A program made the position numbers and the translations under genes. 64,000 bases of DNA from Marinobacter subterrani. Lineage in GTDB: Bacteria > Pseudomonadota > Gammaproteobacteria > Pseudomonadales > Oleiphilaceae. Each line of letters starts with the position of its first letter. The first letter of the stretch is position 1. The stretch is taken from NCBI RefSeq assembly GCF_001045555.1, contig NZ_LFBU01000001.1, forward strand, positions 2,356,001-2,420,000. Reading direction: 5' to 3'. Shown piece by piece: positions 1 to 64,000 of this stretch. The notes under the pieces were generated by a model. It ran no database searches. It worked only from the letters and a program-made list of their open reading frames with translations, and was not told where the DNA came from.

Positions 1-3000
1 GTATTCCGGGCTACACTGGCGCCGTTGACTTCCAGGCCGGTGTCCTGACGGCTCTCGTTGTAGTTCGGGCTCTGCACATCGTGGCCCGGGCGATAGTGGG
101 AGACATAGGCGTCGGTCCAGGTCCAGCCATCGCGCATGCGCAGGCTGAACCGGGTATCCGGCTCGAATAGCTGAACATCCACGTCCCGAACCGCGGAACT
201 GCGATTGTTCATGTACAGGGTATTGGTGCTGGTGATAACCGACAGATCCGTGCCCACCCAGCCGGAATCAATCGCAAAACGGTCCGTGGTGGTGGCAACG
301 GTGGCCTGCTCGGCATGGAACTGTGCCATTTCAATGCTGCCGCTGCTGTCGATACCGAGGGACACGACATCGGCGAGATTGCCATCCGCGCCGGTAACCA
401 CGCCATCAAGCCGGGCTCCGGTATGCTCGATGTCCGTCGCGATGGTTCGGCCCTGCAGGCTGATCCGGGCCGGCACGGCAATCCTGTCACCGGAAATGGC
501 GTCACCGGCCAGAACAGCGACTGGTCCGCCAGCGGTCAGCCGAGCGAAGTTGACGTCGTTGCCCGCCGCCAGCGACTGCCCGCCCGCAGACTCGATAACA
601 TCTACAAGGATGGTGTCTACCGCCCGCAAACTGACATCCGCCCCGGAAGAAACCGCATCCAGCATGGAAATACTGGCACCGGCCTCCGCCAGAACGCCGC
701 CGCCCACATCCACGGAATCCGCCACGGTGATATTGCCACCGGCACTGGCGGCAAAGTCACCACCGGCAAGCACGTCTCCGGTAATATCCAGCGCGCCGGC
801 GGCCGTCAGGGAGACACCGGTACCGGCGTTCAGGCCATTGCCGAGGCTGATGCTGCCGCCAGCCGTGGCAATGATGTCCTGCCCCGCCTCGATGGTTCCG
901 GAAGTGGCAACCCCATCCCCTTCATAGCTGGCAATCACGATGTCTCCGGCAGCATCCAGGTTGACAGTGCCGGTTTCAGCCAACAGGCCGCCCAGCAGGA
1001 TATCGCCGTCAGAACCCTCCACACCCAGGGTAGAGAGATAGATGTTGCGGCCGGCTTCCAGCGACCCCGAACGGGAATCGAAATCGCCGCCGATGGCCAC
1101 GTTGATGTCCCGCGCCGCCCGGATGGTATAGCCTCGGCCGGCGTCAATCCGCTCGAGAAACAGCTCGCCGCGCAAGGCGCGGGTGATCACATCCCGACTT
1201 GCCTTCACCAGGTTACCGGAAATGTCGCCATTCGAGGATTCCAGGAAGGCATCACCACCAAGGTCCGGATCGTCGGTTTCCTTGCCCACCCGGATTTCGC
1301 GGAATGTGATGTCGCCATCGGCAATCAGTTCTACCAGACCATCGGCGCTCAAGTACCCCCCCGCCTCCGGGTCCTTCTGGCCATGGCTCTGATTGCCGGT
1401 GGTGTGGATGCGGATCTCGGCATCGGCGCTGTCGGCATTGGCAAACTCCACGGCAGCATCCGTCGCGTCCACCACGATATTGCCACTGAGGGATTCGAGC
1501 CGTCCGAGTTCCGCCGTCTGGCCGGCATCCACCACCAGGTCGTCCCCGGCGGACGCCTCGCCAACGCTGACATTGCCATCGGCCACCAGGTTGATGACGG
1601 TGCCCGCATTGGCGCTGCCAACCTCCAGGTTGCCGTCGCTCGCCAGATCCACGTAGGTGCCCGCTTCCACCGAGCCAAGGGAGCCGTTGCCACCGAAGCT
1701 GCCGACAATGTCGCCGTCGTTGGCCAGCACGCTGTCCAGCGTCACATCCGCCAGGCTGTCGAACCGGATAATGCCCTCCAGTGCGGCCAGGCCGCCACCG
1801 GTCACCGTATCGAGGAATGAGAGGTACAGGGCGCCGGTTTTGCTGAGCACTGTCGGCTCGGCCGAGGCAAGTTGCAGACTCTGGTCGGCACTGCCGATAT
1901 CCCCCACGGCAGTGAGCGTCAGCGGGCCACCGCTGGCAATGCGGTGTGCGTCGCCATCACCCTGAATGGTAGCGCCCTTCAGCGCCATGGCGCCGGTCGA
2001 TTCGGCCTGGCCGATGAGCAGGTCATTGGCTTCGACACCCAGCCAGACGTCGCCGCCAGCCTGCAGGTTCAGGGCCTCGCCATCGCCCGTCAGGACATTC
2101 AGGCTTTGGGTCGCGGAACCGATATTGCCATTCACGTTCAGGTTCACCGCCCCGCCCTGGATGATATTGATCCCGGTGTTGTCATAGGCGCCGACCAGAT
2201 CCCCCCCGGCGACCGACAGCCAGATGCTATCCCCGGCAAAGGCCCGGCCCAGGCTCAGGCTGCCCTGCTGGTACAGGTACAGGGCATTGGCCGCCCGGGC
2301 ACTCAGGTCACCGGTGATCGCGGTCTGGATGGGTGCCTCGGCGGTGCCGATGTTGCCGCCGGCCGACTCGAGGATCACATCGGTACCGCTGACCACGGTC
2401 TCGCCGGGCCGCGCGGTGGTGATGGAGCCGTCGGTCAGCACGCGAACGGCGCCACCGTCTACGTTGTACAGGTTGAAGTCGGTTTCGCCGCCGAGGAAGA
2501 TGTCGCTGTCTGCCGTGGCCGTTATGGTGCCACTGGCCTGAACATCCAGGTCCTCCCGCTGGGTCACCCGGATGATCCTGGCGTTGTCTTCGTCAAAGCT
2601 GACGTCATCAAACTCCGCCGATGACAGCGCCAGGAGTTCTTCGTCGCTGACCCCATCAAGGCCGCTGGTGACGTCAATCACAACATCATCCGCCAGAGTG
2701 CGGCCTATGTTACCGGCGGCCAGGGATACGTTCTGGCCAATAATGTTGGCCTCTTCGTTAACCAGCGATCCGCCCGCGTCTTTCTCGATCAGCGCTTTCG
2801 AAATGCTGTTGCGCAGCTGGCTTTCGGTCCATACGGCACCGGATGCCACCTGTTCACCAGTCGCCTCCGACAACTCGAACTGGAAGTTCTCGTCGTAGGC
2901 GCTGCCGCCAAACTCGGCATGCAGATCGTGGTAAGTCCGGGTCTGCTGCTGCTCGTAGGCGGCTATCTCGGCGTCATCCCAGCCGTTGCTGTCGGCCAGG

Positions 3001-6000
3001 AAAGCCCGCTCCGAATCGCTCAGGCTGTACTCGAAGTCCGCATCGTAGGCATCGGTAACGATGTTGCCTTCAGCATCCCGGCTCAGGCCGCGCAACTGCC
3101 AGTAGCGGTTGTACCGGGCCTCACCGGCAGTCACTAATGCCTGTTTCTGCTGCTCCAGCGAGGCTTCGGCACCCGCACCCAGCAGGTTCATATCGTTCCA
3201 GAGGTTGAGCAACTCATCCGCCCGGCGCTCGTCACGAACGTCGTTGGTGTTCACATCCACCAGATCGCCATCAGCGACCGCAACAGTCACATCACCGCCG
3301 CCCTGGATCTGCCAGACGTTCAGGTCACCACTGGTTTCCCGCACGCCCACGTCCTGCTGGGCGTTGATAATCACCCGGCCGTCCTGCGCCACACCGCTGT
3401 TGAGGCCCAGCATCGCGCCGGCCGCGCCAACCGAACCCTGGCGGGCGGTGAGTACGAGATCGTTACCCTGCACCAGCGCACTGGCATTCAAGGCGAGTAT
3501 GCCGTTCTGGGAGCTCAGGTTTACGCCACCATTGCCAGTGGTCACTGCGTCCACCCGCAGATCGCCCCGGATGCCGTCAATCGAGACATCACCGGCCACG
3601 GTGGATGCATCCAGGCCTCCATTACCAACGGCAACAGACAGCGGGCCCGGGCCACCGATGCCGCTTGTGGCCTCCAGCTCAAGCCGATCCGCGTCAATCA
3701 GTACATCGGAGTTGCTGGCCGTGATGCTGCCGTTGGAGGTATCCAGGCGGATTCGGCCCGCGGCATTGCGAAGGTCGCCCGAGAGCCGGAGGTCGGCATC
3801 GGTGCTCACATCCAGGTCGCCGGCATCGAAGCCGATGAAGTTGATGGCAATGTCTTTGTCCGCGTCGGCAACATTACGGGTGATCTCGAAGGCGCCCCGG
3901 GTCGAGCTTTGCTTCTGCCAGTAGCGCACTTCAAGGCACACAATGAAGTGAGCCTCACAGGTCGTCCAGGTCTGTGGCTCAGAGAATACCGGGTCATCAA
4001 TGCTGAAATCCTCAGTGCCCGGCGTTGCATTGAAGCCCACGTACTCGGCATTTTCCATGGGGTTGGCATCGCCAGAGGGCAACCAGCCGGTATCCGAGCT
4101 GATAGTACCGCTACCGCTGTCGATGAAGCCGATGGCAGTATCCGAATAGCGCGTCACGGTGCGGGTCTCAGAGAACTCCTGCCCTTCCAGCCAGACAAAA
4201 TCCAGCCCTTCGCTCGGAGAGTAGCTGGCCGACCGGGTGTTGCTCCGGGTTTCGTCCAGATAGGCGCTGCTGCGCTCAATCTCATCAGAGCGGCCACGGT
4301 AGACCTGCACATCATCACCAACGCGGGTGTAGATCGTGCTGTTGAGGACGGTAGTCTCGGATGCCGTGCCCCGGTTAAGCAGGTCGGTGTCATTGATGCG
4401 CAGCACGCCTTCAATGTCATCGCCCAGGCTGATGTCGGAGAGCTGCAGGGCCTTGCCGGTGGTGTTGTTGATCTTCACCCGGCCATAGCCGTCGAGGACG
4501 TTGATCTGGCCGTTGCCGGTACTCATGATCTCACCGGTCAGCTCCATGTAGCCGCCGGCTACGTCCACCTCGTCCAGCAGGATCCGGTCGGCCTTGGCAT
4601 CGTAGCGGTAGCCGATAATGCCATCGCTCGGGTCGGAATCCGTGATGCGCACAATTTGTTCGCCCACATTGTCCCTGTAGTTATCGCGCGCGTCGTCCAT
4701 CGCGGCTTTCGCGGCGTCATCAATGGTCACTTGCCAGTCGGCGATGCCTGACTGCACGGTGCCATTGATGTTCAGATAGCGGGCACTGGCCACCAGGTTG
4801 TTGCCGGCAATGTAGTTGCCCGGGTCGTAGCCTTCGGCATTGAAGTCGGCACCCCGTGGGTCGTTGCCGACGTGGCGGAAGGCGTCGATATAGCTGAGCA
4901 GGATATCCGCACCGGCACCAATATCGAGGGAGTTGCCGCGGATATCCGCCTGGATGTACAGACTGCCCTTGGTACTTTCCAGATCGACACTGCCGCCCAG
5001 GTTGAGGATATCGCCCTGCACAAAAATGTCTGTTGGCAAAAGTCCAGCGAACGGAGAGTTTACGGAATCGGAACGATCACTGAGATCCGGCAGCGTTACG
5101 TCGGACGGGTTAAAGGTATTGGCGACCGTAATCGATGGTGCCGGCGAGTTGGCACCACTGACGACGCTGCTGAATCCGGCACTGCCATGATCGCCGCTGT
5201 TCAGCGCCCCGATGTCAGAGGCACTGGACACCAGTGAACCGTTGAGGGTGATATCACCCACCGCATCGTTGGGAATTTCCAGCCCTTCCAGGCGGAGGAA
5301 CGCAGGCGTCGGGTTATCGATGGTGATACTGGCATCGCCGGGGGCATCCAGTACGCCACTGCCGACCAGGGCATCGCCGGTGACGCTGATGTTGCCGCCA
5401 CGGGCAATCACCGGGTCCACTTCCACGATCTTGATGGGCAGATCCCGGGGTGCGAACAGTTTACCGTCCTTGACGATATCCTCCCGCGCGTAGCCTAGCT
5501 CATCCACGAAGAATCCGATCAGCGCTTCTTTCAGCAGATTGATTTCCGCCTGGAAGGCTCGTTTCTCGGTTTCCGAGGCCGCGTACTCCGCCTGCATCGC
5601 ATACAGTTCGTCAATCCGCTCGGTAATGGTCTGGTTGTAGCTGCCGTCGACAACGCGGTAGGAAATGCCGTCGGTTTTCTGCACTTCCTCGATCACTACC
5701 TGGTCGGTGTCGGGGTCAAAACGATAACCGAGTTCCAGAATTTCCTTGTTGTGCACGCCGGCTTTGAGGGCGCCGTTTACGGTGACGACCTCGTTGGAGG
5801 TACGGTGGGTATCGCCGGAGATGGTCTTCAGTGACACCTCCTCGGCACCCACCAGGTCGGCCAGGCCATTCACTATGCCTTCAACAGCCTGCTTTGCCAG
5901 ATCCGTTGCCGTGCCACGGGCGGTGAGGTCCTGATTGCCCGGGCGGGCATTGATGAAAATGTCGCGAACGCCATGCACTTCACTGCCAGAGGCAATGGTC

Positions 6001-9000
6001 ACCTTGCTGTCGTTGTCCAGGGTGGTATTGACCACCGCCGGGCCGCTCATGGCGAAGGCCGTGTTGTTCCACAAGTCCATCCGCCCAGTGAGCTGGTAAC
6101 GGCCATCGTCGCCCGCCGCACTCATACCGGCATTCAAGGTGACATCGCCATAGCCTTTGAGGAAGCTGCCGGCCGCCAGGTTAACGGTGTTATCCGCCGT
6201 CATGGTCAGGTCGGTGGTGCCATCCGCGGCACCGGCAAGGCCATAGGTCTTGACGTTACCCGCCACTTCAGCGACCGCATCGGTGCGCGCACCGATCGAC
6301 AGATCACCCACCGACGTGATGCGGGCACCCTCGCCCACCGACACATCAGTGTTCGATGTCAGGGTCATAAAAGCATCACCGCGGGCGATCGGCAGGCCAC
6401 CGCCGGCATCAATGCGCAGGCGGTCCTCCAGATCGAACTTCGCCTCGGCATTGATCAGCAGGAAGCCGGGGTCGCGCCAGTCGCCGGTCGCCTCAAGGGC
6501 CGCGTTCTGGCCGATGTCCACCAGGCTATCCAGGGTGACGTCCGTGGTAATACTGGCTGCGGCCGCGTTGGCAATGCCACCGGCGCCGGAGGTGAGGCTG
6601 TATTCCCGGCCTTTTTTGGTCGCTTCCGCCAGACTGCGAATTTCAACATTCCGGGCGTCCACTTTGGCGCCGTCAGCCACGTTGACTTTGGCCTCTGCGT
6701 CCACGTCATGGCGGGTAAAGCCCCCGCTGGCACCGAGCGCCGAGGCCTGAACCGTATTCAGGTTGGCATTGAAGTCGCTCACATGGGTAGCGCTCAGGTT
6801 CAGATCGGCCAGCGTGGCGGTTCCGCCGTTGGCCAGGTTGGTCGTCGTGGTGCTGGTGTCTTTGGTGACGGCAGTGGTAGAGGCACCGGCAATGATGCCG
6901 CCGCTGCCCGCTTCGGCGTCCACCCGGTTTCTGGTTTTGCTGTCTGCCATCACCGTCAGTGAATCCCGACGGGTGTCGGTCATGGTGGCGCTGAAGGTGG
7001 CAGTTGTGGTGCCCTCGGCGGTTGCCGTGCCGGTGTTGCGGCCGTCAGAGGCTGCGCCCACGGCAAATCCATCCGCCCTGGCATACTGGGCACTGGTGTT
7101 ATCCGCCGATACCCGAACGTCACCGGCCAGATCCAGGGAACCCGCGGCCAGCGCGGTTGCATCAGAGGCGCCTTTGGCGGTTGCCGACGTGGCGCTGATG
7201 CCAATCACCAGGCCGCCGGAGGAACCCTCGGCTTGGGCATCGGCACTGTTATCGTTGCCAGAGGCTTTCGAAACGGTGGCGTCAACATTCAGGCCGCCGC
7301 TGCCGGAAACCGAGCTGCCTTCATCCAGCGTCGCTGTTACCGTGGTATCCGTCCGGGCGTCCGCGATGGAGGCACCAATGGACAGGCCGCCGGATACAGT
7401 CCAGCCCTGGGCAAAGGCCGTTGCGTCCGGCGTGGCTTCGGCGAGAACATCCAGGCCGCCATAGTTCACCTTGAGGGCGCTATTGTAGACACCGGCATCA
7501 ATTGTCGAGGTGTCCAACGCGGTCGCTACCGAGCCGCCGCCGGCCGCACCAAGACCGCCGGCCGCGGCAATGGTGTGTACATCCACCGCGCCGGAACCGT
7601 CGGCTTCGATGCGAGTGGAGAAACTGTCGTTGAACGTGGCCCCTTCAATGCGCGCATCCACGCCACTGTCTTTAGCGGCCGTGGCGACGACCACGCCAAC
7701 GGCGCCGGCGCCAAAGGCGGCACCAATCGCATCGGCCTCGATGGAGGTGGCGTCTTCAGCCTCCACAGAGGTGTATTGCAGGCTGGGGCTGTTCGGGCCG
7801 CTGGTCAACGAACCACTCAGGCCCGCGTTCACGGCATTATCGATGCGACTGTCTACCACCGCCGCACCGAGCCCCACGATACCGGCACCGCCGGCCACGG
7901 CATCCGCCTCAATGGCGTCGCCACCGTCGCCGTTCAGGGCATAGGCGCCAATATCAAGATCACCGGTCAGGGTCAGGCTGGAGCTGCCAGCCACCTGGGC
8001 GGTGACGGTGTTGTAGACCCGGTCGATAATTACCGAGCCTCCCGCACCCAGGGTCCCGCCGATACCCACTGCCCCGGCGGTGCTCTTGAGGCGGGTTTTG
8101 TCCGTGGCTTTTACCGTTACGTCGGCAGCGGTGACACCGGAATCCGCTATCCTGGCCGTCGTCGTATCGGCGAGGCTGGCGTCCGTGGCCGCCCGCAGGT
8201 CGTAGGTGCCCGCCGAGTTGATGGCGGAGACCTGGTCGCCGTCAAGTTCATCGGCGGCATCACCGGTGCGGTCCGCGTTGGCCAGCGAATCCAGTTCGCT
8301 CAGGGTACCGGAACCGCCCTTGTCGAGTTCCTCGTTGGCATCGCCGCGCTCACCGCTGCCAATGAAGGTCACCGACAGGGCACCGGAAATGCCGAGGGTG
8401 CCACCGCCGCCGGCGGCCACACTGGTGGCGTCAATCTTCGAGTCGCTCAGGGCGTCGACGGTGACATTCCCCGTTGTGCGCAGGGTCGAATTCTCCACTG
8501 TGGCACCGACACTGGAATGCAGCACAGACACATGGCCGCCGGCACCCAGCCCCATGCCTGCCGGGGATGCGCCAATGCCGATTGCGCCGGCGAAACTGCT
8601 GAGATCCGCCGAATCCGCCGCCGTCACTTCAATATTACCCGTGGTATTCTCGTTACCAAGGTCAACACCGCTGGCCCGGGCAATGGTCCGGTTTTCGGCC
8701 ACGTTTGCCGTCACCGAACCGGCCACCCCGGCGGCACCGGCGCCCGCCGCACCAACCGCCCAGGTGTCGATTTCGCTGCCGGTACGGGCATTGATCCGGG
8801 TGTCTCCGGTGACCGATAGAATGCTGTCGGAATCACCGGCACTGCCGTCCCGCTTGTCACGATCCACCGTGGCTTCTGTGGTCAGAGAGCTGATGGCCAG
8901 GTTCATGGCACCGGCCGCTGCAGATCCGCCTGCCACCCCGATAGAACCAGAGGCCAGCAGCAGTTGGTTGTCCGTTGCAGCGTCAACAATCAGGCCGCCC

Positions 9001-12000
9001 GCGGTGACATCGGTGCCGTTATCCAGGTAGGCCAGAGTGGTGGCATCGTGCAGGGCAAAGGTACCACTACCGGCAGCCACCCCACCCGCGCCGCCGGCCG
9101 CACCGGCGGACATCACGGTGGTACCAAGGCCAGTGTAGGCATCCACCGTTACATTGCCTTTGGCCCGGGCATCCACGCCACTCAGGAAGGCCTCAGTCTG
9201 GCGGTTAACCACATCCACCACCAGCACCCCGGCACCGGCACCACCAGCACCGCCGGCAAGGCTGATGCCCATGTTCGAGGTGTAGGCGTGGCTGGAGCCA
9301 TTCACATCCAATTGCTGGGCGGCATTGGCGCCGTCCGCTGTATTGATGGCCGCGCCGGTGATTCCGGCGCGGGTGGCACCGCCGACAATATTGGTGGTAC
9401 CCGTGAGGGCACCGGCGGCCGTGCCCGCACTGAAGCCAGCCGTAACGGCAAAGGTCGAAACGCTTTGCAATGACTGGGCATTGACCGCAACACCCCGTAC
9501 CGATTTACGGTCGCTCTGCAGATCCGTAGCGGTGATATCAACGAGATCTTCCAGGCGGGTGAGCTCTGGCGTGCTGATGAGATCTCCGGTCGCCACATCC
9601 AGAACACTGCCGCTGTCTCTGGCCAGGGCACTGACCTGCGTACCGCTGCCGCTGATCAGGGCCTCGGTGCTGGCCAGCATGTGGTTCACCACCAGGGAGG
9701 CGCCGCCACCGAAGGAGCCGGAGCTGACGCCGGCGGCACCGGCAAACACTTCCAGAACGTCGTTATTGGCGGCCAGCACACCAACGTTGTTCTGTGCCGT
9801 AACATCGGCATCGTCCCGAATCTCTGAACGGGTGCTGGTATTCAGAAGGTTGACGGACACCGAACCGGAAACGGCATCACCGCCACCGGCAGACAAACCG
9901 GCGGAGACAGTGCCAATACGGGCCTGGGAATCGGCATCCAGAAGCACATCGGCTACATTGAACTGGCCACCGGACAGCTCGGCCACCACGTCGTTACCGA
10001 TGCGATTAACGGCAACCGAGGCACCCACAGCCGTGCCCCCGACCTGAACCGCACCCGCCAGGCTGTCGATGGTGCTGTTGTCGGCCGCGGTAATCTCGAC
10101 ATCCGCCGCGGTGTTGTCCAGGTTCACATCCGTGGCTTTGGCGCTGAGGGTGTTCTCGGTAAAGCTGTTGGCGCTGGACACACCCGCAGAGACCAGGCCC
10201 GCCGCTCCGGCGGAGGCCGCCAGCGTCTTGATTTCAGAATAGCTGGTGGTATTGACCGTCAGGCTGTCGGTGCCGATCAGCTCCGTGCCTTCAATTCCGG
10301 CTGTGTAGCCGCCAGTGATGGTATTGACGGAGGCGGCCAGCCCGCCGCCCACGGAACCGCTGCCACTGATAACGCCAGCCAGGGACCAGATACTGGCCCG
10401 ATTGGCCGCGGTGCCAGTGCCCACGGTAGCCGACACATTGCCGGCTGTGATGCTGCCGGCGTTGATCAGGGCGTCGGTCTGCAGCGTCATCAGGTTGATA
10501 CTGGAAGACCCGGCCAGGGCAACGCCCTGGGTACCGTCGCTGACGGCGCCGGCAACGGCAATGGAGGCAATATCCGCATCCTGGGTGGCCTTGACGGTCA
10601 CCCTGCCCTTGTCAGCGGCAGCGCCGCCGTCGGTCACTGTCGCCAGCCCGCCGAGTTCGGCAGACACGGTACCACCAATGTCGTTATAGCTTGCCGCAGC
10701 GCCGATGGCCGCCTGGCCACCCACGGTGGCGGAAAGACTGCCTGCCAGGGAGAAGAAATTGCCGTCCGCCCCGGCGGTGACGGAAACATTATCGGCATTG
10801 AGGCTGGAGTTGCCCAGAACCCGCGCCGCCACATCGGTACTGCTCAGGGTAATGGCGCCGGACCCGAGAGCCGAGAACCCGTTGCCACCCGAAACGCTGG
10901 CGCCGGCCGCAATACCGATCGCCTTGCGGGAGTTCAGGGCAGAAACGTCCAGGTCGCCATCGGTGGCGGTCACGGACGAATCACGAATCTCCGCCACATA
11001 GCTGCCCTGGAGGTCGGTAAAGCCAACGGCCGCTCCGGCCGCCGCGTTGCCAGCACTGATCGCGAGCGACCCGGCGAAACCCACGACCGTCTCGCCAGAA
11101 GCAAATTCCTCATTATCGAGTGTCAGCCCGGTCTGGCTGGAATCCACATCCGAAAGCGCGTTGGCGTCGAAATCGCCCTGTGCGCCGGCAGTGTTATCCC
11201 GGAACAGATTATCCGGGTCGGCGGTGTCGGCGGTGCTGCGAGCCGTCACGGTCACGTCACCGGCCGCTTCCACCGTCGAGGCCGTCACCAGGTTTCCATA
11301 ATCCACCACTTCCGGCGTTGCCGCGTCGCCGTCGTCATCTTTGGTGCCGTACTGGCCGGTAATGCCGGCCTGCAGGTCGCTGTCCACTGTCATGATGTAG
11401 ACCGAACCGGCGCCGGCAAAGGAACTGCCGGTGGCCGCGCTGCCACCGAAGGCGCCCGCCAGGATTCGGGCCGCGCCCAGGGCACTGACATCCACAGTGT
11501 CGAAGCCGGTCAGGCTGCTGCCCCGGATGAAGGAGCTGACATCGTTATCAATCCGGGCGTACGTGGCGGCAAGGCCAACGCTGCCGCCGGAACCGCCCCC
11601 CAGGCCCAGGGCCAGGGAGCCGCCGCCCGTAAGAATGCGGGAACGGTCGTAGCCGGTCACATTGGCGGTGCTGCCGGCGCCAGAGCCAACCAGCTCACTG
11701 TCCTCAATCTCGGCCTCGTAATCGGAGTCGATGGCCGCCACCGAGACGGAACCGGCTCCGGCCGCGCCGGCGCCACTGGAGGAGCTGGCTGCCAGGGCGA
11801 CGCCGATGGAGAGGATATCGCCAGAACCCGCCGCGAGAACATCAAGCAGATCCACCCTGCCATCCACGTTGTACAGGCCGGCACGAACGCTGTTGCTGAT
11901 ATCATTCACAGCCACCGCGGCGGCAATGGCTGCCGCACTGCCACTGCCTCCGCCGGCTATGGAAATGGCCGCGGCACCGGAGGCGCTGATCTGATCGACA

Positions 12001-15000
12001 TCGCCGATAGCGCGAACGTTCACGCTGGTGGCAGGGTCACCGGTCCCCTGAAGAAGACTGGTGTCGCGCACTTCCGCAACGGTATCCATTTCCGCCAGGT
12101 TCAGTGTGATGGAACCGGCTCCGGTCAGGCTGCTTCCGGGCTGTTTGCCGGCCGCTCCGAAGGCGCTGCCGGCCTCGCTCAGGGCTGCCAGGAAGCTGCC
12201 GTTCTGAGCTTTGGTCTGGGTAGGTGTTGGAGACGGCGCCGTGGGCGGCGGAGTTGCGCCGCCCGGGGAATTGACAGCAACCGCACCCGCAGCGCCAATC
12301 ACGCCGACCGTGCCCTGGCTCACTGCATCCACCGTCAGATCGGCCGTCCTGATTCCGGCGGCCTCACCCGATGCCACAGCCGTATCCGCCGGAGGCGTTT
12401 CCGGGGACTCGCCCTCTTCCAGGGCCCGATCCTCGCTGTTATCGCCCACATAGGCACGGGTATCGCTTTTCACATCGTTATAGGCGAAGACCACGCCAAT
12501 GGCGGTTTTTGATCCACCGTCGCCACCCGGTGGCGCAAGTGCCACGGCACCGCCAACGGTCCACAGGTTCATGGAATAGTCCGCGCCGAGATTGACGGCG
12601 TCGGCCACAACCCGTGCGCCGCTGTGAATACTGGCGTGGGTGGTGGTATCGGTGTTGGCGTAACTGAGGATGCCATTGCCCGCAACGCTGGAACCCTGGC
12701 CGGCAGAGGGCGCCACCACGTACATCAACTCACGGGTTGAGGCATCCACGTTCAGGGCGTGGGTCTGAACCACGGCACCGTCACCAATGCCGGCAATAGT
12801 GCTGCTATCGAATTCGGTCCAGCCAATGGCACCGCCACCGGCGTTGTCCGAGGGCGCGGCCCGGGAAGTCAGGTAGGTCAGCAGTGACAGGTTGCCGGTA
12901 ACGCTGGCTGTTTCCATGGCGGTGCGGGCATCCACGTCCACGCCGCCGGACCACTGCCAGGTGAGATCGGTATTGATATCAAAGCTGTCTTCGCCTTCAG
13001 GGGGCTCGAAGGTAATGGCAAAGTCGCTGTCCCAGGTGTCATCGGCACCGGTAGAGACCAACGTGGCGCCCTCGCCCACCCAGGCACGGGTGTCGTGGCT
13101 GACAAACGTGCCGTTGAAACTGCCGTACACGGCGGTGGTGGTTTCCGAACTGCCGCCGGCACTCTGGGCAAACGCATTGGAATAGCTGGTCAGCAGGTAG
13201 TCCGGCAGGCCGAAGGTTTCATAGGCCTGCCCGTCCGGCGCCAGGTACAGGCCAACGATATTGTTGACCGTGGCCAGGAAATCGTCGGGGCCATCCCATT
13301 CGGCCGGGTTGAACTCTGCAATAAGCTCGTCGTAGTCATAGTCCAGCGGCAGCTCGCTGCGGGCTCCCACACCGATGTTCCTGGCGGTAATGGAAACACC
13401 ATCGCCAATAATGGCCTGGCTGGAGTGCAGGTAATCAGCATAGGCAATGGCAACGCTGCCAGAGACTTTGGCGCCGTCCTTTTCCGAAACCGAGTTCACC
13501 CGGCTGTCGGCAATGCTACGAACCCCCTGGTCCACCACCCGGGACCGTACCGAGACGTTGCCATTGGCAAGATCAACGGTGGCACCACCACCAATGATCG
13601 CCTTGGCATACTGTTCACTGAACGTAAGACTGGCGCCGGCGGCCAGACGAACACCGGCCGGTTTGCCGGTTGCGCTCAACTGGCCCTGAATAAAGCTGTT
13701 GATGGCGGAGGAGCGCTGACGGCGGCTGCCTACCAGGTAATCGAAAACGTTGTTGCCATTCTGGACGACGGCCTTGGTCACCCGGGTATCGCTCATGTTC
13801 TCCGCCACAACGTCCAGCGCGGAAGACGCGGCATCGGATGACAGGTCAGCGTTGAACGACGCCAGAGCAGAGGTGTTGAAGTCGGAGATGGCCAGGGTAA
13901 GGGCACCCTGGGAGGTCGCGGGCGCCTTCGGATCCACGAAGGCGAGGCTGGCGGCTTCCGTGGTCAGGCTGTCCATATTGCTGGCGCGGACTTCCACCGA
14001 ATCCGCCGTCAAAACAACGTCTTTTCCAACAACGGCTTCGGTGTTCACACGGGCGCGCCCGATTCCCAGGGCGAAAGCCGCAGCCGTATTACCGGTATTA
14101 CCAGTCTTGGCCCGGGACACCTCGGCCTCCGCAGATACTTCCAGCTTGTTCCTGCTTTCAGCAACCACGGAGAGACCCGTTGCGGTGACCTGGGCATCGT
14201 CTGAAATCCGTGCAGCTGTGGTACCGGATACCTGCCCGTAAATCACGCCAAAACCGGTCGCAGGCAGAGACCCATTTGCCAGACCGCCGGTGGCACCTCG
14301 CACCATACGCTCAGCGTTGGCTTTCACGGTGACATTGCTGGCAGCATCCAGCTCGGCACCCGCGCCAACGGTAACCGTTGCATCGGCAATGGCCAGCCCG
14401 GCAGTGATCGGAAAGCCCAGGGCCAGCAGTGAGGTCAGATCCGTCGGGTCATCGAAGCTCTCAATGGCATTGTCCTGAATCTCCGAGGACTCCAGGCTGG
14501 CCATCTGTTCCATCACCGTCAGGGGGCCTGTTGGGTCCGCTGGGTCCAGGCCGGCCAGCCACGCGAAATCCACCTCGGCAATGGCCTCGGCGGAAATGTC
14601 GATGTTGCCGCCCTTGATGGCGCCGTTCACCGTGACATTAGCCTCAGCATCCGACCAACCGGCTATCTGGACATCCGAGGCACGGGCTTTTAGTGTGACA
14701 TCGCCGTCTGCTCCGGCAGCACCGGTATAGCCCGCCCTCTCAACGTAGCGGGCATCAATGAGTGCGCCGTTCTCGACATTGATAGCGACATCGGCCGTTT
14801 GCGCCAAACGCACGCTATTGGTCACATTACCAACGCTGGTGAAGTAGTCACCAGGGCTGGTGGACTGGCAGATATTACAGGTGAAGTTGTCGCCGGAGGT
14901 GAGCGTGATATCGCCCGCGTTGTAGCCATCCGTGGCGAAGGTGAGAATGCTGGCGCCATCCTTGACGGTGATATTCGGCGCCTGCAGGGTCACACTGCCG

Positions 15001-16535
15001 GAGTCCCCTTCGGAGGCCACGGTGTAGAGATCCGCACTCGCCGCATCAGCCAGTCCCGCCGGGTTATCAGAAAGCTGACTGGCAGGATCAATAGTAACCG
15101 CGGTTTTACTGCTATCAATCCGGCGGGTGTTGATCGTGGCACCGGCATCAATGGTCACCGAATCACCGGCGTTGATCAGTACATCGCCGCCGTTCGTGTA
15201 ATAGGCGGTCGATTCCATGGTCACATTGGCGTTACCCACCAGGAACTGGCCATCTTCACCGCTGGTACCGCCGGACAAATCGGCATTCAGGCCGGCCAGT
15301 GTCAGATCGTTACCGGTGGTCTCGAGGGTACCACCATCGCCGGTTGAACCGGCCGAGGCATCAAGCAGCGCGCTGCCGGATACTGCGGTGGTGCCTGTTG
15401 CATCGAGCAGAAGCTCGCCGCCGTCACCGCCCTGATCGGCGCCGGCCACGCTGACCGCTGCGGTATCGCCGATTGTCAGATCCTGATCGGACCGTAGAGT
15501 GACCGAGCCACCGTTGTGCGGGGTGGCATCCGGAGACTGGCCGCTTGCGCTGATCGTGCCGTCAACCTGCAGATTTGCGCCCGAAGCCACATCGATACGG
15601 CCCCCGTCGCCACCGTCTGAAGCACCATCAGCCAGCACACGGCCGCTGGTGGCAATGGTCACATTACTCTCTGCGGCCACGGACACCTGGCCACCTCGGC
15701 CTCCGGTCTGCGCGGAACTGGCATCCAACAGCCCGGACACGGCCGCGTCTTCACTGGCCCGAATAGTAATACCGCCATCCACCACGGCCACAGCGGTGCC
15801 CGCCTGCAGTCCTTCGGTATTCACCGTGGCCTCGAACAATGCCTGCCGGGCTTCATCGGTCGCCGACCGTAGCGAACCAGTCACCGCCACATCGGTGCCA
15901 TAAACGGCAATAGCAGAGGCGCTGTTCACCGTGCCTTCAATACTGATGATGCCGGTGGCGGACTGCGGGGCGTTACCGGCCAGAAGGTCACCCACGGCTT
16001 CATCACCAATCACACCTTCAGGGCTGATCAGCGCATCCATGAAATCGGAAGTGGGCGTGGCGAACAACAAGCTGCCAACGTTCAATACACCCTGGGCGCC
16101 AACAACAATGCCATGGGGATCAGCAAACACGATGTGGCCACCGATCTTTTCGTTGAGCAGGCCGTTCAGGGTGCCGTTGATCACCGCCTGGGAATCGTGC
16201 ACCAGATTGATGAGATTTCGGGTTTCTGCGGGAAGATGGAGGTTAACGGTGTTACCGGCCGCCACCTGGAAATGATTGAAGCTGTTGAAGCCGCTATCAC
16301 CCTTGACCGTTGTGGTGCGGATGTCCGTGAAGGTGCCGTTGATGTCCAGCGTGGTGTCGGTCCGGCCGCTGACTTCAATGGTATTGGACGCCGCCTGGGC
16401 AACCGGTGCAATACCCAGCGCCGCCACAATCGCCGACGTCAGGGGATGCTTGACCAGAGGAAGGTCGAGCCTGCCAACCCGCCGGCCCTCCCGTTTTTGT
16501 TGGCGGGTGGGGAGGTGCCTGGAGCGTACATTCAT
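1..16535 (-). CDS. Giant LktA-like filamentous adhesin, TPS exoprotein (3' end outside window)
   Basis: One minus-strand frame stays open from an ATG at 16535 to the window edge, about 5,511 codons with no stop in the stretches I translated. An AAAGGA ribosome site lies 8 bases upstream of the ATG. Residues 1-48 look like a long basic signal sequence ending VAQA. Residues about 50-165 resemble a TPS secretion domain, with NSFNHF, NLVHDSQAVINGT and DPHGIVVGAQG (DPHGI near residue 139, in place of the usual NPNGI). The rest is thousands of residues of Gly/Ala/Asp/Ser/Val-rich beta-strand repeats typical of beta-helical exoproteins. Exceptions are a Pro/Thr-rich spot near residues 1419-1442, helical charged stretches near 3616-3689 and 4436-4649, and cysteine pairs at 553/556 and 4193/4200. 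Such proteins are exported across the outer membrane by a TpsB partner, which is not in this window. The function as an adhesin is inferred from the family. Confidence 0.9.
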   Translation of the reverse strand, partial: MNVRSRHLPTRQQKREGRRVGRLDLPLVKHPLTSAIVAALGIAPVAQAASNTIEVSGRTDTTLDINGTFTDIRTTTVKGDSGFNSFNHFQVAAGNTVNLHLPAETRNLINLVHDSQAVINGTLNGLLNEKIGGHIVFADPHGIVVGAQGVLNVGSLLFATPTSDFMDALISPEGVIGDEAVGDLLAGNAPQSATGIISIEGTVNSASAIAVYGTDVAVTGSLRSATDEARQALFEATVNTEGLQAGTAVAVVDGGITIRASEDAAVSGLLDASSAQTGGRGGQVSVAAESNVTIATSGRVLADGASDGGDGGRIDVASGANLQVDGTISASGQSPDATPHNGGSVTLRSDQDLTIGDTAAVSVAGADQGGDGGELLLDATGTTAVSGSALLDASAGSTGDGGTLETTGNDLTLAGLNADLSGGTSGEDGQFLVGNANVTMESTAYYTNGGDVLINAGDSVTIDAGATINTRRIDSSKTAVTIDPASQLSDNPAGLADAASADLYTVASEGDSGSVTLQAPNITVKDGASILTFATDGYNAGDITLTSGDNFTCNICQSTSPGDYFTSVGNVTNSVRLAQTADVAINVENGALIDARYVERAGYTGAAGADGDVTLKARASDVQIAGWSDAEANVTVNGAIKGGNIDISAEAIAEVDFAWLAGLDPADPTGPLTVMEQMASLESSEIQDNAIESFDDPTDLTSLLALGFPITAGLAIADATVTVGAGAELDAASNVTVKANAERMVRGATGGLANGSLPATGFGVIYGQVSGTTAARISDDAQVTATGLSVVAESRNKLEVSAEAEVSRAKTGNTGNTAAAFALGIGRARVNTEAVVGKDVVLTADSVEVRASNMDSLTTEAASLAFVDPKAPATSQGALTLAISDFNTSALASFNADLSSDAASSALDVVAENMSDTRVTKAVVQNGNNVFDYLVGSRRQRSSAINSFIQGQLSATGKPAGVRLAAGASLTFSEQYAKAIIGGGATVDLANGNVSVRSRVVDQGVRSIADSRVNSVSEKDGAKVSGSVAIAYADYLHSSQAIIGDGVSITARNIGVGARSELPLDYDYDELIAEFNPAEWDGPDDFLATVNNIVGLYLAPDGQAYETFGLPDYLLTSYSNAFAQSAGGSSETTTAVYGSFNGTFVSHDTRAWVGEGATLVSTGADDTWDSDFAITFEPPEGEDSFDINTDLTWQWSGGVDVDARTAMETASVTGNLSLLTYLTSRAAPSDNAGGGAIGWTEFDSSTIAGIGDGAVVQTHALNVDASTRELMYVVAPSAGQGSSVAGNGILSYANTDTTTHASIHSGARVVADAVNLGADYSMNLWTVGGAVALAPPGGDGGSKTAIGVVFAYNDVKSDTRAYVGDNSEDRALEEGESPETPPADTAVASGEAAGIRTADLTVDAVSQGTVGVIGAAGAVAVNSPGGATPPPTAPSPTPTQTKAQNGSFLAALSEAGSAFGAAGKQPGSSLTGAGSITLNLAEMDTVAEVRDTSLLQGTGDPATSVNVRAIGDVDQISASGAAAISIAGGGSGSAAAIAAAVAVNDISNSVRAGLYNVDGRVDLLDVLAAGSGDILSIGVALAASSSSGAGAAGAGSVSVAAIDSDYEAEIEDSELVGSGAGSTANVTGYDRSRILTGGGSLALGLGGGSGGSVGLAATYARIDNDVSSFIRGSSLTGFDTVDVSALGAARILAGAFGGSAATGSSFAGAGSVYIMTVDSDLQAGITGQYGTKDDDGDAATPEVVDYGNLVTASTVEAAGDVTVTARSTADTADPDNLFRDNTAGAQGDFDANALSDVDSSQTGLTLDNEEFASGETVVGFAGSLAISAGNAAAGAAVGFTDLQGSYVAEIRDSSVTATDGDLDVSALNSRKAIGIAAGASVSGGNGFSALGSGAITLSSTDVAARVLGNSSLNADNVSVTAGADGNFFSLAGSLSATVGGQAAIGAAASYNDIGGTVSAELGGLATVTDGGAAADKGRVTVKATQDADIASIAVAGAVSDGTQGVALAGSSSINLMTLQTDALINAGSITAGNVSATVGTGTAANRASIWSLAGVISGSGSVGGGLAASVNTITGGYTAGIEGTELIGTDSLTVNTTSYSEIKTLAASAGAAGLVSAGVSSANSFTENTLSAKATDVNLDNTAADVEITAADNSTIDSLAGAVQVGGTAVGASVAVNRIGNDVVAELSGGQFNVADVLLDADSQARIGTVSAGLSAGGGDAVSGSVSVNLLNTSTRSEIRDDADVTAQNNVGVLAANNDVLEVFAGAAGVSSGSFGGGASLVVNHMLASTEALISGSGTQVSALARDSGSVLDVATGDLISTPELTRLEDLVDITATDLQSDRKSVRGVAVNAQSLQSVSTFAVTAGFSAGTAAGALTGTTNIVGGATRAGITGAAINTADGANAAQQLDVNGSSHAYTSNMGISLAGGAGGAGAGVLVVDVVNRQTEAFLSGVDARAKGNVTVDAYTGLGTTVMSAGAAGGAGGVAAGSGTFALHDATTLAYLDNGTDVTAGGLIVDAATDNQLLLASGSIGVAGGSAAAGAMNLAISSLTTEATVDRDKRDGSAGDSDSILSVTGDTRINARTGSEIDTWAVGAAGAGAAGVAGSVTANVAENRTIARASGVDLGNENTTGNIEVTAADSADLSSFAGAIGIGASPAGMGLGAGGHVSVLHSSVGATVENSTLRTTGNVTVDALSDSKIDATSVAAGGGGTLGISGALSVTFIGSGERGDANEELDKGGSGTLSELDSLANADRTGDAADELDGDQVSAINSAGTYDLRAATDASLADTTTARIADSGVTAADVTVKATDKTRLKSTAGAVGIGGTLGAGGSVIIDRVYNTVTAQVAGSSSLTLTGDLDIGAYALNGDGGDAIEADAVAGGAGIVGLGAAVVDSRIDNAVNAGLSGSLTSGPNSPSLQYTSVEAEDATSIEADAIGAAFGAGAVGVVVATAAKDSGVDARIEGATFNDSFSTRIEADGSGAVDVHTIAAAGGLGAAGGGSVATALDTSTIDAGVYNSALKVNYGGLDVLAEATPDATAFAQGWTVSGGLSIGASIADARTDTTVTATLDEGSSVSGSGGLNVDATVSKASGNDNSADAQAEGSSGGLVIGISATSATAKGASDATALAAGSLDLAGDVRVSADNTSAQYARADGFAVGAASDGRNTGTATAEGTTTATFSATMTDTRRDSLTVMADSKTRNRVDAEAGSGGIIAGASTTAVTKDTSTTTTNLANGGTATLADLNLSATHVSDFNANLNTVQASALGASGGFTRHDVDAEAKVNVADGAKVDARNVEIRSLAEATKKGREYSLTSGAGGIANAAAASITTDVTLDSLVDIGQNAALEATGDWRDPGFLLINAEAKFDLEDRLRIDAGGGLPIARGDAFMTLTSNTDVSVGEGARITSVGDLSIGARTDAVAEVAGNVKTYGLAGAADGTTDLTMTADNTVNLAAGSFLKGYGDVTLNAGMSAAGDDGRYQLTGRMDLWNNTAFAMSGPAVVNTTLDNDSKVTIASGSEVHGVRDIFINARPGNQDLTARGTATDLAKQAVEGIVNGLADLVGAEEVSLKTISGDTHRTSNEVVTVNGALKAGVHNKEILELGYRFDPDTDQVVIEEVQKTDGISYRVVDGSYNQTITERIDELYAMQAEYAASETEKRAFQAEINLLKEALIGFFVDELGYAREDIVKDGKLFAPRDLPIKIVEVDPVIARGGNISVTGDALVGSGVLDAPGDASITIDNPTPAFLRLEGLEIPNDAVGDITLNGSLVSSASDIGALNSGDHGSAGFSSVVSGANSPAPSITVANTFNPSDVTLPDLSDRSDSVNSPFAGLLPTDIFVQGDILNLGGSVDLESTKGSLYIQADIRGNSLDIGAGADILLSYIDAFRHVGNDPRGADFNAEGYDPGNYIAGNNLVASARYLNINGTVQSGIADWQVTIDDAAKAAMDDARDNYRDNVGEQIVRITDSDPSDGIIGYRYDAKADRILLDEVDVAGGYMELTGEIMSTGNGQINVLDGYGRVKINNTTGKALQLSDISLGDDIEGVLRINDTDLLNRGTASETTVLNSTIYTRVGDDVQVYRGRSDEIERSSAYLDETRSNTRSASYSPSEGLDFVWLEGQEFSETRTVTRYSDTAIGFIDSGSGTISSDTGWLPSGDANPMENAEYVGFNATPGTEDFSIDDPVFSEPQTWTTCEAHFIVCLEVRYWQKQSSTRGAFEITRNVADADKDIAINFIGFDAGDLDVSTDADLRLSGDLRNAAGRIRLDTSNGSITASNSDVLIDADRLELEATSGIGGPGPLSVAVGNGGLDASTVAGDVSIDGIRGDLRVDAVTTGNGGVNLSSQNGILALNASALVQGNDLVLTARQGSVGAAGAMLGLNSGVAQDGRVIINAQQDVGVRETSGDLNVWQIQGGGDVTVAVADGDLVDVNTNDVRDERRADELLNLWNDMNLLGAGAEASLEQQKQALVTAGEARYNRYWQLRGLSRDAEGNIVTDAYDADFEYSLSDSERAFLADSNGWDDAEIAAYEQQQTRTYHDLHAEFGGSAYDENFQFELSEATGEQVASGAVWTESQLRNSISKALIEKDAGGSLVNEEANIIGQNVSLAAGNIGRTLADDVVIDVTSGLDGVSDEELLALSSAEFDDVSFDEDNARIIRVTQREDLDVQASGTITATADSDIFLGGETDFNLYNVDGGAVRVLTDGSITTARPGETVVSGTDVILESAGGNIGTAEAPIQTAITGDLSARAANALYLYQQGSLSLGRAFAGDSIWLSVAGGDLVGAYDNTGINIIQGGAVNLNVNGNIGSATQSLNVLTGDGEALNLQAGGDVWLGVEANDLLIGQAESTGAMALKGATIQGDGDAHRIASGGPLTLTAVGDIGSADQSLQLASAEPTVLSKTGALYLSFLDTVTGGGLAALEGIIRFDSLADVTLDSVLANDGDIVGSFGGNGSLGSVEAGTYVDLASDGNLEVGSANAGTVINLVADGNVSVGEASAGDDLVVDAGQTAELGRLESLSGNIVVDATDAAVEFANADSADAEIRIHTTGNQSHGQKDPEAGGYLSADGLVELIADGDITFREIRVGKETDDPDLGGDAFLESSNGDISGNLVKASRDVITRALRGELFLERIDAGRGYTIRAARDINVAIGGDFDSRSGSLEAGRNIYLSTLGVEGSDGDILLGGLLAETGTVNLDAAGDIVIASYEGDGVATSGTIEAGQDIIATAGGSISLGNGLNAGTGVSLTAAGALDITGDVLAGGDFAASAGGNITVADSVDVGGGVLAEAGASISMLDAVSSGADVSLRAVDTILVDVIESAGGQSLAAGNDVNFARLTAGGPVAVLAGDAISGDRIAVPARISLQGRTIATDIEHTGARLDGVVTGADGNLADVVSLGIDSSGSIEMAQFHAEQATVATTTDRFAIDSGWVGTDLSVITSTNTLYMNNRSSAVRDVDVQLFEPDTRFSLRMRDGWTWTDAYVSHYRPGHDVQSPNYNESRQDTGLEVNGASVARN

Positions 16536-16694
16536 GGCGCAAGTCCTTTACTGCGTTAACCCTATCAGGCGCCCCGGCGGCAATTTTGGGTACTGCATGT
16601 CAGCACTGCAGAAATACAGCCAACGCCCCTGTCATCATTTGTCAGGATGACTTTTAATATTTCCGAATGTTAATGCTTGTTAACAAAACTTTAC

Positions 16695-16712
16695 ACCCCC
16701 TGATCAGGGGGT
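16695..16712. promoter_or_regulatory. Perfect 18-bp palindrome upstream of the giant adhesin
   Basis: ACCCCC-TGATCA-GGGGGT reads identically on both strands. It lies about 160 bases upstream of the adhesin start and about 45 bases after the stop of the LuxR-type regulator gene. It could be an operator for a dimeric regulator, possibly the neighbouring one, or a terminator hairpin for that gene. On the minus strand it is followed by only a weak T-rich stretch, so the operator reading is at least as likely. Confidence 0.5.
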
Positions 16713-16754
16713 ATTTGCCATCAGGCCGGGAAGGACGCAGAAATTGGGGAAGGG

Positions 16755-17537
16755 TTAATCATGGCCGAGCCAGAGGGCAGTCAACGCCGCACGACTGCGC
16801 ACATTGAACTTTCGGTAAAGGGTAACCACGTATTGGTGGGTGGTGTTCTGGCGCTGGTTGAGCTCGCTGGCAATTTCCTTTTCCGACATCCCCGTCAACA
16901 GGCAGGAGAGAATATTCCGCTCGGTAGGCGTCAGCGGCTCACCCGCCACCAGAACCCCAAAGCTCAGCAGCACCTGCCGGAAATACCAGACCAGTGAGCG
17001 AAGTGCGAACTCGGCGACCTCCAGGTCCTCCTTCGTATAGGAGGGAGCGTCCCCCAGCCGGTGCAGAGCGACGTATACTTCGCTGTCCTCATTGACAGGC
17101 GCAACCACAAACAGGGTGTCTGAAATCCCGCGTTCCCGGTAGAACTTCCGATAATGCTCACTATCAAAAAACTCCTCCGTGACATGATCACGAATCAGCG
17201 TGGCGCGGAAACGCCCGGCATTGCGGATGTGATTCAGGGAACTCTGGTCGGGTTCGCCATTGTTCATGGCACGGGCCGCCACCCGGTAAAGCTTCCGGTC
17301 GGCTTCGGTCCCATTGAAATAGAACATCGGCCCGGCCCGCCAGCCTTGCATGGGATCGTTTTCTGGCCTGTTGCTCAAGCGCATGGCAGAGAGAACATAG
17401 CCTCCGCCGGCATTAACCATTCTGGCAAGGCGCTCCATCAGGTGCTGCAGGGATGCTTCCGCCTTGGAGGCAGGAAAGGTGGATAGCTCATCCCACAGAT
17501 CGTAGATCGCTTCTCGGGTCTTGACATCGATGTTCAT
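16755..17537 (-). CDS. LuxR-family transcriptional regulator
   Basis: 260 residues. The C-terminal part (about 200-258) is a LuxR/FixJ-type helix-turn-helix: LTPTERNILSCLLTGMSEKE, then a recognition helix and RSRAALTALWL. The N-terminal 190 residues do not show a receiver domain (no Asp phospho-acceptor context), and I do not recognise an acyl-homoserine-lactone pocket. They may be a sensory domain of unknown ligand. The gene lies upstream of the giant adhesin on the same strand with a 220-base gap containing a perfect palindrome, so it may control adhesin expression. That link is inferred from position only. Confidence 0.8.
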   Translation of the reverse strand: MNIDVKTREAIYDLWDELSTFPASKAEASLQHLMERLARMVNAGGGYVLSAMRLSNRPENDPMQGWRAGPMFYFNGTEADRKLYRVAARAMNNGEPDQSSLNHIRNAGRFRATLIRDHVTEEFFDSEHYRKFYRERGISDTLFVVAPVNEDSEVYVALHRLGDAPSYTKEDLEVAEFALRSLVWYFRQVLLSFGVLVAGEPLTPTERNILSCLLTGMSEKEIASELNQRQNTTHQYVVTLYRKFNVRSRAALTALWLGHD

Positions 17538-17803
17538 CGCGCGCCCTGTCAGTAACAGTTGGTCTCGGGAGACCCGATTATTTAACTTTTGTCAAAAAGA
17601 AGAAAAAGTAGGAAATCCGGCAATAAGAATCAAGTTTGTTGGAGCTCTCCTCTGAGACACTCACTCATTGTTCTCAGCGGTCGTTTGCCAACCGCCCCGC
17701 TGCTCCGATTGCCAGACCATGGGTGGGAGCGGTGCCGACCTTTGGGGTGAGCGTGAGAGTGAACCCAGGTTCATTCTGGCAGCTGCTGAAATGCTTACAA
17801 ACC

Positions 17804-17870
17804 TGTAAGACATATCGCACAAAGCCCGGAGCGATTCTCCGATAGGTACGAATTCAATCCCCAGTAAAAT
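17804..17870 (+). promoter_or_regulatory. GacA-like upstream site and -10 box of the Rsm-type RNA
   Basis: TGTAAG-N6-CGCACA at 17804-17821 matches the known GacA/UvrY upstream site (TGTAAG-N6-CTTACA) fully in its left half and in 4 of 6 positions in its right half. A TAAAAT -10 box lies at 17865-17870 with no good -35 box, as expected of an activated promoter. Transcription would begin near 17877, putting the site at about -73 to -56, in the range described for rsmY/rsmZ promoters in Pseudomonas. Confidence 0.6.
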
Positions 17871-17877
17871 GGTCATT

Positions 17878-18066
17878 GTCAGGGATGACAAGCCAGCAAG
17901 GAACGTTGGCTCAAGGATGAGAACTCCACGGATCAGGAGTTGCCCGAGGGATCAGGGCTTACAGGGATGGCAACAAGGATGACGCGCTCAGGATGAGTCG
18001 CACGCCTGACGGAACGGGCAGGGGTCAGCCACGGAATTTGGGATCACACGGAACGTGGTCCCGTCC
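17878..18066 (+). ncRNA. CsrB/RsmZ-family CsrA/RsmA-sequestering small RNA
   Basis: About 190 nt holding 13 GGA triplets. Many are exposed in short hairpin loops: GTCA[GGGA]TGAC at 17878-17889; GCCAGC[AAGGAAC]GTTGGC at 17892-17910; CTCA[AGGA]TGAG at 17910-17921; AACTCC[ACGGATCA]GGAGTT at 17922-17941; GCCC[GAGGGATCA]GGGC at 17942-17958; CTCA[GGA]TGAG at 17987-17997; GGGATCAC[ACGGAAC]GTGGTCCC at 18040-18062. Repeated A(N)GGA loops are the binding sites of CsrA/RsmA in CsrB, RsmY and RsmZ RNAs. The opposite strand shows only scattered GGA, so the plus strand is the RNA. No protein frame fits. The 3' end is uncertain because the last hairpin is not followed by a T-run. It should titrate CsrA/RsmA under Gac control. 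Confidence 0.8.
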
Positions 18067-18178
18067 GTGCACTTCTACCGCTCACCGCACATTTCTGCTC
18101 TCCCCCAACATTTCGCTCCTGCTGCTTTGCGCCCTGGCACAACACCAATAACGCAAATTAGCCTCAGGAGCTTATACC

Positions 18179-18448
18179 ATGAAACGCACGCCCCTCTTAG
18201 CCACCCTCGTTCTGCTGTTCAGCCTGGTGACCGGTTTTGCCTACGCGCAAGATGTCGCCGTCAATATCAACACCGCCGATGTAGCCACCCTCGCAAGCCT
18301 GAACGGCATTGGCCAGAGCAAAGCCGAAGCCATCGTCGCCTATCGGGAAGCGAACGGTCCTTTTGCGGTAACCGCAGACCTGGCGAACGTGAAAGGCATT
18401 GGCGAGCGGACCATTGAGAAGAACGCAGAGCGCCTGACCGTCAAGTAA
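18179..18448 (+). CDS. ComEA-family helix-hairpin-helix DNA-binding protein
   Basis: 89 residues. A signal peptide (about 1-23, ending AYA) is followed by the ComEA signature VNINTADVATLASLNGIGQS and a second helix-hairpin-helix half, LANVKGIGERTIEKN. The length fits the short single-domain ComEA-like proteins of gammaproteobacteria. These bind DNA in the periplasm and in some species act in DNA uptake. Natural competence is not shown here. An AGGAG ribosome site precedes the ATG. The leader region lies directly downstream of the Rsm-type RNA, so read-through from that promoter is possible. Confidence 0.85.
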   Translation: MKRTPLLATLVLLFSLVTGFAYAQDVAVNINTADVATLASLNGIGQSKAEAIVAYREANGPFAVTADLANVKGIGERTIEKNAERLTVK

Positions 18449-18488
18449 TACGCCGGGCAGTGGCGCACTGCCGCTGCCCTGTTTTACG

Positions 18489-19304
18489 CTAGTGACGAGC
18501 TCGGAAAAGATACTCTTCTGGTGACATATCGTTACCAACTGCATCGCGAATAGCAAGATCGATCCGGTCGCTGCTCAGGTCATGTAACCCGCAATTGGCC
18601 AGAGCCTTTCGGACAACGACATTCTGCCCAAGGTATTCGTAGAGCACCCTGGCGCAACAGGGCATTCGCTCGCTGTTGTCGGAAACCCCTATCTTAAGCC
18701 CCGTCAACCGGGTAACCCGGTTACGAAAACTGGGAAAGAGAATAGTCTGCGTAATCTCGTGCCGGTTGAGTGTTTCATAATCCACCAGGAACAGCCGGTC
18801 CGTCAGCAAATAAGCGATACCCTGATACCGATTGTGGCATGGCGGCTCATTGCTGGTCGCCCGCATTCGTTCCGTACGCTGAAAAACCACCCGGTTGCCT
18901 CGGCGCTCCAGACACACCAGATTCTGAAGCACCTTCCCGGGCGCCGACATGGACTGGTAGTACTCGTAGTAGTATCCCAGGTAACTATCAATATCCCCCC
19001 GAGCGTCATGATCAAGTCGATCAAGGTGCTCCTGGACGGAATCCTCGCCCTGGCTTGGCTGGGCCTTGATCTTCGGGCGTACATCCACGATGCGTCGGAA
19101 CTGGCCGTGCGGCAGAAGAATTTCCTGCTCTTCCACACCAAAAAACTCGCACATGCGGCGCAGTGTATTCGCCGAGGGCTTGTGCTGGCCGCCCAGGTAT
19201 CTGTTGAATTGCGGTCGATTGATCCCAAGGCGGCGGCAAACCTCCGCAATGGACTTGTAGTAGCTGCAAAGCAGCCTGAGATTCTGAGCCAGGTCCTGAT
19301 GCAT
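18489..19304 (-). CDS. XRE-family helix-turn-helix transcriptional regulator
   Basis: 271 residues. The N-terminal 65 residues form a Cro/CI-type helix-turn-helix (SIAEVCRRLGINRPQFNRYL, then an NTLRRMCEFFGV helix). The remaining 200 residues are a putative effector domain I do not recognise by name. The gene is divergent from the sodium:amino-acid symporter, with a 178-base shared upstream region, so control of that transporter and the aspartase/asparaginase genes behind it is a reasonable guess. Confidence 0.75.
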   Translation of the reverse strand: MHQDLAQNLRLLCSYYKSIAEVCRRLGINRPQFNRYLGGQHKPSANTLRRMCEFFGVEEQEILLPHGQFRRIVDVRPKIKAQPSQGEDSVQEHLDRLDHDARGDIDSYLGYYYEYYQSMSAPGKVLQNLVCLERRGNRVVFQRTERMRATSNEPPCHNRYQGIAYLLTDRLFLVDYETLNRHEITQTILFPSFRNRVTRLTGLKIGVSDNSERMPCCARVLYEYLGQNVVVRKALANCGLHDLSSDRIDLAIRDAVGNDMSPEEYLFRARH

Positions 19305-19482
19305 TCGATGAATCGCTCGCAGTTTCGTCCAGAAGCCCGGTGCGCCAAGTCGCGATAGCGCTAGTTGACGCTATAACTGCGCCAAATCACGCCAATCAGG
19401 CAACAGTTCGCAAATTCTAGCAGGCGCACTCAATTGATTAAATAGCAACTTCACACAACAACAATCGTCATCGGAGTTGCTT

Positions 19483-20961
19483 ATGTTGGAGTTTCTGAAC
19501 GAATTACTGTGGGGCAAGGTTCTGATTGCCCTGCTGGTCACCGTCGGTATTGGATTCACCGTCGCATCCCGCTTCGTACAGTTCCGCTATTTCGGGCGCA
19601 TGTTCCGGATTCTCAGCGCCAGCCAGGCTTTTCAGAAAGACAAACACGGGCATCTGAGCTCGTTTCAGGCGCTTCTGCTTTCCGTAGCCGGTCGTGTTGG
19701 CGGCGGCAATATCGCCGGCGTCGCGGTTGCGATTACGCTTGGCGGCCCCGGTGCCGTGTTCTGGATGTGGGTTGTAGGGCTGATGGGCATGGCCACCAGC
19801 TTTCTGGAATGCTCCCTGGCCCAGACCTATAAAGTGGCTGAACCGGACGGCACCTATCGCGGTGGGCCGGCGCACTACATCTCCCGTGGACTTGGTGCCC
19901 GCTGGAAGTGGATGGCAGGGCTGTATTCGATTCTGTTGCTGTTAACTTTCGGTTTTGGATTTACGGCCCTGCAGTCCTATGCGGTAGCAACATCTGTCGA
20001 TGATGCATTCGGGATCCCCGTGTTCTATACCGGCATTGCCCTGGCGATGGTTGTAGGCCTGATTATCTTCGGCGGCGTCCGTCGTATTGCCCGGGTTGCT
20101 GAATTCCTGGTTCCAATCATGGCAGGCAGCTATCTGCTGATCACTGCCGTCGTTCTTGCCCTGAATATCGAACAGATTCCGGATGTCTTCATGCTGATCG
20201 TCAACAGCGCCTTCGGCCTTGAGCCAGTTGTCGGTGGCGGTATCGGCGCGGCGATTCTGATGGGCGTCAAGCGCGGCCTGTTCTCCAACGAAGCAGGACT
20301 GGGCAGTGCGCCCAACGTCGCGGCTGTCGCCTATGTACCCCATCCCGCAAATCAGGGCGTGGTTCAGGCGTTTTCCGTCTTCATCGACACTCTGATTATC
20401 TGTTCGTCCACGGCCTTTATCATTCTCCTGAGCGGTATCTATGACCCGGCTGGAATGAGCGATGTTGGAGGTGTGGCTCTCACGCAGTCAGCGTTGGCAG
20501 ATCACGTTGGTGACTGGGGGCGCAGCTTCGTGAGCTTTGCCCTGATGCTCTTTGGCTTCAGCACTATCCTTTACAATTACTACCTCGGCGAAAACAGCAT
20601 CAATTTCTTCAGCACCGAGAATCAGAACTTCTTCAACACCTTCCGCGTTGCCATCATCGGCCTGGTTTGCTGGGGCGCAACGACTGATCTTGGCACTGTA
20701 TTCGGTTTTGCAGACGTAACCATGGGCCTGCTTGCTCTGGTAAACCTGATTGCGCTGATCGCCCTGTTCAAGCCAGGCCTTCGCATCCTGAAAGATTTTG
20801 ACGACCAGATTGCCGAGGGTATCGAACAGCCGGTTTTTGATGTTGCACGCTTCAAGGATCTGAATCTGGATGCCGCCGCATGGGAAATCGAACCGGAGGA
20901 CATCGAGCGCGTTCGATCTCGCGGCGGCCGGAGCAGCCAACCCGCCACTGAACGTTCCTGA
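19483..20961 (+). CDS. Sodium:alanine/glycine symporter, AGCS family
   Basis: 492 residues from the ATG at 19483, chosen over an in-frame TTG two codons upstream because GGAG sits about 6 bases before it. It is an integral membrane protein with roughly ten hydrophobic segments and the AGCS signature region GRVGGGNIAGVAVAITLGGP near residue 70, followed by FWMW. The family imports alanine, glycine or related small amino acids with sodium. Its position in front of aspartase and asparaginase suggests uptake feeding amino-acid catabolism, but the exact substrate cannot be read from sequence. Confidence 0.88.
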   Translation: MLEFLNELLWGKVLIALLVTVGIGFTVASRFVQFRYFGRMFRILSASQAFQKDKHGHLSSFQALLLSVAGRVGGGNIAGVAVAITLGGPGAVFWMWVVGLMGMATSFLECSLAQTYKVAEPDGTYRGGPAHYISRGLGARWKWMAGLYSILLLLTFGFGFTALQSYAVATSVDDAFGIPVFYTGIALAMVVGLIIFGGVRRIARVAEFLVPIMAGSYLLITAVVLALNIEQIPDVFMLIVNSAFGLEPVVGGGIGAAILMGVKRGLFSNEAGLGSAPNVAAVAYVPHPANQGVVQAFSVFIDTLIICSSTAFIILLSGIYDPAGMSDVGGVALTQSALADHVGDWGRSFVSFALMLFGFSTILYNYYLGENSINFFSTENQNFFNTFRVAIIGLVCWGATTDLGTVFGFADVTMGLLALVNLIALIALFKPGLRILKDFDDQIAEGIEQPVFDVARFKDLNLDAAAWEIEPEDIERVRSRGGRSSQPATERS

Positions 20962-20971
20962 ACAAACCTTA

Positions 20972-20994
20972 GCGGCCCCTCCCGGGGCCGCCTT
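20972..20994 (+). terminator. Rho-independent terminator or attenuator after the symporter
   Basis: GCGGCCCC-TCCC-GGGGCCGC at 20972-20991 is an 8-bp GC-only stem with a 4-base loop, followed by CTTT. It lies between the symporter stop and aspA. The short T-run may allow partial read-through into aspA. Confidence 0.65.
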
Positions 20995-21036
20995 TAACCA
21001 GACTTGTTGCCTGACTTCAAGGAAATATCCCGTAGC

Positions 21037-22440
21037 ATGAACACTCGCATTGAACATGATCTCCTTGGCGATCTCCCCGTTCCGGCCGATGCCTGGTACG
21101 GTATTCAGACCCAGCGCGCCCTGGATAACTTTTCAATCACCGGCGTTCCCATCAGCCATTTCCCTGACTTTGTCCGGGCATTGGTCATGGTGAAAAAAGC
21201 GGCCGCGATGGCTAACCGCGACTTGGGAGCTCTGGCGCCCCGCAAAGCCGAAGCCATCATGGCCGCATGCGATGACATCATCGCCGGCCACTTACACGAC
21301 CAGTTCGTAGTGGACCTCATTCAGGGCGGCGCAGGCACCTCAACCAACATGAATGCCAACGAGGTGATTGCAAACCTGGCCCTGGAGAAACTCGGCCATG
21401 GCAAAGGCGAGTACCACCAGCTTCATCCGAATGACGACGTCAATCGCTCGCAGTCCACCAATGACGCCTACCCCACCGCAGTGTGCCTCGCCGTGCAGTT
21501 TGCCGCGGAACCGCTGGAGCAGGTCATCACTGACCTCAGGAAAAGCCTTGAACAGAAAGGACGGCAGTTCTCGGAGGTGGTCAAGATGGGGCGCACCCAG
21601 TTGCAGGACGCTGTACCGATGACCCTGGGCCAGGAGTTCGAGGCCTTCGCCGTCAACCTTGGCGAAGATATCGACCGCCTGCACGAAGCCAGTCGATTGC
21701 TCTGCGAAGTAAACCTTGGTGGAACCGCAATTGGCACGGGCATCAATACCCATCCTCGTTACCAGGCTCTTGCGGTCAACTACCTCGCTGAAATTTCCGG
21801 AAAACCCCTCGTTTCTGCGAGCAACCTGGTGGAGGCGTCATCCGACATGGGTGCCTTTGTGCTGTTTTCCGGCATCCTCAAACGCTTTGCGGTGAAGCTG
21901 GGCAAGATGTGCAACGACCTCCGGCTGCTCTCCTCGGGCCCCCGCACGGGCCTGGGAGAAATCTTCCTGCCTCCCATGCAGCCGGGCTCCTCCATCATGC
22001 CTGGCAAGGTCAACCCGGTTATCCCCGAGGCGGTGAACCAAACTGCCTATCAGGTGATTGCCAGCGACCTGGCCGTGACCCTCGCAGCCGAAGCCGGACA
22101 GCTTCAGCTCAACGCCATGGAGCCGTTGATCGTCTACAACCTGCTCAACTCCATGAAAATGCTTGGCTCTGCCTGCAGCATGCTCGACGAACGATGCATT
22201 AAAGGGATTCGCGCCAACACCGAGCAATGCGCACGGCATCTGGACAACAGCATCGGGATTATCACCGCTCTCGTTCCGAGGCTCGGATATTCCAACGCCA
22301 CGCGAATCGCCTCGAAGGCGTTGAATTCCGGCTCCACGGTAAGGGAACTGGTGCTGGCAGAAGGCCTGCTGGATGCCGGTGAGCTGGACCGCCTGCTCAG
22401 CCCCCGGGCCATGCTTGCACCTGCCGGCGACGACCTGTGA
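21037..22440 (+). CDS. aspA: Aspartate ammonia-lyase
   Basis: 467 residues, close to the usual 470-480, from the ATG at 21037 (the frame extends 11 codons further to a TTG without a better ribosome site). It belongs to the fumarase/aspartase superfamily: TSTNMNANEVIANLA near residue 100, HPNDDVNRSQSTNDAYPTA near 130-150, and the catalytic loop GSSIMPGKVNPVIPE. It converts aspartate to fumarate and ammonia. The choice of aspartase over fumarase C rests on overall resemblance and on the overlapping asparaginase gene. The stop overlaps the asparaginase GTG start by four bases (GTGA), indicating translational coupling. Confidence 0.85.
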   Translation: MNTRIEHDLLGDLPVPADAWYGIQTQRALDNFSITGVPISHFPDFVRALVMVKKAAAMANRDLGALAPRKAEAIMAACDDIIAGHLHDQFVVDLIQGGAGTSTNMNANEVIANLALEKLGHGKGEYHQLHPNDDVNRSQSTNDAYPTAVCLAVQFAAEPLEQVITDLRKSLEQKGRQFSEVVKMGRTQLQDAVPMTLGQEFEAFAVNLGEDIDRLHEASRLLCEVNLGGTAIGTGINTHPRYQALAVNYLAEISGKPLVSASNLVEASSDMGAFVLFSGILKRFAVKLGKMCNDLRLLSSGPRTGLGEIFLPPMQPGSSIMPGKVNPVIPEAVNQTAYQVIASDLAVTLAAEAGQLQLNAMEPLIVYNLLNSMKMLGSACSMLDERCIKGIRANTEQCARHLDNSIGIITALVPRLGYSNATRIASKALNSGSTVRELVLAEGLLDAGELDRLLSPRAMLAPAGDDL

Positions 22441-23468
22441 ACCCCCGGGTAATGGTGCTCTACACTGGAGGGACCATCGGCATGGTCTCCTCCAACGGTG
22501 TTTATGTTCCGGGCCCGGATTTCAGCGCACGACTGGCCCGCCACCTCGGACAAAGACGCAGCGAATTACCGCAGTTCGATGTGGTCGAACTGGACCAGCT
22601 CATCGACAGTGCAAACCTGACACCTGCAAACTGGACGACCATGGCGCGGGTGCTTGCAAAGAACTGGGATCACTATGATGGCTTTGTGGTGCTGCATGGC
22701 ACGGACACTATGGCCTTCACCGCCTCGGCCATCTCCTACATGCTCAATGGCTGCAACAAGCCGGTCATCCTGACCGGGTCGCAGATCCCGCTTGAGCAGT
22801 CCCGTACCGATGCTCTGGACAATGTCATCACCTCGCTGATTCTGGCGTCGTCCTCAGAGATTGCAGAAGTTTGCCTGTACTTCCGCGGTAACCTGCTCCG
22901 GGGCAACCGTGCCCGGAAACTGAAGACCAGTGAACTGGATGCGTTCGATTCCCCCAATGCGCCCCGGCTTGGCCAGGGTGGCATCGACCTGGACCTGCGG
23001 CACGATCTGCTCCTTGCCCCCGGGAAGCCGGATTTTCAGATACCCACGTTTAACCCCCGGTCCGTGGCGGCCCTTACACTGTACCCGGGCATGCCCGCCG
23101 CCCTCGTTGAAGCGACCCTGGCATTACCAGAGTTGAAAGGGCTTATTATCCATAGCTATGGTGCCGGCAATGCTCCGGACGCGGACACCAGTCTGGTCCG
23201 GGTTTTAGCGCAGGGGATAGGGCGCGGCATTGCGGTTCTGAATGTCAGTCAGTGCCTGCAAGGCCGGGTGGCCCAGAAGGCCTATGCCTCCGGCGCGGCT
23301 CTGGACAGGATCGGGGTCGTTCCCGGTGCAGATCTTACCCCGGAAGCGGCCTTCGCCAAGCTGCACTTTCTGCTGGCTAAAGGGCTCTCAGGCAATTCTC
23401 TCCGACAGGCGCTGCAAACACCTTTGAGCGGGGACTCAAAGCTGGCTTCAGTTAAAGGAAATGACTGA
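22437..23468 (+). CDS. ansA: Type I (cytoplasmic) L-asparaginase
   Basis: 343 residues starting with a GTG that overlaps the aspA stop. It has the asparaginase N-terminal nucleophile motif VLYTGGTIGM (residues 7-16) and the second active-site motif VLHGTDTMAFTASA near residue 85, followed by ILTGSQIPL. There is no signal peptide, so it is the cytoplasmic AnsA type. It hydrolyses asparagine to aspartate, which aspA then deaminates to fumarate. The two genes form a complete asparagine-to-fumarate route. Confidence 0.88.
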   Translation: MNPRVMVLYTGGTIGMVSSNGVYVPGPDFSARLARHLGQRRSELPQFDVVELDQLIDSANLTPANWTTMARVLAKNWDHYDGFVVLHGTDTMAFTASAISYMLNGCNKPVILTGSQIPLEQSRTDALDNVITSLILASSSEIAEVCLYFRGNLLRGNRARKLKTSELDAFDSPNAPRLGQGGIDLDLRHDLLLAPGKPDFQIPTFNPRSVAALTLYPGMPAALVEATLALPELKGLIIHSYGAGNAPDADTSLVRVLAQGIGRGIAVLNVSQCLQGRVAQKAYASGAALDRIGVVPGADLTPEAAFAKLHFLLAKGLSGNSLRQALQTPLSGDSKLASVKGND

Positions 23469-23559
23469 CATCCAAGTGCCCCTAAAGTCGCCTAGCAACA
23501 ACGCGTTCGCCACCCTATGATTACCGGATAACAATTCAAATTCCGTTGAGTGTTGGCAC

Positions 23560-24339
23560 ATGGTTGATCCCATCAAGGTTTACCCATCAAAACCTGCGAA
23601 AGTCTATTTCTACGGCACCTGTCTGGTGGACATGTTCTACCCGGATGCGGGTATTGCCGGAGTGGAACTGCTGGAGCGGGAAGGCATTGAAGTGCTGTTC
23701 CCGCAAAACCAGACCTGCTGCGGCCAGCCGGCCTACACCTCCGGCTACCATGACGAGGCCCGTTCGGTGGCCAAAGCCCAGTTGGATCTGTTCCCGGACG
23801 ACTGGCCGATTGTGGTGCCCTCCGGTTCCTGTGGCGGCATGATGCGCAAGCATTACCCGGCCCTGTTCAAGGACACAACGGACGAAGTGAAAGCAGCCGG
23901 CATTGCCGGGCGGGTCTGGGAACTCACCGACTTCCTGCTCAACGTCTGCCACATCAAGCTGGAAGATCTGGGCGAGCCTACCACCGTGGCGATGCACACC
24001 TCTTGCTCTGCCCGCCGTGAAATGGGCGTGGCGGAAGTAGGTCCGAAACTGCTGGGCCAGTTGAAGAACGTGAACCTGGTGGAGCAGATCCGCCCGGAGG
24101 AATGCTGCGGCTTCGGCGGTACCTTTGCCGTTCGCCACCCGGAGATTTCCGGGGCCATGGTGAGCGAGAAGGTGGACACCCTGGTGGACACCGGCGCCAA
24201 AGAGTTTGTCACCACCGATTGCGGCTGCCTGATGAACATTGCCGGCTACGCCGAGAAGAACCAGAAACCCCTTGAGGGCCAGCACATTCTCAGTTTCCTT
24301 TGGGCGCGAACGCAGGGCAAAGGGGGGCAGCAGTCATGA
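23560..24339 (+). CDS. lutA: Lactate utilisation protein A (LutA/YkgE), Fe-S oxidoreductase subunit
   Basis: 259 residues with two cysteine-rich CCG-type motifs, QTCCGQPAY (near residue 50) and ECCGFGG (near 180), typical of heterodisulfide-reductase-like subunits. It is the first gene of the lutABC operon, which oxidises L-lactate to pyruvate in bacteria lacking or supplementing LldD. The stop overlaps the lutB start (ATGA). The ATG at 23560 lacks a strong ribosome site, but no better in-frame start is present. Confidence 0.9.
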   Translation: MVDPIKVYPSKPAKVYFYGTCLVDMFYPDAGIAGVELLEREGIEVLFPQNQTCCGQPAYTSGYHDEARSVAKAQLDLFPDDWPIVVPSGSCGGMMRKHYPALFKDTTDEVKAAGIAGRVWELTDFLLNVCHIKLEDLGEPTTVAMHTSCSARREMGVAEVGPKLLGQLKNVNLVEQIRPEECCGFGGTFAVRHPEISGAMVSEKVDTLVDTGAKEFVTTDCGCLMNIAGYAEKNQKPLEGQHILSFLWARTQGKGGQQS

Positions 24340-25775
24340 GCGAAACAGCCGAGCACACTGGCCATCACATTGACGTAAAACAGTTCCACCCCCGCGCCCA
24401 GGCGGCCATTCAAAATCCGAAGATCCGCAAGAATTTCCGCAGCGCCATGGACGGGCTGATGGCCAAGCGCAAGGCGGCATTCGAGGGCTGGGATCTGGAG
24501 ACCCTGCGGGATCTGGGTGCCAACATCCGTATGCGGGCGCTTGCCAACCTGCCGGATCTTCTGGAGCAGCTTGAGGCCAAGCTCACCGAGAACGGAGTCA
24601 AGGTGCATTGGGCAGTGGACGGCGATGAAGCCTGCCGGATCGTTACCGCTATCTGCAAGGCCCGGGATGCCAAGACGGTGATCAAGGGCAAGTCCATGGT
24701 GTCCGAGGAAATGGAACTGAACCATTACCTGGAGCACGAGGGTATCGAGGCACTGGAATCGGACCTGGGAGAATACATCGTGCAACTGGCCGATGAAACT
24801 CCCTCGCACATCATCATGCCGGCGATTCACAAGAATACCGGTGAGATTTCCCAGTTACTGCACGACAAAACCGGCACCGATCTTTCCAACGATGTGGAAT
24901 ACCTCACCGCCAGCGCCCGCCTGCAGCTGCGGGAAAAGTTCATGAACGCGGATGTGGGGGTTTCCGGAGTCAATTTTGCGGTGGCGGAAACCGGCACCCT
25001 GTGCCTGGTGGAAAACGAAGGCAACGGCCGGATGACCACCACGGTCCCCAAATGCCACATTGCCGTGACCGGTATCGAGAAGGTGGTGCCAACCCTGGAG
25101 GACGTCACCGGCCTGCTGGCCCTGCTCACCCGTTCGGCCACCGGCCAGCACATCACCACCTATTTCAACATGATTTCCGGCCCGCGCAAGGCCGAGGAGC
25201 TGGACGGCCCCGAGGAAGTCCATCTGGTGCTGGTGGACAACGGCCGCTCGTCCATCTACCAGGACGACGAGCTGCTCGACACCCTGCGCTGCATCCGCTG
25301 CGGCGCCTGTATGAACCACTGCCCGGTGTACACCCGGGTGGGCGGCCATACCTACGGCACCACCTATCCGGGCCCGATCGGCAAGATCCTGATGCCACAC
25401 CTGATTGGTCTGGATGAAGGCCGCCACCTGCCCACCGCGTCCAGCCTGTGCGGCGCCTGCGGCGAAGTGTGCCCGGTAAAAATCCCCATCCCGGATCTGC
25501 TGGTGCGGCTGCGCCAGGAATCGGTGGACGGCGACAAGCTGCACCCGGCCAAGGTCCGGGGCCACGGCGCCAAGCGCGGGACCATGGAAGCCATGATCTG
25601 GAAAGGCTGGGCCTGGATGCACGCCAGCCCCGGGTTCTACCGTTTCGGCACCGGTGCCGCCAGCAAACTGAGAGCCCTGCAGCCCGCCAGTGCCGGGGCC
25701 TGGACCGACTATCGCACGGCGCCAAAACTGGCCGCCAAAACCCTGCACCAACGGATGAAGGAGCGCGGCCAATGA
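24336..25775 (+). CDS. lutB: Lactate utilisation iron-sulfur protein LutB/YkgF
   Basis: 479 residues from the ATG at 24336, which overlaps the lutA stop by four bases. The C-terminal half has two 4Fe-4S clusters, CIRCGACMNHCPVY and CGACGEVCPVKIPI. The N-terminal half carries the LUD domain (FAVAETGTLCLVENEGNGRM, then TTTVPKCHI). It is the electron-transfer subunit of the LutABC lactate oxidation complex. The stop overlaps lutC by four bases. Confidence 0.93.
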   Translation: MSETAEHTGHHIDVKQFHPRAQAAIQNPKIRKNFRSAMDGLMAKRKAAFEGWDLETLRDLGANIRMRALANLPDLLEQLEAKLTENGVKVHWAVDGDEACRIVTAICKARDAKTVIKGKSMVSEEMELNHYLEHEGIEALESDLGEYIVQLADETPSHIIMPAIHKNTGEISQLLHDKTGTDLSNDVEYLTASARLQLREKFMNADVGVSGVNFAVAETGTLCLVENEGNGRMTTTVPKCHIAVTGIEKVVPTLEDVTGLLALLTRSATGQHITTYFNMISGPRKAEELDGPEEVHLVLVDNGRSSIYQDDELLDTLRCIRCGACMNHCPVYTRVGGHTYGTTYPGPIGKILMPHLIGLDEGRHLPTASSLCGACGEVCPVKIPIPDLLVRLRQESVDGDKLHPAKVRGHGAKRGTMEAMIWKGWAWMHASPGFYRFGTGAASKLRALQPASAGAWTDYRTAPKLAAKTLHQRMKERGQ

Positions 25776-26425
25776 GTTCCCGGGAAACGATTCTGCAGCG
25801 CCTGCGCAACCGCACTGGTGGCGAGCTGACGGTACCGGCGTGCGATTTTTCCGTGCTTGAGCGGCCAGACTGGTCCACGGAGGAGCGCATTGAACGGTTC
25901 GAGAAAATGATCGAGTCGGTCCATGGGGAAGTTCACCGCTGCACCGAAGATAGCTGGATGGATCGCCTTGCCGAAATCCTGTCCACCCGGGGTGCCCGCA
26001 ACCTGCTGGTGGCGAAGTCTCACGACATCGGCCAGTCGCTGCGTAATGCCGGCCGTAACGATCTGCCGGAACTGCTGATCTACGATGAGCCCATTGAAAG
26101 CTGGCAGGCGCATCTGTTCAATGAAGTGGAGGCCAGCATCACCTCCACCCGGGGTGGGATTGCCGAAACCGGCTCGCTGATCCTCTGGCCGACGGTCGAT
26201 GAACCGCGGCTCATGAGCCTGGTACCGCCCGTGCACATTGCTATCCTCAAGGCCTCGGAACTCTATACCACCTTCCATGAGGCCATGAAGGCGCAGAACT
26301 GGGCCGCTGGCATGCCGACCAATGCCCTGTTAATCTCTGGCCCTTCCAAAACCGCCGACATCGAACAAACCCTTGCTTACGGTGTTCACGGCCCCAAAGA
26401 GTTGATTGTACTGGTTATTGAATGA
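25772..26425 (+). CDS. lutC: Lactate utilisation protein C (LutC/YkgG)
   Basis: 217 residues, a single LUD domain, with the characteristic ITSTRGGIAETGSLILWPTV segment near residue 125 and ALLISGPSKTADIEQTLAYG near the C terminus. It completes the lutABC operon. Start and stop each overlap the neighbouring gene by four bases (ATGA), so the downstream transporter is probably co-translated. Confidence 0.92.
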   Translation: MSSRETILQRLRNRTGGELTVPACDFSVLERPDWSTEERIERFEKMIESVHGEVHRCTEDSWMDRLAEILSTRGARNLLVAKSHDIGQSLRNAGRNDLPELLIYDEPIESWQAHLFNEVEASITSTRGGIAETGSLILWPTVDEPRLMSLVPPVHIAILKASELYTTFHEAMKAQNWAAGMPTNALLISGPSKTADIEQTLAYGVHGPKELIVLVIE

Positions 26426-27378
26426 TCCGAGGCGCCCTGCTCATCGCCCTGGCTGCCCTGCTCTGGGCGACCACGGGTATTGTTGCGAAATTCCTGTTCA
26501 CCGGCACCGCACTGCAGCCCATCACCCTGGGCTTTCTGAGGCTGGTGGTGGCGTTGCCGTTTTTCTGGCTGCTGATGCGGCGGGAGCAGGCTCGCCTTGA
26601 GCGCGCCAGCCACGGCAGCATGGTGCCGGGCAGCTCACTACGAAGCCTGACGCTCAAAGCCCTGCTTCCGCTCGCCGCTCTGGGACTGTTCCAGGCGTTC
26701 TACCAGGGCAGCTACCTGCTGGCGGTAGACCTCACCGGTGCCGGCATTGCCACCCTGATTGCCCTCTGTCTGCCCCCGGTGCTGGTGGCCATTCTTGCCG
26801 CGCCCCTGCTGGGGGAAAAACCCGGTATGCTTACGGTTCTCTCACTGATCGCGGCCATTGCCGGTACCGCCATGCTGGTGCTGAGCGATATGGACACCAG
26901 CGGTACCCTGCGCCTTGCCGGCATCATGATGGCGTTGCTGGCCGCCAGCGTTTACACCGGCTTTACCCTCACCAGCCGCTACAGTTCCGCCGGCACGCCA
27001 GTGTTTACCACGGCGTTTATCTGCTTCTTTACGGCAGCATTGATCCTGTTGCCGGTGGTGGCACTCAGTGGCGGGTTCGAAGGCCTGGGCAGCCTGGAGT
27101 TAAGACACTGGCTGATGGTGGGCTATATCGGCGTGGTGCCGACCTGCATTGGCTATGTGAGCTTCTTCAGCGGCATGAGAACCACACCGGCCACGCTCTC
27201 GAGCATCATCGTGACTCTGGAACCCCTGTTCGTGGCCCTGCTGGCCTGGGTGTTCCTGGAGGAGATACTGGGGCCTATCGGCATTGCCGGCGCGTTGATC
27301 CTTACCGTAGCGGTGATCGTCGCCTCCCGCTACGGCAGCAAACCCGCGTCCGGCCCGGAGGAGACCGGTGCGGACTGA
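26422..27378 (+). CDS. EamA/DMT-superfamily membrane transporter
   Basis: 318 residues with about ten hydrophobic helices arranged as two EamA repeats; each repeat ends in a glycine/proline-rich helix (for example VPTCIGYVSFFSGMRTTPAT, then LSSIIVTLEPLFVALLAW). Members of this family export amino acids, metabolites or drugs. The start overlaps the lutC stop, so it belongs to the lut transcription unit. A role in lactate or pyruvate traffic is possible but unproved. Confidence 0.85.
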   Translation: MIRGALLIALAALLWATTGIVAKFLFTGTALQPITLGFLRLVVALPFFWLLMRREQARLERASHGSMVPGSSLRSLTLKALLPLAALGLFQAFYQGSYLLAVDLTGAGIATLIALCLPPVLVAILAAPLLGEKPGMLTVLSLIAAIAGTAMLVLSDMDTSGTLRLAGIMMALLAASVYTGFTLTSRYSSAGTPVFTTAFICFFTAALILLPVVALSGGFEGLGSLELRHWLMVGYIGVVPTCIGYVSFFSGMRTTPATLSSIIVTLEPLFVALLAWVFLEEILGPIGIAGALILTVAVIVASRYGSKPASGPEETGAD

Positions 27379-27401
27379 GCAGACCCGGTTGGCTTTGAGG
27401 A

Positions 27402-27950
27402 TCAGCTCTCTTTGCGCTGCTTCTCAAGCATGTCGGGCTGCAGGATTTCGATCCAGTAGCCGTCCGGGTCCTTGATAAAGGCCAGGCCTTTCATCTTGCC
27501 GTCGTCCGGCTTTTTCACGAATTCCACACCCAGCCTTTCCAGGCGATCGCAGGCGGCGTACACATCCGGTACCGCAATACCAATGTGGCCAAAGCCCTGG
27601 GGCTCGTCGTTGCCATTGTGATAGGCGAAATCGTTGTCGTCTTCGGTGCCCCAGTTGTGAGTGAGCTCGAGCATGGCTTCGCGGCCGAAGGTGTACGTGG
27701 TGCGGTGGGCGTCATCATGGGGCACCAGGCCGGCCTGGCGGTCATCCAGGTAACCCAGGAAATACAGGGTGAACTTCATCTCCGGAAAGTCCAGTTTGCG
27801 AACCAGGCGCATGCCCATCACTCGGGTGTAGAAGTCCATGGAGCGCTCAGGTTCCTTGATGCGCATCATGGTCTGGTTGAATACGTAACCCTCGGTCTCG
27901 GGTACCGCTTCGTCATGGAGGCCGGGGGCCTGTTCGAAATGCTTGGGCAT
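27402..27950 (-). CDS. gloA: Lactoylglutathione lyase (glyoxalase I)
   Basis: 182 residues, the eukaryote/Pseudomonas-type length. Signature segments are [20 protein letters not shown] near residue 25, [23 protein letters not shown] and the C-terminal YWIEILQP. The Gln/Glu and His/Glu of the metal site fall in these segments. It converts the hemithioacetal of methylglyoxal and glutathione to S-lactoylglutathione. It converges with the lut operon. A promoter probably lies between it and the divergent DUF6160 gene. Confidence 0.92.
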
Positions 27951-28182
27951 TTTGGTTTTCCCTTTTTTACGCAGGATTCAACCATTATAACTGTGTTCGT
28001 TTCAGCGGGATTTCAAGGGGGGATTGTGATCCCGCTCACAGACCTTTGTCCCCCGGCGGCTTATCGTAACAATCTGTAACAAGACTCAGTTGCTGCTGCA
28101 TTGGTTGTGCTGTCCCCCTGCAGCCCGGTGAGTGTTTTAACGCTCTCCGCTCACAATAATAAACCGTACTTTTGGGGCCACC

Positions 28183-29208
28183 ATGACTCAGTCACACACC
28201 TGCCACCGAATAAAAGCCACGCCTGCTGCGCTTTCAGCCTGGGTTCTCGCCCTGGTCCTGCCGTTGCCGGCGATGGCGGAGTTCCAACCGATGAACGATG
28301 GCGCCCTGGCCGGTATTACCGGGCAGGCGGGGGTGACCATTGAGCTGGAAACCAAACTCAGCATTGACCGGCTGAGCTGGACCGACGAGGGTTCATTGAA
28401 TGTGAACGGGCTGCGGTTATCCGGTCAGAACGATACAGTTCTGGACAACATGAAGCTGACTATTGATATTGCCGGCGATGGAGAGGTGCTTGAGCATGGG
28501 TTCTCCGAGATAGCCCGCCGAGCCAATGCGGGGTTGCTGGACCCAACCAATCCGGATGTGGCCGATGCTCTGGCAAAGTATTCTGTCGCCGGCTCTTTTG
28601 GCAAGCAGTTCGGGAGCGGTGATCTGGTGATGCACCTGGGTGCGACCAGTTACGGCGACCCGACCAGCCTGGACGACTATCTGCAGGCGGTGGATTTTGA
28701 GCTCGCCGTGGATAGCGTGACAAGCACCGGCAGCGAAGGTTCGGCCACGCTGTTTTCCGATATTCTGCTGCAGGGCTATATCGGCCCTACCGACCTGGTG
28801 ATCCGTAACGGTGGCAGCTCCACCCGCACCCTGGCGAACGGTAATCAGGTGTCCGGTTCGGAACTGCAACTGGACACCCACTTCGAGATAACCAACGGCA
28901 GCCTGAACTGGGATGCCGCTGATGTGATTCTCCTGTTCAACTTCGCCGCGGTGGGCATTGAGGGGCTGCAGATTCATAACCGCCGGGGCGACGACACCCT
29001 GGGGCATTTCGGGATGGCCAGTGCAACGGCGAAACTGTCGCGGGGCACCAGCGCCGCATCTGGCAACGAGGGCCTGTCGGTGCACGAGGTGGAGTTCCGG
29101 GCGGATATCGATATGCCCGTATTCAAGATAGGTGGCACCAGTATCGGTAGCGTGCAGTTCACAGACTTTGCCATCACCGATACCACCATGATGGTCTATG
29201 GCCACTAG
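28183..29208 (+). CDS. DUF6160-type secreted surface protein
   Basis: 341 residues. A signal peptide of about 36 residues (ends PAMA) is followed by the motif MNDGALAGITGQAGVTIELE, which is typical of DUF6160/FilA-like proteins linked in other bacteria to pilus or surface structures. The rest is beta-strand-rich and low in charge (many Gly, Asp, Ser), with no cysteine in the mature part. Its exact function is unknown. It probably acts at the cell surface or in the periplasm. Confidence 0.65.
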   Translation: MTQSHTCHRIKATPAALSAWVLALVLPLPAMAEFQPMNDGALAGITGQAGVTIELETKLSIDRLSWTDEGSLNVNGLRLSGQNDTVLDNMKLTIDIAGDGEVLEHGFSEIARRANAGLLDPTNPDVADALAKYSVAGSFGKQFGSGDLVMHLGATSYGDPTSLDDYLQAVDFELAVDSVTSTGSEGSATLFSDILLQGYIGPTDLVIRNGGSSTRTLANGNQVSGSELQLDTHFEITNGSLNWDAADVILLFNFAAVGIEGLQIHNRRGDDTLGHFGMASATAKLSRGTSAASGNEGLSVHEVEFRADIDMPVFKIGGTSIGSVQFTDFAITDTTMMVYGH

Positions 29209-29245
29209 TCCGACACTGGACACCAACCATACCCTACCCTGTAAA

Positions 29246-29270
29246 CTGCCCGTCTTACTCTGACGGGCAG
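29246..29270 (+). promoter_or_regulatory. Hairpin occupying the ribosome-binding region of the flippase-like gene
   Basis: CTGCCCGTC-TTACTCT-GACGGGCAG forms a perfect 9-bp stem ending three bases before the ATG at 29274. It covers the place where a ribosome site should be. It may terminate the upstream gene (no T-run follows) or control translation of the downstream gene. Confidence 0.45.
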
Positions 29271-29273
29271 CCC

Positions 29274-30332
29274 ATGACCGAAACGACAGACATCAACTAC
29301 TCCAGCGGCACCTCCTGGCCACGGCTGGCGGTGTTCAGCCTTTTGTTCGTTGGGCTGACCGCCGCCGGCCTGTATACCGTGTACGACCAGTTTGCCGGGC
29401 GCAGTATTACATTTGATCCCCGGCTGATCCGGCCGGCGGCGGTGCTTTCCATCATCGGTCTTTTGCTGATCTACTTCATGTCAGACGGTCTGCGCCTCTA
29501 CTTCACGCTCAGGGCACTCGGCCACCGCCTGCCCTTGCCGACCATGTTCCGGCTGGTGTTCATCAATATCTTTTTCTCCAACATTACCCCTATGGCGACG
29601 GGGGGCGGCTTCGCGCAGATCTGGTATCTTCACAATCGCGGCATCCCCGTGGGAACAGCCACCGCAGCCACCACCATCCGGACGGTTCTGGCAGTCATAT
29701 TCATCTTCTCCCTGACGCCGGTATTTTTGCTGACACTGGATGCGCTGCAGGACCACGCCATCACCGGAAGCGTCGGCACGGCCCTGGCGATCTTTATCCT
29801 CATCTACCTCGGGTTCTTCGCCGTTCTGCTGTTCCAGACCCAGTGGCTGATCGGCCCACTCACCCAACTTCTGAGCACGGCCCGCCGGATGCACCTGATC
29901 AGCGAACCCCGCCACCGGCGCTGGCAGTTCAAGGCCCGGCGAGAGATGCTGCGATTCTCCGGCAGCTTCAGCGACTACCTTCGCGGCCGGCCGCTGTTCG
30001 TGGTTCTGTCCATTCTTTTTACGGCGGTTTTTCTGCTCAGCCTGTTCAGTTTTCCTGCGCTGCTGATCTACTGGCTGGGCTATAGTGTGGATTATCTGAT
30101 TTCCCTGGGGCTGCTGGTGGTCACCACGTTCATCATGTATTTTTCCCCCACGCCCGGTGCTTCCGGCATTTCCGAGGGTGTTTTCGGCAGCTTCTTCCAG
30201 GATATTCTCTCGGGTAATCACCTGATACTGGTGATTGTCGGCTGGCGTTTGCTCACTATCTACCTGGGCATGATAATCGGGCTGGTGGTTTTCCAGAGGG
30301 AGCTGATCGCCAATCGCAGGAGCGCCGGATGA
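29274..30332 (+). CDS. Flippase-like membrane protein (LPG synthase TM domain, UPF0104/YbhN type)
   Basis: 352 residues with about eight transmembrane segments and the family signature NIFFSNITPMATGGGFAQIW near residue 100, then TPGASGISEG near residue 290. The family includes the membrane part of MprF and many stand-alone YbhN-like proteins thought to move lipids across the inner membrane. The stop overlaps the start of the glycosyltransferase fusion by four bases, pointing to a shared lipid- or glycolipid-related task. Confidence 0.8.
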   Translation: MTETTDINYSSGTSWPRLAVFSLLFVGLTAAGLYTVYDQFAGRSITFDPRLIRPAAVLSIIGLLLIYFMSDGLRLYFTLRALGHRLPLPTMFRLVFINIFFSNITPMATGGGFAQIWYLHNRGIPVGTATAATTIRTVLAVIFIFSLTPVFLLTLDALQDHAITGSVGTALAIFILIYLGFFAVLLFQTQWLIGPLTQLLSTARRMHLISEPRHRRWQFKARREMLRFSGSFSDYLRGRPLFVVLSILFTAVFLLSLFSFPALLIYWLGYSVDYLISLGLLVVTTFIMYFSPTPGASGISEGVFGSFFQDILSGNHLILVIVGWRLLTIYLGMIIGLVVFQRELIANRRSAG

Positions 30333-32572
30333 TTTTCCGAAACCCGCTGAAACTTCTGTTCTACCTGTGCCTGCTGGTGGTCGTTCTACTGGTAGGTTAC
30401 AAGGTTTACCTGAATCTGTTCACCGAGGATTTTGAAGGGATTCATACCGAGCAGGTCGAGCGGATTGATCGCCAGATCGAGCCCGGCAAGCCCTTCAGCT
30501 TCGCCGTGGTGGGCAACATCAATAACTCGGTGGGGGTGTTTGAAGATCGCATCATTCCCGAGCTGAACAATTCCGGAATCGACTTACTCGTGTCTGCCGG
30601 CAATGCCGTCAGCGGTGGCGGTGAGGACAAGTACCGCGCCCTGTACGGCACACTGAGCCACCTGGATATTCCCTACCTGCTTACCTTCGGAGCCCACGAA
30701 TACGAGGATTTTGGCAGTTTCCGGTTCTATGACCACTTCGGCCCACACTTTTTCAGCATTCAGGCGGGTAACGCCCGGCTGATATTCCTGGACAGCACCG
30801 GCAAGACACCCTGGCGATGGCAGATGCGCTGGCTGAAAGAACTGCTGGAGCGGGACACGTCCGAGGCAAGAATCCTGTTTATCGGGCATCCGCCCCTGCA
30901 CCCCGATAAAGACGCCCCCTTTGACCAGAAAGAAGACTATCTGGCGCCGCCCGAGTTCCGGGACGCACTGCTCAAGACCGCGAAAACCCACGACATCGAT
31001 CTGGTATTTTCCGCCAACCTGTCTTTGTACTCGGAACAGGCGGTAGGCGGCACCACCTTCATAACGACCGGAGGCGCCGGCGGCCTGGTGATGAATAACG
31101 ACATCAGTTTCTACCACTACGTGCGGGTGAATGTGGGCGCCAATGGTGAGGTAAGCCATAGCCTGCAGCGCGTGACGGTGGGCCAGCACCCGATTCTCAA
31201 GCGCCTGGAGAGCCTCTGGTTCTTTATCTACTCCCTGTTCTACACCGGCTACCTCAATTTTCTGCTGATTGTTGCGGTGTTTGCCGCCCTTGCGATCAAG
31301 CTCTACGGCGCCATTTTCATCGGCAAGGACTATTATCCGGATTACGACCTGGATCCGGCGCCCTGGCTGGAACGCCAGCTTCGAATCGCCATGTTTACCA
31401 ACAACTACCTGCCCTTTATCGGCGGCGTACCCATTTCAATTGAACGGTTGCGCCGGGGTCTCGAAGATCTCGGGGACAAACTGCTGGTTGTGGCGCCCCG
31501 CTACAAGGGCCAGCCGGAGACCGAAGCCCACGTGCTCCGGGTGCCCTCGCTGCTTGCCATGGGTGAGGACCGGGAGTTCCGGCTGGCCAACATTTTCCTG
31601 GGCCGGATCCGTAAACGGCTTCGCGCCTTCAAGCCCGATATTATTCACCTGCACCACCCCTTCTGGCTGGGTTCCCTGGGGTTGTTTGTTGCCCGTCGGC
31701 TGAAGGTGCCGGCTATCTACACCTATCACACCCGCCTGGAGCACTACGCTCATTTTGTGCCGCTGCCGGGCATGCTGTTCCGAAACCTGATCTCCCACGC
31801 CCTGATCAAGCGCTTTGCCAACAAGTGTGACGGCGTAATCGTGCCGACCTACTCCACTGAGGAATACCTGCGGATGATCGGGGTGAAAACACCGACGTTC
31901 GTGCAGCCCACCGGCATTGAATACCAGCGCTTTCAGGATGTTCGCCCGGAGGAGATGGATCAGCTGCGGAACAGGCTCAATCTGGGCGACGAGAAAGTGT
32001 TTATCAGCGTTTCCCGGTTATCCAACGAGAAAAACATCGATTTCATGATTGAGGCGATTGACGCCCTCCGGCAGGAGACTGATGTGCCCTTCCGGTTCCT
32101 GATGATCGGCGATGGCCACCAGAAAGAGCGCCTGCAAGCGAAGATAGAGGAACTGGGGCTGCAACAGCATTTCACTCTGGTGGGCGCCGTTCCCCCGGAA
32201 GACATGGCCACCTGGTACCGGTTGGGTGACGCCTTCCTGTTTGCCTCCAAGTCCGAAACCCAGGGTATGGTGATCCTGGAAGCAATGGCCGCCGGCCTGA
32301 CGGTGGTGGCCGTGCGCTCCAGTGGCATAGAGGATGTGGTACGGCACGGATTCAATGGCTTCAAGACGCCGGAGAAGCAGGACCAGTGGCGGGCACAGGT
32401 AAAAAGACTCCTGGAAGACGATGAGCTGCGGGAGAAGCTGGCTGCGCAGGCGCTGGATTTCGCCAAAGATTATTCCGTGGAACAGTTCGCTGCCGATGTG
32501 CGCACCATTTACGCCACCACCCTGGCCATGTTTGCCAAGAAGCGGAACCGGACTGGCAGCAAACAGGCATAG
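30329..32572 (+). CDS. Membrane-anchored fusion: metallophosphoesterase-like domain plus GT4 glycosyltransferase
   Basis: 747 residues. A transmembrane helix (about 7-26) is followed by a calcineurin-like phosphoesterase fold (about 48-285), a second membrane segment (about 296-325), and a GT4 glycosyltransferase (about 350-735). The GT4 part has MFTNNYLPFIGGV, a HLHHPFWLG segment, and the E-x7-E motif ETQGMVILE, and resembles 1,2-diacylglycerol glucosyltransferases. In the phosphoesterase part the usual metal ligands are altered: GD at motif I reads GN (VVGNINNS), the GD of motif II reads GN (SAGNAV) and GNHE reads GAHE. That domain may not be catalytic. With the coupled flippase-like gene it suggests synthesis and export of a glycolipid. 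Confidence 0.82.
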   Translation: MIFRNPLKLLFYLCLLVVVLLVGYKVYLNLFTEDFEGIHTEQVERIDRQIEPGKPFSFAVVGNINNSVGVFEDRIIPELNNSGIDLLVSAGNAVSGGGEDKYRALYGTLSHLDIPYLLTFGAHEYEDFGSFRFYDHFGPHFFSIQAGNARLIFLDSTGKTPWRWQMRWLKELLERDTSEARILFIGHPPLHPDKDAPFDQKEDYLAPPEFRDALLKTAKTHDIDLVFSANLSLYSEQAVGGTTFITTGGAGGLVMNNDISFYHYVRVNVGANGEVSHSLQRVTVGQHPILKRLESLWFFIYSLFYTGYLNFLLIVAVFAALAIKLYGAIFIGKDYYPDYDLDPAPWLERQLRIAMFTNNYLPFIGGVPISIERLRRGLEDLGDKLLVVAPRYKGQPETEAHVLRVPSLLAMGEDREFRLANIFLGRIRKRLRAFKPDIIHLHHPFWLGSLGLFVARRLKVPAIYTYHTRLEHYAHFVPLPGMLFRNLISHALIKRFANKCDGVIVPTYSTEEYLRMIGVKTPTFVQPTGIEYQRFQDVRPEEMDQLRNRLNLGDEKVFISVSRLSNEKNIDFMIEAIDALRQETDVPFRFLMIGDGHQKERLQAKIEELGLQQHFTLVGAVPPEDMATWYRLGDAFLFASKSETQGMVILEAMAAGLTVVAVRSSGIEDVVRHGFNGFKTPEKQDQWRAQVKRLLEDDELREKLAAQALDFAKDYSVEQFAADVRTIYATTLAMFAKKRNRTGSKQA

Positions 32573-32692
32573 GTATGGTTACAGTTTTCGCCATCACCGT
32601 GATCGGGCTAGACTGAATTCACGTATTACAGAAACCGTTTTAGCCATTGGACCGACTCTTTGATCGGGCCGGCTTCCTTATCGGAGAGTAAC

Positions 32693-33640
32693 GTGAGCGG
32701 CATCCCCGTCGGAATCAGCACCTGCCTGCTGGGCAAGGAAGTTCGCCATGACGGCGGACACAAGCATTCCCGCTACTGCACCCAGGTGCTGTCAAAGCAT
32801 TTTGAGTTTCGTTCCATCTGCCCGGAGCTGGAAGCGGGTCTGGGTGTGCCCCGCCCCGCCATTCACCTGCGCGAATACAGCGATGGCCTGCAGCTGATTG
32901 AAACCAAAGGCACGGCGGATCACACGGACACCATGCAGGGCTTTATCCACCAGGTTCTGCCCACTCTGGCGGATCTTCGGGGTTACATCCTGATGGCCAA
33001 GTCACCGAGTTGCGGTATGGAGCGCATCAAGGTGCACAACGAGAAAGGTCAGGTTACCCGCCGGGACGGCCGCGGGATGTTCGCCGAGGCACTACTGAAT
33101 GCCTATCCGCTGATGCCGGTGGAAGAAGAAGGGCGCCTCAATGACGACATGCTCCGGGAAAACTTTATTGAGCGGGTGTTTGCCTACGATGACTGGATGC
33201 AGAATGTCGCCAGCGACAAGCTCTCAGCCAGGGCGTTGATTGAATTTCACACCCGACACAAGTTCCAGCTTCTGGCCCACTCAGAGAAAATTTACCGGCA
33301 GCTCGGTCCCATGCTTGGAGACCTGAAATCGGAGCCGCTGGAAGATATTGCCGGGCGCTATATCCACCTGTTCATGGAAGCCATGAGCCAGAGGGTCAGC
33401 CGGGGTTCGCACATGAACGCCATGCAGCACGTGATGGGCTACCTGCGGGGTTCCATGGGCGATGAGGACCGCAAGGTTCTGATGGAGCAGATGGAGGCTT
33501 ACCGCAGAGGAGAGGTGCCACTGGTGGTGCCCATGACCCTGCTGCGCATGGCCCAGCGGCGGGAGCCGGTAGATTACCTGCATGCCCAGCAGTACCTCAC
33601 GCCTTACCCGGACGAACTGGGGCTTAGAAACAACGTCTGA
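32693..33640 (+). CDS. DUF523 and DUF1722 domain protein (YbgA-like)
   Basis: 315 residues from the GTG at 32693, preceded by GGAGAG at good spacing; an upstream TTG would add 11 residues without a ribosome site. The N-terminal half is DUF523, with GISTCLLGKEVRHDGGHK, CPELEAGLGVPR and KSPSCG cysteine motifs. The C-terminal half is DUF1722 (FHTRHKFQLLAHS near residue 185, then YLTPYPDEL). The biochemical role of this combination is not established. Conserved cysteines in DUF523 suggest a metal or Fe-S site. Confidence 0.85.
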   Translation: MSGIPVGISTCLLGKEVRHDGGHKHSRYCTQVLSKHFEFRSICPELEAGLGVPRPAIHLREYSDGLQLIETKGTADHTDTMQGFIHQVLPTLADLRGYILMAKSPSCGMERIKVHNEKGQVTRRDGRGMFAEALLNAYPLMPVEEEGRLNDDMLRENFIERVFAYDDWMQNVASDKLSARALIEFHTRHKFQLLAHSEKIYRQLGPMLGDLKSEPLEDIAGRYIHLFMEAMSQRVSRGSHMNAMQHVMGYLRGSMGDEDRKVLMEQMEAYRRGEVPLVVPMTLLRMAQRREPVDYLHAQQYLTPYPDELGLRNNV

Positions 33641-33660
33641 CCCCAAGTCCACGCGTTCAA

Positions 33661-34392
33661 TCAGAAACCGTAGAGGAGCGAGAGCGAGGTTTCGGTATCG
33701 GTGCTTTCAGAGCCCGCCGGAGGATCTGACCGGTGCTTCACCCGAAACGCGGCCTTCATGGAAAGATTGCCCACCACGTTCGCCTGCAGTGACGTTTCCG
33801 ACTCGGTCACACGGTTGTTGTCTTCCAGGCCGATTTCCGTGCTGAGCTTCTGTTGAAACAGGGAGTTGGTGGACAGGGCATAATTAAACTGGCCTGCCAG
33901 ACGGGCAATCGCCTCATCTTCGGTATCTTCACCCCGGGCGTTCACCATTTCCAGCTTGTTGTAGCGGTAACCGCCACCGATGGAGAGATCAAGAAAGGAA
34001 CGCTCGCCAGAGGTCCAGACCCGGTGGCCATAACCGGTGGAGACCGTGGACTCAAAATCGTAGCCGGAAAAGCGATCGTCCACATAAGAGCCCCGGAGAA
34101 ACCAATACTGGTTCTTAGCGAATTTGTAATTGGTCTCCAGGGCAGCCTGATATTTTTCGGCGGTGGTTTCGTCTTCGGTCTCGGAATAATTAGCCCGGAA
34201 TTCACCGGTGTTACGCCAGGTTTCGACTTCATGGATCAGGCCTAGGCGGCCTTTGATATTGGTCTCTTCGGTATTGCCTGAAGTAATCAACACGCCCAGC
34301 TCGGTTTCGCCCTGCCAGTTATCGGCCTCTTGCCCATTGGCCAAAGGTGCGATAGCTACTGCGGTAATGGCTACAGCCTGTCGTAAATCCAT
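33661..34392 (-). CDS. DUF481 outer-membrane beta-barrel-like protein
   Basis: 243 residues. A short N-terminal hydrophobic signal (ending NGQ) is followed by WQGETELGVLITSGNTEETN, the entry motif of DUF481 (YdiY-like, salt-induced outer-membrane) proteins. Alternating hydrophobic strands follow, and the chain ends in LSLLYGF, an aromatic C terminus suited to outer-membrane assembly. Function is unknown beyond its likely place in the outer membrane. Confidence 0.82.
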   Translation of the reverse strand: MDLRQAVAITAVAIAPLANGQEADNWQGETELGVLITSGNTEETNIKGRLGLIHEVETWRNTGEFRANYSETEDETTAEKYQAALETNYKFAKNQYWFLRGSYVDDRFSGYDFESTVSTGYGHRVWTSGERSFLDLSIGGGYRYNKLEMVNARGEDTEDEAIARLAGQFNYALSTNSLFQQKLSTEIGLEDNNRVTESETSLQANVVGNLSMKAAFRVKHRSDPPAGSESTDTETSLSLLYGF

Positions 34393-34412
34393 GAGGTCTC
34401 CTTTCGGGTTGG

Positions 34413-35432
34413 TCAGGCCCCTTCGGTGCTTCTCGCCCTCTCGCCATCCAGGCTTTTCCGGGCCTGACGTTCTCTTTCCGCCTTTTTCCGGGCCTTGCGC
34501 TCAGCAATGATGCGCGCGGCCTCACCGCCAACGTGGGCCTCGCCGCGCTGCTCGGCCAGACGCATCTGCCGCTCACGCTCGGCAAACCGGGCTTTCTGCG
34601 CTTCGGTCAGTGAATCAATGCACTGATGACAGCTGACACCCTGCTCATACTCCGGGCGCTGCTTGTCCTCTTCGGTGATCGGCCGGCGGCAGGCATGGCA
34701 CTGATCAAAATCACCTCGCTCCAGCCGGTGGTTGACAGTTACCCGGTCATCAAACACGAAGCACTCCCCGTGCCACAGGCTCTGCTCTTCGGGCACCTCC
34801 TCCAGATACTTCAGGATGCCACCCTTGAGGTGATACACCTCCTCGAAACCCTGCTCCTTGAGATAAGCCGTGGATTTCTCGCAACGGATCCCGCCGGTGC
34901 AGAACATGGCCACCTTCTTGTGCCTGGAGGGATCCAGGTTCTGCTTCACGTATTCCGGGAACTCACGGAAGGTATCGGTAGCCGGGTTGACGGCGTTTTT
35001 AAAGGTGCCGATTTCCACTTCGTACTGATTGCGGGTATCTACCAGCACCACGTCCGGATCGGAGATCAGATCGTTCCATTCCTTCGGCTCCACATAGGTG
35101 CCAACAATGCGCTTCGGATCGATTCCGTCCACCCCCATGGTGACGATCTCTTTCTTGAGCTTTACCTTGGTGCGTTTGAACGGCTGGATGTCCACGAAGG
35201 ACTCTTTGTAATCAATGCCGTCAAACCGCTCGTCGCTGGCGATCCACGCTTTCACCGCATCAATGCCTTCGCGGCTGCCGGCGACGGTGCCGTTGATGCC
35301 CTCCCGCGCAAGCAGCAACGTGCCGTGCACGTCTTTCTCGAGCATCAGGTCCAGCAGGGGCTGGCGGAGGGATTTGTAATCATTCAGGACTGCGAACTTG
35401 TACAGTGCGCAGACAACAACGTTGTCGCTCAT
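34413..35432 (-). CDS. trhO: tRNA uridine hydroxylase / rhodanese-related TrhO (YceA)
   Basis: 339 residues starting MSDNVVV at 35432, with AGGAG six bases upstream; an ATG one codon earlier is possible. There is an N-terminal acylphosphatase-like domain (about 5-100), then a rhodanese domain with the active-site loop [11 protein letters not shown] and the [13 protein letters not shown] segment. A C-terminal cysteine-rich, then Lys/Arg-rich tail ([14 protein letters not shown]) follows. TrhO performs oxygen-dependent hydroxylation of U34 in certain tRNAs. Confidence 0.9.
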
Positions 35433-35568
35433 CATCTTCTCCTGCGGGCCGGACCGTAAATCCGGGGCATGGGTTCGGGGCTTATTAAAAGATCTCAGAG
35501 GCCAGAGCCCGAGAGGGCGCAAATTTTAACCATCTCAGGCTCACGATCAAGTGCGGATTATGCGGCCA

Positions 35569-36300
35569 TCAATCTGTCTCGCTGGCGAGCTCACGCTCCA
35601 CAACCGCTGAGAGCTGCCCCCAGCCAGGACGCGTGAGGCGGATGTTATCCACCAGAACAGTCGGAGTGCTGGTTACCCGCAATTGCATGGCCACCTGACG
35701 GCTCTGCTCCACCGCCTCCCGGTGAAGCTCCGTGGTCATGCAGGTCCGGAAGCGGCGTTCTTCCAGACCGAGGTCAACCGCGTAGCGAGTGAAGGTGGCC
35801 ACCGGATCATTGGAGCCACTCCATTCTGTCTGGCTCTCGAACAGGCGATCATGCATCTTCCAGTAGGCATTCTGGTCTCCTGCGCAACGTGCCGCCTGGG
35901 CGGCCGGCATGGCATTGGCGTGCTGCTGCAGTGGCAGGTCGAAGTAGACAAAGCGGACCTTGCCGGTGTCCACATACTTCTCTTTCAGCTGTTTGCTCGC
36001 TGAGTAGAAGCTGCCACAGGCCGGACACTGGAAATCCGCAAACTCGCGTACCACAACCCGGGCGTCTTCGGGCCCGACAGCGACCCCGTACTGGTCCAGC
36101 TGCGCCGGGAAAGGCGCGGCATCAGCAGCAGCCACCGGCAATTCGTCTGAGGTTGGATCCGGTGACGCTGTCAGGAACGCCATTCCGAGGCCTATGGCCA
36201 CAAGCACGAGCACGACGATGCCGGTATAAAGCGGCTTTTTCGATTTCGACCTGGCGGGAGGCGGCGCTCCGGTTTCCTTGCGACGTTTGGCTTCACCCAT
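35569..36300 (-). CDS. DsbA-family thioredoxin-fold protein, membrane-anchored
   Basis: 243 residues. A cationic N terminus is followed by one transmembrane helix (about 25-43). A linker then leads to a thioredoxin fold with the active site CPAC at residues 92-95 and the cis-proline segment STPTVLVDN near 220. It faces the periplasm, as judged from the positive-inside rule. It resembles the DsbA/BDB-type disulfide proteins. The CPAC dipeptide and single anchor leave open whether it oxidises or isomerises disulfides. Confidence 0.85.
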   Translation of the reverse strand: MGEAKRRKETGAPPPARSKSKKPLYTGIVVLVLVAIGLGMAFLTASPDPTSDELPVAAADAAPFPAQLDQYGVAVGPEDARVVVREFADFQCPACGSFYSASKQLKEKYVDTGKVRFVYFDLPLQQHANAMPAAQAARCAGDQNAYWKMHDRLFESQTEWSGSNDPVATFTRYAVDLGLEERRFRTCMTTELHREAVEQSRQVAMQLRVTSTPTVLVDNIRLTRPGWGQLSAVVERELASETD

Positions 36301-36427
36301 TGAGGGGCTCCTTGTTATGGTTCTGGACTTCCCGAATTAAAAAGCTGGTGATCGTTTCTGGAACCAGCCCGGCACGCTAAGATCATTTATATCCTACAAA
36401 AGTTCCAAGGAAAATGAAGGTATCGTC

Positions 36428-37402
36428 ATGCCATTGCCCGATTCCCTGCAAGACACGCTTACCCTGCCCCTGGTTGCCGCCCCCATGTTCCTGATCTCGG
36501 GGCCAGAGCTTGCCCTGGCCTGCTGCAAGCAGGGCATTATCGGGAGTTTTCCGGCCCTGAACCAGCGCACCAGCGAAGGTTTCGAGGACTGGTTGAGCCA
36601 GATGAACGAAGAGCTGGCTGCATTTCGAAGCGCGAACCCGACTGTAAAAACAGCGCCCTATGCCGTAAACCTGATTGTTCACCGTACCAACCCGCGCTGG
36701 CAGGCGGATCTGGAGCTGTGTGTGAAACATCAGGTGCCCATCGTTATTACCTCCCTGGGCGCCGCCAGCCAGGTGGTGGAAGCGGTTCACGGGTACGGCG
36801 GTTTGGTATTCCATGATGTGACCAACCAGAAGCATGCCCGCAAGGCGGCGCAGGCTGGTGTCGACGGCATCATCGCCGTGGCGGCTGGCGCCGGCGGCCA
36901 TGCCGGCACCATCAACCCGTTTGTGCTGGTGCATGAAATCCGGGAAGTGTTTGACGGCACCATCCTGTTGGCCGGCGGGCTCTCCCATGGCGAAGACCTG
37001 CTGGCGGCACAGGCCCTCGGCGCAGACCTCGCCTACATGGGCACCCGGTTTATCAACACCCGTGAGTCCCAGGCGGACGATGCCTACCGGAACATGATCA
37101 TCGAGGCGGTCTCCGGTGATATTATTCACACCCCGGCGGTGTCCGGCATACCCGCCAGCTTTATGCGCCAGAGCCTGGAAGCTGCAGGCTTCCCGATGGA
37201 CAAGCTGAACCAGGCCGGAGAAGTCAACTATGGCGAAAAGCTCAAGCCCATTGCCGATGAAGCCAAGGCCTGGAAGACCGTCTGGTCGGCCGGCCAGGGC
37301 GTGAGCCAGATCCACGACGTGCTGAGCGTCGCCGATCTGGTGAAGCGGCTTACTGACGAATACCACAATGGCCAGGTACGCCTGGACCAGGCGCGTTTGT
37401 GA
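36428..37402 (+). CDS. Nitronate monooxygenase / 2-nitropropane dioxygenase family flavoprotein
   Basis: 324 residues forming a TIM-barrel FMN enzyme. Key segments are LPLVAAPMFLISGPELALAC at the N terminus, the AAGAGGHAGTINPFVL loop (residues about 155-170, with the family's conserved His), and ILLAGGLSHGEDLLAAQALG, then ADLAYMGTRFINT for phosphate binding. The family oxidises alkyl nitronates such as propionate-3-nitronate. The natural substrate here is uncertain. An AAGG-containing ribosome site precedes the ATG. Confidence 0.85.
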   Translation: MPLPDSLQDTLTLPLVAAPMFLISGPELALACCKQGIIGSFPALNQRTSEGFEDWLSQMNEELAAFRSANPTVKTAPYAVNLIVHRTNPRWQADLELCVKHQVPIVITSLGAASQVVEAVHGYGGLVFHDVTNQKHARKAAQAGVDGIIAVAAGAGGHAGTINPFVLVHEIREVFDGTILLAGGLSHGEDLLAAQALGADLAYMGTRFINTRESQADDAYRNMIIEAVSGDIIHTPAVSGIPASFMRQSLEAAGFPMDKLNQAGEVNYGEKLKPIADEAKAWKTVWSAGQGVSQIHDVLSVADLVKRLTDEYHNGQVRLDQARL

Positions 37403-37460
37403 ACTTTCTGGCGTAGCAAACGTAAATGCTTGAACAGTCTGCCAAAACAGGTTCAGAAAC

Positions 37461-37634
37461 ATGCTGGGATTTTTGAAGGGTGATCCGAAAAAAAAGCTGC
37501 AGAAGGCCTATGAAGACAAACTCGCCAAGGCCCTGCACGCCCAACGCAACGGCGATTTGAGGACTCACGGAACCCTCATGGAGGAAGCGGAGAAAATCTA
37601 CGCCGACATCCAGGCGCTGGAAGAAAAGAAATAA
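37461..37634 (+). CDS. Small DUF6435-type protein
   Basis: 57 residues, starting MLGFLKGDPKKKLQKAYEDK and ending EEKK; highly charged and predicted helical. It matches what I know of the DUF6435 family of short proteins, whose function is unknown. It follows nitronate monooxygenase by 58 bases on the same strand and may be co-transcribed. Confidence 0.7.
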   Translation: MLGFLKGDPKKKLQKAYEDKLAKALHAQRNGDLRTHGTLMEEAEKIYADIQALEEKK

Positions 37635-37645
37635 CCGGGGGAGTT

Positions 37646-37990
37646 CTACTCCCCCATCAACTGCCGTATCCGATGATTGAGCCGCGCCACTTCCCGGCGC
37701 ATGTCCTCAACCTCATCAAGCAACTCCAGCGACATGGCCAGGCCGGGCAGGTTCATCTTCAGGTCCCGCTGCAATCGCTGGGCTTTGCGCAACCGGCTCA
37801 GGGCGGCGACATTGAACTGCCACTGCAGGGCTTCCGGGGTATCCTCCAGCGGCGCAATAATGCCGTAGTCGACCAGCTTGATAACAAACTCGGCATGGCA
37901 CTCGCCACGCTCACAGATTTCACGCAGGGTGAAGGTGCTGCCATCCTGGTCAATCACTTCTACCGTAAGAATATGATCTTGCTCACTCAT
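37646..37990 (-). CDS. cbpM: Chaperone modulator CbpM
   Basis: 114 residues. MerR-like helix-turn-helix architecture with LREICERGECHAEFVIKLVD and YGIIAP, a central LRKAQRLQRDLKMNLPGLAM segment, and a C-terminal coiled-coil (VEDMRREVARLNHRIRQLM). CbpM binds the J domain of CbpA and restrains it. It lies 13 bases downstream of cbpA, the usual order. Confidence 0.9.
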   Translation of the reverse strand: MSEQDHILTVEVIDQDGSTFTLREICERGECHAEFVIKLVDYGIIAPLEDTPEALQWQFNVAALSRLRKAQRLQRDLKMNLPGLAMSLELLDEVEDMRREVARLNHRIRQLMGE

Positions 37991-38003
37991 TCCCTACTCC
38001 CGC

Positions 38004-38975
38004 TCACACGTGAAGCTTGCTGCGTGGATTGAAGTTTTTCTCGGCTTCGGCCAGTTGCTCATAGAGCTTCTCCGCTTCCGGGCTATGGTTCTCGGGCATG
38101 GTCACCTGCAGAACCACGATCTGATCACCAGGATGCTTACCGGGGAAGCCCTTGCCCTTGAGCCGGAGTTTGCGGCCACTGGTGGAGCCCCTGGGCACTT
38201 TCACATTCACCTTCGAGCCGACCGTAGGCACGGTTACCGTTGCCCCGAGAGCAGCCTCCCAGGGTGCCACTGGCACGGTGACCAGGACATCACGGCCTTC
38301 AACAGTGAAATGCGGATGCGGCGCGAATTCCACTTCAATGAACAGATCACCGGGCTCGCCACCGCCCACACCGGGCGCCCCCTGGCCTTTCAGGCGGATA
38401 TGCTGGCCCTCACGCATGCCGGCGGGAATCTTCACCTTCAGGGTCTTCTGCCGCGGAACCACCCGGCCATGCTGGTCCGCTTCATGGACGGTAAACGACA
38501 CCTGTTTGTCGGAGCCATGGAAGGCCTCTTCCAGGAACAGTGCGATCCTGGCATGGACGTCTTCACCGCGCATTCTCATGTTCTGACGGAAACCGCCACC
38601 GCCAAAGCCGCCGGCGGATGCACCGCGACGCCCGCCACCGAAGATCTCCTCGAAGAAATCGCTGAACTGGCGGGCATCCGCTTCGGTGTAACCACCGCCA
38701 CCAAAGCCGGAGGCACTCTGCCAGCCGGGGGGCGGCTCAAACGAGCCATCCGCTTTTGCGCCGTATTTGCGCAGTTGATCGTATTCCGCCCGTTTCTCGG
38801 GGTCTTTCAATACCTCGTAGGCTTCACCAAGATCCTTGAACTTGGTGTCGGCGTCTTCCTCTTTGCTGACATCCGGATGGTATTTCCGGGCCAGCTTGCG
38901 GTAGGCCTTTTTGATTTCCTCGGCGGAGGCAGACTCGCTCACACCGAGTACGGCGTAATAGTCCTTGAAGTCCAT
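38004..38975 (-). CDS. cbpA: Curved-DNA-binding protein CbpA (DnaJ-class co-chaperone)
   Basis: 323 residues from the ATG at 38975 ([11 protein letters not shown]), with AGGAG four bases upstream; an earlier in-frame start four codons upstream is less likely. J domain at 1-70 with the HPD triad ([13 protein letters not shown]), then a Gly/Phe-rich linker (about 85-130) without the zinc-finger domain of DnaJ, then two DnaJ C-terminal beta domains. It acts as a DnaK co-chaperone and nucleoid-associated protein, and pairs with cbpM. Confidence 0.93.
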
Positions 38976-39202
38976 GGCACTCCTCATGACTGATCATCAT
39001 CGCTGATCACTTGTTGATCCCTGATACCTATAGTTGACGCTAACGCCAGAATTACAAGCTCGGCGAGTTCCGCTGTTGCGCCAGATCAATCCTTGCGATT
39101 GACCAAAAATTGCCGCCACCGTGGTAATTCGTATGGCGAATCGCCCGGGTTGGCGTCACACTTCAGGGTTTCATCCGCCTTGTCGGCCACAGGGAGAGAC
39201 TT

Positions 39203-40411
39203 TTGACCAGCGTACCAACAACACGCTTCCGGATTTTCCTGATCGAATTCGCCCTCGCCCTGGGCGGCTTTGCGATCGGCACCGGTGAGTTCGCCATCAT
39301 GGGCCTGATGCCCAATGTCTCGCAGGATCTGGGCGTGACCGAGCCCCAGGTGGGACACCTGATCAGTGCCTATGCGCTGGGAGTCGTCGTGGGTGCGCCT
39401 TTGCTGGCAGTGATCGGGGCCCGTTTTTTCCGGCGCCAGCTACTGATCTGGCTGATGGCTTTCTACGCGGTGGGCAACCTGGCGAGCGCGCTGGCCGAAG
39501 ACTACACCGGCGTCATGATTGCACGTTTTGTGGCCGGCCTCCCTCATGGGGCGTATTTCGGCGTGGCCTGCTTGGTTGCGGCGTCCCTGGTGCCAGTCCA
39601 TCAACGGGCGAAAGCAGTGAGCCGGGTGATGATGGGTCTGACACTGGCGCTACTGCTGGGGAACCCCATGGCGGCCTGGATGGGGCAGTCACTGGACTGG
39701 CGTTACGTGTATATATTCGTGGGCCTGATTTCCGTGATCACACTGACCATGGTGATCTGTGTGCTTCCGGTTGACCGGAAGGAAGAGCGCCGGGGATCGT
39801 TCAGCGAAATCCGCGCGTTCAATCGCGCCGGCATCTGGTTCGCCCTGGCCATTGGTGCCATCGGCTTTTCCGGTATGTTCGCCGTGTTCAGCTACCTTGC
39901 GCCCACACTGCTGGAAGTGACGAACGTTCAGAAATACTGGATTCCGCTGGCAATGGCGGTATTCGGCCTGGGTGGTTTTACCGGCAATCTGCTGGGTGGC
40001 TGGCTGTTCGACCGGCTGGGGTTCCGGGCTGTTGGCGTGATTCTGCTGCTGAGCGCCGGCATTCTGCTGGCGTTTCCCTCCACCACCGGTTCTCTGCCGG
40101 CAATACTGGTCGCCTGTTTCCTGGTCGCCATGATGGGTTCTCTGGGCCCGGCACTGCAGACGCACCTGATGGATGTGGCCCATGGCGCCCAGAACCTGGC
40201 GGCCGCCTCGCACCATGCTGCCTTCAATGTCGCCAATGCCCTCGGGCCCTGGCTGGCCGGTATGGCCATCACGGCAGGCTTCGGCTGGTCATCGACCGGT
40301 TACGTGGGGGCCACCACGGCAACCATCGGGCTGGTGATTTTCCTGGCAGCCTGGCGCCACAACGAGAAAGGCCTCCGGGATACGGAGGCCAATCAGGTTT
40401 CGGTCTCTTAA
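39203..40411 (+). CDS. Major facilitator superfamily transporter (DHA1/AraJ-like)
   Basis: 402 residues with twelve predicted membrane helices. It starts at a TTG (39203) preceded by GGGAGAG; no ATG occurs before the first helix. FAIGTGEFAIMGLMPNVSQD near residue 25 and the YALGVVVGAPLLAVIGARFF loop are typical of DHA1 sugar-efflux/AraJ-like exporters. The substrate is unknown. Confidence 0.85.
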   Translation: MTSVPTTRFRIFLIEFALALGGFAIGTGEFAIMGLMPNVSQDLGVTEPQVGHLISAYALGVVVGAPLLAVIGARFFRRQLLIWLMAFYAVGNLASALAEDYTGVMIARFVAGLPHGAYFGVACLVAASLVPVHQRAKAVSRVMMGLTLALLLGNPMAAWMGQSLDWRYVYIFVGLISVITLTMVICVLPVDRKEERRGSFSEIRAFNRAGIWFALAIGAIGFSGMFAVFSYLAPTLLEVTNVQKYWIPLAMAVFGLGGFTGNLLGGWLFDRLGFRAVGVILLLSAGILLAFPSTTGSLPAILVACFLVAMMGSLGPALQTHLMDVAHGAQNLAAASHHAAFNVANALGPWLAGMAITAGFGWSSTGYVGATTATIGLVIFLAAWRHNEKGLRDTEANQVSVS

Positions 40412-40413
40412 GC

Positions 40414-41478
40414 TTACTTGACCTTGGGGTCCAGCTCGCCAGAAGCGTAACGCTCGAACATACGCTCAAGGTTAACCGGCTTGATCTTGCTGGCATTGCC
40501 GGCACAGCCGAAGGCCTCGTAGCGTGCGATGCACACCTCGGTCATGGCCTTCATGGTTTCCTTGAGGAATTTCCGCGGGTCGAACTCGGCCGGGTTTTCG
40601 GCCAGGAAGCGACGGACCGCGCCAGTGCTGGCCAAACGCAGGTCGGTGTCGATGTTGACCTTGCGCACGCCGTGCTTGATGCCCTCTACAATTTCCTCGA
40701 CCGGTACGCCGTAGGTTTCCGGGATCTCACCACCGTATTCGTTGATGATCTTCAGCCACTCCTGGGGTACGGAGCTGGAGCCGTGCATGACCAGGTGGGT
40801 GTCCGGGATGCGGGCGTGGATGGCTTTGATCTGGTCGATGGCCAGGATGTCGCCTGTGGGCGGGCGGGTAAACTTGTAAGCGCCGTGGCTGGTGCCGATG
40901 GCGATGGCCAGGGCGTCCACGTGGGTTTTCTTGACGAAATCCGCCGCTTCTTCGGGATCGGTCAGCATCTGGCTGTGGTCCAGAGTGCCTTCGGCGCCGA
41001 TGCCGTCTTCTTCACCGGCCTGGCCGGTTTCCAGGGAACCCAGGCAGCCCAACTCGCCTTCCACGGAGACACCGCAGGCGTGGGCCATTTCAACGGTGCG
41101 ACGGGTCACGTCGACGTTGTATTCGTAGTCGGTGGGGGTTTTACCATCTTCACCGAGGGAGCCGTCCATCATCACGGAGCTGAAGCCCAACTGGATGGAG
41201 CGCTGGCACACGGAGGGGCTGGTGCCATGGTCCTGGTGCATGACCACCGGGATGTGCGGGAATTCTTCGATGGCCGCCAGGATCAGATGGCGCAGGAAGG
41301 GAGCGCCGGCATATTTACGAGCACCGGCGGAGGCCTGGACAATCACCGGGGAGTCGGTTTTGTCGGCGGCTTCCATGATGGCGCGCATCTGTTCCAGGTT
41401 GTTGACGTTAAAGGCTGGCACACCGTAACCATGCTCGGCGGCGTGATCCAGCATTTGCCGCATCGAAATCAGGGCCAT
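40414..41478 (-). CDS. fba: Class II fructose-1,6-bisphosphate aldolase
   Basis: 354 residues. Zinc and substrate motifs: [52 protein letters not shown] and [10 protein letters not shown]. This is the longer class II type found in many proteobacteria. It cleaves fructose-1,6-bisphosphate to triose phosphates, or runs in reverse in gluconeogenesis. It is the last gene of the tkt-epd-pgk-fba set and is separated from pgk by a nested hairpin element. Confidence 0.95.
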
Positions 41479-41561
41479 GGGTCGTCTCCTTCATTTGGAC
41501 TTTGGATGTTTGAATTCTGTTTTGTTGCAGACTCCTGTGGTCAGGCTTGGGAGTCTGCTTC

Positions 41562-41671
41562 GGCTGGCGGAGGGGCTGACTGCCCGGAACACGCCGTGAA
41601 TACGTCCCTGTAGGCTTGAGCGCAGCATCCATGCTGCGCACAGTTACGGGCAGCCAGCCCCTCCGCCAGCC
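41562..41671. repeat. Nested hairpin repeat element, copy 1 (pgk-fba gap)
   Basis: Outer arms of 25 bases (41562-41586 and 41647-41671) are complementary at 24 positions. They enclose a 60-base loop holding an inner perfect hairpin GCGCAGCAT-CC-ATGCTGCGC at 41620-41639 and an ACGTCCCTGTAGG segment. The same plan recurs at 48689, 48905 and 62251 with different arm sequences. There is no protein frame of note. Confidence 0.8.
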
Positions 41672-41698
41672 TCGCGAATCTAGCTAAAGAAAAACGCC

Positions 41699-42859
41699 TT
41701 ACGCGCCACGCTCCTCCAGTACCGCTACTGCCGGGAGCGTTTTGCCTTCGACAAATTCCAGGAAGGCGCCACCACCGGTGGAGATATACGAGATTTTGTC
41801 AGCAACACCGTACTTGTCAACGGCGGCGACGGTGTCTCCGCCTCCAGCCAGGGAGAAAGCATCGCTTTCGGCGATGGCGTGAGCAAGCGCCTTGGTGCCA
41901 TTGCCGAACTGGTCGAATTCGAAGACGCCGACCGGGCCATTCCACAGGATGGTTTTGGCGTTCTTCAGCAGTTCCGCGAACTCGCCGGCGGTTTCCGGGC
42001 CTACGTCGAGGATCATGTCGTCGTCGCTGACGTCGGAGATATTCTTGACGGTTGCGGTGGCGGTTTCGGCGAATTCGCTGGCAACCACCACGTCGACCGG
42101 CAGGGGGATTTCAACGCGGCTGGCGATCTCTTTGGCGGTGTCGATCAGGTCGTGCTCACACAGGGATTTGCCGACCGGGTGACCGGCTGCCGCCAGGAAG
42201 GTGTTGGCGATACCGCCGCCCACGATGATGGAGTCGCAAACCTTTTCCAGTGCATTCAGCACGTCCAGCTTCGTGGAGACCTTGGAGCCGCCAACAATGG
42301 CAACGACCGGCTTGGCTGGGTTATCCAGGGCTTTGCCCAGGGCTTCGAGTTCGGCGGCCAGCAGGGGGCCGGCGCAGGCTTCGGGGGCAAATCTTGCCAC
42401 ACCATGGGTGGAGGCCTGGGCGCGGTGGGCGGTGCCGAAGGCGTCCATCACGTAGACATCGCACAGGGCGGCGTACTTCCGGGACAGTTCTTCGTTGTCT
42501 TTCTTCTCGCCTTTGTTGAAGCGGACGTTCTCGAACAGGACCACTTCGCCGTCAGCGACTTCAACGCCATCGAGGTAGTTCTTGATCAGGCGCACTTCCT
42601 GGCCGAGGACTTTGGTGAGGTGATCGGCGACGGGCTTCATGGAGGAAGCTTCATCGTAAACGCCCTCTTCCGGGCGGCCCAGGTGGGACATCAGCATGAC
42701 TTTAGCACCGGCGTCTCTGGCAGCCTTGATGGTGGGCAGTGACGCACGGATACGGGCATCGCTGGATACCTTGCCGTCCTTGACCGGGACGTTCAGGTCT
42801 TCGCGGATCAGCACTCGCTTGCCGGCGAGGTTGAGGTCGGTCATTTTCTTGATGGCCAT
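41699..42859 (-). CDS. pgk: Phosphoglycerate kinase
   Basis: 386 residues, usual bacterial length. N-terminal substrate motif [29 protein letters not shown], and the nucleotide-binding [16 protein letters not shown] and [17 protein letters not shown]. It makes ATP from 1,3-bisphosphoglycerate. It is transcribed with epd upstream and fba downstream, although both gaps contain hairpin repeats. Confidence 0.96.
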
Positions 42860-42888
42860 AACAATCTTCCCTATGTCTGCATGAACAT

Positions 42889-42918
42889 GGGGTCAGATGA
42901 AAGCGTTCATCTGACCCC
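42889..42918. repeat. 13-bp-stem hairpin repeat, copy 1
   Basis: GGGGTCAGATGAA-AGCG-TTCATCTGACCCC is a perfect 13-bp stem with a 4-base loop. A second copy with the same stem and a different loop is at 51435-51464. Here it sits upstream of pgk. The T-rich flank (GTTTT) is on the plus-strand side, where no gene ends, so a plain terminator role is doubtful. Confidence 0.75.
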
Positions 42919-42965
42919 GTTTTCAGTCTTTTCCAGCCAACTGTCGGATTTTCACTAGGTTCAAT

Positions 42966-42984
42966 CCGACCTACGGTAGGTCGG
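42966..42984. repeat. REP-like palindrome CCGACCTA-CGG-TAGGTCGG
   Basis: A perfect 8-bp stem with a 3-base loop directly downstream of epd. Related GTCGGATTA/TAATCCGAC sequences at 51368-51399 belong to the same broad class of extragenic palindromes seen in many gammaproteobacteria. It may help terminate epd transcripts. Confidence 0.6.
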
Positions 42985-43008
42985 TTCGAGCGCAGCGATA
43001 ACCGGCAA

Positions 43009-44043
43009 TCAGGTTTTGTGTTTCGTCAGCCAGCTTTTGCTGACATCGAGCATCCGGTTCGCGAACCCCCACTCATTATCGAACCAGCACAGCACTTTCA
43101 CCATGGTGCCGCCGGATACCCGGGTCTGGCCGCCGTCCACCACGCCTGAGTGGGCGTCGTGGTTGAAATCGGAGCTGGCCAGTAGTTCGTCGGTATAGCC
43201 GAGGATACTCTTTAACGGGCCGTTTGCGGCCTCTTCTAACAGTTTGTTAACCGTTGCCACGTCAGTAGGCGTACGCACGTTCACCACCATGTCGATGGCG
43301 GAGACGTTCATGGTCGGAACCCGCATGGCCACCGAGCTGAATTTGCCCTCCATGTTGGGCAGCAGCCGCTCAATGCCTTTCGCAAGGCCGGTTTCTACCG
43401 GAACGATATTGTGCAGGGCGCTGCGGGTTCGGCGCAGATCCTGGTGATGGTAGGCGTCGATCACCGGCTGGTCGTTCATGGCGGCGTGGATGGTGGTGGT
43501 GCTGCCCTGCTCCACGCCGAAGGCTTCGTCCAGAACCCTGATCACCGGCACCAGACAGTTGGTGGTGCAGGAGGCGGCGGCGACAATGACATCGTCTGCG
43601 GCAAGATCGCTGTGGTTGACGCCGTAGACCACGGTGCGGTCGACGTCCGACTCAGCAGGCTGCGAGAACAGCAGGCGTTTGGCGCCGGCATCGATGTGTT
43701 TCTGGGCCGTGGCGCGATCAGAGAAGGCGCCGGAGCATTCAAGCACCAGATCCACATCCAGCAGGCGCCAGGGCAACTCCGCCGGATCAGCGTGGCGCAA
43801 CACCCGGATAGCATCGCCATTGACCACCAGATCCTGGCCCGAGACGGAAATCTCACCCTGAAACCGGCCATGGGTGGAGTCGTATCGGGTCAGGTGGGCA
43901 ATGGTGGCGATATCCGACAGCTCGTTGATCGCGACCACCTGAAGATGGTCACGAAAGCCGTTTTCATAGAGCGCACGCAACACGCACTGGCCAATCCGGC
44001 CGTACCCGTTGATGGCAATGCGAAAAGGCGCGGAGTCTGTCAT
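43009..44043 (-). CDS. epd: Erythrose-4-phosphate dehydrogenase (Epd; GAPDH family)
   Basis: 344 residues. Rossmann start RIAINGYGRIGQCVLRALYE, catalytic Cys in ASCTTNC (near residue 155), and the segment DFNHDAHSGVVDGGQTRVSG close to that of Epd proteins. A place between tkt and pgk is classic for epd. It oxidises erythrose-4-phosphate to 4-phosphoerythronate for pyridoxal-phosphate synthesis. A glycolytic or gluconeogenic GAPDH role cannot be excluded from sequence alone. Its start overlaps the tkt stop by one base (TGATG). Confidence 0.8.
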   Translation of the reverse strand: MTDSAPFRIAINGYGRIGQCVLRALYENGFRDHLQVVAINELSDIATIAHLTRYDSTHGRFQGEISVSGQDLVVNGDAIRVLRHADPAELPWRLLDVDLVLECSGAFSDRATAQKHIDAGAKRLLFSQPAESDVDRTVVYGVNHSDLAADDVIVAAASCTTNCLVPVIRVLDEAFGVEQGSTTTIHAAMNDQPVIDAYHHQDLRRTRSALHNIVPVETGLAKGIERLLPNMEGKFSSVAMRVPTMNVSAIDMVVNVRTPTDVATVNKLLEEAANGPLKSILGYTDELLASSDFNHDAHSGVVDGGQTRVSGGTMVKVLCWFDNEWGFANRMLDVSKSWLTKHKT

Positions 44044-46043
44044 CAGGCGTCCAGCAGTTCCGCAGCCACTTCCAGGACATTGTCGACGGTAAAGCCGAAC
44101 TCCTTGAACAGCTCACCCGCAGGCGCAGACTCACCAAAGGTGGTCATACCGATGATGCGGCCGTCCAGGCCCACGTACTTGTACCAGTAATCGGCGATGC
44201 CGGCTTCAATGGCGATGCGGTTGGTCACGTCGAGCGGCAGTACCTGCTGCTTGTACTTAGCGCTCTGGGCATCGAACACGTCAGTGGAGGGCATGGAAAC
44301 CACGCGAACCTTTTTGCCCTGCTCACGCAGCTTGTCGGCCGCATCCTGGGCCAGACCGACTTCAGAGCCGGTGGCAATCAGGATCAGATCCGGGGTGCCT
44401 TCGCTGTCTGACAGGACATAGGCGCCCTTGGCCACGTCCGCCAACTGCTGGGCATTGCGCGGCTGGGCCGGCAGGCCCTGCCGGGAGAACACCATGGCGG
44501 TCGGGCCATCGGTGCGCTCAAGAGCGGCTTTCCAGGCCACTGCGGATTCAACGGTGTCCGCCGGACGCCACATGCTCATGTTGGGCGTGGTGCGCAGGCT
44601 GGCCATCTGCTCGATCGGCTGGTGAGTCGGGCCGTCTTCGCCCAGGCCGATGGAATCGTGGGTGAACACGAAGATGGAGCGCTGCTTCATCAGCGCGGCC
44701 ATGCGCACGGCGTTACGGCAGTATTCCATGAAGATCAGGAAAGTTGCGCCGTAGGGCACGAAACCACCGTGCAGGGCGATGCCATTCATGATGGCGGCCA
44801 TGCCGAATTCACGCACGCCATAGTAGATGTAGTTACCGCTCGCATCTTCTTTGGTCAGCCCCTTGGTGCCAGACCAGATGGTCAGGTTGGAACCGGCCAG
44901 GTCGGCAGAGCCACCCATCAGTTCCGGCAGCAGCGGGCCGTAGGCATTCAGAGTGTTCTGGGACGCCTTGCGGGAGGCGACGGTCTCGCCCTTGTCCTGG
45001 CACTCCTGGATATAGGCCTGGGCTTTCTCGGCAAAATCGGCGGGCAGGTCACCGGCCATTCGGCGCTTGAATTCTGCAGCCAGCTCGGGCTCGGCCTTCT
45101 CGTAGGCGGCGAACTTCTGCTCCCATTCGGACTGAGCTGCGGCACCTTTCTCACGGGCATTCCAGGCTTTGGCAATGTCGGCCGGGATCTCGAACGGGCC
45201 ATACTGCCAGCCCAGTTGCTCTCGGGTCAGGGCGATTTCGTCATCACCCAGCGGCGCGCCGTGGCAGCTTTCCTTGCCCTGTTTGTTGGGCGAACCAAAG
45301 CCGATGATGGTCTTGCAGCAGATCAGGGTGGGCTGCCCGGTATTGGCACGACCTGCCTCGATGGCTGCGCGAACGGCCTCCGGATCGTGGCCGTCGACTG
45401 CAGGAATCACCTGCCAGCCATAGGACTCGAAGCGCTGCGGCGTGTTGTCGGTAAACCAGCCGTCAACTTCGCCATCGATGGAAATGCCGTTGTCATCATA
45501 GAAGAGGATGAGCTTACCCAGGCCCAGGGTGCCGGCCAGGGACGACACTTCGTGGGAAATACCTTCCATCAGGCAGCCATCGCCCAGGAACGCGTAAGTG
45601 TAGTGGTTAACAATCTCGTGCCCCGGACGGTTGAACTGCGCGGCCAGCGACTTCTCGGCAATCGCAAAGCCCACCGCGTTGGCAATGCCCTGGCCCAGGG
45701 GACCGGTGGTAGTTTCAATGCCCGGCGTGTAACCGTACTCGGGATGCCCCGGGGTTTTTGAGTGCAACTGGCGGAAGTTCTTGATGTCGTCAATGGAAAC
45801 GTCGTAACCGCTCAGGTGCAGCAGCGAGTACTGCAGCATGGAGCCATGACCGTTGGACAGCACGAAGCGGTCCCGGTTGGCCCACTGAGGGTTGGCCGGG
45901 TTGTGGCTCAGGTAATCGTTCCACAGAACCTCGGCGATATCCGCCATACCCATGGGCGCACCCGGGTGGCCGGATTTGGCTTTCTGAACCGCATCCATGC
46001 TCAGCGCGCGAATGGCGTTGGCGAGATCTTTACGAGACGGCAT
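44043..46043 (-). CDS. tkt: Transketolase
   Basis: 666 residues, full length. Thiamine-diphosphate site [20 protein letters not shown] near residue 155, then NDN-type metal ligation, [18 protein letters not shown] near 470, and C-terminal [13 protein letters not shown]. It transfers two-carbon units in the pentose phosphate pathway and supplies erythrose-4-phosphate, the Epd substrate encoded next. The gene runs divergently from the SAM-cycle regulator gene. Confidence 0.96.
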
Positions 46044-46217
46044 TGACGTTTCTCCAGTGTTTTGCAGGAAAAGAATTCGTAGTGATTAAAGGACGATCAA
46101 AATAAGGCGCGTATTTTCGCCGATTACTGTGTGCCGGGGCAAATCGGCATGCGACTCTTTCACGATTGTTTGCCTGACGGTTGCCGAAACGGACCGATTT
46201 CAAAGAACAGGAAATCT

Positions 46218-46237
46218 ATATCAAAGTTTTTTGATAT
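46218..46237. promoter_or_regulatory. Operator palindrome in front of the SAM-cycle regulator gene
   Basis: ATATCAAA-GTTT-TTTGATAT is a perfect 8-4-8 inverted repeat, 43 bases before the regulator ATG. A near-identical site stands upstream of metK (47296-47315), which suggests that the encoded ArsR-type protein binds both. Confidence 0.75.
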
Positions 46238-46279
46238 GGCTATTGATTGACCACCCAAAGCCACTTAAACTCCTCCTCC

Positions 46280-47281
46280 ATGACATCTCTGAACGCACAC
46301 GCAAACAACCTGGCCTCCGTGGACGCACTGGCTCCGATCTTCAAGGCGAGCGGAGACCCCCTGCGCCTGGAGATCCTGCGGGTGCTGAGGCGGGATACTT
46401 TTGGGGTGCTTGAACTCAGCCAACTGTTTGATATGCGCCAGTCGGGCATGAGCCACCACCTGAAAGTGATGAACAAGGCCGGCTTGCTTGAGCCCCAGCG
46501 AGAGGGCAATGCAATTTTCTATCGCCGCCCCCTGCACCTGGACAGCGACAAGCCCACGGACCAGACCATCCGGCAGATTTTCGAAGCGGTTGACCGGGTG
46601 CCCCTGCCAACGCAGTTGCAGGAAAAGATTGAAGCCATCCGCAACCAGCGAGCCGACCAGTCCCAGGCGTTTTTCTCCCGGCACTCAGAGCAGTTCCGGG
46701 AGCAGCAGGAACTGATTGCCGCCTTTGAGCTATACGCCGAGCCGGTCGCAGAGCTGATCCGCAAGCGGTCACGGAAACACCAGTGGCAGACGGCCCTGGA
46801 AATCGGTCCCGGCGAGGGTGCGTTTCTGCCGGTGCTGTCAGGATTGTGCGAGCACGTTGTGGCCCTGGATAACAGCCGGGACATGTTGGCCAAGGCCACC
46901 CGCACCTGTATCGACGAACGGCTGAACAACATCGATCTGATCGAGGGCGTCACCGATACGCTGCTCGCCCGGGGCGATGCCTTTGACCTGGTGGTTGCCA
47001 ACATGGTGCTGCACCACGTACCCAGCCCGGCCGACATTTTCCTGGATGCGGCGGCGCTGATGAACAACGGCGGCTGCCTGGTCATCAGTGACCTGTGCAG
47101 CCACGACCAGGACTGGACCAAGGAGAACTGCGGCGACCTGTGGCTCGGCTTTGAGCCGGAAGAACTGACCGCCTGGGCCTCCGATGCGGGCCTGAAGGCC
47201 GGAGAGCAGCTGTTTATCGGCCTGCGCAACGGCTTCCAGATTCAGGTTCGGGAATTCTGGAAGGACAGCGGGCAGATTTGA
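46280..47281 (+). CDS. ArsR-family regulator fused to a SAM-dependent methyltransferase domain (SahR-like)
   Basis: 333 residues from the ATG at 46280; an in-frame TTG 11 codons upstream also lacks a ribosome site. Residues about 12-85 are an ArsR winged helix (DPLRLEILRVLRRDTFGVLE and QSGMSHHLKVMNKAGLL). Residues about 165-280 are a class I methyltransferase fold with the SAM loop TALEIGPGEGAFLPVL, then VANMVLHHVPSP. Location just ahead of metK-ahcY-metF with matching operators argues for a regulator of the SAM/SAH cycle, comparable with SahR described in Proteobacteria. The methyltransferase fold may sense SAM or SAH rather than methylate a substrate; that is inference. Confidence 0.85.
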   Translation: MTSLNAHANNLASVDALAPIFKASGDPLRLEILRVLRRDTFGVLELSQLFDMRQSGMSHHLKVMNKAGLLEPQREGNAIFYRRPLHLDSDKPTDQTIRQIFEAVDRVPLPTQLQEKIEAIRNQRADQSQAFFSRHSEQFREQQELIAAFELYAEPVAELIRKRSRKHQWQTALEIGPGEGAFLPVLSGLCEHVVALDNSRDMLAKATRTCIDERLNNIDLIEGVTDTLLARGDAFDLVVANMVLHHVPSPADIFLDAAALMNNGGCLVISDLCSHDQDWTKENCGDLWLGFEPEELTAWASDAGLKAGEQLFIGLRNGFQIQVREFWKDSGQI

Positions 47282-47295
47282 TGCTGACCGTCTCA

Positions 47296-47315
47296 ATATC
47301 AACAAATTTTGATAT
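47296..47315. promoter_or_regulatory. Operator palindrome in front of metK
   Basis: ATATCAAC-AAAT-TTTGATAT is an 8-4-8 inverted repeat with one mismatch, matching the site at 46218-46237. It starts 15 bases after the regulator stop and lies 115 bases upstream of metK. Confidence 0.75.
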
Positions 47316-47319
47316 ACGG

Positions 47320-47337
47320 ATACGTAGTTTTACGTAT
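47320..47337. promoter_or_regulatory. Second palindrome in the metK leader
   Basis: ATACGTA-GTTT-TACGTAT is a perfect 7-4-7 inverted repeat, five bases after the first operator. It may be a second operator for a different regulator or overlap the promoter. Confidence 0.5.
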
Positions 47338-47430
47338 TCTTACACTAACCAACAATCCGGTGACTGGAAGGCACTTTAAGAACATCACTTACCGGTCTGA
47401 ATTTGAAACGCTCACAGAGGAGCACGCTTT

Positions 47431-48621
47431 ATGTCTGACTACAACATCTTCACCTCCGAATCGGTCTCTGAAGGCCACCCGGACAAACTGGCTGACCAGA
47501 TCTCTGATGCTGTCCTGGATGCCATCCTGGCGGAAGACCCCCACGCCCGGGTTGCCTGTGAAACCATGGTGAAAACCGGTGTGGCCATTGTCGGCGGAGA
47601 GATCACCACCAGCGCCTGGGTCGACCTGGAAGACCTGGTTCGCGGTGTGATCAAGGACATCGGCTATACCTCATCCACCGTGGGCTTCGATGGCGACACC
47701 TGCGGTGTGATCAACATCATCGGCAAGCAGTCCGTCGACATCGCCCAGGGCGTTGACCGCCAGAAGCCGGAAGACCAGGGTGCCGGGGACCAGGGCCTGA
47801 TGTTCGGCTATGCCAGCAACGAAACCGACGTGCTGATGCCGGCGCCGATTACCTTCTCCCACCGTCTGGTTCAGCGCCAGGCGGAAGCCCGCAAGAGCGG
47901 CCTGCTGCCCTGGCTGCGCCCGGACGCGAAAAGCCAGGTCACCTGCCGCTACGAGAACGGCCGGGTTGCCGGTATCGACGCCGTGGTTCTGTCGACCCAG
48001 CACGACGAAGACGTGACCCAGGAAGACCTGAAAGAAGCGGTGATGGAACTGATCGTCAAGCACGCGCTGCCGGCAGAGCTGCTGCACAAGGATACCCAGT
48101 TCCACATCAACCCGACCGGCAAGTTCGTGATCGGTGGCCCGGTGGGCGACTGTGGTCTGACCGGCCGCAAGATCATCGTCGACACCTACGGCGGCATGGC
48201 GCGCCATGGTGGCGGCGCGTTCTCCGGCAAGGATCCGTCCAAGGTTGACCGCTCCGCCGCCTACGCCGGCCGTTACGTGGCCAAGAACATTGTCGCCGCC
48301 GGTCTGGCCGACAAGTGCGAGATCCAGGTGTCCTACGCCATTGGCGTGGCGCAGCCAACCTCGATCTCCCTGAACACCTTCGGCACCGGCAAGATCAGCG
48401 ATGACAAGATCATCGAGCTGGTGCGCCAGCACTTCGATCTGCGGCCGTACGCGATCACCAACATGCTCGACCTGCTGCACCCGATGTACCGGGCCACCGC
48501 AGCCTACGGCCACTTCGGCCGTGAGCCTTATGAGATGACCGTCGGTGGCAAGACCTTCACCGCGTTCCCATGGGAGAAGACTGATCGGGCGGCGGCTCTG
48601 AAGGATGCCGCTGGTATTTGA
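47431..48621 (+). CDS. metK: S-adenosylmethionine synthetase
   Basis: 396 residues. Signature motifs: [20 protein letters not shown] at the N terminus, the hexapeptide-type [12 protein letters not shown] and the [19 protein letters not shown] segment. It makes SAM from methionine and ATP. Next to it are the SAH hydrolase and methylenetetrahydrofolate reductase genes, giving most of the activated methyl cycle. I saw no SAM riboswitch in the leader; control is more likely through the palindromes upstream. Confidence 0.97.
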
Positions 48622-48662
48622 GTAGGGTTCTGACATTGGAGTCAGGCCCGCTTTGATTCAGC

Positions 48663-48685
48663 CCGCCACCTTGTGGGGGTGGCGG
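48663..48685 (+). terminator. Stem-loop after metK
   Basis: CCGCCACC-TTGTGGG-GGTGGCGG is an 8-bp stem about 40 bases after the metK stop. No T-run follows, so termination is only possible. It lies next to nested hairpin copy 2. Confidence 0.4.
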
Positions 48686-48688
48686 CGC

Positions 48689-48782
48689 TGAGGTAGGTCC
48701 TTCAGGGACACGCTCGAGCCATCCATGGGCGCTTAGCTTCGGCCATCCATGGCCGAAGATAGTCCCTGAAGTACCTACCTCA
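48689..48782. repeat. Nested hairpin repeat element, copy 2 (metK-ahcY gap)
   Basis: Outer arms of 21 bases (48689-48709 and 48762-48782) pair at 20 positions. Inside is a perfect hairpin CTTCGGCCAT-CC-ATGGCCGAAG at 48737-48758 and a weaker GCCAT-CC-ATGGGC. The arms differ in sequence from the other copies, but the inner CATCCATG core is shared. Confidence 0.8.
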
Positions 48783-48904
48783 CCACCGCTCCCGACGTCT
48801 GGTGCGGGCTTATCGGAATAAAAGCGTCCCTCTCTCAAAGAGTCAGAGAGCCACAGAAGATTTAACGGCGTATCCATGACGGCATACGCCAAAGGTTTGA
48901 ACAA

Positions 48905-49008
48905 GGAGGTGGGGGACTGCCCCGCGGAATGCCGAAGGCCATGGATGGCCTTCGACAAGCGCACATGGATGTGCTCGTAGCGGTTCCGCGGGGCAGTCCC
49001 CCACCTCC
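48905..49008. repeat. Nested hairpin repeat element, copy 3 (just before ahcY)
   Basis: Outer arms of 25 bases (48905-48929 and 48984-49008) are perfectly complementary. Two inner hairpins follow one another: CGAAGGCCAT-GG-ATGGCCTTCG at 48933-48954 and GCACAT-GG-ATGTGC at 48961-48974. The element ends 69 bases before the ahcY start, so it lies within or just ahead of the ahcY leader. The 122 bases between copies 2 and 3 hold no gene. Confidence 0.85.
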
Positions 49009-49077
49009 GATAACACCGAATTAGCGGTACCGGATACCAAACTCCGAGGCCGAAAAACACTGACAGGAGAACACCAA

Positions 49078-50472
49078 ATGAGCACTCCGGCAGAGAAACT
49101 GAACAATTTTGACGACTACAAAGTCCGCGATATCTCCCTGGCCGGCTGGGGGCGGAAGGAAATCAACATTGCAGAGGGCGAAATGCCCGCCCTGATGAAG
49201 CTCCGCGAGAAGTACAAGACCGAGCAGCCGCTGAAAGGCGCCAACATCATGGGCTGTATCCACATGACCATCCAGACTGCCGTGCTGATCGAAACCCTGG
49301 TAGAACTGGGTGCCAACGTGCGTTGGTCCTCGTGCAACATCTTCTCCACCCAGGATCAGGCCGCAGCTGCCATCGCGGCACAAGGCATTCCTGTGTTTGC
49401 GTGGAAAGGCGAGACCGATGAAGAGTACGACTGGTGCCTGGAGCGCACCGTGGGCGCCGACGTCGACGGCTGGGCACCGAACATGATCCTGGACGACGGC
49501 GGTGACCTGACCGCTCTGCTCCATGAAAAGTACCCGGAAATCCTGGCCAACTGCCACGGCGTGACAGAGGAAACCACCACCGGCGTGCACCGCCTGCAGG
49601 AAATGCTGCGTGAAGGCACTCTCAAGGTGCCGGCCATCAACGTGAACGATGCGGTCACCAAGTCCAAGAACGACAACAAGTACGGTTGTCGCCACAGCCT
49701 GAACGACGCCATCAAGCGCGCCACCGACCACCTGCTTTCTGGCAAGAAAGCACTGGTCATTGGCTACGGCGATGTGGGCAAAGGCTCCGCTGCTTCCCTG
49801 CGCCAGGAAGGCATGATCGTGAAAGTCACCGAAGCTGACCCGATCTGCGCCATGCAGGCCTGCATGGACGGATTCGAAGTGGTGTCTCCATACATTGACG
49901 GCGTGAACACCGGCACCGAGGCTGGCGTTAACCGGGCCCTGCTGCAGAACACCGACATTCTGGTGACCACCACCGGCAACATGAATGTGTGCGACGCCCA
50001 CATGCTCAAGGCGCTGAAGCCTGGCGCCGTGGTGTGCAACATCGGCCACTTCGATAACGAGATCGATACCGCGTTCATGCGCAAGAACTGGGAATGGGAC
50101 GAGGTGAAGCCGCAGGTTCATATTGTGTACCGCGACAAGGCCACCAACGACCACCTGATTCTGCTCTCCGAAGGCCGTCTGGTGAACCTGGGCAACGCTA
50201 CCGGTCACCCGTCACGGATCATGGACGGCTCCTTTGCCAACCAGGTGCTGGCACAAATGTACCTGTTCGAGCGCAAGTTCGCCGACCTGCCGGAAGACGC
50301 GCGGCAAAAAGGTGTGTATGTACAGGTTCTGCCCAAGCACCTGGACGAGGAAGTGGCTCGGGCCATGGTGGAAGGTTTTGGTGGCGTGATCACCAAAATG
50401 ACCCCGGAGCAGGCCAAATACATCGGCGTACCGGTCGAAGGCCCGTACAAGCCGGAAAGCTACAAGTACTGA
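49078..50472 (+). CDS. ahcY: Adenosylhomocysteinase (SAH hydrolase)
   Basis: 464 residues. Motifs: [40 protein letters not shown]-binding [20 protein letters not shown], and [16 protein letters not shown]. It contains the insertion typical of the longer bacterial enzymes and ends in PYKPESYKY. It splits SAH into adenosine and homocysteine. An AGGAG site lies close upstream. I looked for an SAH riboswitch in the leader and found none; instead a long hairpin element is present. Confidence 0.96.
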
Positions 50473-50484
50473 TCGGGTATCAAG

Positions 50485-51354
50485 ATGCAATCCCAGAAAC
50501 AGTTCAGGCGCCGTTTCAGCTTTGAGTTTTTCCCGCCCAAGACCGACCAGGGCAAGGAAAAGCTGCAGAACGTGCGCAACCGGCTGGCCGAGGTGAATCC
50601 GGACTTTTTCTCCGTCACCTTCGGGGCCGGTGGTTCCACCCGGGACCGCACCATTGAGACCGTGCTCAACCTGCACCAGCAGGGCATTTCCACGGCACCG
50701 CACCTGTCCTGCGTCGGGGGCACCCGCGAGGGAATCAGCGAGCTGCTGGATGTGTACAAAGAAAACGGGATCAACCGGATTGTCGCCCTTCGGGGCGACA
50801 TGCCCTCCGGTATGGGTGCGGCGGGCGAGCTGCGCTACGCCAATGAGCTGGTGGAGTTTATCCGCGAGCACAGCGGCGACCATTTCAACCTGGAAGTGGC
50901 AGCCTACCCTGAGTTTCATCCTCAGGCCCGCAATGCCGAGGAAGATCTGCAGAACTTTGCCCGCAAGGTGAAGGCCGGCGCCAACAGTGCCATTACCCAG
51001 TACTTCTTCAATGCAGACAGCTACTTCTATTTCATTGACCGTCTGGAGAAGATGGGCGTCACCATTCCGGTGGTGCCGGGCATCATGCCCATCGTCAACT
51101 TCTCCAGCCTGGTGCGCTTCTCCGACATGTGCGGTGCGGAAATCCCGCGCTGGATTCGCAAGCAGCTCGAAGCCTACGGCGACGACAGCGAATCCATCCG
51201 CAAGTTCGGTGAGGAAGTGGTAACCGACATGTGTGAAAAGCTCCTGAAGGCCGGTGCGCCGGGCTTGCATTTCTACACCCTCAACCAGGCAGAACCCAGC
51301 ATCAGCATCTGGAAGAACCTGGGCATCAGTGAGCGGGAAAAGATCGCTTTCTGA
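50485..51354 (+). CDS. metF: 5,10-methylenetetrahydrofolate reductase
   Basis: 289 residues. It begins with RRFSFEFFPPKTDQGKEKLQ, the classic MetF N terminus, followed by SVTFGAGGSTRDRTIETV and RIVALRGDMPSG. The enzyme reduces methylene-THF to methyl-THF for homocysteine remethylation. It starts 12 bases after ahcY, so the two are co-transcribed. Confidence 0.95.
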   Translation: MQSQKQFRRRFSFEFFPPKTDQGKEKLQNVRNRLAEVNPDFFSVTFGAGGSTRDRTIETVLNLHQQGISTAPHLSCVGGTREGISELLDVYKENGINRIVALRGDMPSGMGAAGELRYANELVEFIREHSGDHFNLEVAAYPEFHPQARNAEEDLQNFARKVKAGANSAITQYFFNADSYFYFIDRLEKMGVTIPVVPGIMPIVNFSSLVRFSDMCGAEIPRWIRKQLEAYGDDSESIRKFGEEVVTDMCEKLLKAGAPGLHFYTLNQAEPSISIWKNLGISEREKIAF

Positions 51355-51367
51355 TAAATCTAGTGGT

Positions 51368-51399
51368 GTCGGATTACGGCCCTGTGGGCCTAATCCGAC
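51368..51399. repeat. REP-like palindrome GTCGGATTA...TAATCCGAC
   Basis: A 9-bp outer stem (51368-51376 and 51391-51399) with an inner GGCC-CTGT-GGCC stem and one bulged C. This resembles widespread gammaproteobacterial extragenic palindromes. It sits just after metF. Confidence 0.65.
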
Positions 51400-51434
51400 C
51401 TACAAATATTCCTCTACAGCTGCGAGTGAACCCC

Positions 51435-51469
51435 GGGGTCAGATGAACGCCTTCATCTGACCCCTTTTT
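51435..51469 (+). terminator. Terminator after metF; second copy of the 13-bp-stem hairpin
   Basis: GGGGTCAGATGAA-CGCC-TTCATCTGACCCC followed by TTTTT. It works well as a rho-independent terminator for ahcY-metF, and its stem is identical to the one at 42889-42918. Confidence 0.75.
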
Positions 51470-51653
51470 CATCCCCCTCCGGTCAAACCTCCGCGCCAAG
51501 CATTTGATTTTCTGTGTGCATCTGCGTAATAGTCTAAAGTGTATGTGATGCAGTTCCATCCACGCTCCCCGGAGATCGCAGTCAACAGCCGCGGTTGGTC
51601 CGGTCTGCCTTACCGGGCAAATGGAGCCTCACAAGAAAGAAAAAGGAGAAAGC

Positions 51654-52412
51654 ATGAGCACGAAATGGCTGAAAACAGTAGGTGCCACCCTGGCCCTGAC
51701 CGTGGCAGCAGGTACCGCCAGCGCAGAAACCCTCAAGGTGGTCACTGACCCGAGTTTCGTTCCGTTTGAAATGATGGACGCGGAAACCGGCAAGATGATC
51801 GGGTTTGATATGGAGATCATCCGCGAAGTGGCAGACCGTGCCGGCTTTGAAATCGATCTGAACACCATGGATTTCAACGGCATCATCCCGGCACTGCAAT
51901 CCGGTAGTGTCGACATCGCCATCGCCGGCATCACCATCACCGACGAGCGCGAGGAAATCGTTGATTTCTCCAATCCGTACTACGATTCCGGTCTGCGTCT
52001 TCTGGTGCGCGAAAGTAACGATGAGGTCAAGGAATTCGATGATCTGGAAGGCAAAAAGATCGGCACCAAGATCGGCAGCACCAGCTACGACTACCTCATG
52101 AAGAACCTCGAAGCCGATGACGGTGTTACCCCCTACCCGGGCAGTGCCGACATGTACATGGCGCTGATGTCGGGCGCCGTCGACGCGGTCTTCTACGATG
52201 CGCCGAACGTGGGCTACTTTGCCCGCACCAAGGGTGAAGGCAAGGTGAAAACTGTTGGCCCCCTGTACGAAGGTCAGCAATATGGCATCGCCCTGGTTGA
52301 GGGCAGCGAATGGGTAGACGAGGTGAACACTGCCCTGGCCTCGATGAAGGAAGACGGCACCTACAAAAAGATCTACGAAGAGTGGTTCGGCGCCATGCCG
52401 GATGACATGTAA
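51654..52412 (+). CDS. Amino-acid ABC transporter periplasmic binding protein (GlnH-like)
   Basis: 252 residues from the ATG at 51654 with AAAGGAG upstream. Signal peptide about 1-24 (ending SAETLK). SBP family 3 signatures: VVTDPSFVPFEMMD near residue 30, GFDMEIIREVADRAGFEIDL, and DIAIAGITITDEREEIVDFS. It captures a polar amino acid, probably glutamine or a related one, for the permease and ATPase encoded next. Specificity is not determined. Confidence 0.88.
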   Translation: MSTKWLKTVGATLALTVAAGTASAETLKVVTDPSFVPFEMMDAETGKMIGFDMEIIREVADRAGFEIDLNTMDFNGIIPALQSGSVDIAIAGITITDEREEIVDFSNPYYDSGLRLLVRESNDEVKEFDDLEGKKIGTKIGSTSYDYLMKNLEADDGVTPYPGSADMYMALMSGAVDAVFYDAPNVGYFARTKGEGKVKTVGPLYEGQQYGIALVEGSEWVDEVNTALASMKEDGTYKKIYEEWFGAMPDDM

Positions 52413-52501
52413 GAGCTGAGAAGCACCTACTTACCACTCCCGGCGCCGGGGCCTCTGAGCCCCGGCTTTTCTGACCTCATCATCCTGTGGAGACACTTAC
52501 A

Positions 52502-53173
52502 GTGGAATCCCAGTTTCAGTTCAGCTGGCAAGCAGCCTTAAATTCGATCCCCATTCTGATTGAGGGGATCCCCTACACCCTGATGATTTCGTTTGGCGGC
52601 CTGCTCATTGGCTTTATCCTGGGCATCTTCTTCGGCTTGCTGAGTATCAACAAATATTGGTTCCTGAAGTGGCCGGCGACCGCGTACATCGAAATTTTCC
52701 GTGGTACGCCCATTCTCGTTCAGGTGCTGTTTATCTTCTACGGTCTGCCCGACCTGATCGGCACTCCCATTAACCCGTTAACCGCGGGTATTGCAGCGAT
52801 CGCATTGAATTCCGGCGCCTATATCTCGGAAGTGGTCCGCGGGGGCGTTCAATCCATCGACAAGGGCCAGACCGAAGCGGGCCTCTCCCTCGGCCTGTCA
52901 CGCACCCAGACCTTCTGGTCGGTCGTCTGGCCCCAGGCTTTCCGGCGCATGGTTCCGCCCCTCGGTAACCAGGCCATTGTCAGCATCAAGGACACCTCCC
53001 TGTTCTCGGTGATTGGCGTGGGCGAACTGGTTCGCCAGGGCCAGATCTACATAGCAACCACCTTCCAGGCGTTCGAGGTGTACTTCATGGTTGCGCTCCT
53101 GTATCTCGCGATCACCCTTTCACTGTCCCTGATTCTCCGCTTCATCGAGCGGCGTGGACTGGTCTCCGTCTGA
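52502..53173 (+). CDS. Polar amino-acid ABC transporter permease (GlnP-like)
   Basis: 223 residues from the GTG at 52502, chosen because GGAG lies nine bases before it; an earlier GTG five codons upstream has no ribosome site. About five membrane helices, and the EAA loop [20 protein letters not shown] near residue 130, typical of HisM/GlnP permeases. It forms the membrane channel of the system. Confidence 0.9.
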
Positions 53174-53186
53174 AGGAAAGCGACTC

Positions 53187-53933
53187 ATGACTGATATCGT
53201 CAAAATGAAGGGCATGAACAAGTACTTTGGTAAGCTGCATGTCCTGAAAGATATAGACCTGACCGTTGCCAAGGGCGAGGTTGTGGTGATTATCGGCGCC
53301 AGTGGCTCCGGCAAGTCCACCCTGATCCGCTGCGTGAATGGCCTGGAGGAATTCGAATCCGGTCAACTGGAAGTGGATGGCCATCCGCTGGCCCCCAAGA
53401 GCGGCAACCCGAAATCCCTGGCCGATATCCGCAAGGAAGTGGGCATGGTGTTCCAGCAGTTCAACCTGTTCCCGCACCTGACGGTGAAAAAGAACATCAT
53501 GCTGGCGCCGCGGAAGGTCAAGGATGCGTCGGAAACCATCGCCAACGCCACCGCGGAGCGGCTGCTCAACCGGGTAGGCATTGCCAGCCAGGCCGACAAA
53601 TACCCCAGCCACCTGTCCGGCGGCCAGCAACAGCGGGTCGCCATCGCCCGGGCCCTGGCCATGGAACCCCGGCTGATGCTGTTCGACGAACCCACCTCAG
53701 CGCTCGACCCGGAAATGATCGGCGAAGTGCTGGACGTCATGCGCGAACTGGCCAAAGAAGGGATGACCATGATGGTCGTGACCCACGAGATGGGCTTCGC
53801 CCGGGAAGTGGCCGACCGCGTGATCTACATTCACGAAGGTCAGATCGTTGAACAGGGCAAACCGGACGATGTGTTCGACAACCCGCAGAATGAACGCACC
53901 CAGGCGTTCCTTTCACGGGTGCTGGCGCACTGA
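53187..53933 (+). CDS. Amino-acid ABC transporter ATP-binding protein (GlnQ-like)
   Basis: 248 residues from the ATG at 53187 with AAGGAA upstream. Walker [10 protein letters not shown] (near residue 37), signature [17 protein letters not shown], Walker [15 protein letters not shown] and the switch His in VVTHEMGFA. It powers the adjacent permease. The three genes end in a clear terminator. Confidence 0.94.
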
Positions 53934-53950
53934 ACCAGGCCAGTTCCACA

Positions 53951-53976
53951 AAGCCTCCGCTTGCGGGGGCTTTTTT
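53951..53976 (+). terminator. Rho-independent terminator of the amino-acid ABC operon
   Basis: AAGCCTCCGC-TTGC-GGGGGC is followed by six Ts, directly downstream of the ATPase gene stop. It separates the operon from the eroded island to the right. Confidence 0.8.
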
Positions 53977-54075
53977 CTTGAATGCCCGCCACCAAATCGC
54001 AACAACGCCCCACAAAACCGATTAACCCACCGGCGATGTGCAAACGCATGGCCGGACAAGAATGCAGTAACCCCC

Positions 54076-54435
54076 ATGGCCAAAGCCCCCTGCAAGAAAA
54101 CCAACAAAAGCTTCGAACAGACCCTCTGGGACACCGCCGACAAACTGCGCGGCGCCCTGCCGGACAACTACTTCTCCCGCCTGGGCATCGATGTGAGCAA
54201 ACTGGCGGAGAAATCCGTAAGCATCTCTGCGTTACGCAACAATCCTGCGCAGCATTTTGGCGATCAGCCCATTGCCGTTCTGAGCCACAACAAGCCCGCA
54301 GGCTATGTGCTCGGCGCGGAACTGTTCGAGGAAATGATGAAACTGATAGGCGACAAGGAAGCCGCTTGCGGAGCTGGTTTCACGGGGTCGGATCAGCTCC
54401 TGAAACAGGCCTTGTTGTCGTTACGGAAGCGGTGA
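54076..54435 (+). pseudogene. Chimeric ORF: hsdM remnant fused to a Phd/YefM-type antitoxin
   Basis: 119 residues, uninterrupted. Residues about 1-26 (KKTNKSFEQTLWDTADKLRG) match the N terminus of type I methyltransferase HsdM. Residues about 27-45 (ALPDNYFSRLGIDVSKLA) match a segment normally some 100 residues further into HsdM, so about 100 codons appear deleted at a short GALP-type junction. From about residue 46, EKSVSISALRNNPAQHFGDQ, then HNKPAGYVLGAELFEEMMKL, is a Phd/YefM (StbD-like) antitoxin. The last 24 residues fit neither family. No cognate toxin follows. It could be a decay product, or the antitoxin part may still be expressed from the hsdM start. The family matches come from memory of motifs. 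Confidence 0.6.
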
Positions 54436-54449
54436 TTGTATTCAATAAC
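54414..54449 (+). repeat. 36-base repeat, copy 1
   Basis: This stretch recurs at 56699-56733 with one base deleted (starting GTTGTCGTTACGGAA in both, ending GTGATTGTATTCAATAAC). In one plus frame it reads VVVTEAVIVFNN, which vaguely recalls C-terminal parts of IS3-type transposases, but this is not secure. The copies suggest a duplicated relic left by a mobile element. Confidence 0.6.
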
Positions 54450-54526
54450 CACAAGCCGCTGCATTTCCTACAAGTATGCGCTTACGCTACCACGATTGAA
54501 GATGTAGAAATGAAAGGGAATTCTTA

Positions 54527-54619
54527 ATGACAATACATGGAGTTGTGCCTGACTGGACAACGTTTGAGCAAAACCGGGACTATTTCTCAGGTTTTCAACA
54601 GGGCTGCCCCTCACTCTGA
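54527..54619 (+). other. Small relic ORF of 30 residues
   Basis: ATG overlapping the stop of a preceding open frame (TAATG), encoding MTIHGVVPDWTTFEQNRDYF plus ten residues. The coupled arrangement suggests the start of a second gene of a two-gene system that was later truncated. I do not recognise either gene. Confidence 0.3.
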
Positions 54620-55438
54620 ATACCGTTCCGGAACCTGCGAGGGTGCCAGAGCGTCACTCAGGCCATAAGCCCGCAGTATTTGCCCATACTCCCCATTGAG
54701 CCGGATTATATTGAGTCCCCGATTGAAGTGTTCCAGCAGCTCTTCGCTGTGGGGTTTGCCTCTTACCACGCCGAAGTACAGGGGCTGCATGAGCAGCGGG
54801 GCTGACAAGCGAACCTTACTCTTCACGGTGGGGTTGGCCTCGACAAAGGCCTTGGCGACCAGCTTGTCTTCAATACCCGCATCGACCCGGCCCTTGGCGA
54901 CCATTTGAACGACGTTTGAAATTGTGCCGACAGGCAGTTTATTCAGGGTATCGGCCTGATCGAAACCGGCCCCGAAGCGCGCCCCCTCCCGATAAGCAAT
55001 CCTTAGCCCGGCAAGATCGTTGACGTGCCGGGGGGCCAGATCGGTTCCTGCAGGTAAAAGAGCGACGATCGGGCTGAGAAAGTAGGGCTGGCTGAATGCT
55101 ACCAGTGCTTCACGCTCCTTTGTATGCCATATGCCGACCAAGCCGTCTGCTGCCTGGTTACGGGCGTTCCACATGACCCGTCGCCAAGGCTGGAGTCGTA
55201 CCGTAATATTGTCATAGCCTGACGCTTTCAGGGCCGCTTCCACAATCTCGGTGGCAAAGCCTTTGTGGGAGTCAGTATCGTCCAGATAAGGTGGCCAGGG
55301 TGGGCCTACCAACAAGAGCTCGCGACCGGCAACAGGGAACGCCAAAGAGAGCAAAAGCGCCAGCGACACAACAAGCCGCCTTGCTCGCGAGACAGGGCCG
55401 CCCAGCCGCCAACCAGAAAGAAAAAAGACCGTTAACAT
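54611..55438 (-). CDS. Periplasmic solute-binding protein, family 3 type
   Basis: 275 residues. An Arg-rich start and hydrophobic signal (about 20-38) are followed by LLLVGPPWPPYLDDTDSHKG, then GFATEIVEAAL, a SBP_bac_3 fold. GYDNITVRLQPWRRVMWNAR and the later VQMVAKGRVDAGIEDKLVAK segment fit stand-alone binding proteins not tied to a transporter. No permease or ATPase is adjacent. The ligand is unknown. The start is uncertain because no clear ribosome site precedes 55438. Confidence 0.75.
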   Translation of the reverse strand: MLTVFFLSGWRLGGPVSRARRLVVSLALLLSLAFPVAGRELLLVGPPWPPYLDDTDSHKGFATEIVEAALKASGYDNITVRLQPWRRVMWNARNQAADGLVGIWHTKEREALVAFSQPYFLSPIVALLPAGTDLAPRHVNDLAGLRIAYREGARFGAGFDQADTLNKLPVGTISNVVQMVAKGRVDAGIEDKLVAKAFVEANPTVKSKVRLSAPLLMQPLYFGVVRGKPHSEELLEHFNRGLNIIRLNGEYGQILRAYGLSDALAPSQVPERYSE

Positions 55439-55561
55439 TTTTTTTGCACCCTGCCCTGCTCCTATTGATCAAACGATAGCATTGATCCTCTTGGCAGGAT
55501 CGTAATTCAGAAGAACTCGACGACTCCTTCTGATCTTACAGGCCACCAGTTTCTTGAGGCA

Positions 55562-56494
55562 TCACATTTCTTCATGAACCTGGCCGTAGGCCAGCATCGC
55601 GAACAGGCCGGTACCGCCGATAATGTTGCCGATGAGTACCGGCGAAATATGATAGATCAGGGCGTTGAAGAAACTCATTTCCCCACTGAGCACCAGAGTG
55701 AAGATCTCGTTTGACCCGGCAATCACATGGGTAAAGTCACCCGCCGCAATCAGCCAGGTAAACATGACGATAACCAGCACTTCGGATCTCTTCGCCGAAG
55801 GCAGCATCCACACAATAGCCGCTATGAAAAAGCCTGATGGAATGCCGCGCAAAAGTGTCTCGGCCGGAGTCAGCGTTGCCAGGTGGCGCGACATCTCCAC
55901 CATCGCCGCGAGGATGTCGGCGGGAAGGATGCCTCCGTGGACGCCGATGGCGGCGGTAATAAACGTGCCACACAGATTGGCCACTAGCACAATTCCCCAA
56001 AGGCGGGCGGTACAATAGAACCGGTTACGCGTCGGCTGGGCCAGAACCGGCAGCACGACGGTGATGGTGTTCTCGGTGAACAGTTGAAGCCGGCACAGGA
56101 TCACGAGGACAAACCCGAACGAGTAGCCCAGGCTTTCGATCAACGTCAGGTAGGGGTGATCTGAGCCCAGATTGGAGCGGATAATTCCCTCGACGAGGAC
56201 CGAGGTCGAAATCCCCAGCCCCGCTGCCACACCGGACCACCAGAGCGAAATTTTAGGGCGCTTTAGCTCCTCTTCGCCCTCGCGCAGGATGATGGAGTAG
56301 ACCGTCAGCGACGATAGATTGCGATGTTCGGCTACGGTCTCACGTTCCTTCGGAGTCAGTGACTTTTCGCTCGAGGTCGGTGTCTGTTCGCGGGATTCGC
56401 GATCCTGGACCTTGGCGCGAGACTCTTGCTCGTCCGCAACCTCCTTGGCTTTCTTTTCGGAGGTGGTATCCCGATTGGCTTCCCCGTCACTCAT
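55562..56494 (-). CDS. Formate/nitrite transporter (FNT) family channel, YfdC-like
   Basis: 310 residues. The N-terminal 75 residues are highly charged and probably disordered. Then come six membrane helices with FNT features: SLWWSGVAAGLGISTSVLVE, LFTENTITVVLPVLA, and NLCGTFITAAIG, then LRGIPSGFFIAAIVW. The family conducts small anions such as formate, nitrite or hydrosulfide; the YfdC branch is less well characterised. AAGGA precedes the ATG at 8 bases. It stands alone inside the accessory island. Confidence 0.85.
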   Translation of the reverse strand: MSDGEANRDTTSEKKAKEVADEQESRAKVQDRESREQTPTSSEKSLTPKERETVAEHRNLSSLTVYSIILREGEEELKRPKISLWWSGVAAGLGISTSVLVEGIIRSNLGSDHPYLTLIESLGYSFGFVLVILCRLQLFTENTITVVLPVLAQPTRNRFYCTARLWGIVLVANLCGTFITAAIGVHGGILPADILAAMVEMSRHLATLTPAETLLRGIPSGFFIAAIVWMLPSAKRSEVLVIVMFTWLIAAGDFTHVIAGSNEIFTLVLSGEMSFFNALIYHISPVLIGNIIGGTGLFAMLAYGQVHEEM

Positions 56495-56725
56495 TCAGCT
56501 GTCCTTTAGCCATCCAGAAACGCGTGTGTTGTTGCAAGATTGAAACCGCCGGAAAGTTGTCTTTGGTATCTATGATAGCTTAGATGCTTTAATCGAAAAC
56601 CGGGACAGATTTATTTTTCCACATTTACCGCCATGTTCGATGATGGCCGTGGAATCGGTCTGCCCCAGGAACAGGGGTTTAATCACCCGGATCGCCTCGT
56701 TGTCGTTACGGAACGGTGATTGTAT
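56495..56725. other. Non-coding relic stretch with repeat copy 2
   Basis: No intact gene. It includes GGGACAGATTTATTTTTC near 56603, a sequence often found beside mobile-element relics, and most of the second copy of the 36-base repeat (starting at 56699). I see no promoter or RNA structure that I can support. Confidence 0.4.
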
Positions 56726-56733
56726 TCAATAAC
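56699..56733 (+). repeat. 36-base repeat, copy 2 (one base shorter)
   Basis: Matches 54414-54449 except for one missing G and is truncated into the PIN-domain remnant on the opposite strand, overlapping its stop codon. This places a rearrangement point exactly where the PIN gene is cut. Confidence 0.6.
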
Positions 56734-56833
56734 GAGCTTTGAACAGATTCGTGAGTGCCGGCCGCATTAACGTGTCTCGCAAAGGCGCGGGATAGAGAAC
56801 GCAGGCATCGTAAACCACGGTAAATTTGCTCAT
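56726..56833 (-). pseudogene. Truncated PIN-domain toxin
   Basis: 35 residues, MSKFTVVYDACVLYPAPLRD plus fifteen more. This is the N-terminal strand of a PIN nuclease with the first catalytic Asp (YDACVLYP). A full PIN toxin has about 130-190 residues, so most of the fold and the other acidic residues are missing. The break falls in the 36-base repeat. It starts 6 bases after the antitoxin reading frame, in the usual antitoxin-toxin order. Confidence 0.65.
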
Positions 56834-56839
56834 TGGCGC

Positions 56840-57292
56840 TCAGTATGCCATGCCCTCATCCTGGGAGAACGCGGTCAACTCTGCCAGCGTTTCACGTCTC
56901 TGTCGGTCGATACTCTCTTTGTAGGTGAGCACATCGGTCAGCAAGACCCGCCTGTGAACACCGACCTTGCGGAACGGGATGTCTCACTTTTCGAGCAGGC
57001 CGATGAGATAAGGGCGGCTAACGTTAAGCACATTGGCAGCCTCCTGCGTGCTCAATTCCTGATGATGGGGTATCAGACTGATGGCGTTCCCCCGAGACAT
57101 CTCCGAGAGCACATCCAGAAGAATCTGGATCACATGGCCCGGCAGCGCCAACTCGTCGGTTTCACCATTGCTTCCCCGCAAGGACATCTGAACCCGATCG
57201 ACGTTTGCATACTTCGCCAACGTTCGGCTGGATATTTTTGCTTGTTCCATCTCTGCCTGAGTCGGCAAATGAACTACTTTCTGGACCGTCAT
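56840..57292 (-). pseudogene. Excisionase-type antitoxin with an in-frame nonsense codon
   Basis: The first 102 residues run from MTVQKVVHLPTQAEMEQAKI to a helix-turn-helix LSTQEAANVLNVSRPYLIGL and stop at a TGA (56984-56986). In the same frame the sequence continues without change of style for 47 codons (DIPFRKVGVHRRVLLTDVLT to QDEGMAY) before the normal stop. The usual family text is LLE-K-G-x-IPF, so a GGA-to-TGA change explains the break. The partner toxin is itself truncated, so the pair looks dead. The 102-residue product might still bind DNA. Confidence 0.7.
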
Positions 57293-57491
57293 GGCATTCG
57301 TCTCCGCAAAAATTCCGAGTTAGGTTTGTTGAATTAAAGCTTGCCACAAACGAAATAACCGAAAGCAGTGAAATATTCGAAACGGAATTGTGGCGCCAAA
57401 GAATTGAAGTGAATCACCAAACGCTCCCGCCGGCCGCCGGCTATTTTGACGAAGCCTCCGGACACCGATTCAGGCAACACCTTCTCGCTCG

Positions 57492-57926
57492 CTAAGCCAG
57501 ATTCAGCTTCGTGATATACCGACGCGCCACCTTGCCAAAGATCAGCAAGCACACGAGGGTCTGCAATAGAATGGCAACCACAAAGCCGATCATCAGAATG
57601 CCCAGCGGAAGCTCTGAGACAACCAGCATGACATCACCAATCGCAGGGGCGTCGGCTGAAAGGAATAGAAGGGCAATGAGGGAAATGAACGAGACGACCA
57701 GCGCACTGATGTTCACAGAGACAGACATTATCCAGTTCTCCCGGAGCGTCGGCGCCCTGCCAAACGCCGAAACCGATGCGGCCATTGCGCCATAGGCGGC
57801 ACCGATCATCGCCCCGATCTGCACGCCGGAATTCATCTCGATGTTGAATACTTCACCGATCGTAATAATGCAGAGCTGGAAGGCTGCGTAGAGGCCGGTA
57901 AAGTTGAGGATGGTCTTTGTAATCAT
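57492..57926 (-). CDS. ABZJ_00895-type membrane protein
   Basis: 144 residues from the ATG at 57926 with AAGGAAG at good spacing; a GTG 14 codons upstream is less likely. Four hydrophobic helices (MITKTILNFTGLYAAFQLCI, then SGVQIGAMIGAAYGAMAASV). It resembles a small family of uncharacterised four-helix inner-membrane proteins. Function unknown. It lies between the broken toxin pair and the PAAR module, so it may be part of the island cargo. Confidence 0.6.
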   Translation of the reverse strand: MITKTILNFTGLYAAFQLCIITIGEVFNIEMNSGVQIGAMIGAAYGAMAASVSAFGRAPTLRENWIMSVSVNISALVVSFISLIALLFLSADAPAIGDVMLVVSELPLGILMIGFVVAILLQTLVCLLIFGKVARRYITKLNLA

Positions 57927-58065
57927 GTTTAAGCTTCCTTGCTTTTTCGGTTTTGAAGTTGTTGACACGTTCTAAAGAACTTCGAAATCTTGGACACTCG
58001 CATCGCGGCAGGTGCAGGCAAGCCTCGCAGTTTGCCTTCAGCAGGAGCGTTTCATTCAGACTGCA

Positions 58066-58392
58066 TTAATACACCTGCCACCAGAACAACCGCGAGCGTT
58101 CCATACATCGACAGAAAAGGGACAAGACACCACGTTTGCCACAACTTTGGCAGCGGAACATCTGGGTCACCCAACGTCGATGCTCGCTTGTGGCAGAAAC
58201 GAGACGACCGACAAGCGCCTCTGACCAGATCTGGCTGATACTGGAAAGACTGCCAGAATGTGTCGCGACTCGTTGTTCTATCTTCTTGGCATAACGAAAG
58301 CCCGTGGTCACTATCATAAGGATGAAAAACAGGCTTAGCAGGATACCTCCTGCCACCACATACGCTGCGAAGATTCGCCATTCCTCACTCAC
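58066..58392 (-). CDS. Uncharacterised single-pass membrane protein, possible immunity protein
   Basis: 108 residues with a GTG start overlapping the end of the upstream effector-like frame by 8 bases. One membrane helix (about 8-30, IFAAYVVAGGILLSLFFILM), then a cytoplasmic part with three cysteines (CQSCGK, CRC). The C-terminal 30 residues look unlike a folded domain, so a frameshift near residue 75 is possible. Its position directly after the candidate effector suggests an immunity role, by analogy with type VI secretion modules only. Confidence 0.4.
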   Translation of the reverse strand: MSEEWRIFAAYVVAGGILLSLFFILMIVTTGFRYAKKIEQRVATHSGSLSSISQIWSEALVGRLVSATSEHRRWVTQMFRCQSCGKRGVLSLFCRCMERSRLFWWQVY

Positions 58393-58976
58393 CGTTGCGC
58401 ACCTCGTATATCATTTCTCCCGCGGCCGCTCCCATATCCCCGATTGTTTTTCCACCGATGGCGCTGCCCACTCCTGCAGCTATGATTCCACACGCTACGC
58501 CGCCCACCCCAGCAGTGCCGATGCCTACTGCCACGCAGAGTAACGGAGCTACCAAGGCTCCCGCCGTGCCGACCGCAGCTGAGCCAGCAAATCGCAAAGA
58601 CTCGGTTAGCCCAACTTGCTCACATTCATTCGCTCGCCCAGTCGAACACGCCTCGTAAATCTTGTACCCAGCCAGCCCGGCATCCAATACCACAACCAAT
58701 CGCCCGGCGTTGCTCGTAAAATTCCGGAACGTTCAGCCTACCGTGTTTTCTGAAGGTATTCTGATACAGCGCCTCAATGTCCTTCAGTGTCGCGTTAATG
58801 CTCTTGATCTGTTGGCCAATCATCGCCGCGCCTGCACCCATGCCGGTTGCGGCATTCACCGTCATCAGTTCCCCTGGCAAAACTCGGTTGCCCAGCCCCG
58901 GATTCAGACGCTCAAAATTGTCAGGTTTCGCAGATGCATCACCATAAAGCCGAGACAACAGCTCGTTGCGGCTCAT
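58385..58976 (-). pseudogene. Frameshifted candidate effector downstream of PAAR
   Basis: Two overlapping frames make one protein. The first (58976 to about 58720) starts MSRNELLSRLYGDASAKPDN and has a LysM-like piece (FERLNPGLGNRVLPGELMTV). The second (about 58716 to 58385) continues RLVVVLDAGLAGYKIYEACS and ends in glycine-zipper membrane helices (VGIGTAGVGGVACGIIAAGV). One base change near 58717-58722 would join them. Upstream, the same frame stays open through the PAAR stop (REVSTTHPDADDNRDLSEPG), so PAAR and effector may once have been a single chain. No catalytic motif is recognised. Membrane-inserting toxicity is a guess from the helices. Confidence 0.5.
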
Positions 58977-59047
58977 TGGTTCGTGAACAACATGGAATCC
59001 GGGCTCACTCAGATCCCGATTGTCGTCGGCGTCAGGATGAGTTGTGC

Positions 59048-59440
59048 TTACCTCTCTGGCGTTGCCTGAACAGACTCCCCGGCAGTCGCTGAAGATACTG
59101 TTGCTTTCGGGGTGACGGGGGATACTCCCGAAAATGGCGCAGGCGTGTGAGTATCACCAATCACCACAGACCCCGACCCAATCGTCACGCCACCACAGGA
59201 AATAGCGCCACCGGTCACGGCGGCCGGCTTGCCATTGATCATGACCGTTGCCGAACCACCGGTGATAGTCCGGGGATGGGGTGGATGCTTCGGTTTGGAG
59301 TGGGGTGCCAGCGGGTCGCCCACGCGGGCAGCGGGCTTGCCGTCAATCAGTACATCCGGGGAGCCAGCAATCACTGGCGTGGGCGGAAAACCTTCGTGGT
59401 CGGAGCCGAGGTCTCCGAGCAGGACGATTGCTTTACTCAT
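59048..59440 (-). CDS. PAAR-domain protein (type VI secretion spike tip)
   Basis: 130 residues. PAAR repeats are visible: DLGSDHEGFPPTPVIAGSPD, VLIDGKPAARVGDPLAPHSK, TITGGSATVMINGKPAAVTG, DAISCGG-like GAISCGGVTIGSGSVVIGD, with His/Cys positions for zinc. PAAR proteins cap the VgrG spike and carry effectors. The last 25 residues are Ser/Thr/Ala-rich and lead into the frame of the next gene. No other type VI genes are in the window, so this is an orphan module. Confidence 0.88.
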   Translation of the reverse strand: MSKAIVLLGDLGSDHEGFPPTPVIAGSPDVLIDGKPAARVGDPLAPHSKPKHPPHPRTITGGSATVMINGKPAAVTGGAISCGGVTIGSGSVVIGDTHTPAPFSGVSPVTPKATVSSATAGESVQATPER

Positions 59441-59482
59441 GTCGCTTCCTTTGCGTTTGGTTGAGCCTTCCTGGCTCTGTGA

Positions 59483-59899
59483 GTGGACAGGCGCAGTTTA
59501 TACGGAAGCGCTCGCCCGGCCAAATGCTGTGTTTACATCAACGGCCTGCCGCTGGTGGTGTTCGAGTTCAAAAGCGCCACCCGTGAGAACGCCACGATCC
59601 ACGATGCCTGGAAGCAGCTGACCATTCGCTACGCCCGGGGTATTCCGGAACTGATGAAGTACAACGCCCTGTGCGTGATCAGCGATGGGGTCAACTCCCG
59701 CCTGGGCTCCCTGTTCGCGCCCTACGAGTACTTTTATACCTGGCGCAAGGTGAAATACACCGACTGGAACCAGCGGGAGGATATCAAGGCCGAATTGAAA
59801 GTGGACCTCATCCTGCTATTGGGAAAGCATGGGTACCCGCCCGTCGACCGGGACGAGGTCTACAAGGAAATCTTCGAGCAGGCGGAAAACTTCAAGTAA
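59483..59899 (+). pseudogene. hsdR remnant (type I restriction endonuclease subunit R), internally deleted
   Basis: The frame reads VYINGLPLVVFEFKSATREN, then ATIHDAWKQLTIRY and SPYEY-like LFAPYEYFYTWRKV, which is the N-terminal nuclease region of HsdR (E-x-K in FEFKS). It is then joined to EDIKAELKVDLILLLGKHGY, then PPVDRDEVYKEIFEQAENFK, which is the extreme C terminus. Some 700-800 residues are missing in between, and the true start is lost. Together with the hsdM remnant at 54076 it marks a former type I restriction locus on the plus strand. Confidence 0.75.
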
Positions 59900-60011
59900 T
59901 ACCGGGCAAGGTCGACCTGAAACCGATTGGCGGCCACCCGCTGTTAACTGTAATATCCGCACAGGTTAACCGCCAACCATCAAGAACCTGACCGTCTGAC
60001 GGAGATTTATC

Positions 60012-61364
60012 ATGCGCAATGCCGACCTCGTCGCCCGCGGCCTCAAGACCGTATGGCACCCCTGCACCCAGATGAAAGACCACGAAGGCGCTGTGCCGCT
60101 GGTACCTATCAAGCGGGGCGAAGGGGTCTGGCTGGAAGATTTTGAAGGCAACCGGTTTATCGACGCCGTAAGTTCCTGGTGGGTCAACCTGTTCGGCCAC
60201 GCCAACCCCAGAATCAACGCCGCCATCCAGAAACAGATTGGCGAGCTGGAGCATGTCATCCTGGCCGGCTTTACCCATGAGCCGGTAGTCAACCTGTCCG
60301 AACGGCTGATCGAGGTTACCCCGCCCGGCCTGAACAAGGTGTTTTACGCCGACAACGGCTCCTCCGCCATTGAGGCGGCACTCAAGATGAGCTTCCACTA
60401 CTGGAAGAACCAGGGCAAACCGGCCAAGAAAAACTTCGTGAACCTGAGCAACAGCTACCACGGTGAAACCCTGGGCGCCCTCGCTCTCGGCGATGTCTCG
60501 CTCTACAAGGACACCTATCAGCCGCTCCTGATGGAAGTACTGACAGCCCCCTCGCCAGACGCCTACAACAAGGAACCGGGCGAAACCGACGAAGTCTACG
60601 CCCTGCGCCAGTTCGAGGCCATGGAGAAGCTGCTGGCGGAAAAGCACGACGAAATCTGTGCCGTGGTGGTGGAACCACTGATCCAGTGCGCCGGCGGTAT
60701 GCGCATGCACCACCCCATCTACCACACCAAACTGCGGGACGCCTGCGACCGTTACGGGGTGCACCTGATTGCCGATGAGATCGCCGTCGGCTTCGGCCGT
60801 ACCGGCACCCTGTTCGCCTGCGAACAGTCGGGTATCACGCCGGATTTCATGTGTCTCTCCAAAGGGCTGACCGCCGGCTACCTGCCGCTGTCCGTGGTGC
60901 TAACCACCGATGAGGTCTACAACGCCTTCTACGACGACTACGAAACCCTCAAGGCCTTCCTGCACAGCCACAGCTACACCGGCAACCCCATCGGCTGCGC
61001 CGTGGCCCTGGCCACCCTGGACATCTTCCGGGACGACAACATCATCGAGAGCAACAAGCGGCTGTCCGCCTGCATGGCCGACTCGGTCGCCCACCTGGCG
61101 GACCACCCCAACGTGGGCGACATCCGCCAGCACGGCATGACCCTGGCGGTGGAGATGGTGAAGGACAAAGCCTCGAAAACCCCGTTCCCCTGGCAGGAGC
61201 GCCGGGGCATCCGGGTTTATCAGCACGCATTGACGCGCCAGGCCTTGCTTCGCCCCCTGGGTAATGTGGTTTACTTCATGCCGCCTTACGTGATCACCGA
61301 AGAACAGATTCGCCACCTCGCCCAGGTTGCAACAGAAGGCATAGAGATCGCGGTTCGGGACTGA
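60012..61364 (+). CDS. bioA: Adenosylmethionine-8-amino-7-oxononanoate aminotransferase
   Basis: 450 residues. N-terminal VWHPCTQMKDHE is diagnostic of BioA. FVNLSNSYHGETLGALALGD near residue 145, LIADEIAVGFGRTGTLFACE near 255, and the PLP lysine in MCLSKGLTAGYLPLSVVLTT near 285. It transfers an amino group from SAM to make 7,8-diaminononanoate in biotin synthesis. The ATG has GGAG upstream. Here bioA stands apart from other biotin genes and precedes rsmE by 30 bases. Confidence 0.96.
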   Translation: MRNADLVARGLKTVWHPCTQMKDHEGAVPLVPIKRGEGVWLEDFEGNRFIDAVSSWWVNLFGHANPRINAAIQKQIGELEHVILAGFTHEPVVNLSERLIEVTPPGLNKVFYADNGSSAIEAALKMSFHYWKNQGKPAKKNFVNLSNSYHGETLGALALGDVSLYKDTYQPLLMEVLTAPSPDAYNKEPGETDEVYALRQFEAMEKLLAEKHDEICAVVVEPLIQCAGGMRMHHPIYHTKLRDACDRYGVHLIADEIAVGFGRTGTLFACEQSGITPDFMCLSKGLTAGYLPLSVVLTTDEVYNAFYDDYETLKAFLHSHSYTGNPIGCAVALATLDIFRDDNIIESNKRLSACMADSVAHLADHPNVGDIRQHGMTLAVEMVKDKASKTPFPWQERRGIRVYQHALTRQALLRPLGNVVYFMPPYVITEEQIRHLAQVATEGIEIAVRD

Positions 61365-61394
61365 GAACCGCCCCGTAAACCGAGAGATCCGCCC

Positions 61395-62129
61395 ATGCGC
61401 CTACCCCGCATCTACACTGATTCCGCCCTCAACGAGGGCGGCACTGCAGCACTTGATGACAACGCCGCCCAGCACGTAGGCCGAGTACTGCGCATGCAGC
61501 CGGGGCAGGAACTGCGGCTTTTCAACGGCGATGGCAACGACTACCCCGCCACCATCACCAGCGCCAGCAAAAAGAACGTGGAAGTCCAGGTGGGCACTCC
61601 GCAGGCCAACGCCACCGAATCCCCCCTGGAAATCGTCCTCGGCCAGACCCTCTCCAAGGGCGACCGCATGGATTACGCCGTGCAGAAAGCCGTGGAAATG
61701 GGCGTCACCCGCATCGTTCCGCTGACCACCGAACGCTGCGACGTCAAACTGAAAGGTGACCGGGAAGACAAACGCCTGCGCCACTGGCAATCCGTCGCCA
61801 TCAGCGCCGCCGAACAATGCGGCCGCGCCCGCGTACCCGTAATCCTTCCGGTGATGACCATTACCGAGTGGCTGGAACACACCCGGGATTGCGAGGTGCG
61901 CCTGGTCCTGCACCACCGCACCGAGCAGGCCCTGAAAGCCATCACTCCTCCCGAACGCGTTGCCCTCATGATCGGCCCCGAAGGCGGCCTTTCCCCCGAG
62001 GAAATCGCCCAGGCCGAAGACAAAGGCTTCCTGCCGGTCGCCCTCGGCCCACGGGTTTTGCGCACCGAAACCGCTCCGGTGGCGGCCATGGCGCTGTGCC
62101 AGTGGCTTTGGGGTGATATCGGCGGCTGA
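61395..62129 (+). CDS. rsmE: 16S rRNA (uracil-1498-N3)-methyltransferase
   Basis: 244 residues. The N-terminal PUA-like domain has NAAQHVGRVLRMQPGQELRL. The SPOUT domain has VLGQTLSKGDRMDYAVQKAV, then EMGVTRIVPLTTERC, and the trefoil-knot SAM loop MIGPEGGLSPEEIAQAE, then LGPRVLRTETAPVAAM. It methylates U1498 in 16S rRNA. It follows bioA closely and is probably co-transcribed. Confidence 0.95.
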   Translation: MRLPRIYTDSALNEGGTAALDDNAAQHVGRVLRMQPGQELRLFNGDGNDYPATITSASKKNVEVQVGTPQANATESPLEIVLGQTLSKGDRMDYAVQKAVEMGVTRIVPLTTERCDVKLKGDREDKRLRHWQSVAISAAEQCGRARVPVILPVMTITEWLEHTRDCEVRLVLHHRTEQALKAITPPERVALMIGPEGGLSPEEIAQAEDKGFLPVALGPRVLRTETAPVAAMALCQWLWGDIGG

Positions 62130-62250
62130 CCCTCACCGACCGTACCGCCGTCTCGTGCTGGCACCCAAGTCATTGACATACAGGGGGGCGAACAACATTA
62201 TCCTGTTCGGTTTACACGCGGTTGAAGACAACTCTTCATTCGGGGGCTGG

Positions 62251-62356
62251 GTTTCGGAGGGGGCTCTCCAAAACTGTGCGGAGCCATGGATGGCGGAGCC
62301 CAAGCGTCACAGGGACGTGCCGCCAGGAGCGTGTTTTGGAGAGCCCCCTCCGAAAC
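62251..62356. repeat. Nested hairpin repeat element, copy 4 (after rsmE)
   Basis: Outer arms of 24 bases (62251-62274 and 62333-62356) are perfectly complementary. Inside are GCCAT-GG-ATGGC at 62283-62294 and a CAC-AGGG-ACGTG segment. It has the same plan as copies 1-3 with unrelated arm sequence. It lies between rsmE and the DUF445 gene. Confidence 0.85.
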
Positions 62357-62399
62357 ACAGCGAACTCCCAAATACCAGAAAATAAACGCGAGTATCAGG

Positions 62400-63629
62400 A
62401 TGACAAGCCTGCTAAGCACCCAAGAATTCTGGCAATACCTCAGCATCCCGGTGATTGCCGCCCTGATTGGCTGGAGCACCAACTGGCTTGCCATCAAGAT
62501 GACCTTCTACCCCCTGGAATTCATCGGCAAACCACCGCTCCTTGGCTGGCAGGGCATCATCCCGTCAAAAGCCCGAAAAATGGCGGCCATCAGCGTTGAC
62601 GCCACCATCGCCAAAATCGGCACGGTACGGGAAATTTTCCAGCAGATTGATCCGAAAGTCCTCGCCACCCACATCGTCTACTCGGTCGACCCACGCATCG
62701 AAGAATACGTGGACGAAATGATGCTGAAGGAATACCCCACCTTCTGGGAAAACCTGCCGGCCTCTGCCCGGAAAATGGTTTACGACCGGGTGCGCCGGTC
62801 CACGCCGCAACTGGTGGACAACCTCGTTGAAGACGTGTCTGACAACATCGAGGACCTGCTCGACATCAAGGGCATGGTGATCGAACGCCTGGCCAGCGAC
62901 AAAAGGCTGCTTAACAGGATTTTCCTCGAATGTGGCGAAGTCGAGTTCCGGTTCATCATCAACTCCGGCCTCTATTTCGGTTTCCTGTTCGGCCTGGTTC
63001 AAATGGCTGTCTGGTATGTTTACCCGATGTGGTGGGTGCTGCCCTTCTTCGGCCTGCTCGTGGGCTGGGCCACCAACTGGATTGCCCTCAACGTCATCTT
63101 CCGCCCGCTACACCCCAGAAAAGTAGGCCCCTTCCGGATTCAGGGCCTGTTTCTGAAGCGTCAGCCTGCGGTGGCGGAATCCTTCTGCCACATTGTTACC
63201 CACGAAATTCTAACCGTTGGCAACATCATCAACGCCATTCTCGAAGGCCCCAAGGGCGACCGTGCCCGCAACATGGTGAAGAAACACATCAAGCCCCTGG
63301 TGGACGAAACCGCCGGCATGGGCAAGGCGTTGACCCAGGTAGCCTTTGGCCCCACCGGTTTTGCCACCCTGAAAAACCAGGTGGGCGAGAAAGCCATCGA
63401 AATATCCCGGACCTCCTTTAACAACCCGGTCTTCGAGAAAGACCGGGCCCGGGCGGTCGAATCCATCATGGTGGAGCGAATGGTTGCCCTTTCCTCAGAG
63501 GAGTTCCAGGATCTGCTCCGGCCCTGCTTCCAGGAAGATGAAATCAAGCTTATCCTGGTAGGCGCGTTCCTCGGCCTGGCCGCCGGTATCTGCCAACTGG
63601 TCTTCGTGTTCGGAGAATCCTTGCTGTAA
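62400..63629 (+). CDS. DUF445 inner-membrane protein
   Basis: 409 residues from the ATG at 62400 (MTSLLSTQEFWQYL). The frame extends further upstream but would then run through the repeat element, so this start is preferred although its ribosome site is weak. Signature IGWSTNWLAIKMTFYPLEFI near residue 25 is repeated as VGWATNWIALNVIFRPLHPR near 225. Membrane helices lie at both ends and in the middle, and amphipathic helices between. Function unknown. Confidence 0.8.
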   Translation: MTSLLSTQEFWQYLSIPVIAALIGWSTNWLAIKMTFYPLEFIGKPPLLGWQGIIPSKARKMAAISVDATIAKIGTVREIFQQIDPKVLATHIVYSVDPRIEEYVDEMMLKEYPTFWENLPASARKMVYDRVRRSTPQLVDNLVEDVSDNIEDLLDIKGMVIERLASDKRLLNRIFLECGEVEFRFIINSGLYFGFLFGLVQMAVWYVYPMWWVLPFFGLLVGWATNWIALNVIFRPLHPRKVGPFRIQGLFLKRQPAVAESFCHIVTHEILTVGNIINAILEGPKGDRARNMVKKHIKPLVDETAGMGKALTQVAFGPTGFATLKNQVGEKAIEISRTSFNNPVFEKDRARAVESIMVERMVALSSEEFQDLLRPCFQEDEIKLILVGAFLGLAAGICQLVFVFGESLL

Positions 63630-63738
63630 ATTCCCGCGTTAATTCCCGGGCTTAATCTGTGCAAGGGTGCGTCGTACATCTATACTCACCGCGTACCGGT
63701 GTTTCATTTTTCACGACGGCTTTACGCGGAGGCAACGG

Positions 63739-64000
63739 ATGCCAGGTTTTCTCTCCTGGATTTCAGGATTATTCACTACCGCAACGCCCACACCACCCGC
63801 CCCGGAGGCGCGATTGTTCAATCCGTCGCAGGAGACTCCGTCAGGCGATAACCAGGACAGGGCCCCGGAGCTCGCCCAGCAGCTTGAGGAACACCTGTTC
63901 TGCTGGTTGCTGGATGCCGAACCTTCCGCTCTGAGAACCGACTTCTCCGCCAGTGAGGACATACTGGAGGAACTGCACCAGCGTCTGTCCAATAACCGCA
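63739..64000 (+). CDS. Probable HDOD-domain protein, N-terminal part (cut by window edge)
   Basis: 87 complete codons before the right edge, with GGAGG seven bases before the ATG. The first 45 residues are Pro/Ser/Thr-rich. Then come AQQLEEHLFCWLLDAEPSAL and a charged helix. The LFCWLLD segment recalls the N-terminal region of HDOD signalling proteins of marine gammaproteobacteria. The domain itself would lie beyond the window, so the assignment is tentative. Confidence 0.4.
   Translation, partial: MPGFLSWISGLFTTATPTPPAPEARLFNPSQETPSGDNQDRAPELAQQLEEHLFCWLLDAEPSALRTDFSASEDILEELHQRLSNNR

Follow-up and report, generated by a model that had tools for sequence, protein, structure and literature searches.

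A predicted CsrB/RsmZ-type small RNA upstream of comEA in the genus Marinobacter

In E. coli, the CsrB and CsrC RNAs bind CsrA through repeated CAGGA-type sites located in their hairpin loops (PMC7652899). The Pseudomonas RNAs RsmX, RsmY, and RsmZ present several GGA triplets outside base pairs and have a palindromic UAS as a potential GacA site (PMC2375449). The UAS in P. fluorescens SS101 reads TGTAAGCATTCTCTTACA for rsmY and TGTAAGCATTCGCTTACT for rsmZ (PMC4353343). The Alteromonas macleodii Te101 RNAs Aln1a-c are described as analogs of CsrB/C whose A(N)GGA motifs are single-stranded (PMC5864184).

The Marinobacter locus considered here shares features with each of these systems. As in E. 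coli CsrB/CsrC, GGA sites are arrayed in hairpin loops, whereas the predicted sRNA is only about 197 nt long with 13 GGA, compared with the 369 nt over which E. coli csrB is annotated, and lacks a match to the Rfam CsrB family. With Pseudomonas RsmX/RsmY/RsmZ the Marinobacter sRNA has in common that several of its GGA are unpaired, that a palindromic UAS precedes it, that the genome is predicted to encode more than one RNA of this kind, and that GacA and CsrA/RsmA are present. In contrast to the Pseudomonas Rsm RNAs, it is without an Rfam match in a genome from which RF00166 is absent, adjoins comEA, is without an intrinsic terminator, and has a UAS of the form TGTRRGANATNTCKCACA. Aln1a-c are likewise marine gammaproteobacterial CsrB/C analogs, a likeness drawn from their description only; unlike the Marinobacter locus, they are three RNAs from one intergenic region.

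Marinobacter is a widespread marine genus whose members degrade hydrocarbons and form biofilms. A predictor of CsrB RNAs, CSRNA_FIND, is reportedly due to Kulkarni and co-workers. The accessible parts of the open-access literature searched for Marinobacter contained no description of its Csr/Gac RNAs. One paper reports that csrA is upregulated in Marinobacter sp. C18, and the terms 'small RNA', 'sRNA', and 'GacA' are absent from its text (PMC10516948).

The locus is located in a 64-kb stretch of a Marinobacter genome (assembly of 4.45 Mb in two contigs); this whole stretch is called the window, and positions refer to it. Segment 17877-18073 of the forward strand is, judged from sequence, almost certainly a Marinobacter sRNA of about 195 nt with many CsrA docking sites, and the locus as a whole very probably specifies a GacA-activated, CsrA-sequestering sRNA analogous to CsrB/RsmZ. 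The support for this as the best explanation comes from sequence comparison, which shows motif density, common hairpins, conserved promoter architecture, near-universal presence in the genus sample, and partner genes. All sequence-level traits of the CsrB/RsmZ type (motifs, hairpins, UAS, partner genes) were found with the exception of the terminator. The functional type is a known one, and by the searches made this RNA is a member of none of the Rfam families tested. What is unusual is that the locus lacks an intrinsic terminator, that comEA is its constant neighbour, and that the genome has a second predicted RNA. The sRNA is non-coding in appearance since the length differences within alignment A1 are non-multiples of three, and no open reading frame of at least 60 aa overlaps 17892-18054. 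A preliminary description had already read the locus as a candidate Gac-controlled CsrB/RsmZ-type sRNA, and the sequence comparisons support it through GGA retention, covariation, conservation of the UAS, the -10 box and their spacing, and occurrence in 121 of 124 genomes. Its particulars also held: thirteen GGA were counted in 17877-18066, seven lie in hairpin loops by our reading of the structure, in agreement with the at least six described, and the TGTAAG-N6-CGCACA site and -10 box are in place, with the UAS ending 56 nt before the predicted 5' end. The features are collected in Table 1.

Table 1. Features of the predicted sRNA locus and of the second GGA-rich RNA; positions are those of the window except in the last line
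Feature	Position	Strand	Remarks
Gac-type UAS, TGTAAG-ACATAT-CGCACA	17804..17821	+	Putative; genus form approximately TGTRRGANATNTCKCACA
-10-like box, TAAAAT	17865..17870	+	Read directly; TAGAAT in most relatives listed
CsrB/RsmZ-type sRNA, predicted	17877..18073	+	About 197 nt; ends approximate; from conservation, covariance model, covariation
Hairpin 1, loop GGGA	17877..17890	+	Helix 1, 89.1% of cells paired; 0 pairs changed on both sides
Hairpin 2, loop AAGGAAC	17891..17911	+	Helix 2, 96.9% paired; 1 pair changed on both sides
Hairpin, loop ACGGATCA	17922..17941	+	Helix 3, 94.7% paired; 2 pairs changed on both sides
Hairpin, loop GAGGGATCA	17942..17958	+	Helices 4 and 5, about 95% paired; 2 pairs changed on both sides
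Single-stranded segment bearing a pair of SELEX-like CsrA sites, ACAGGGATGG and ACAAGGATGA	17959..17983	+	Putative sites
Hairpin, loop GGA at 17991	17984..18001	+	Helix 6, weakest, 81.0% paired; 2 pairs changed on both sides
Hairpin of CCUGA-[N]GGA-UCAGG type	18004..18019	+	Helix 7, 94.3% paired; 1 pair changed on both sides
3' two-part hairpin, apical-loop GGA, no U-run after it	18030..18069	+	Helices 8/9, 99.6%/98.6% paired
C-rich, G-poor spacer	18074..18148	+	Candidate Rho-utilisation region; C 0.44, G 0.13 in the window
comEA-like helix-hairpin-helix protein	18179..18448	+	PF12836 HHH_3; TIGR00426 above cut-off
Second GGA-rich RNA, predicted	L196:1688-1916		14 GGA and 11 ANGGA over 1686-1917; U-run intrinsic terminator

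Conservation was followed in 53 aligned sequences, consisting of the window and 52 Marinobacter comEA loci (53 of the 80 comEA loci retained were from Marinobacter, the closest at 96% identity, and L048, in which a contig end cuts the locus, was left out). Mean column identity reaches 83% in 17877-18073; the spacer 18074-18160 has 54%, and segment 17751-17790 has 48%. The conserved block stops at the 3' hairpin. The structural alignment A1 comprises 41 of the 53 sequences, twelve of unusual length or duplicate being omitted (L037, L049, L053, L055, L061, L064, L065, L066, L074, L075, L082, and L083).

By DNA search the region was detected in 31 of 37 genomes of the same genus, the source genome among them, and in none of 21 others, making 31 of 58 in all. 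The covariance model R1, built from A1 and carrying the RNAalifold structure, matched 121 of 124 genus genomes, some of these hits arising by construction because the model was built from genus sequences. All 110 of the genus genomes with a completeness of 90% or more and a contamination of 5% or less were matched, and the three R1-negative genomes are 62-82% complete. The best R1 hits of six genomes scored below 45 bits; all six have comEA downstream and 12-14 GGA per 190 nt, and two of these loci (L234 and L236) have no UAS of 9/12. In an order-level sample of 145 genomes, searched with stricter filters by which distant homologs may be missed, seven model matches were obtained, five of them in the genus. 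The two outside it (L141 and L142) were taken as chance hits, the DNA of both reading as protein-coding and that of L141 as a tandem repeat. The plasmid collection gave no model match. Genome G206 contains two strong sRNA copies (L229 and L230), and each copy is preceded by a separate UAS and followed by a separate comEA. In genome G011, equally scoring copies are present near both ends of one contig (G011:C1:8514-8710 and 3709331-3709527) and probably represent an unresolved overlap of a circular assembly.

The structure was drawn as local hairpins read off the window and the consensus. In the 41 sequences of A1, the 45 drawn pairs have 94.4% of cells paired, and changes on both sides occur in 13 pairs and 40 cells. 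When the structure was slid by 1-3 columns, only 26-37% of cells were paired and 2-7 pairs changed on both sides, a control in which the drawn structure is favoured, having been drawn from the tested sequences themselves. None of 500 shuffles, which keep sequence relatedness, came as high on any of five structure measures. The strongest covariation is seen in the 3' hairpin 18030-18069 (helices 8 and 9), with five pairs changed on both sides. The RNAalifold consensus joins distant segments, and 7 of its 37 pairs covary versus 13 of 45 in the drawn structure; the latter is carried by a further model, R2. The single sequence folds only moderately better than its shuffles, with a z of -1.99 and 5 of 200 shuffles doing equally well or better.

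In the drawn structure common to the relatives, 10 of the 13 GGA are unpaired, the seven in hairpin loops among them. Loss of the GGA loops in relatives that keep the neighbouring genes, which the preliminary description had named as contrary evidence, is the opposite of what was observed: the hairpins covary, and GGA triplets have a mean retention of 0.86 (0.60 to 1.00) in 40 relatives compared with 0.57 for other triplets. Conservation of the loops upstream of comEA-like genes, which it had proposed to look for in related genomes, was likewise borne out, with GGA retained and comEA a constant neighbour. The GGA at 17977 and at 18011 (helix 7 hairpin) are retained in 100% of relatives, those at 17883 (hairpin 1) and 17965 in 98% and 92%, and those at 17930 (helix 3 hairpin) and 17900 (hairpin 2) in 68% and, at exact columns, 60%.

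Within the window, 17804-17821 is the best match to TGTAAG-N6-CTTACA at 10/12, the half CGCACA differing from CTTACA at two positions. Across the 53 aligned sequences, mean column identity is 89% in the UAS, 62% in the interval between the UAS and the -10, and 92% in 17864-17870. In all 47 aligned sequences with a UAS score of 9/12 or more, the UAS ends 56 nt ahead of the 5' motif. A UAS of at least 8/12 is present in 51 of 53 sequences, and of the four at 8/12, three have the 56-nt distance and L081 has 58 nt; L067 and L082 are unscored since the expression for the 5' motif found no match there. The re-measurement on loci fetched with the model took in 41, of which 31 were read and 10 had no match to the 5' motif expression. 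The 31 readable loci all have a UAS of at least 8/12 (26 of them at least 9/12), and the best UAS is at 56 nt in 29, the exceptions being L229 with 55 nt and L188, whose listed best is at 77 nt. With up to two mismatches, the UAS occurs at 34 places in the genome versus 57 for the reversed control; a match by itself is not rare, and the evidential weight of the UAS comes from conservation and fixed spacing. Similarly, a 9/12 match was found in 9 of 28 non-Marinobacter 800-nt regions upstream of comEA, and as such a match within 800 nt is not rare, the fixed position is what counts. A sigma-70 scan of 17540-18200 returned no passing -35/-10 pair. Just before the UAS, an extra half-site GCTTACA is present at 17793-17809, facing away from TGTAAG (CTTACA-N4-TGTAAG) and retained in the 60% consensus of the 53 sequences; it may provide another contact for GacA.

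The genus form of the UAS, which was derived from relatives of the first RNA, proved more selective than the classic one, as the genome contains two perfect matches to it and 0 to its reversed control. The second site (G000:C1 3037625-3037642) is upstream of a GGA-rich stretch, and thus the genus form led to a second predicted RNA between a VanZ-like reading frame, just under the Pfam cut-off, and mnmH. The second RNA resembles the first in its UAS form, GGA richness, and genus-wide occurrence; unlike the first, it has a U-run terminator, mnmH as its neighbour, and a UAS that ends about 169 nt upstream. A 451-nt query around it found matches in 120 of the 124 genomes of the genus and in 107 of the 110 high-quality ones, with only a short piece in G026, G222, and G244 and a weak match in G210 (E 0.003). 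Thirty loci were examined, the best-scoring of the 120 matching genomes and hence leaning to close relatives. The 25 readable ones each have 14-15 GGA and a genus-form UAS, 24 of them with the terminator, and GGA triplets are retained at 0.99 versus 0.70 for others. The start pattern failed in five of the thirty and the terminator pattern in one more; these failures do not count as absence of the features. The second RNA has no Rfam match beyond chance hits, and model R2 of the first RNA gave no match to it in L196 at E <=1. R1 weakly hits the second-RNA locus in one genome, G001 (19.8 bits), and a remote kinship of the two RNAs is therefore possible. When the source genome was searched for DNA paralogs, it returned the locus itself and four chance-level pieces (E 0.77-5). 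The other 33 places with a classic UAS at up to two mismatches were rejected as sRNA sites, none having an ANGGA array like that of the window (at most 3 ANGGA and 8 GGA per 150 nt versus 8 and 11). Two genus-form sites with one mismatch (L197 and L198) have no GGA array and were set aside as well.

The partner genes of a Csr/Gac system are encoded in the genome. CsrA is encoded twice, one copy being named CsrA by NCBIfam. The GacA ortholog is 55% identical to E. coli UvrY and scores 300.8 with the NCBIfam UvrY/SirA/GacA model, above the cut-off of 280; by our reading uvrC is directly downstream of its gene, as in E. coli. A BarA/GacS-like hybrid kinase is 38% identical to BarA over residues 2-907 of 918; its score of 832.6 is below the BarA equivalog cut-off of 890, and it is still the best BarA-like hit. 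In the proposed mechanism, the GacS/BarA-type kinase would phosphorylate GacA, and phosphorylated GacA would bind the palindrome 17804-17821 and turn on transcription from about 17877. The resulting RNA of about 195 nt would display about ten GGA sites and titrate CsrA dimers off mRNAs, by which CsrA repression would be relieved. From these features we infer transcription of the sRNA, GacA binding at the palindrome, CsrA titration, and the resulting phenotypes; the sRNA probably sequesters CsrA once a two-component sensor system turns it on. Two GGA-rich RNA families in nearly every genus genome examined, neither with an Rfam match, would offer a handle on a global switch of Marinobacter and would be additions to RNA libraries. 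Moreover, the putative genus-specific GacA site could be used to find further regulon members.

The 3' end of the sRNA and its downstream neighbour give rise to the main alternative. An intrinsic terminator at the 3' end is usual for CsrB/RsmZ-type sRNAs and is not essential. After the 3' hairpin of the window no intrinsic terminator was found, the only terminator-like sites of the scan being upstream at 17561-17577, and the relatives show no consistent U-run there. C is at least twice G in the spacer of 39 of 53 sequences, compared with 204 of 8588 tiled 75-mers from the same loci, a composition such as a Rho-utilisation site would be expected to have. With an intrinsic terminator lacking, the 3' end probably arises either by processing or through the action of Rho in the C-rich spacer. 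The product of the comEA-like gene scores below the cut-off of the comE subfamily model. In each of 29 R1-matched loci and each of 12 further stretches, this gene follows the sRNA on the same strand; comEA is the neighbour for which constancy was followed. As comEA is constantly downstream and no sigma-70-type promoter was detected in 17540-18200, read-through into comEA is possible. The flanking genes are a divergent LuxR-type (GerE) regulator at 16755-17537 (-) and a helix-turn-helix protein at 18489-19304 (-).

These observations bear on the reading that the element is mainly a structured 5' leader of comEA. Transcription from 17877 would then continue into comEA, and CsrA bound to the GGA motifs would act in cis on translation of comEA or on Rho termination, the RNA not being a free sponge. 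This reading is unlikely. It is favoured by comEA coming next in the sRNA direction at every one of the 41 loci and by the missing intrinsic terminator, and the C-rich spacer recalls the CsrA/Rho control of pgaA (PMC7652899). The negative promoter scan also points this way and says little about comEA, because the same scan misses the sRNA's own -10. On the contrary, conservation drops to 54% past the 3' hairpin, the length of the spacer differs among relatives, ten unpaired sites would be more than cis control is known to need, and the second RNA of the same design has a terminator. The comEA-leader and free-sponge readings are not mutually exclusive. Quite improbably, both would be combined in a dual-function RNA, the nascent transcript being at once CsrA sponge and comEA leader, with CsrA occupancy deciding between Rho termination and read-through. 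Rho termination in the C-rich spacer would then release a free sponge, transcription would otherwise read through into comEA, and the terminated RNA near mnmH would be a pure sponge. If true, a gene for DNA uptake would be coupled directly to a stationary-phase or Gac signal.

Apart from comEA, the CsrA-sequestering reading has to be weighed against the outcome of the Rfam searches. None of 4227 families matched the 64-kb window at gathering, and at E <=10 segment 17540-18190 gave no csr/rsm family and only a chance hit to an unrelated lncRNA. The csr/rsm families in Rfam include CsrB, CsrC, RsmX/Y, PrrB_RsmZ, and TwoAYGGAY. A whole-genome search for RF00166 found none at E 0.001. The covariance check suggested in the preliminary description was therefore negative at both thresholds, and with it no kinship to the described csr/rsm families was detected. 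It is highly improbable that CsrA has no part in the locus and that a conserved structured element, of RNA or DNA, keeps its GGA for some other reason, such as another RNA-binding protein or target pairing via GGGGTCAGCCACGG. The missing csr/rsm match would fit such an element, and so would the nearly invariant, partly single-stranded segment at about 18020-18035; the ANGGA in loops, SELEX-like ACARGGAUG sites, Gac-type UAS, and the CsrA and GacA genes of the genome stand against it. The two unpaired sites ACAGGGATGG and ACAAGGATGA resemble the CsrA SELEX consensus RUACARGGAUGU (PMC7652899). Segment GGGGTCAGCCACGG (18020-18035) is almost invariant in the 41 sequences, with much of it unpaired, and could serve target pairing or RNA turnover.

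The 13 GGA in the 190 nt of 17877-18066, 10 of them ANGGA, make this the densest 190-nt forward-strand stretch of the 64-kb window (mean 2.95, sd 1.84). It is not set apart by this count alone, because the runner-up on the forward strand reaches 12 GGA and the reverse-strand maximum is 11. Chance GGA richness in a purine-rich intergenic stretch without any gene, which could appeal to the 193 of 20000 dinucleotide-preserving shuffles of the region that reach 13 GGA and to other window stretches with 10-12, is next to impossible, since 10 ANGGA were reached in only 1 of 20000 such shuffles and since the conservation data, with covariation, a conserved block, and genus-wide presence, already contradict it. 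In the 800 nt before comEA, the densest 190 nt hold 8-15 GGA in 52 Marinobacter regions, those of L033 and L061 being located farther upstream; the same scan gave 1-9 GGA in 28 other organisms.

Further GGA-dense stretches in the window are 41150-41339 (+) with 12 and 5416-5605 (-) with 11 GGA per 190 nt. Over all 53 aligned sequences, the GGA count of the sRNA ranges from 8 to 20. Its length also varies by species, from 138-141 nt in L053, L061, L064, and L074 to 244-295 nt in L055, L065, and L075, as if GGA hairpin modules had been gained and lost.
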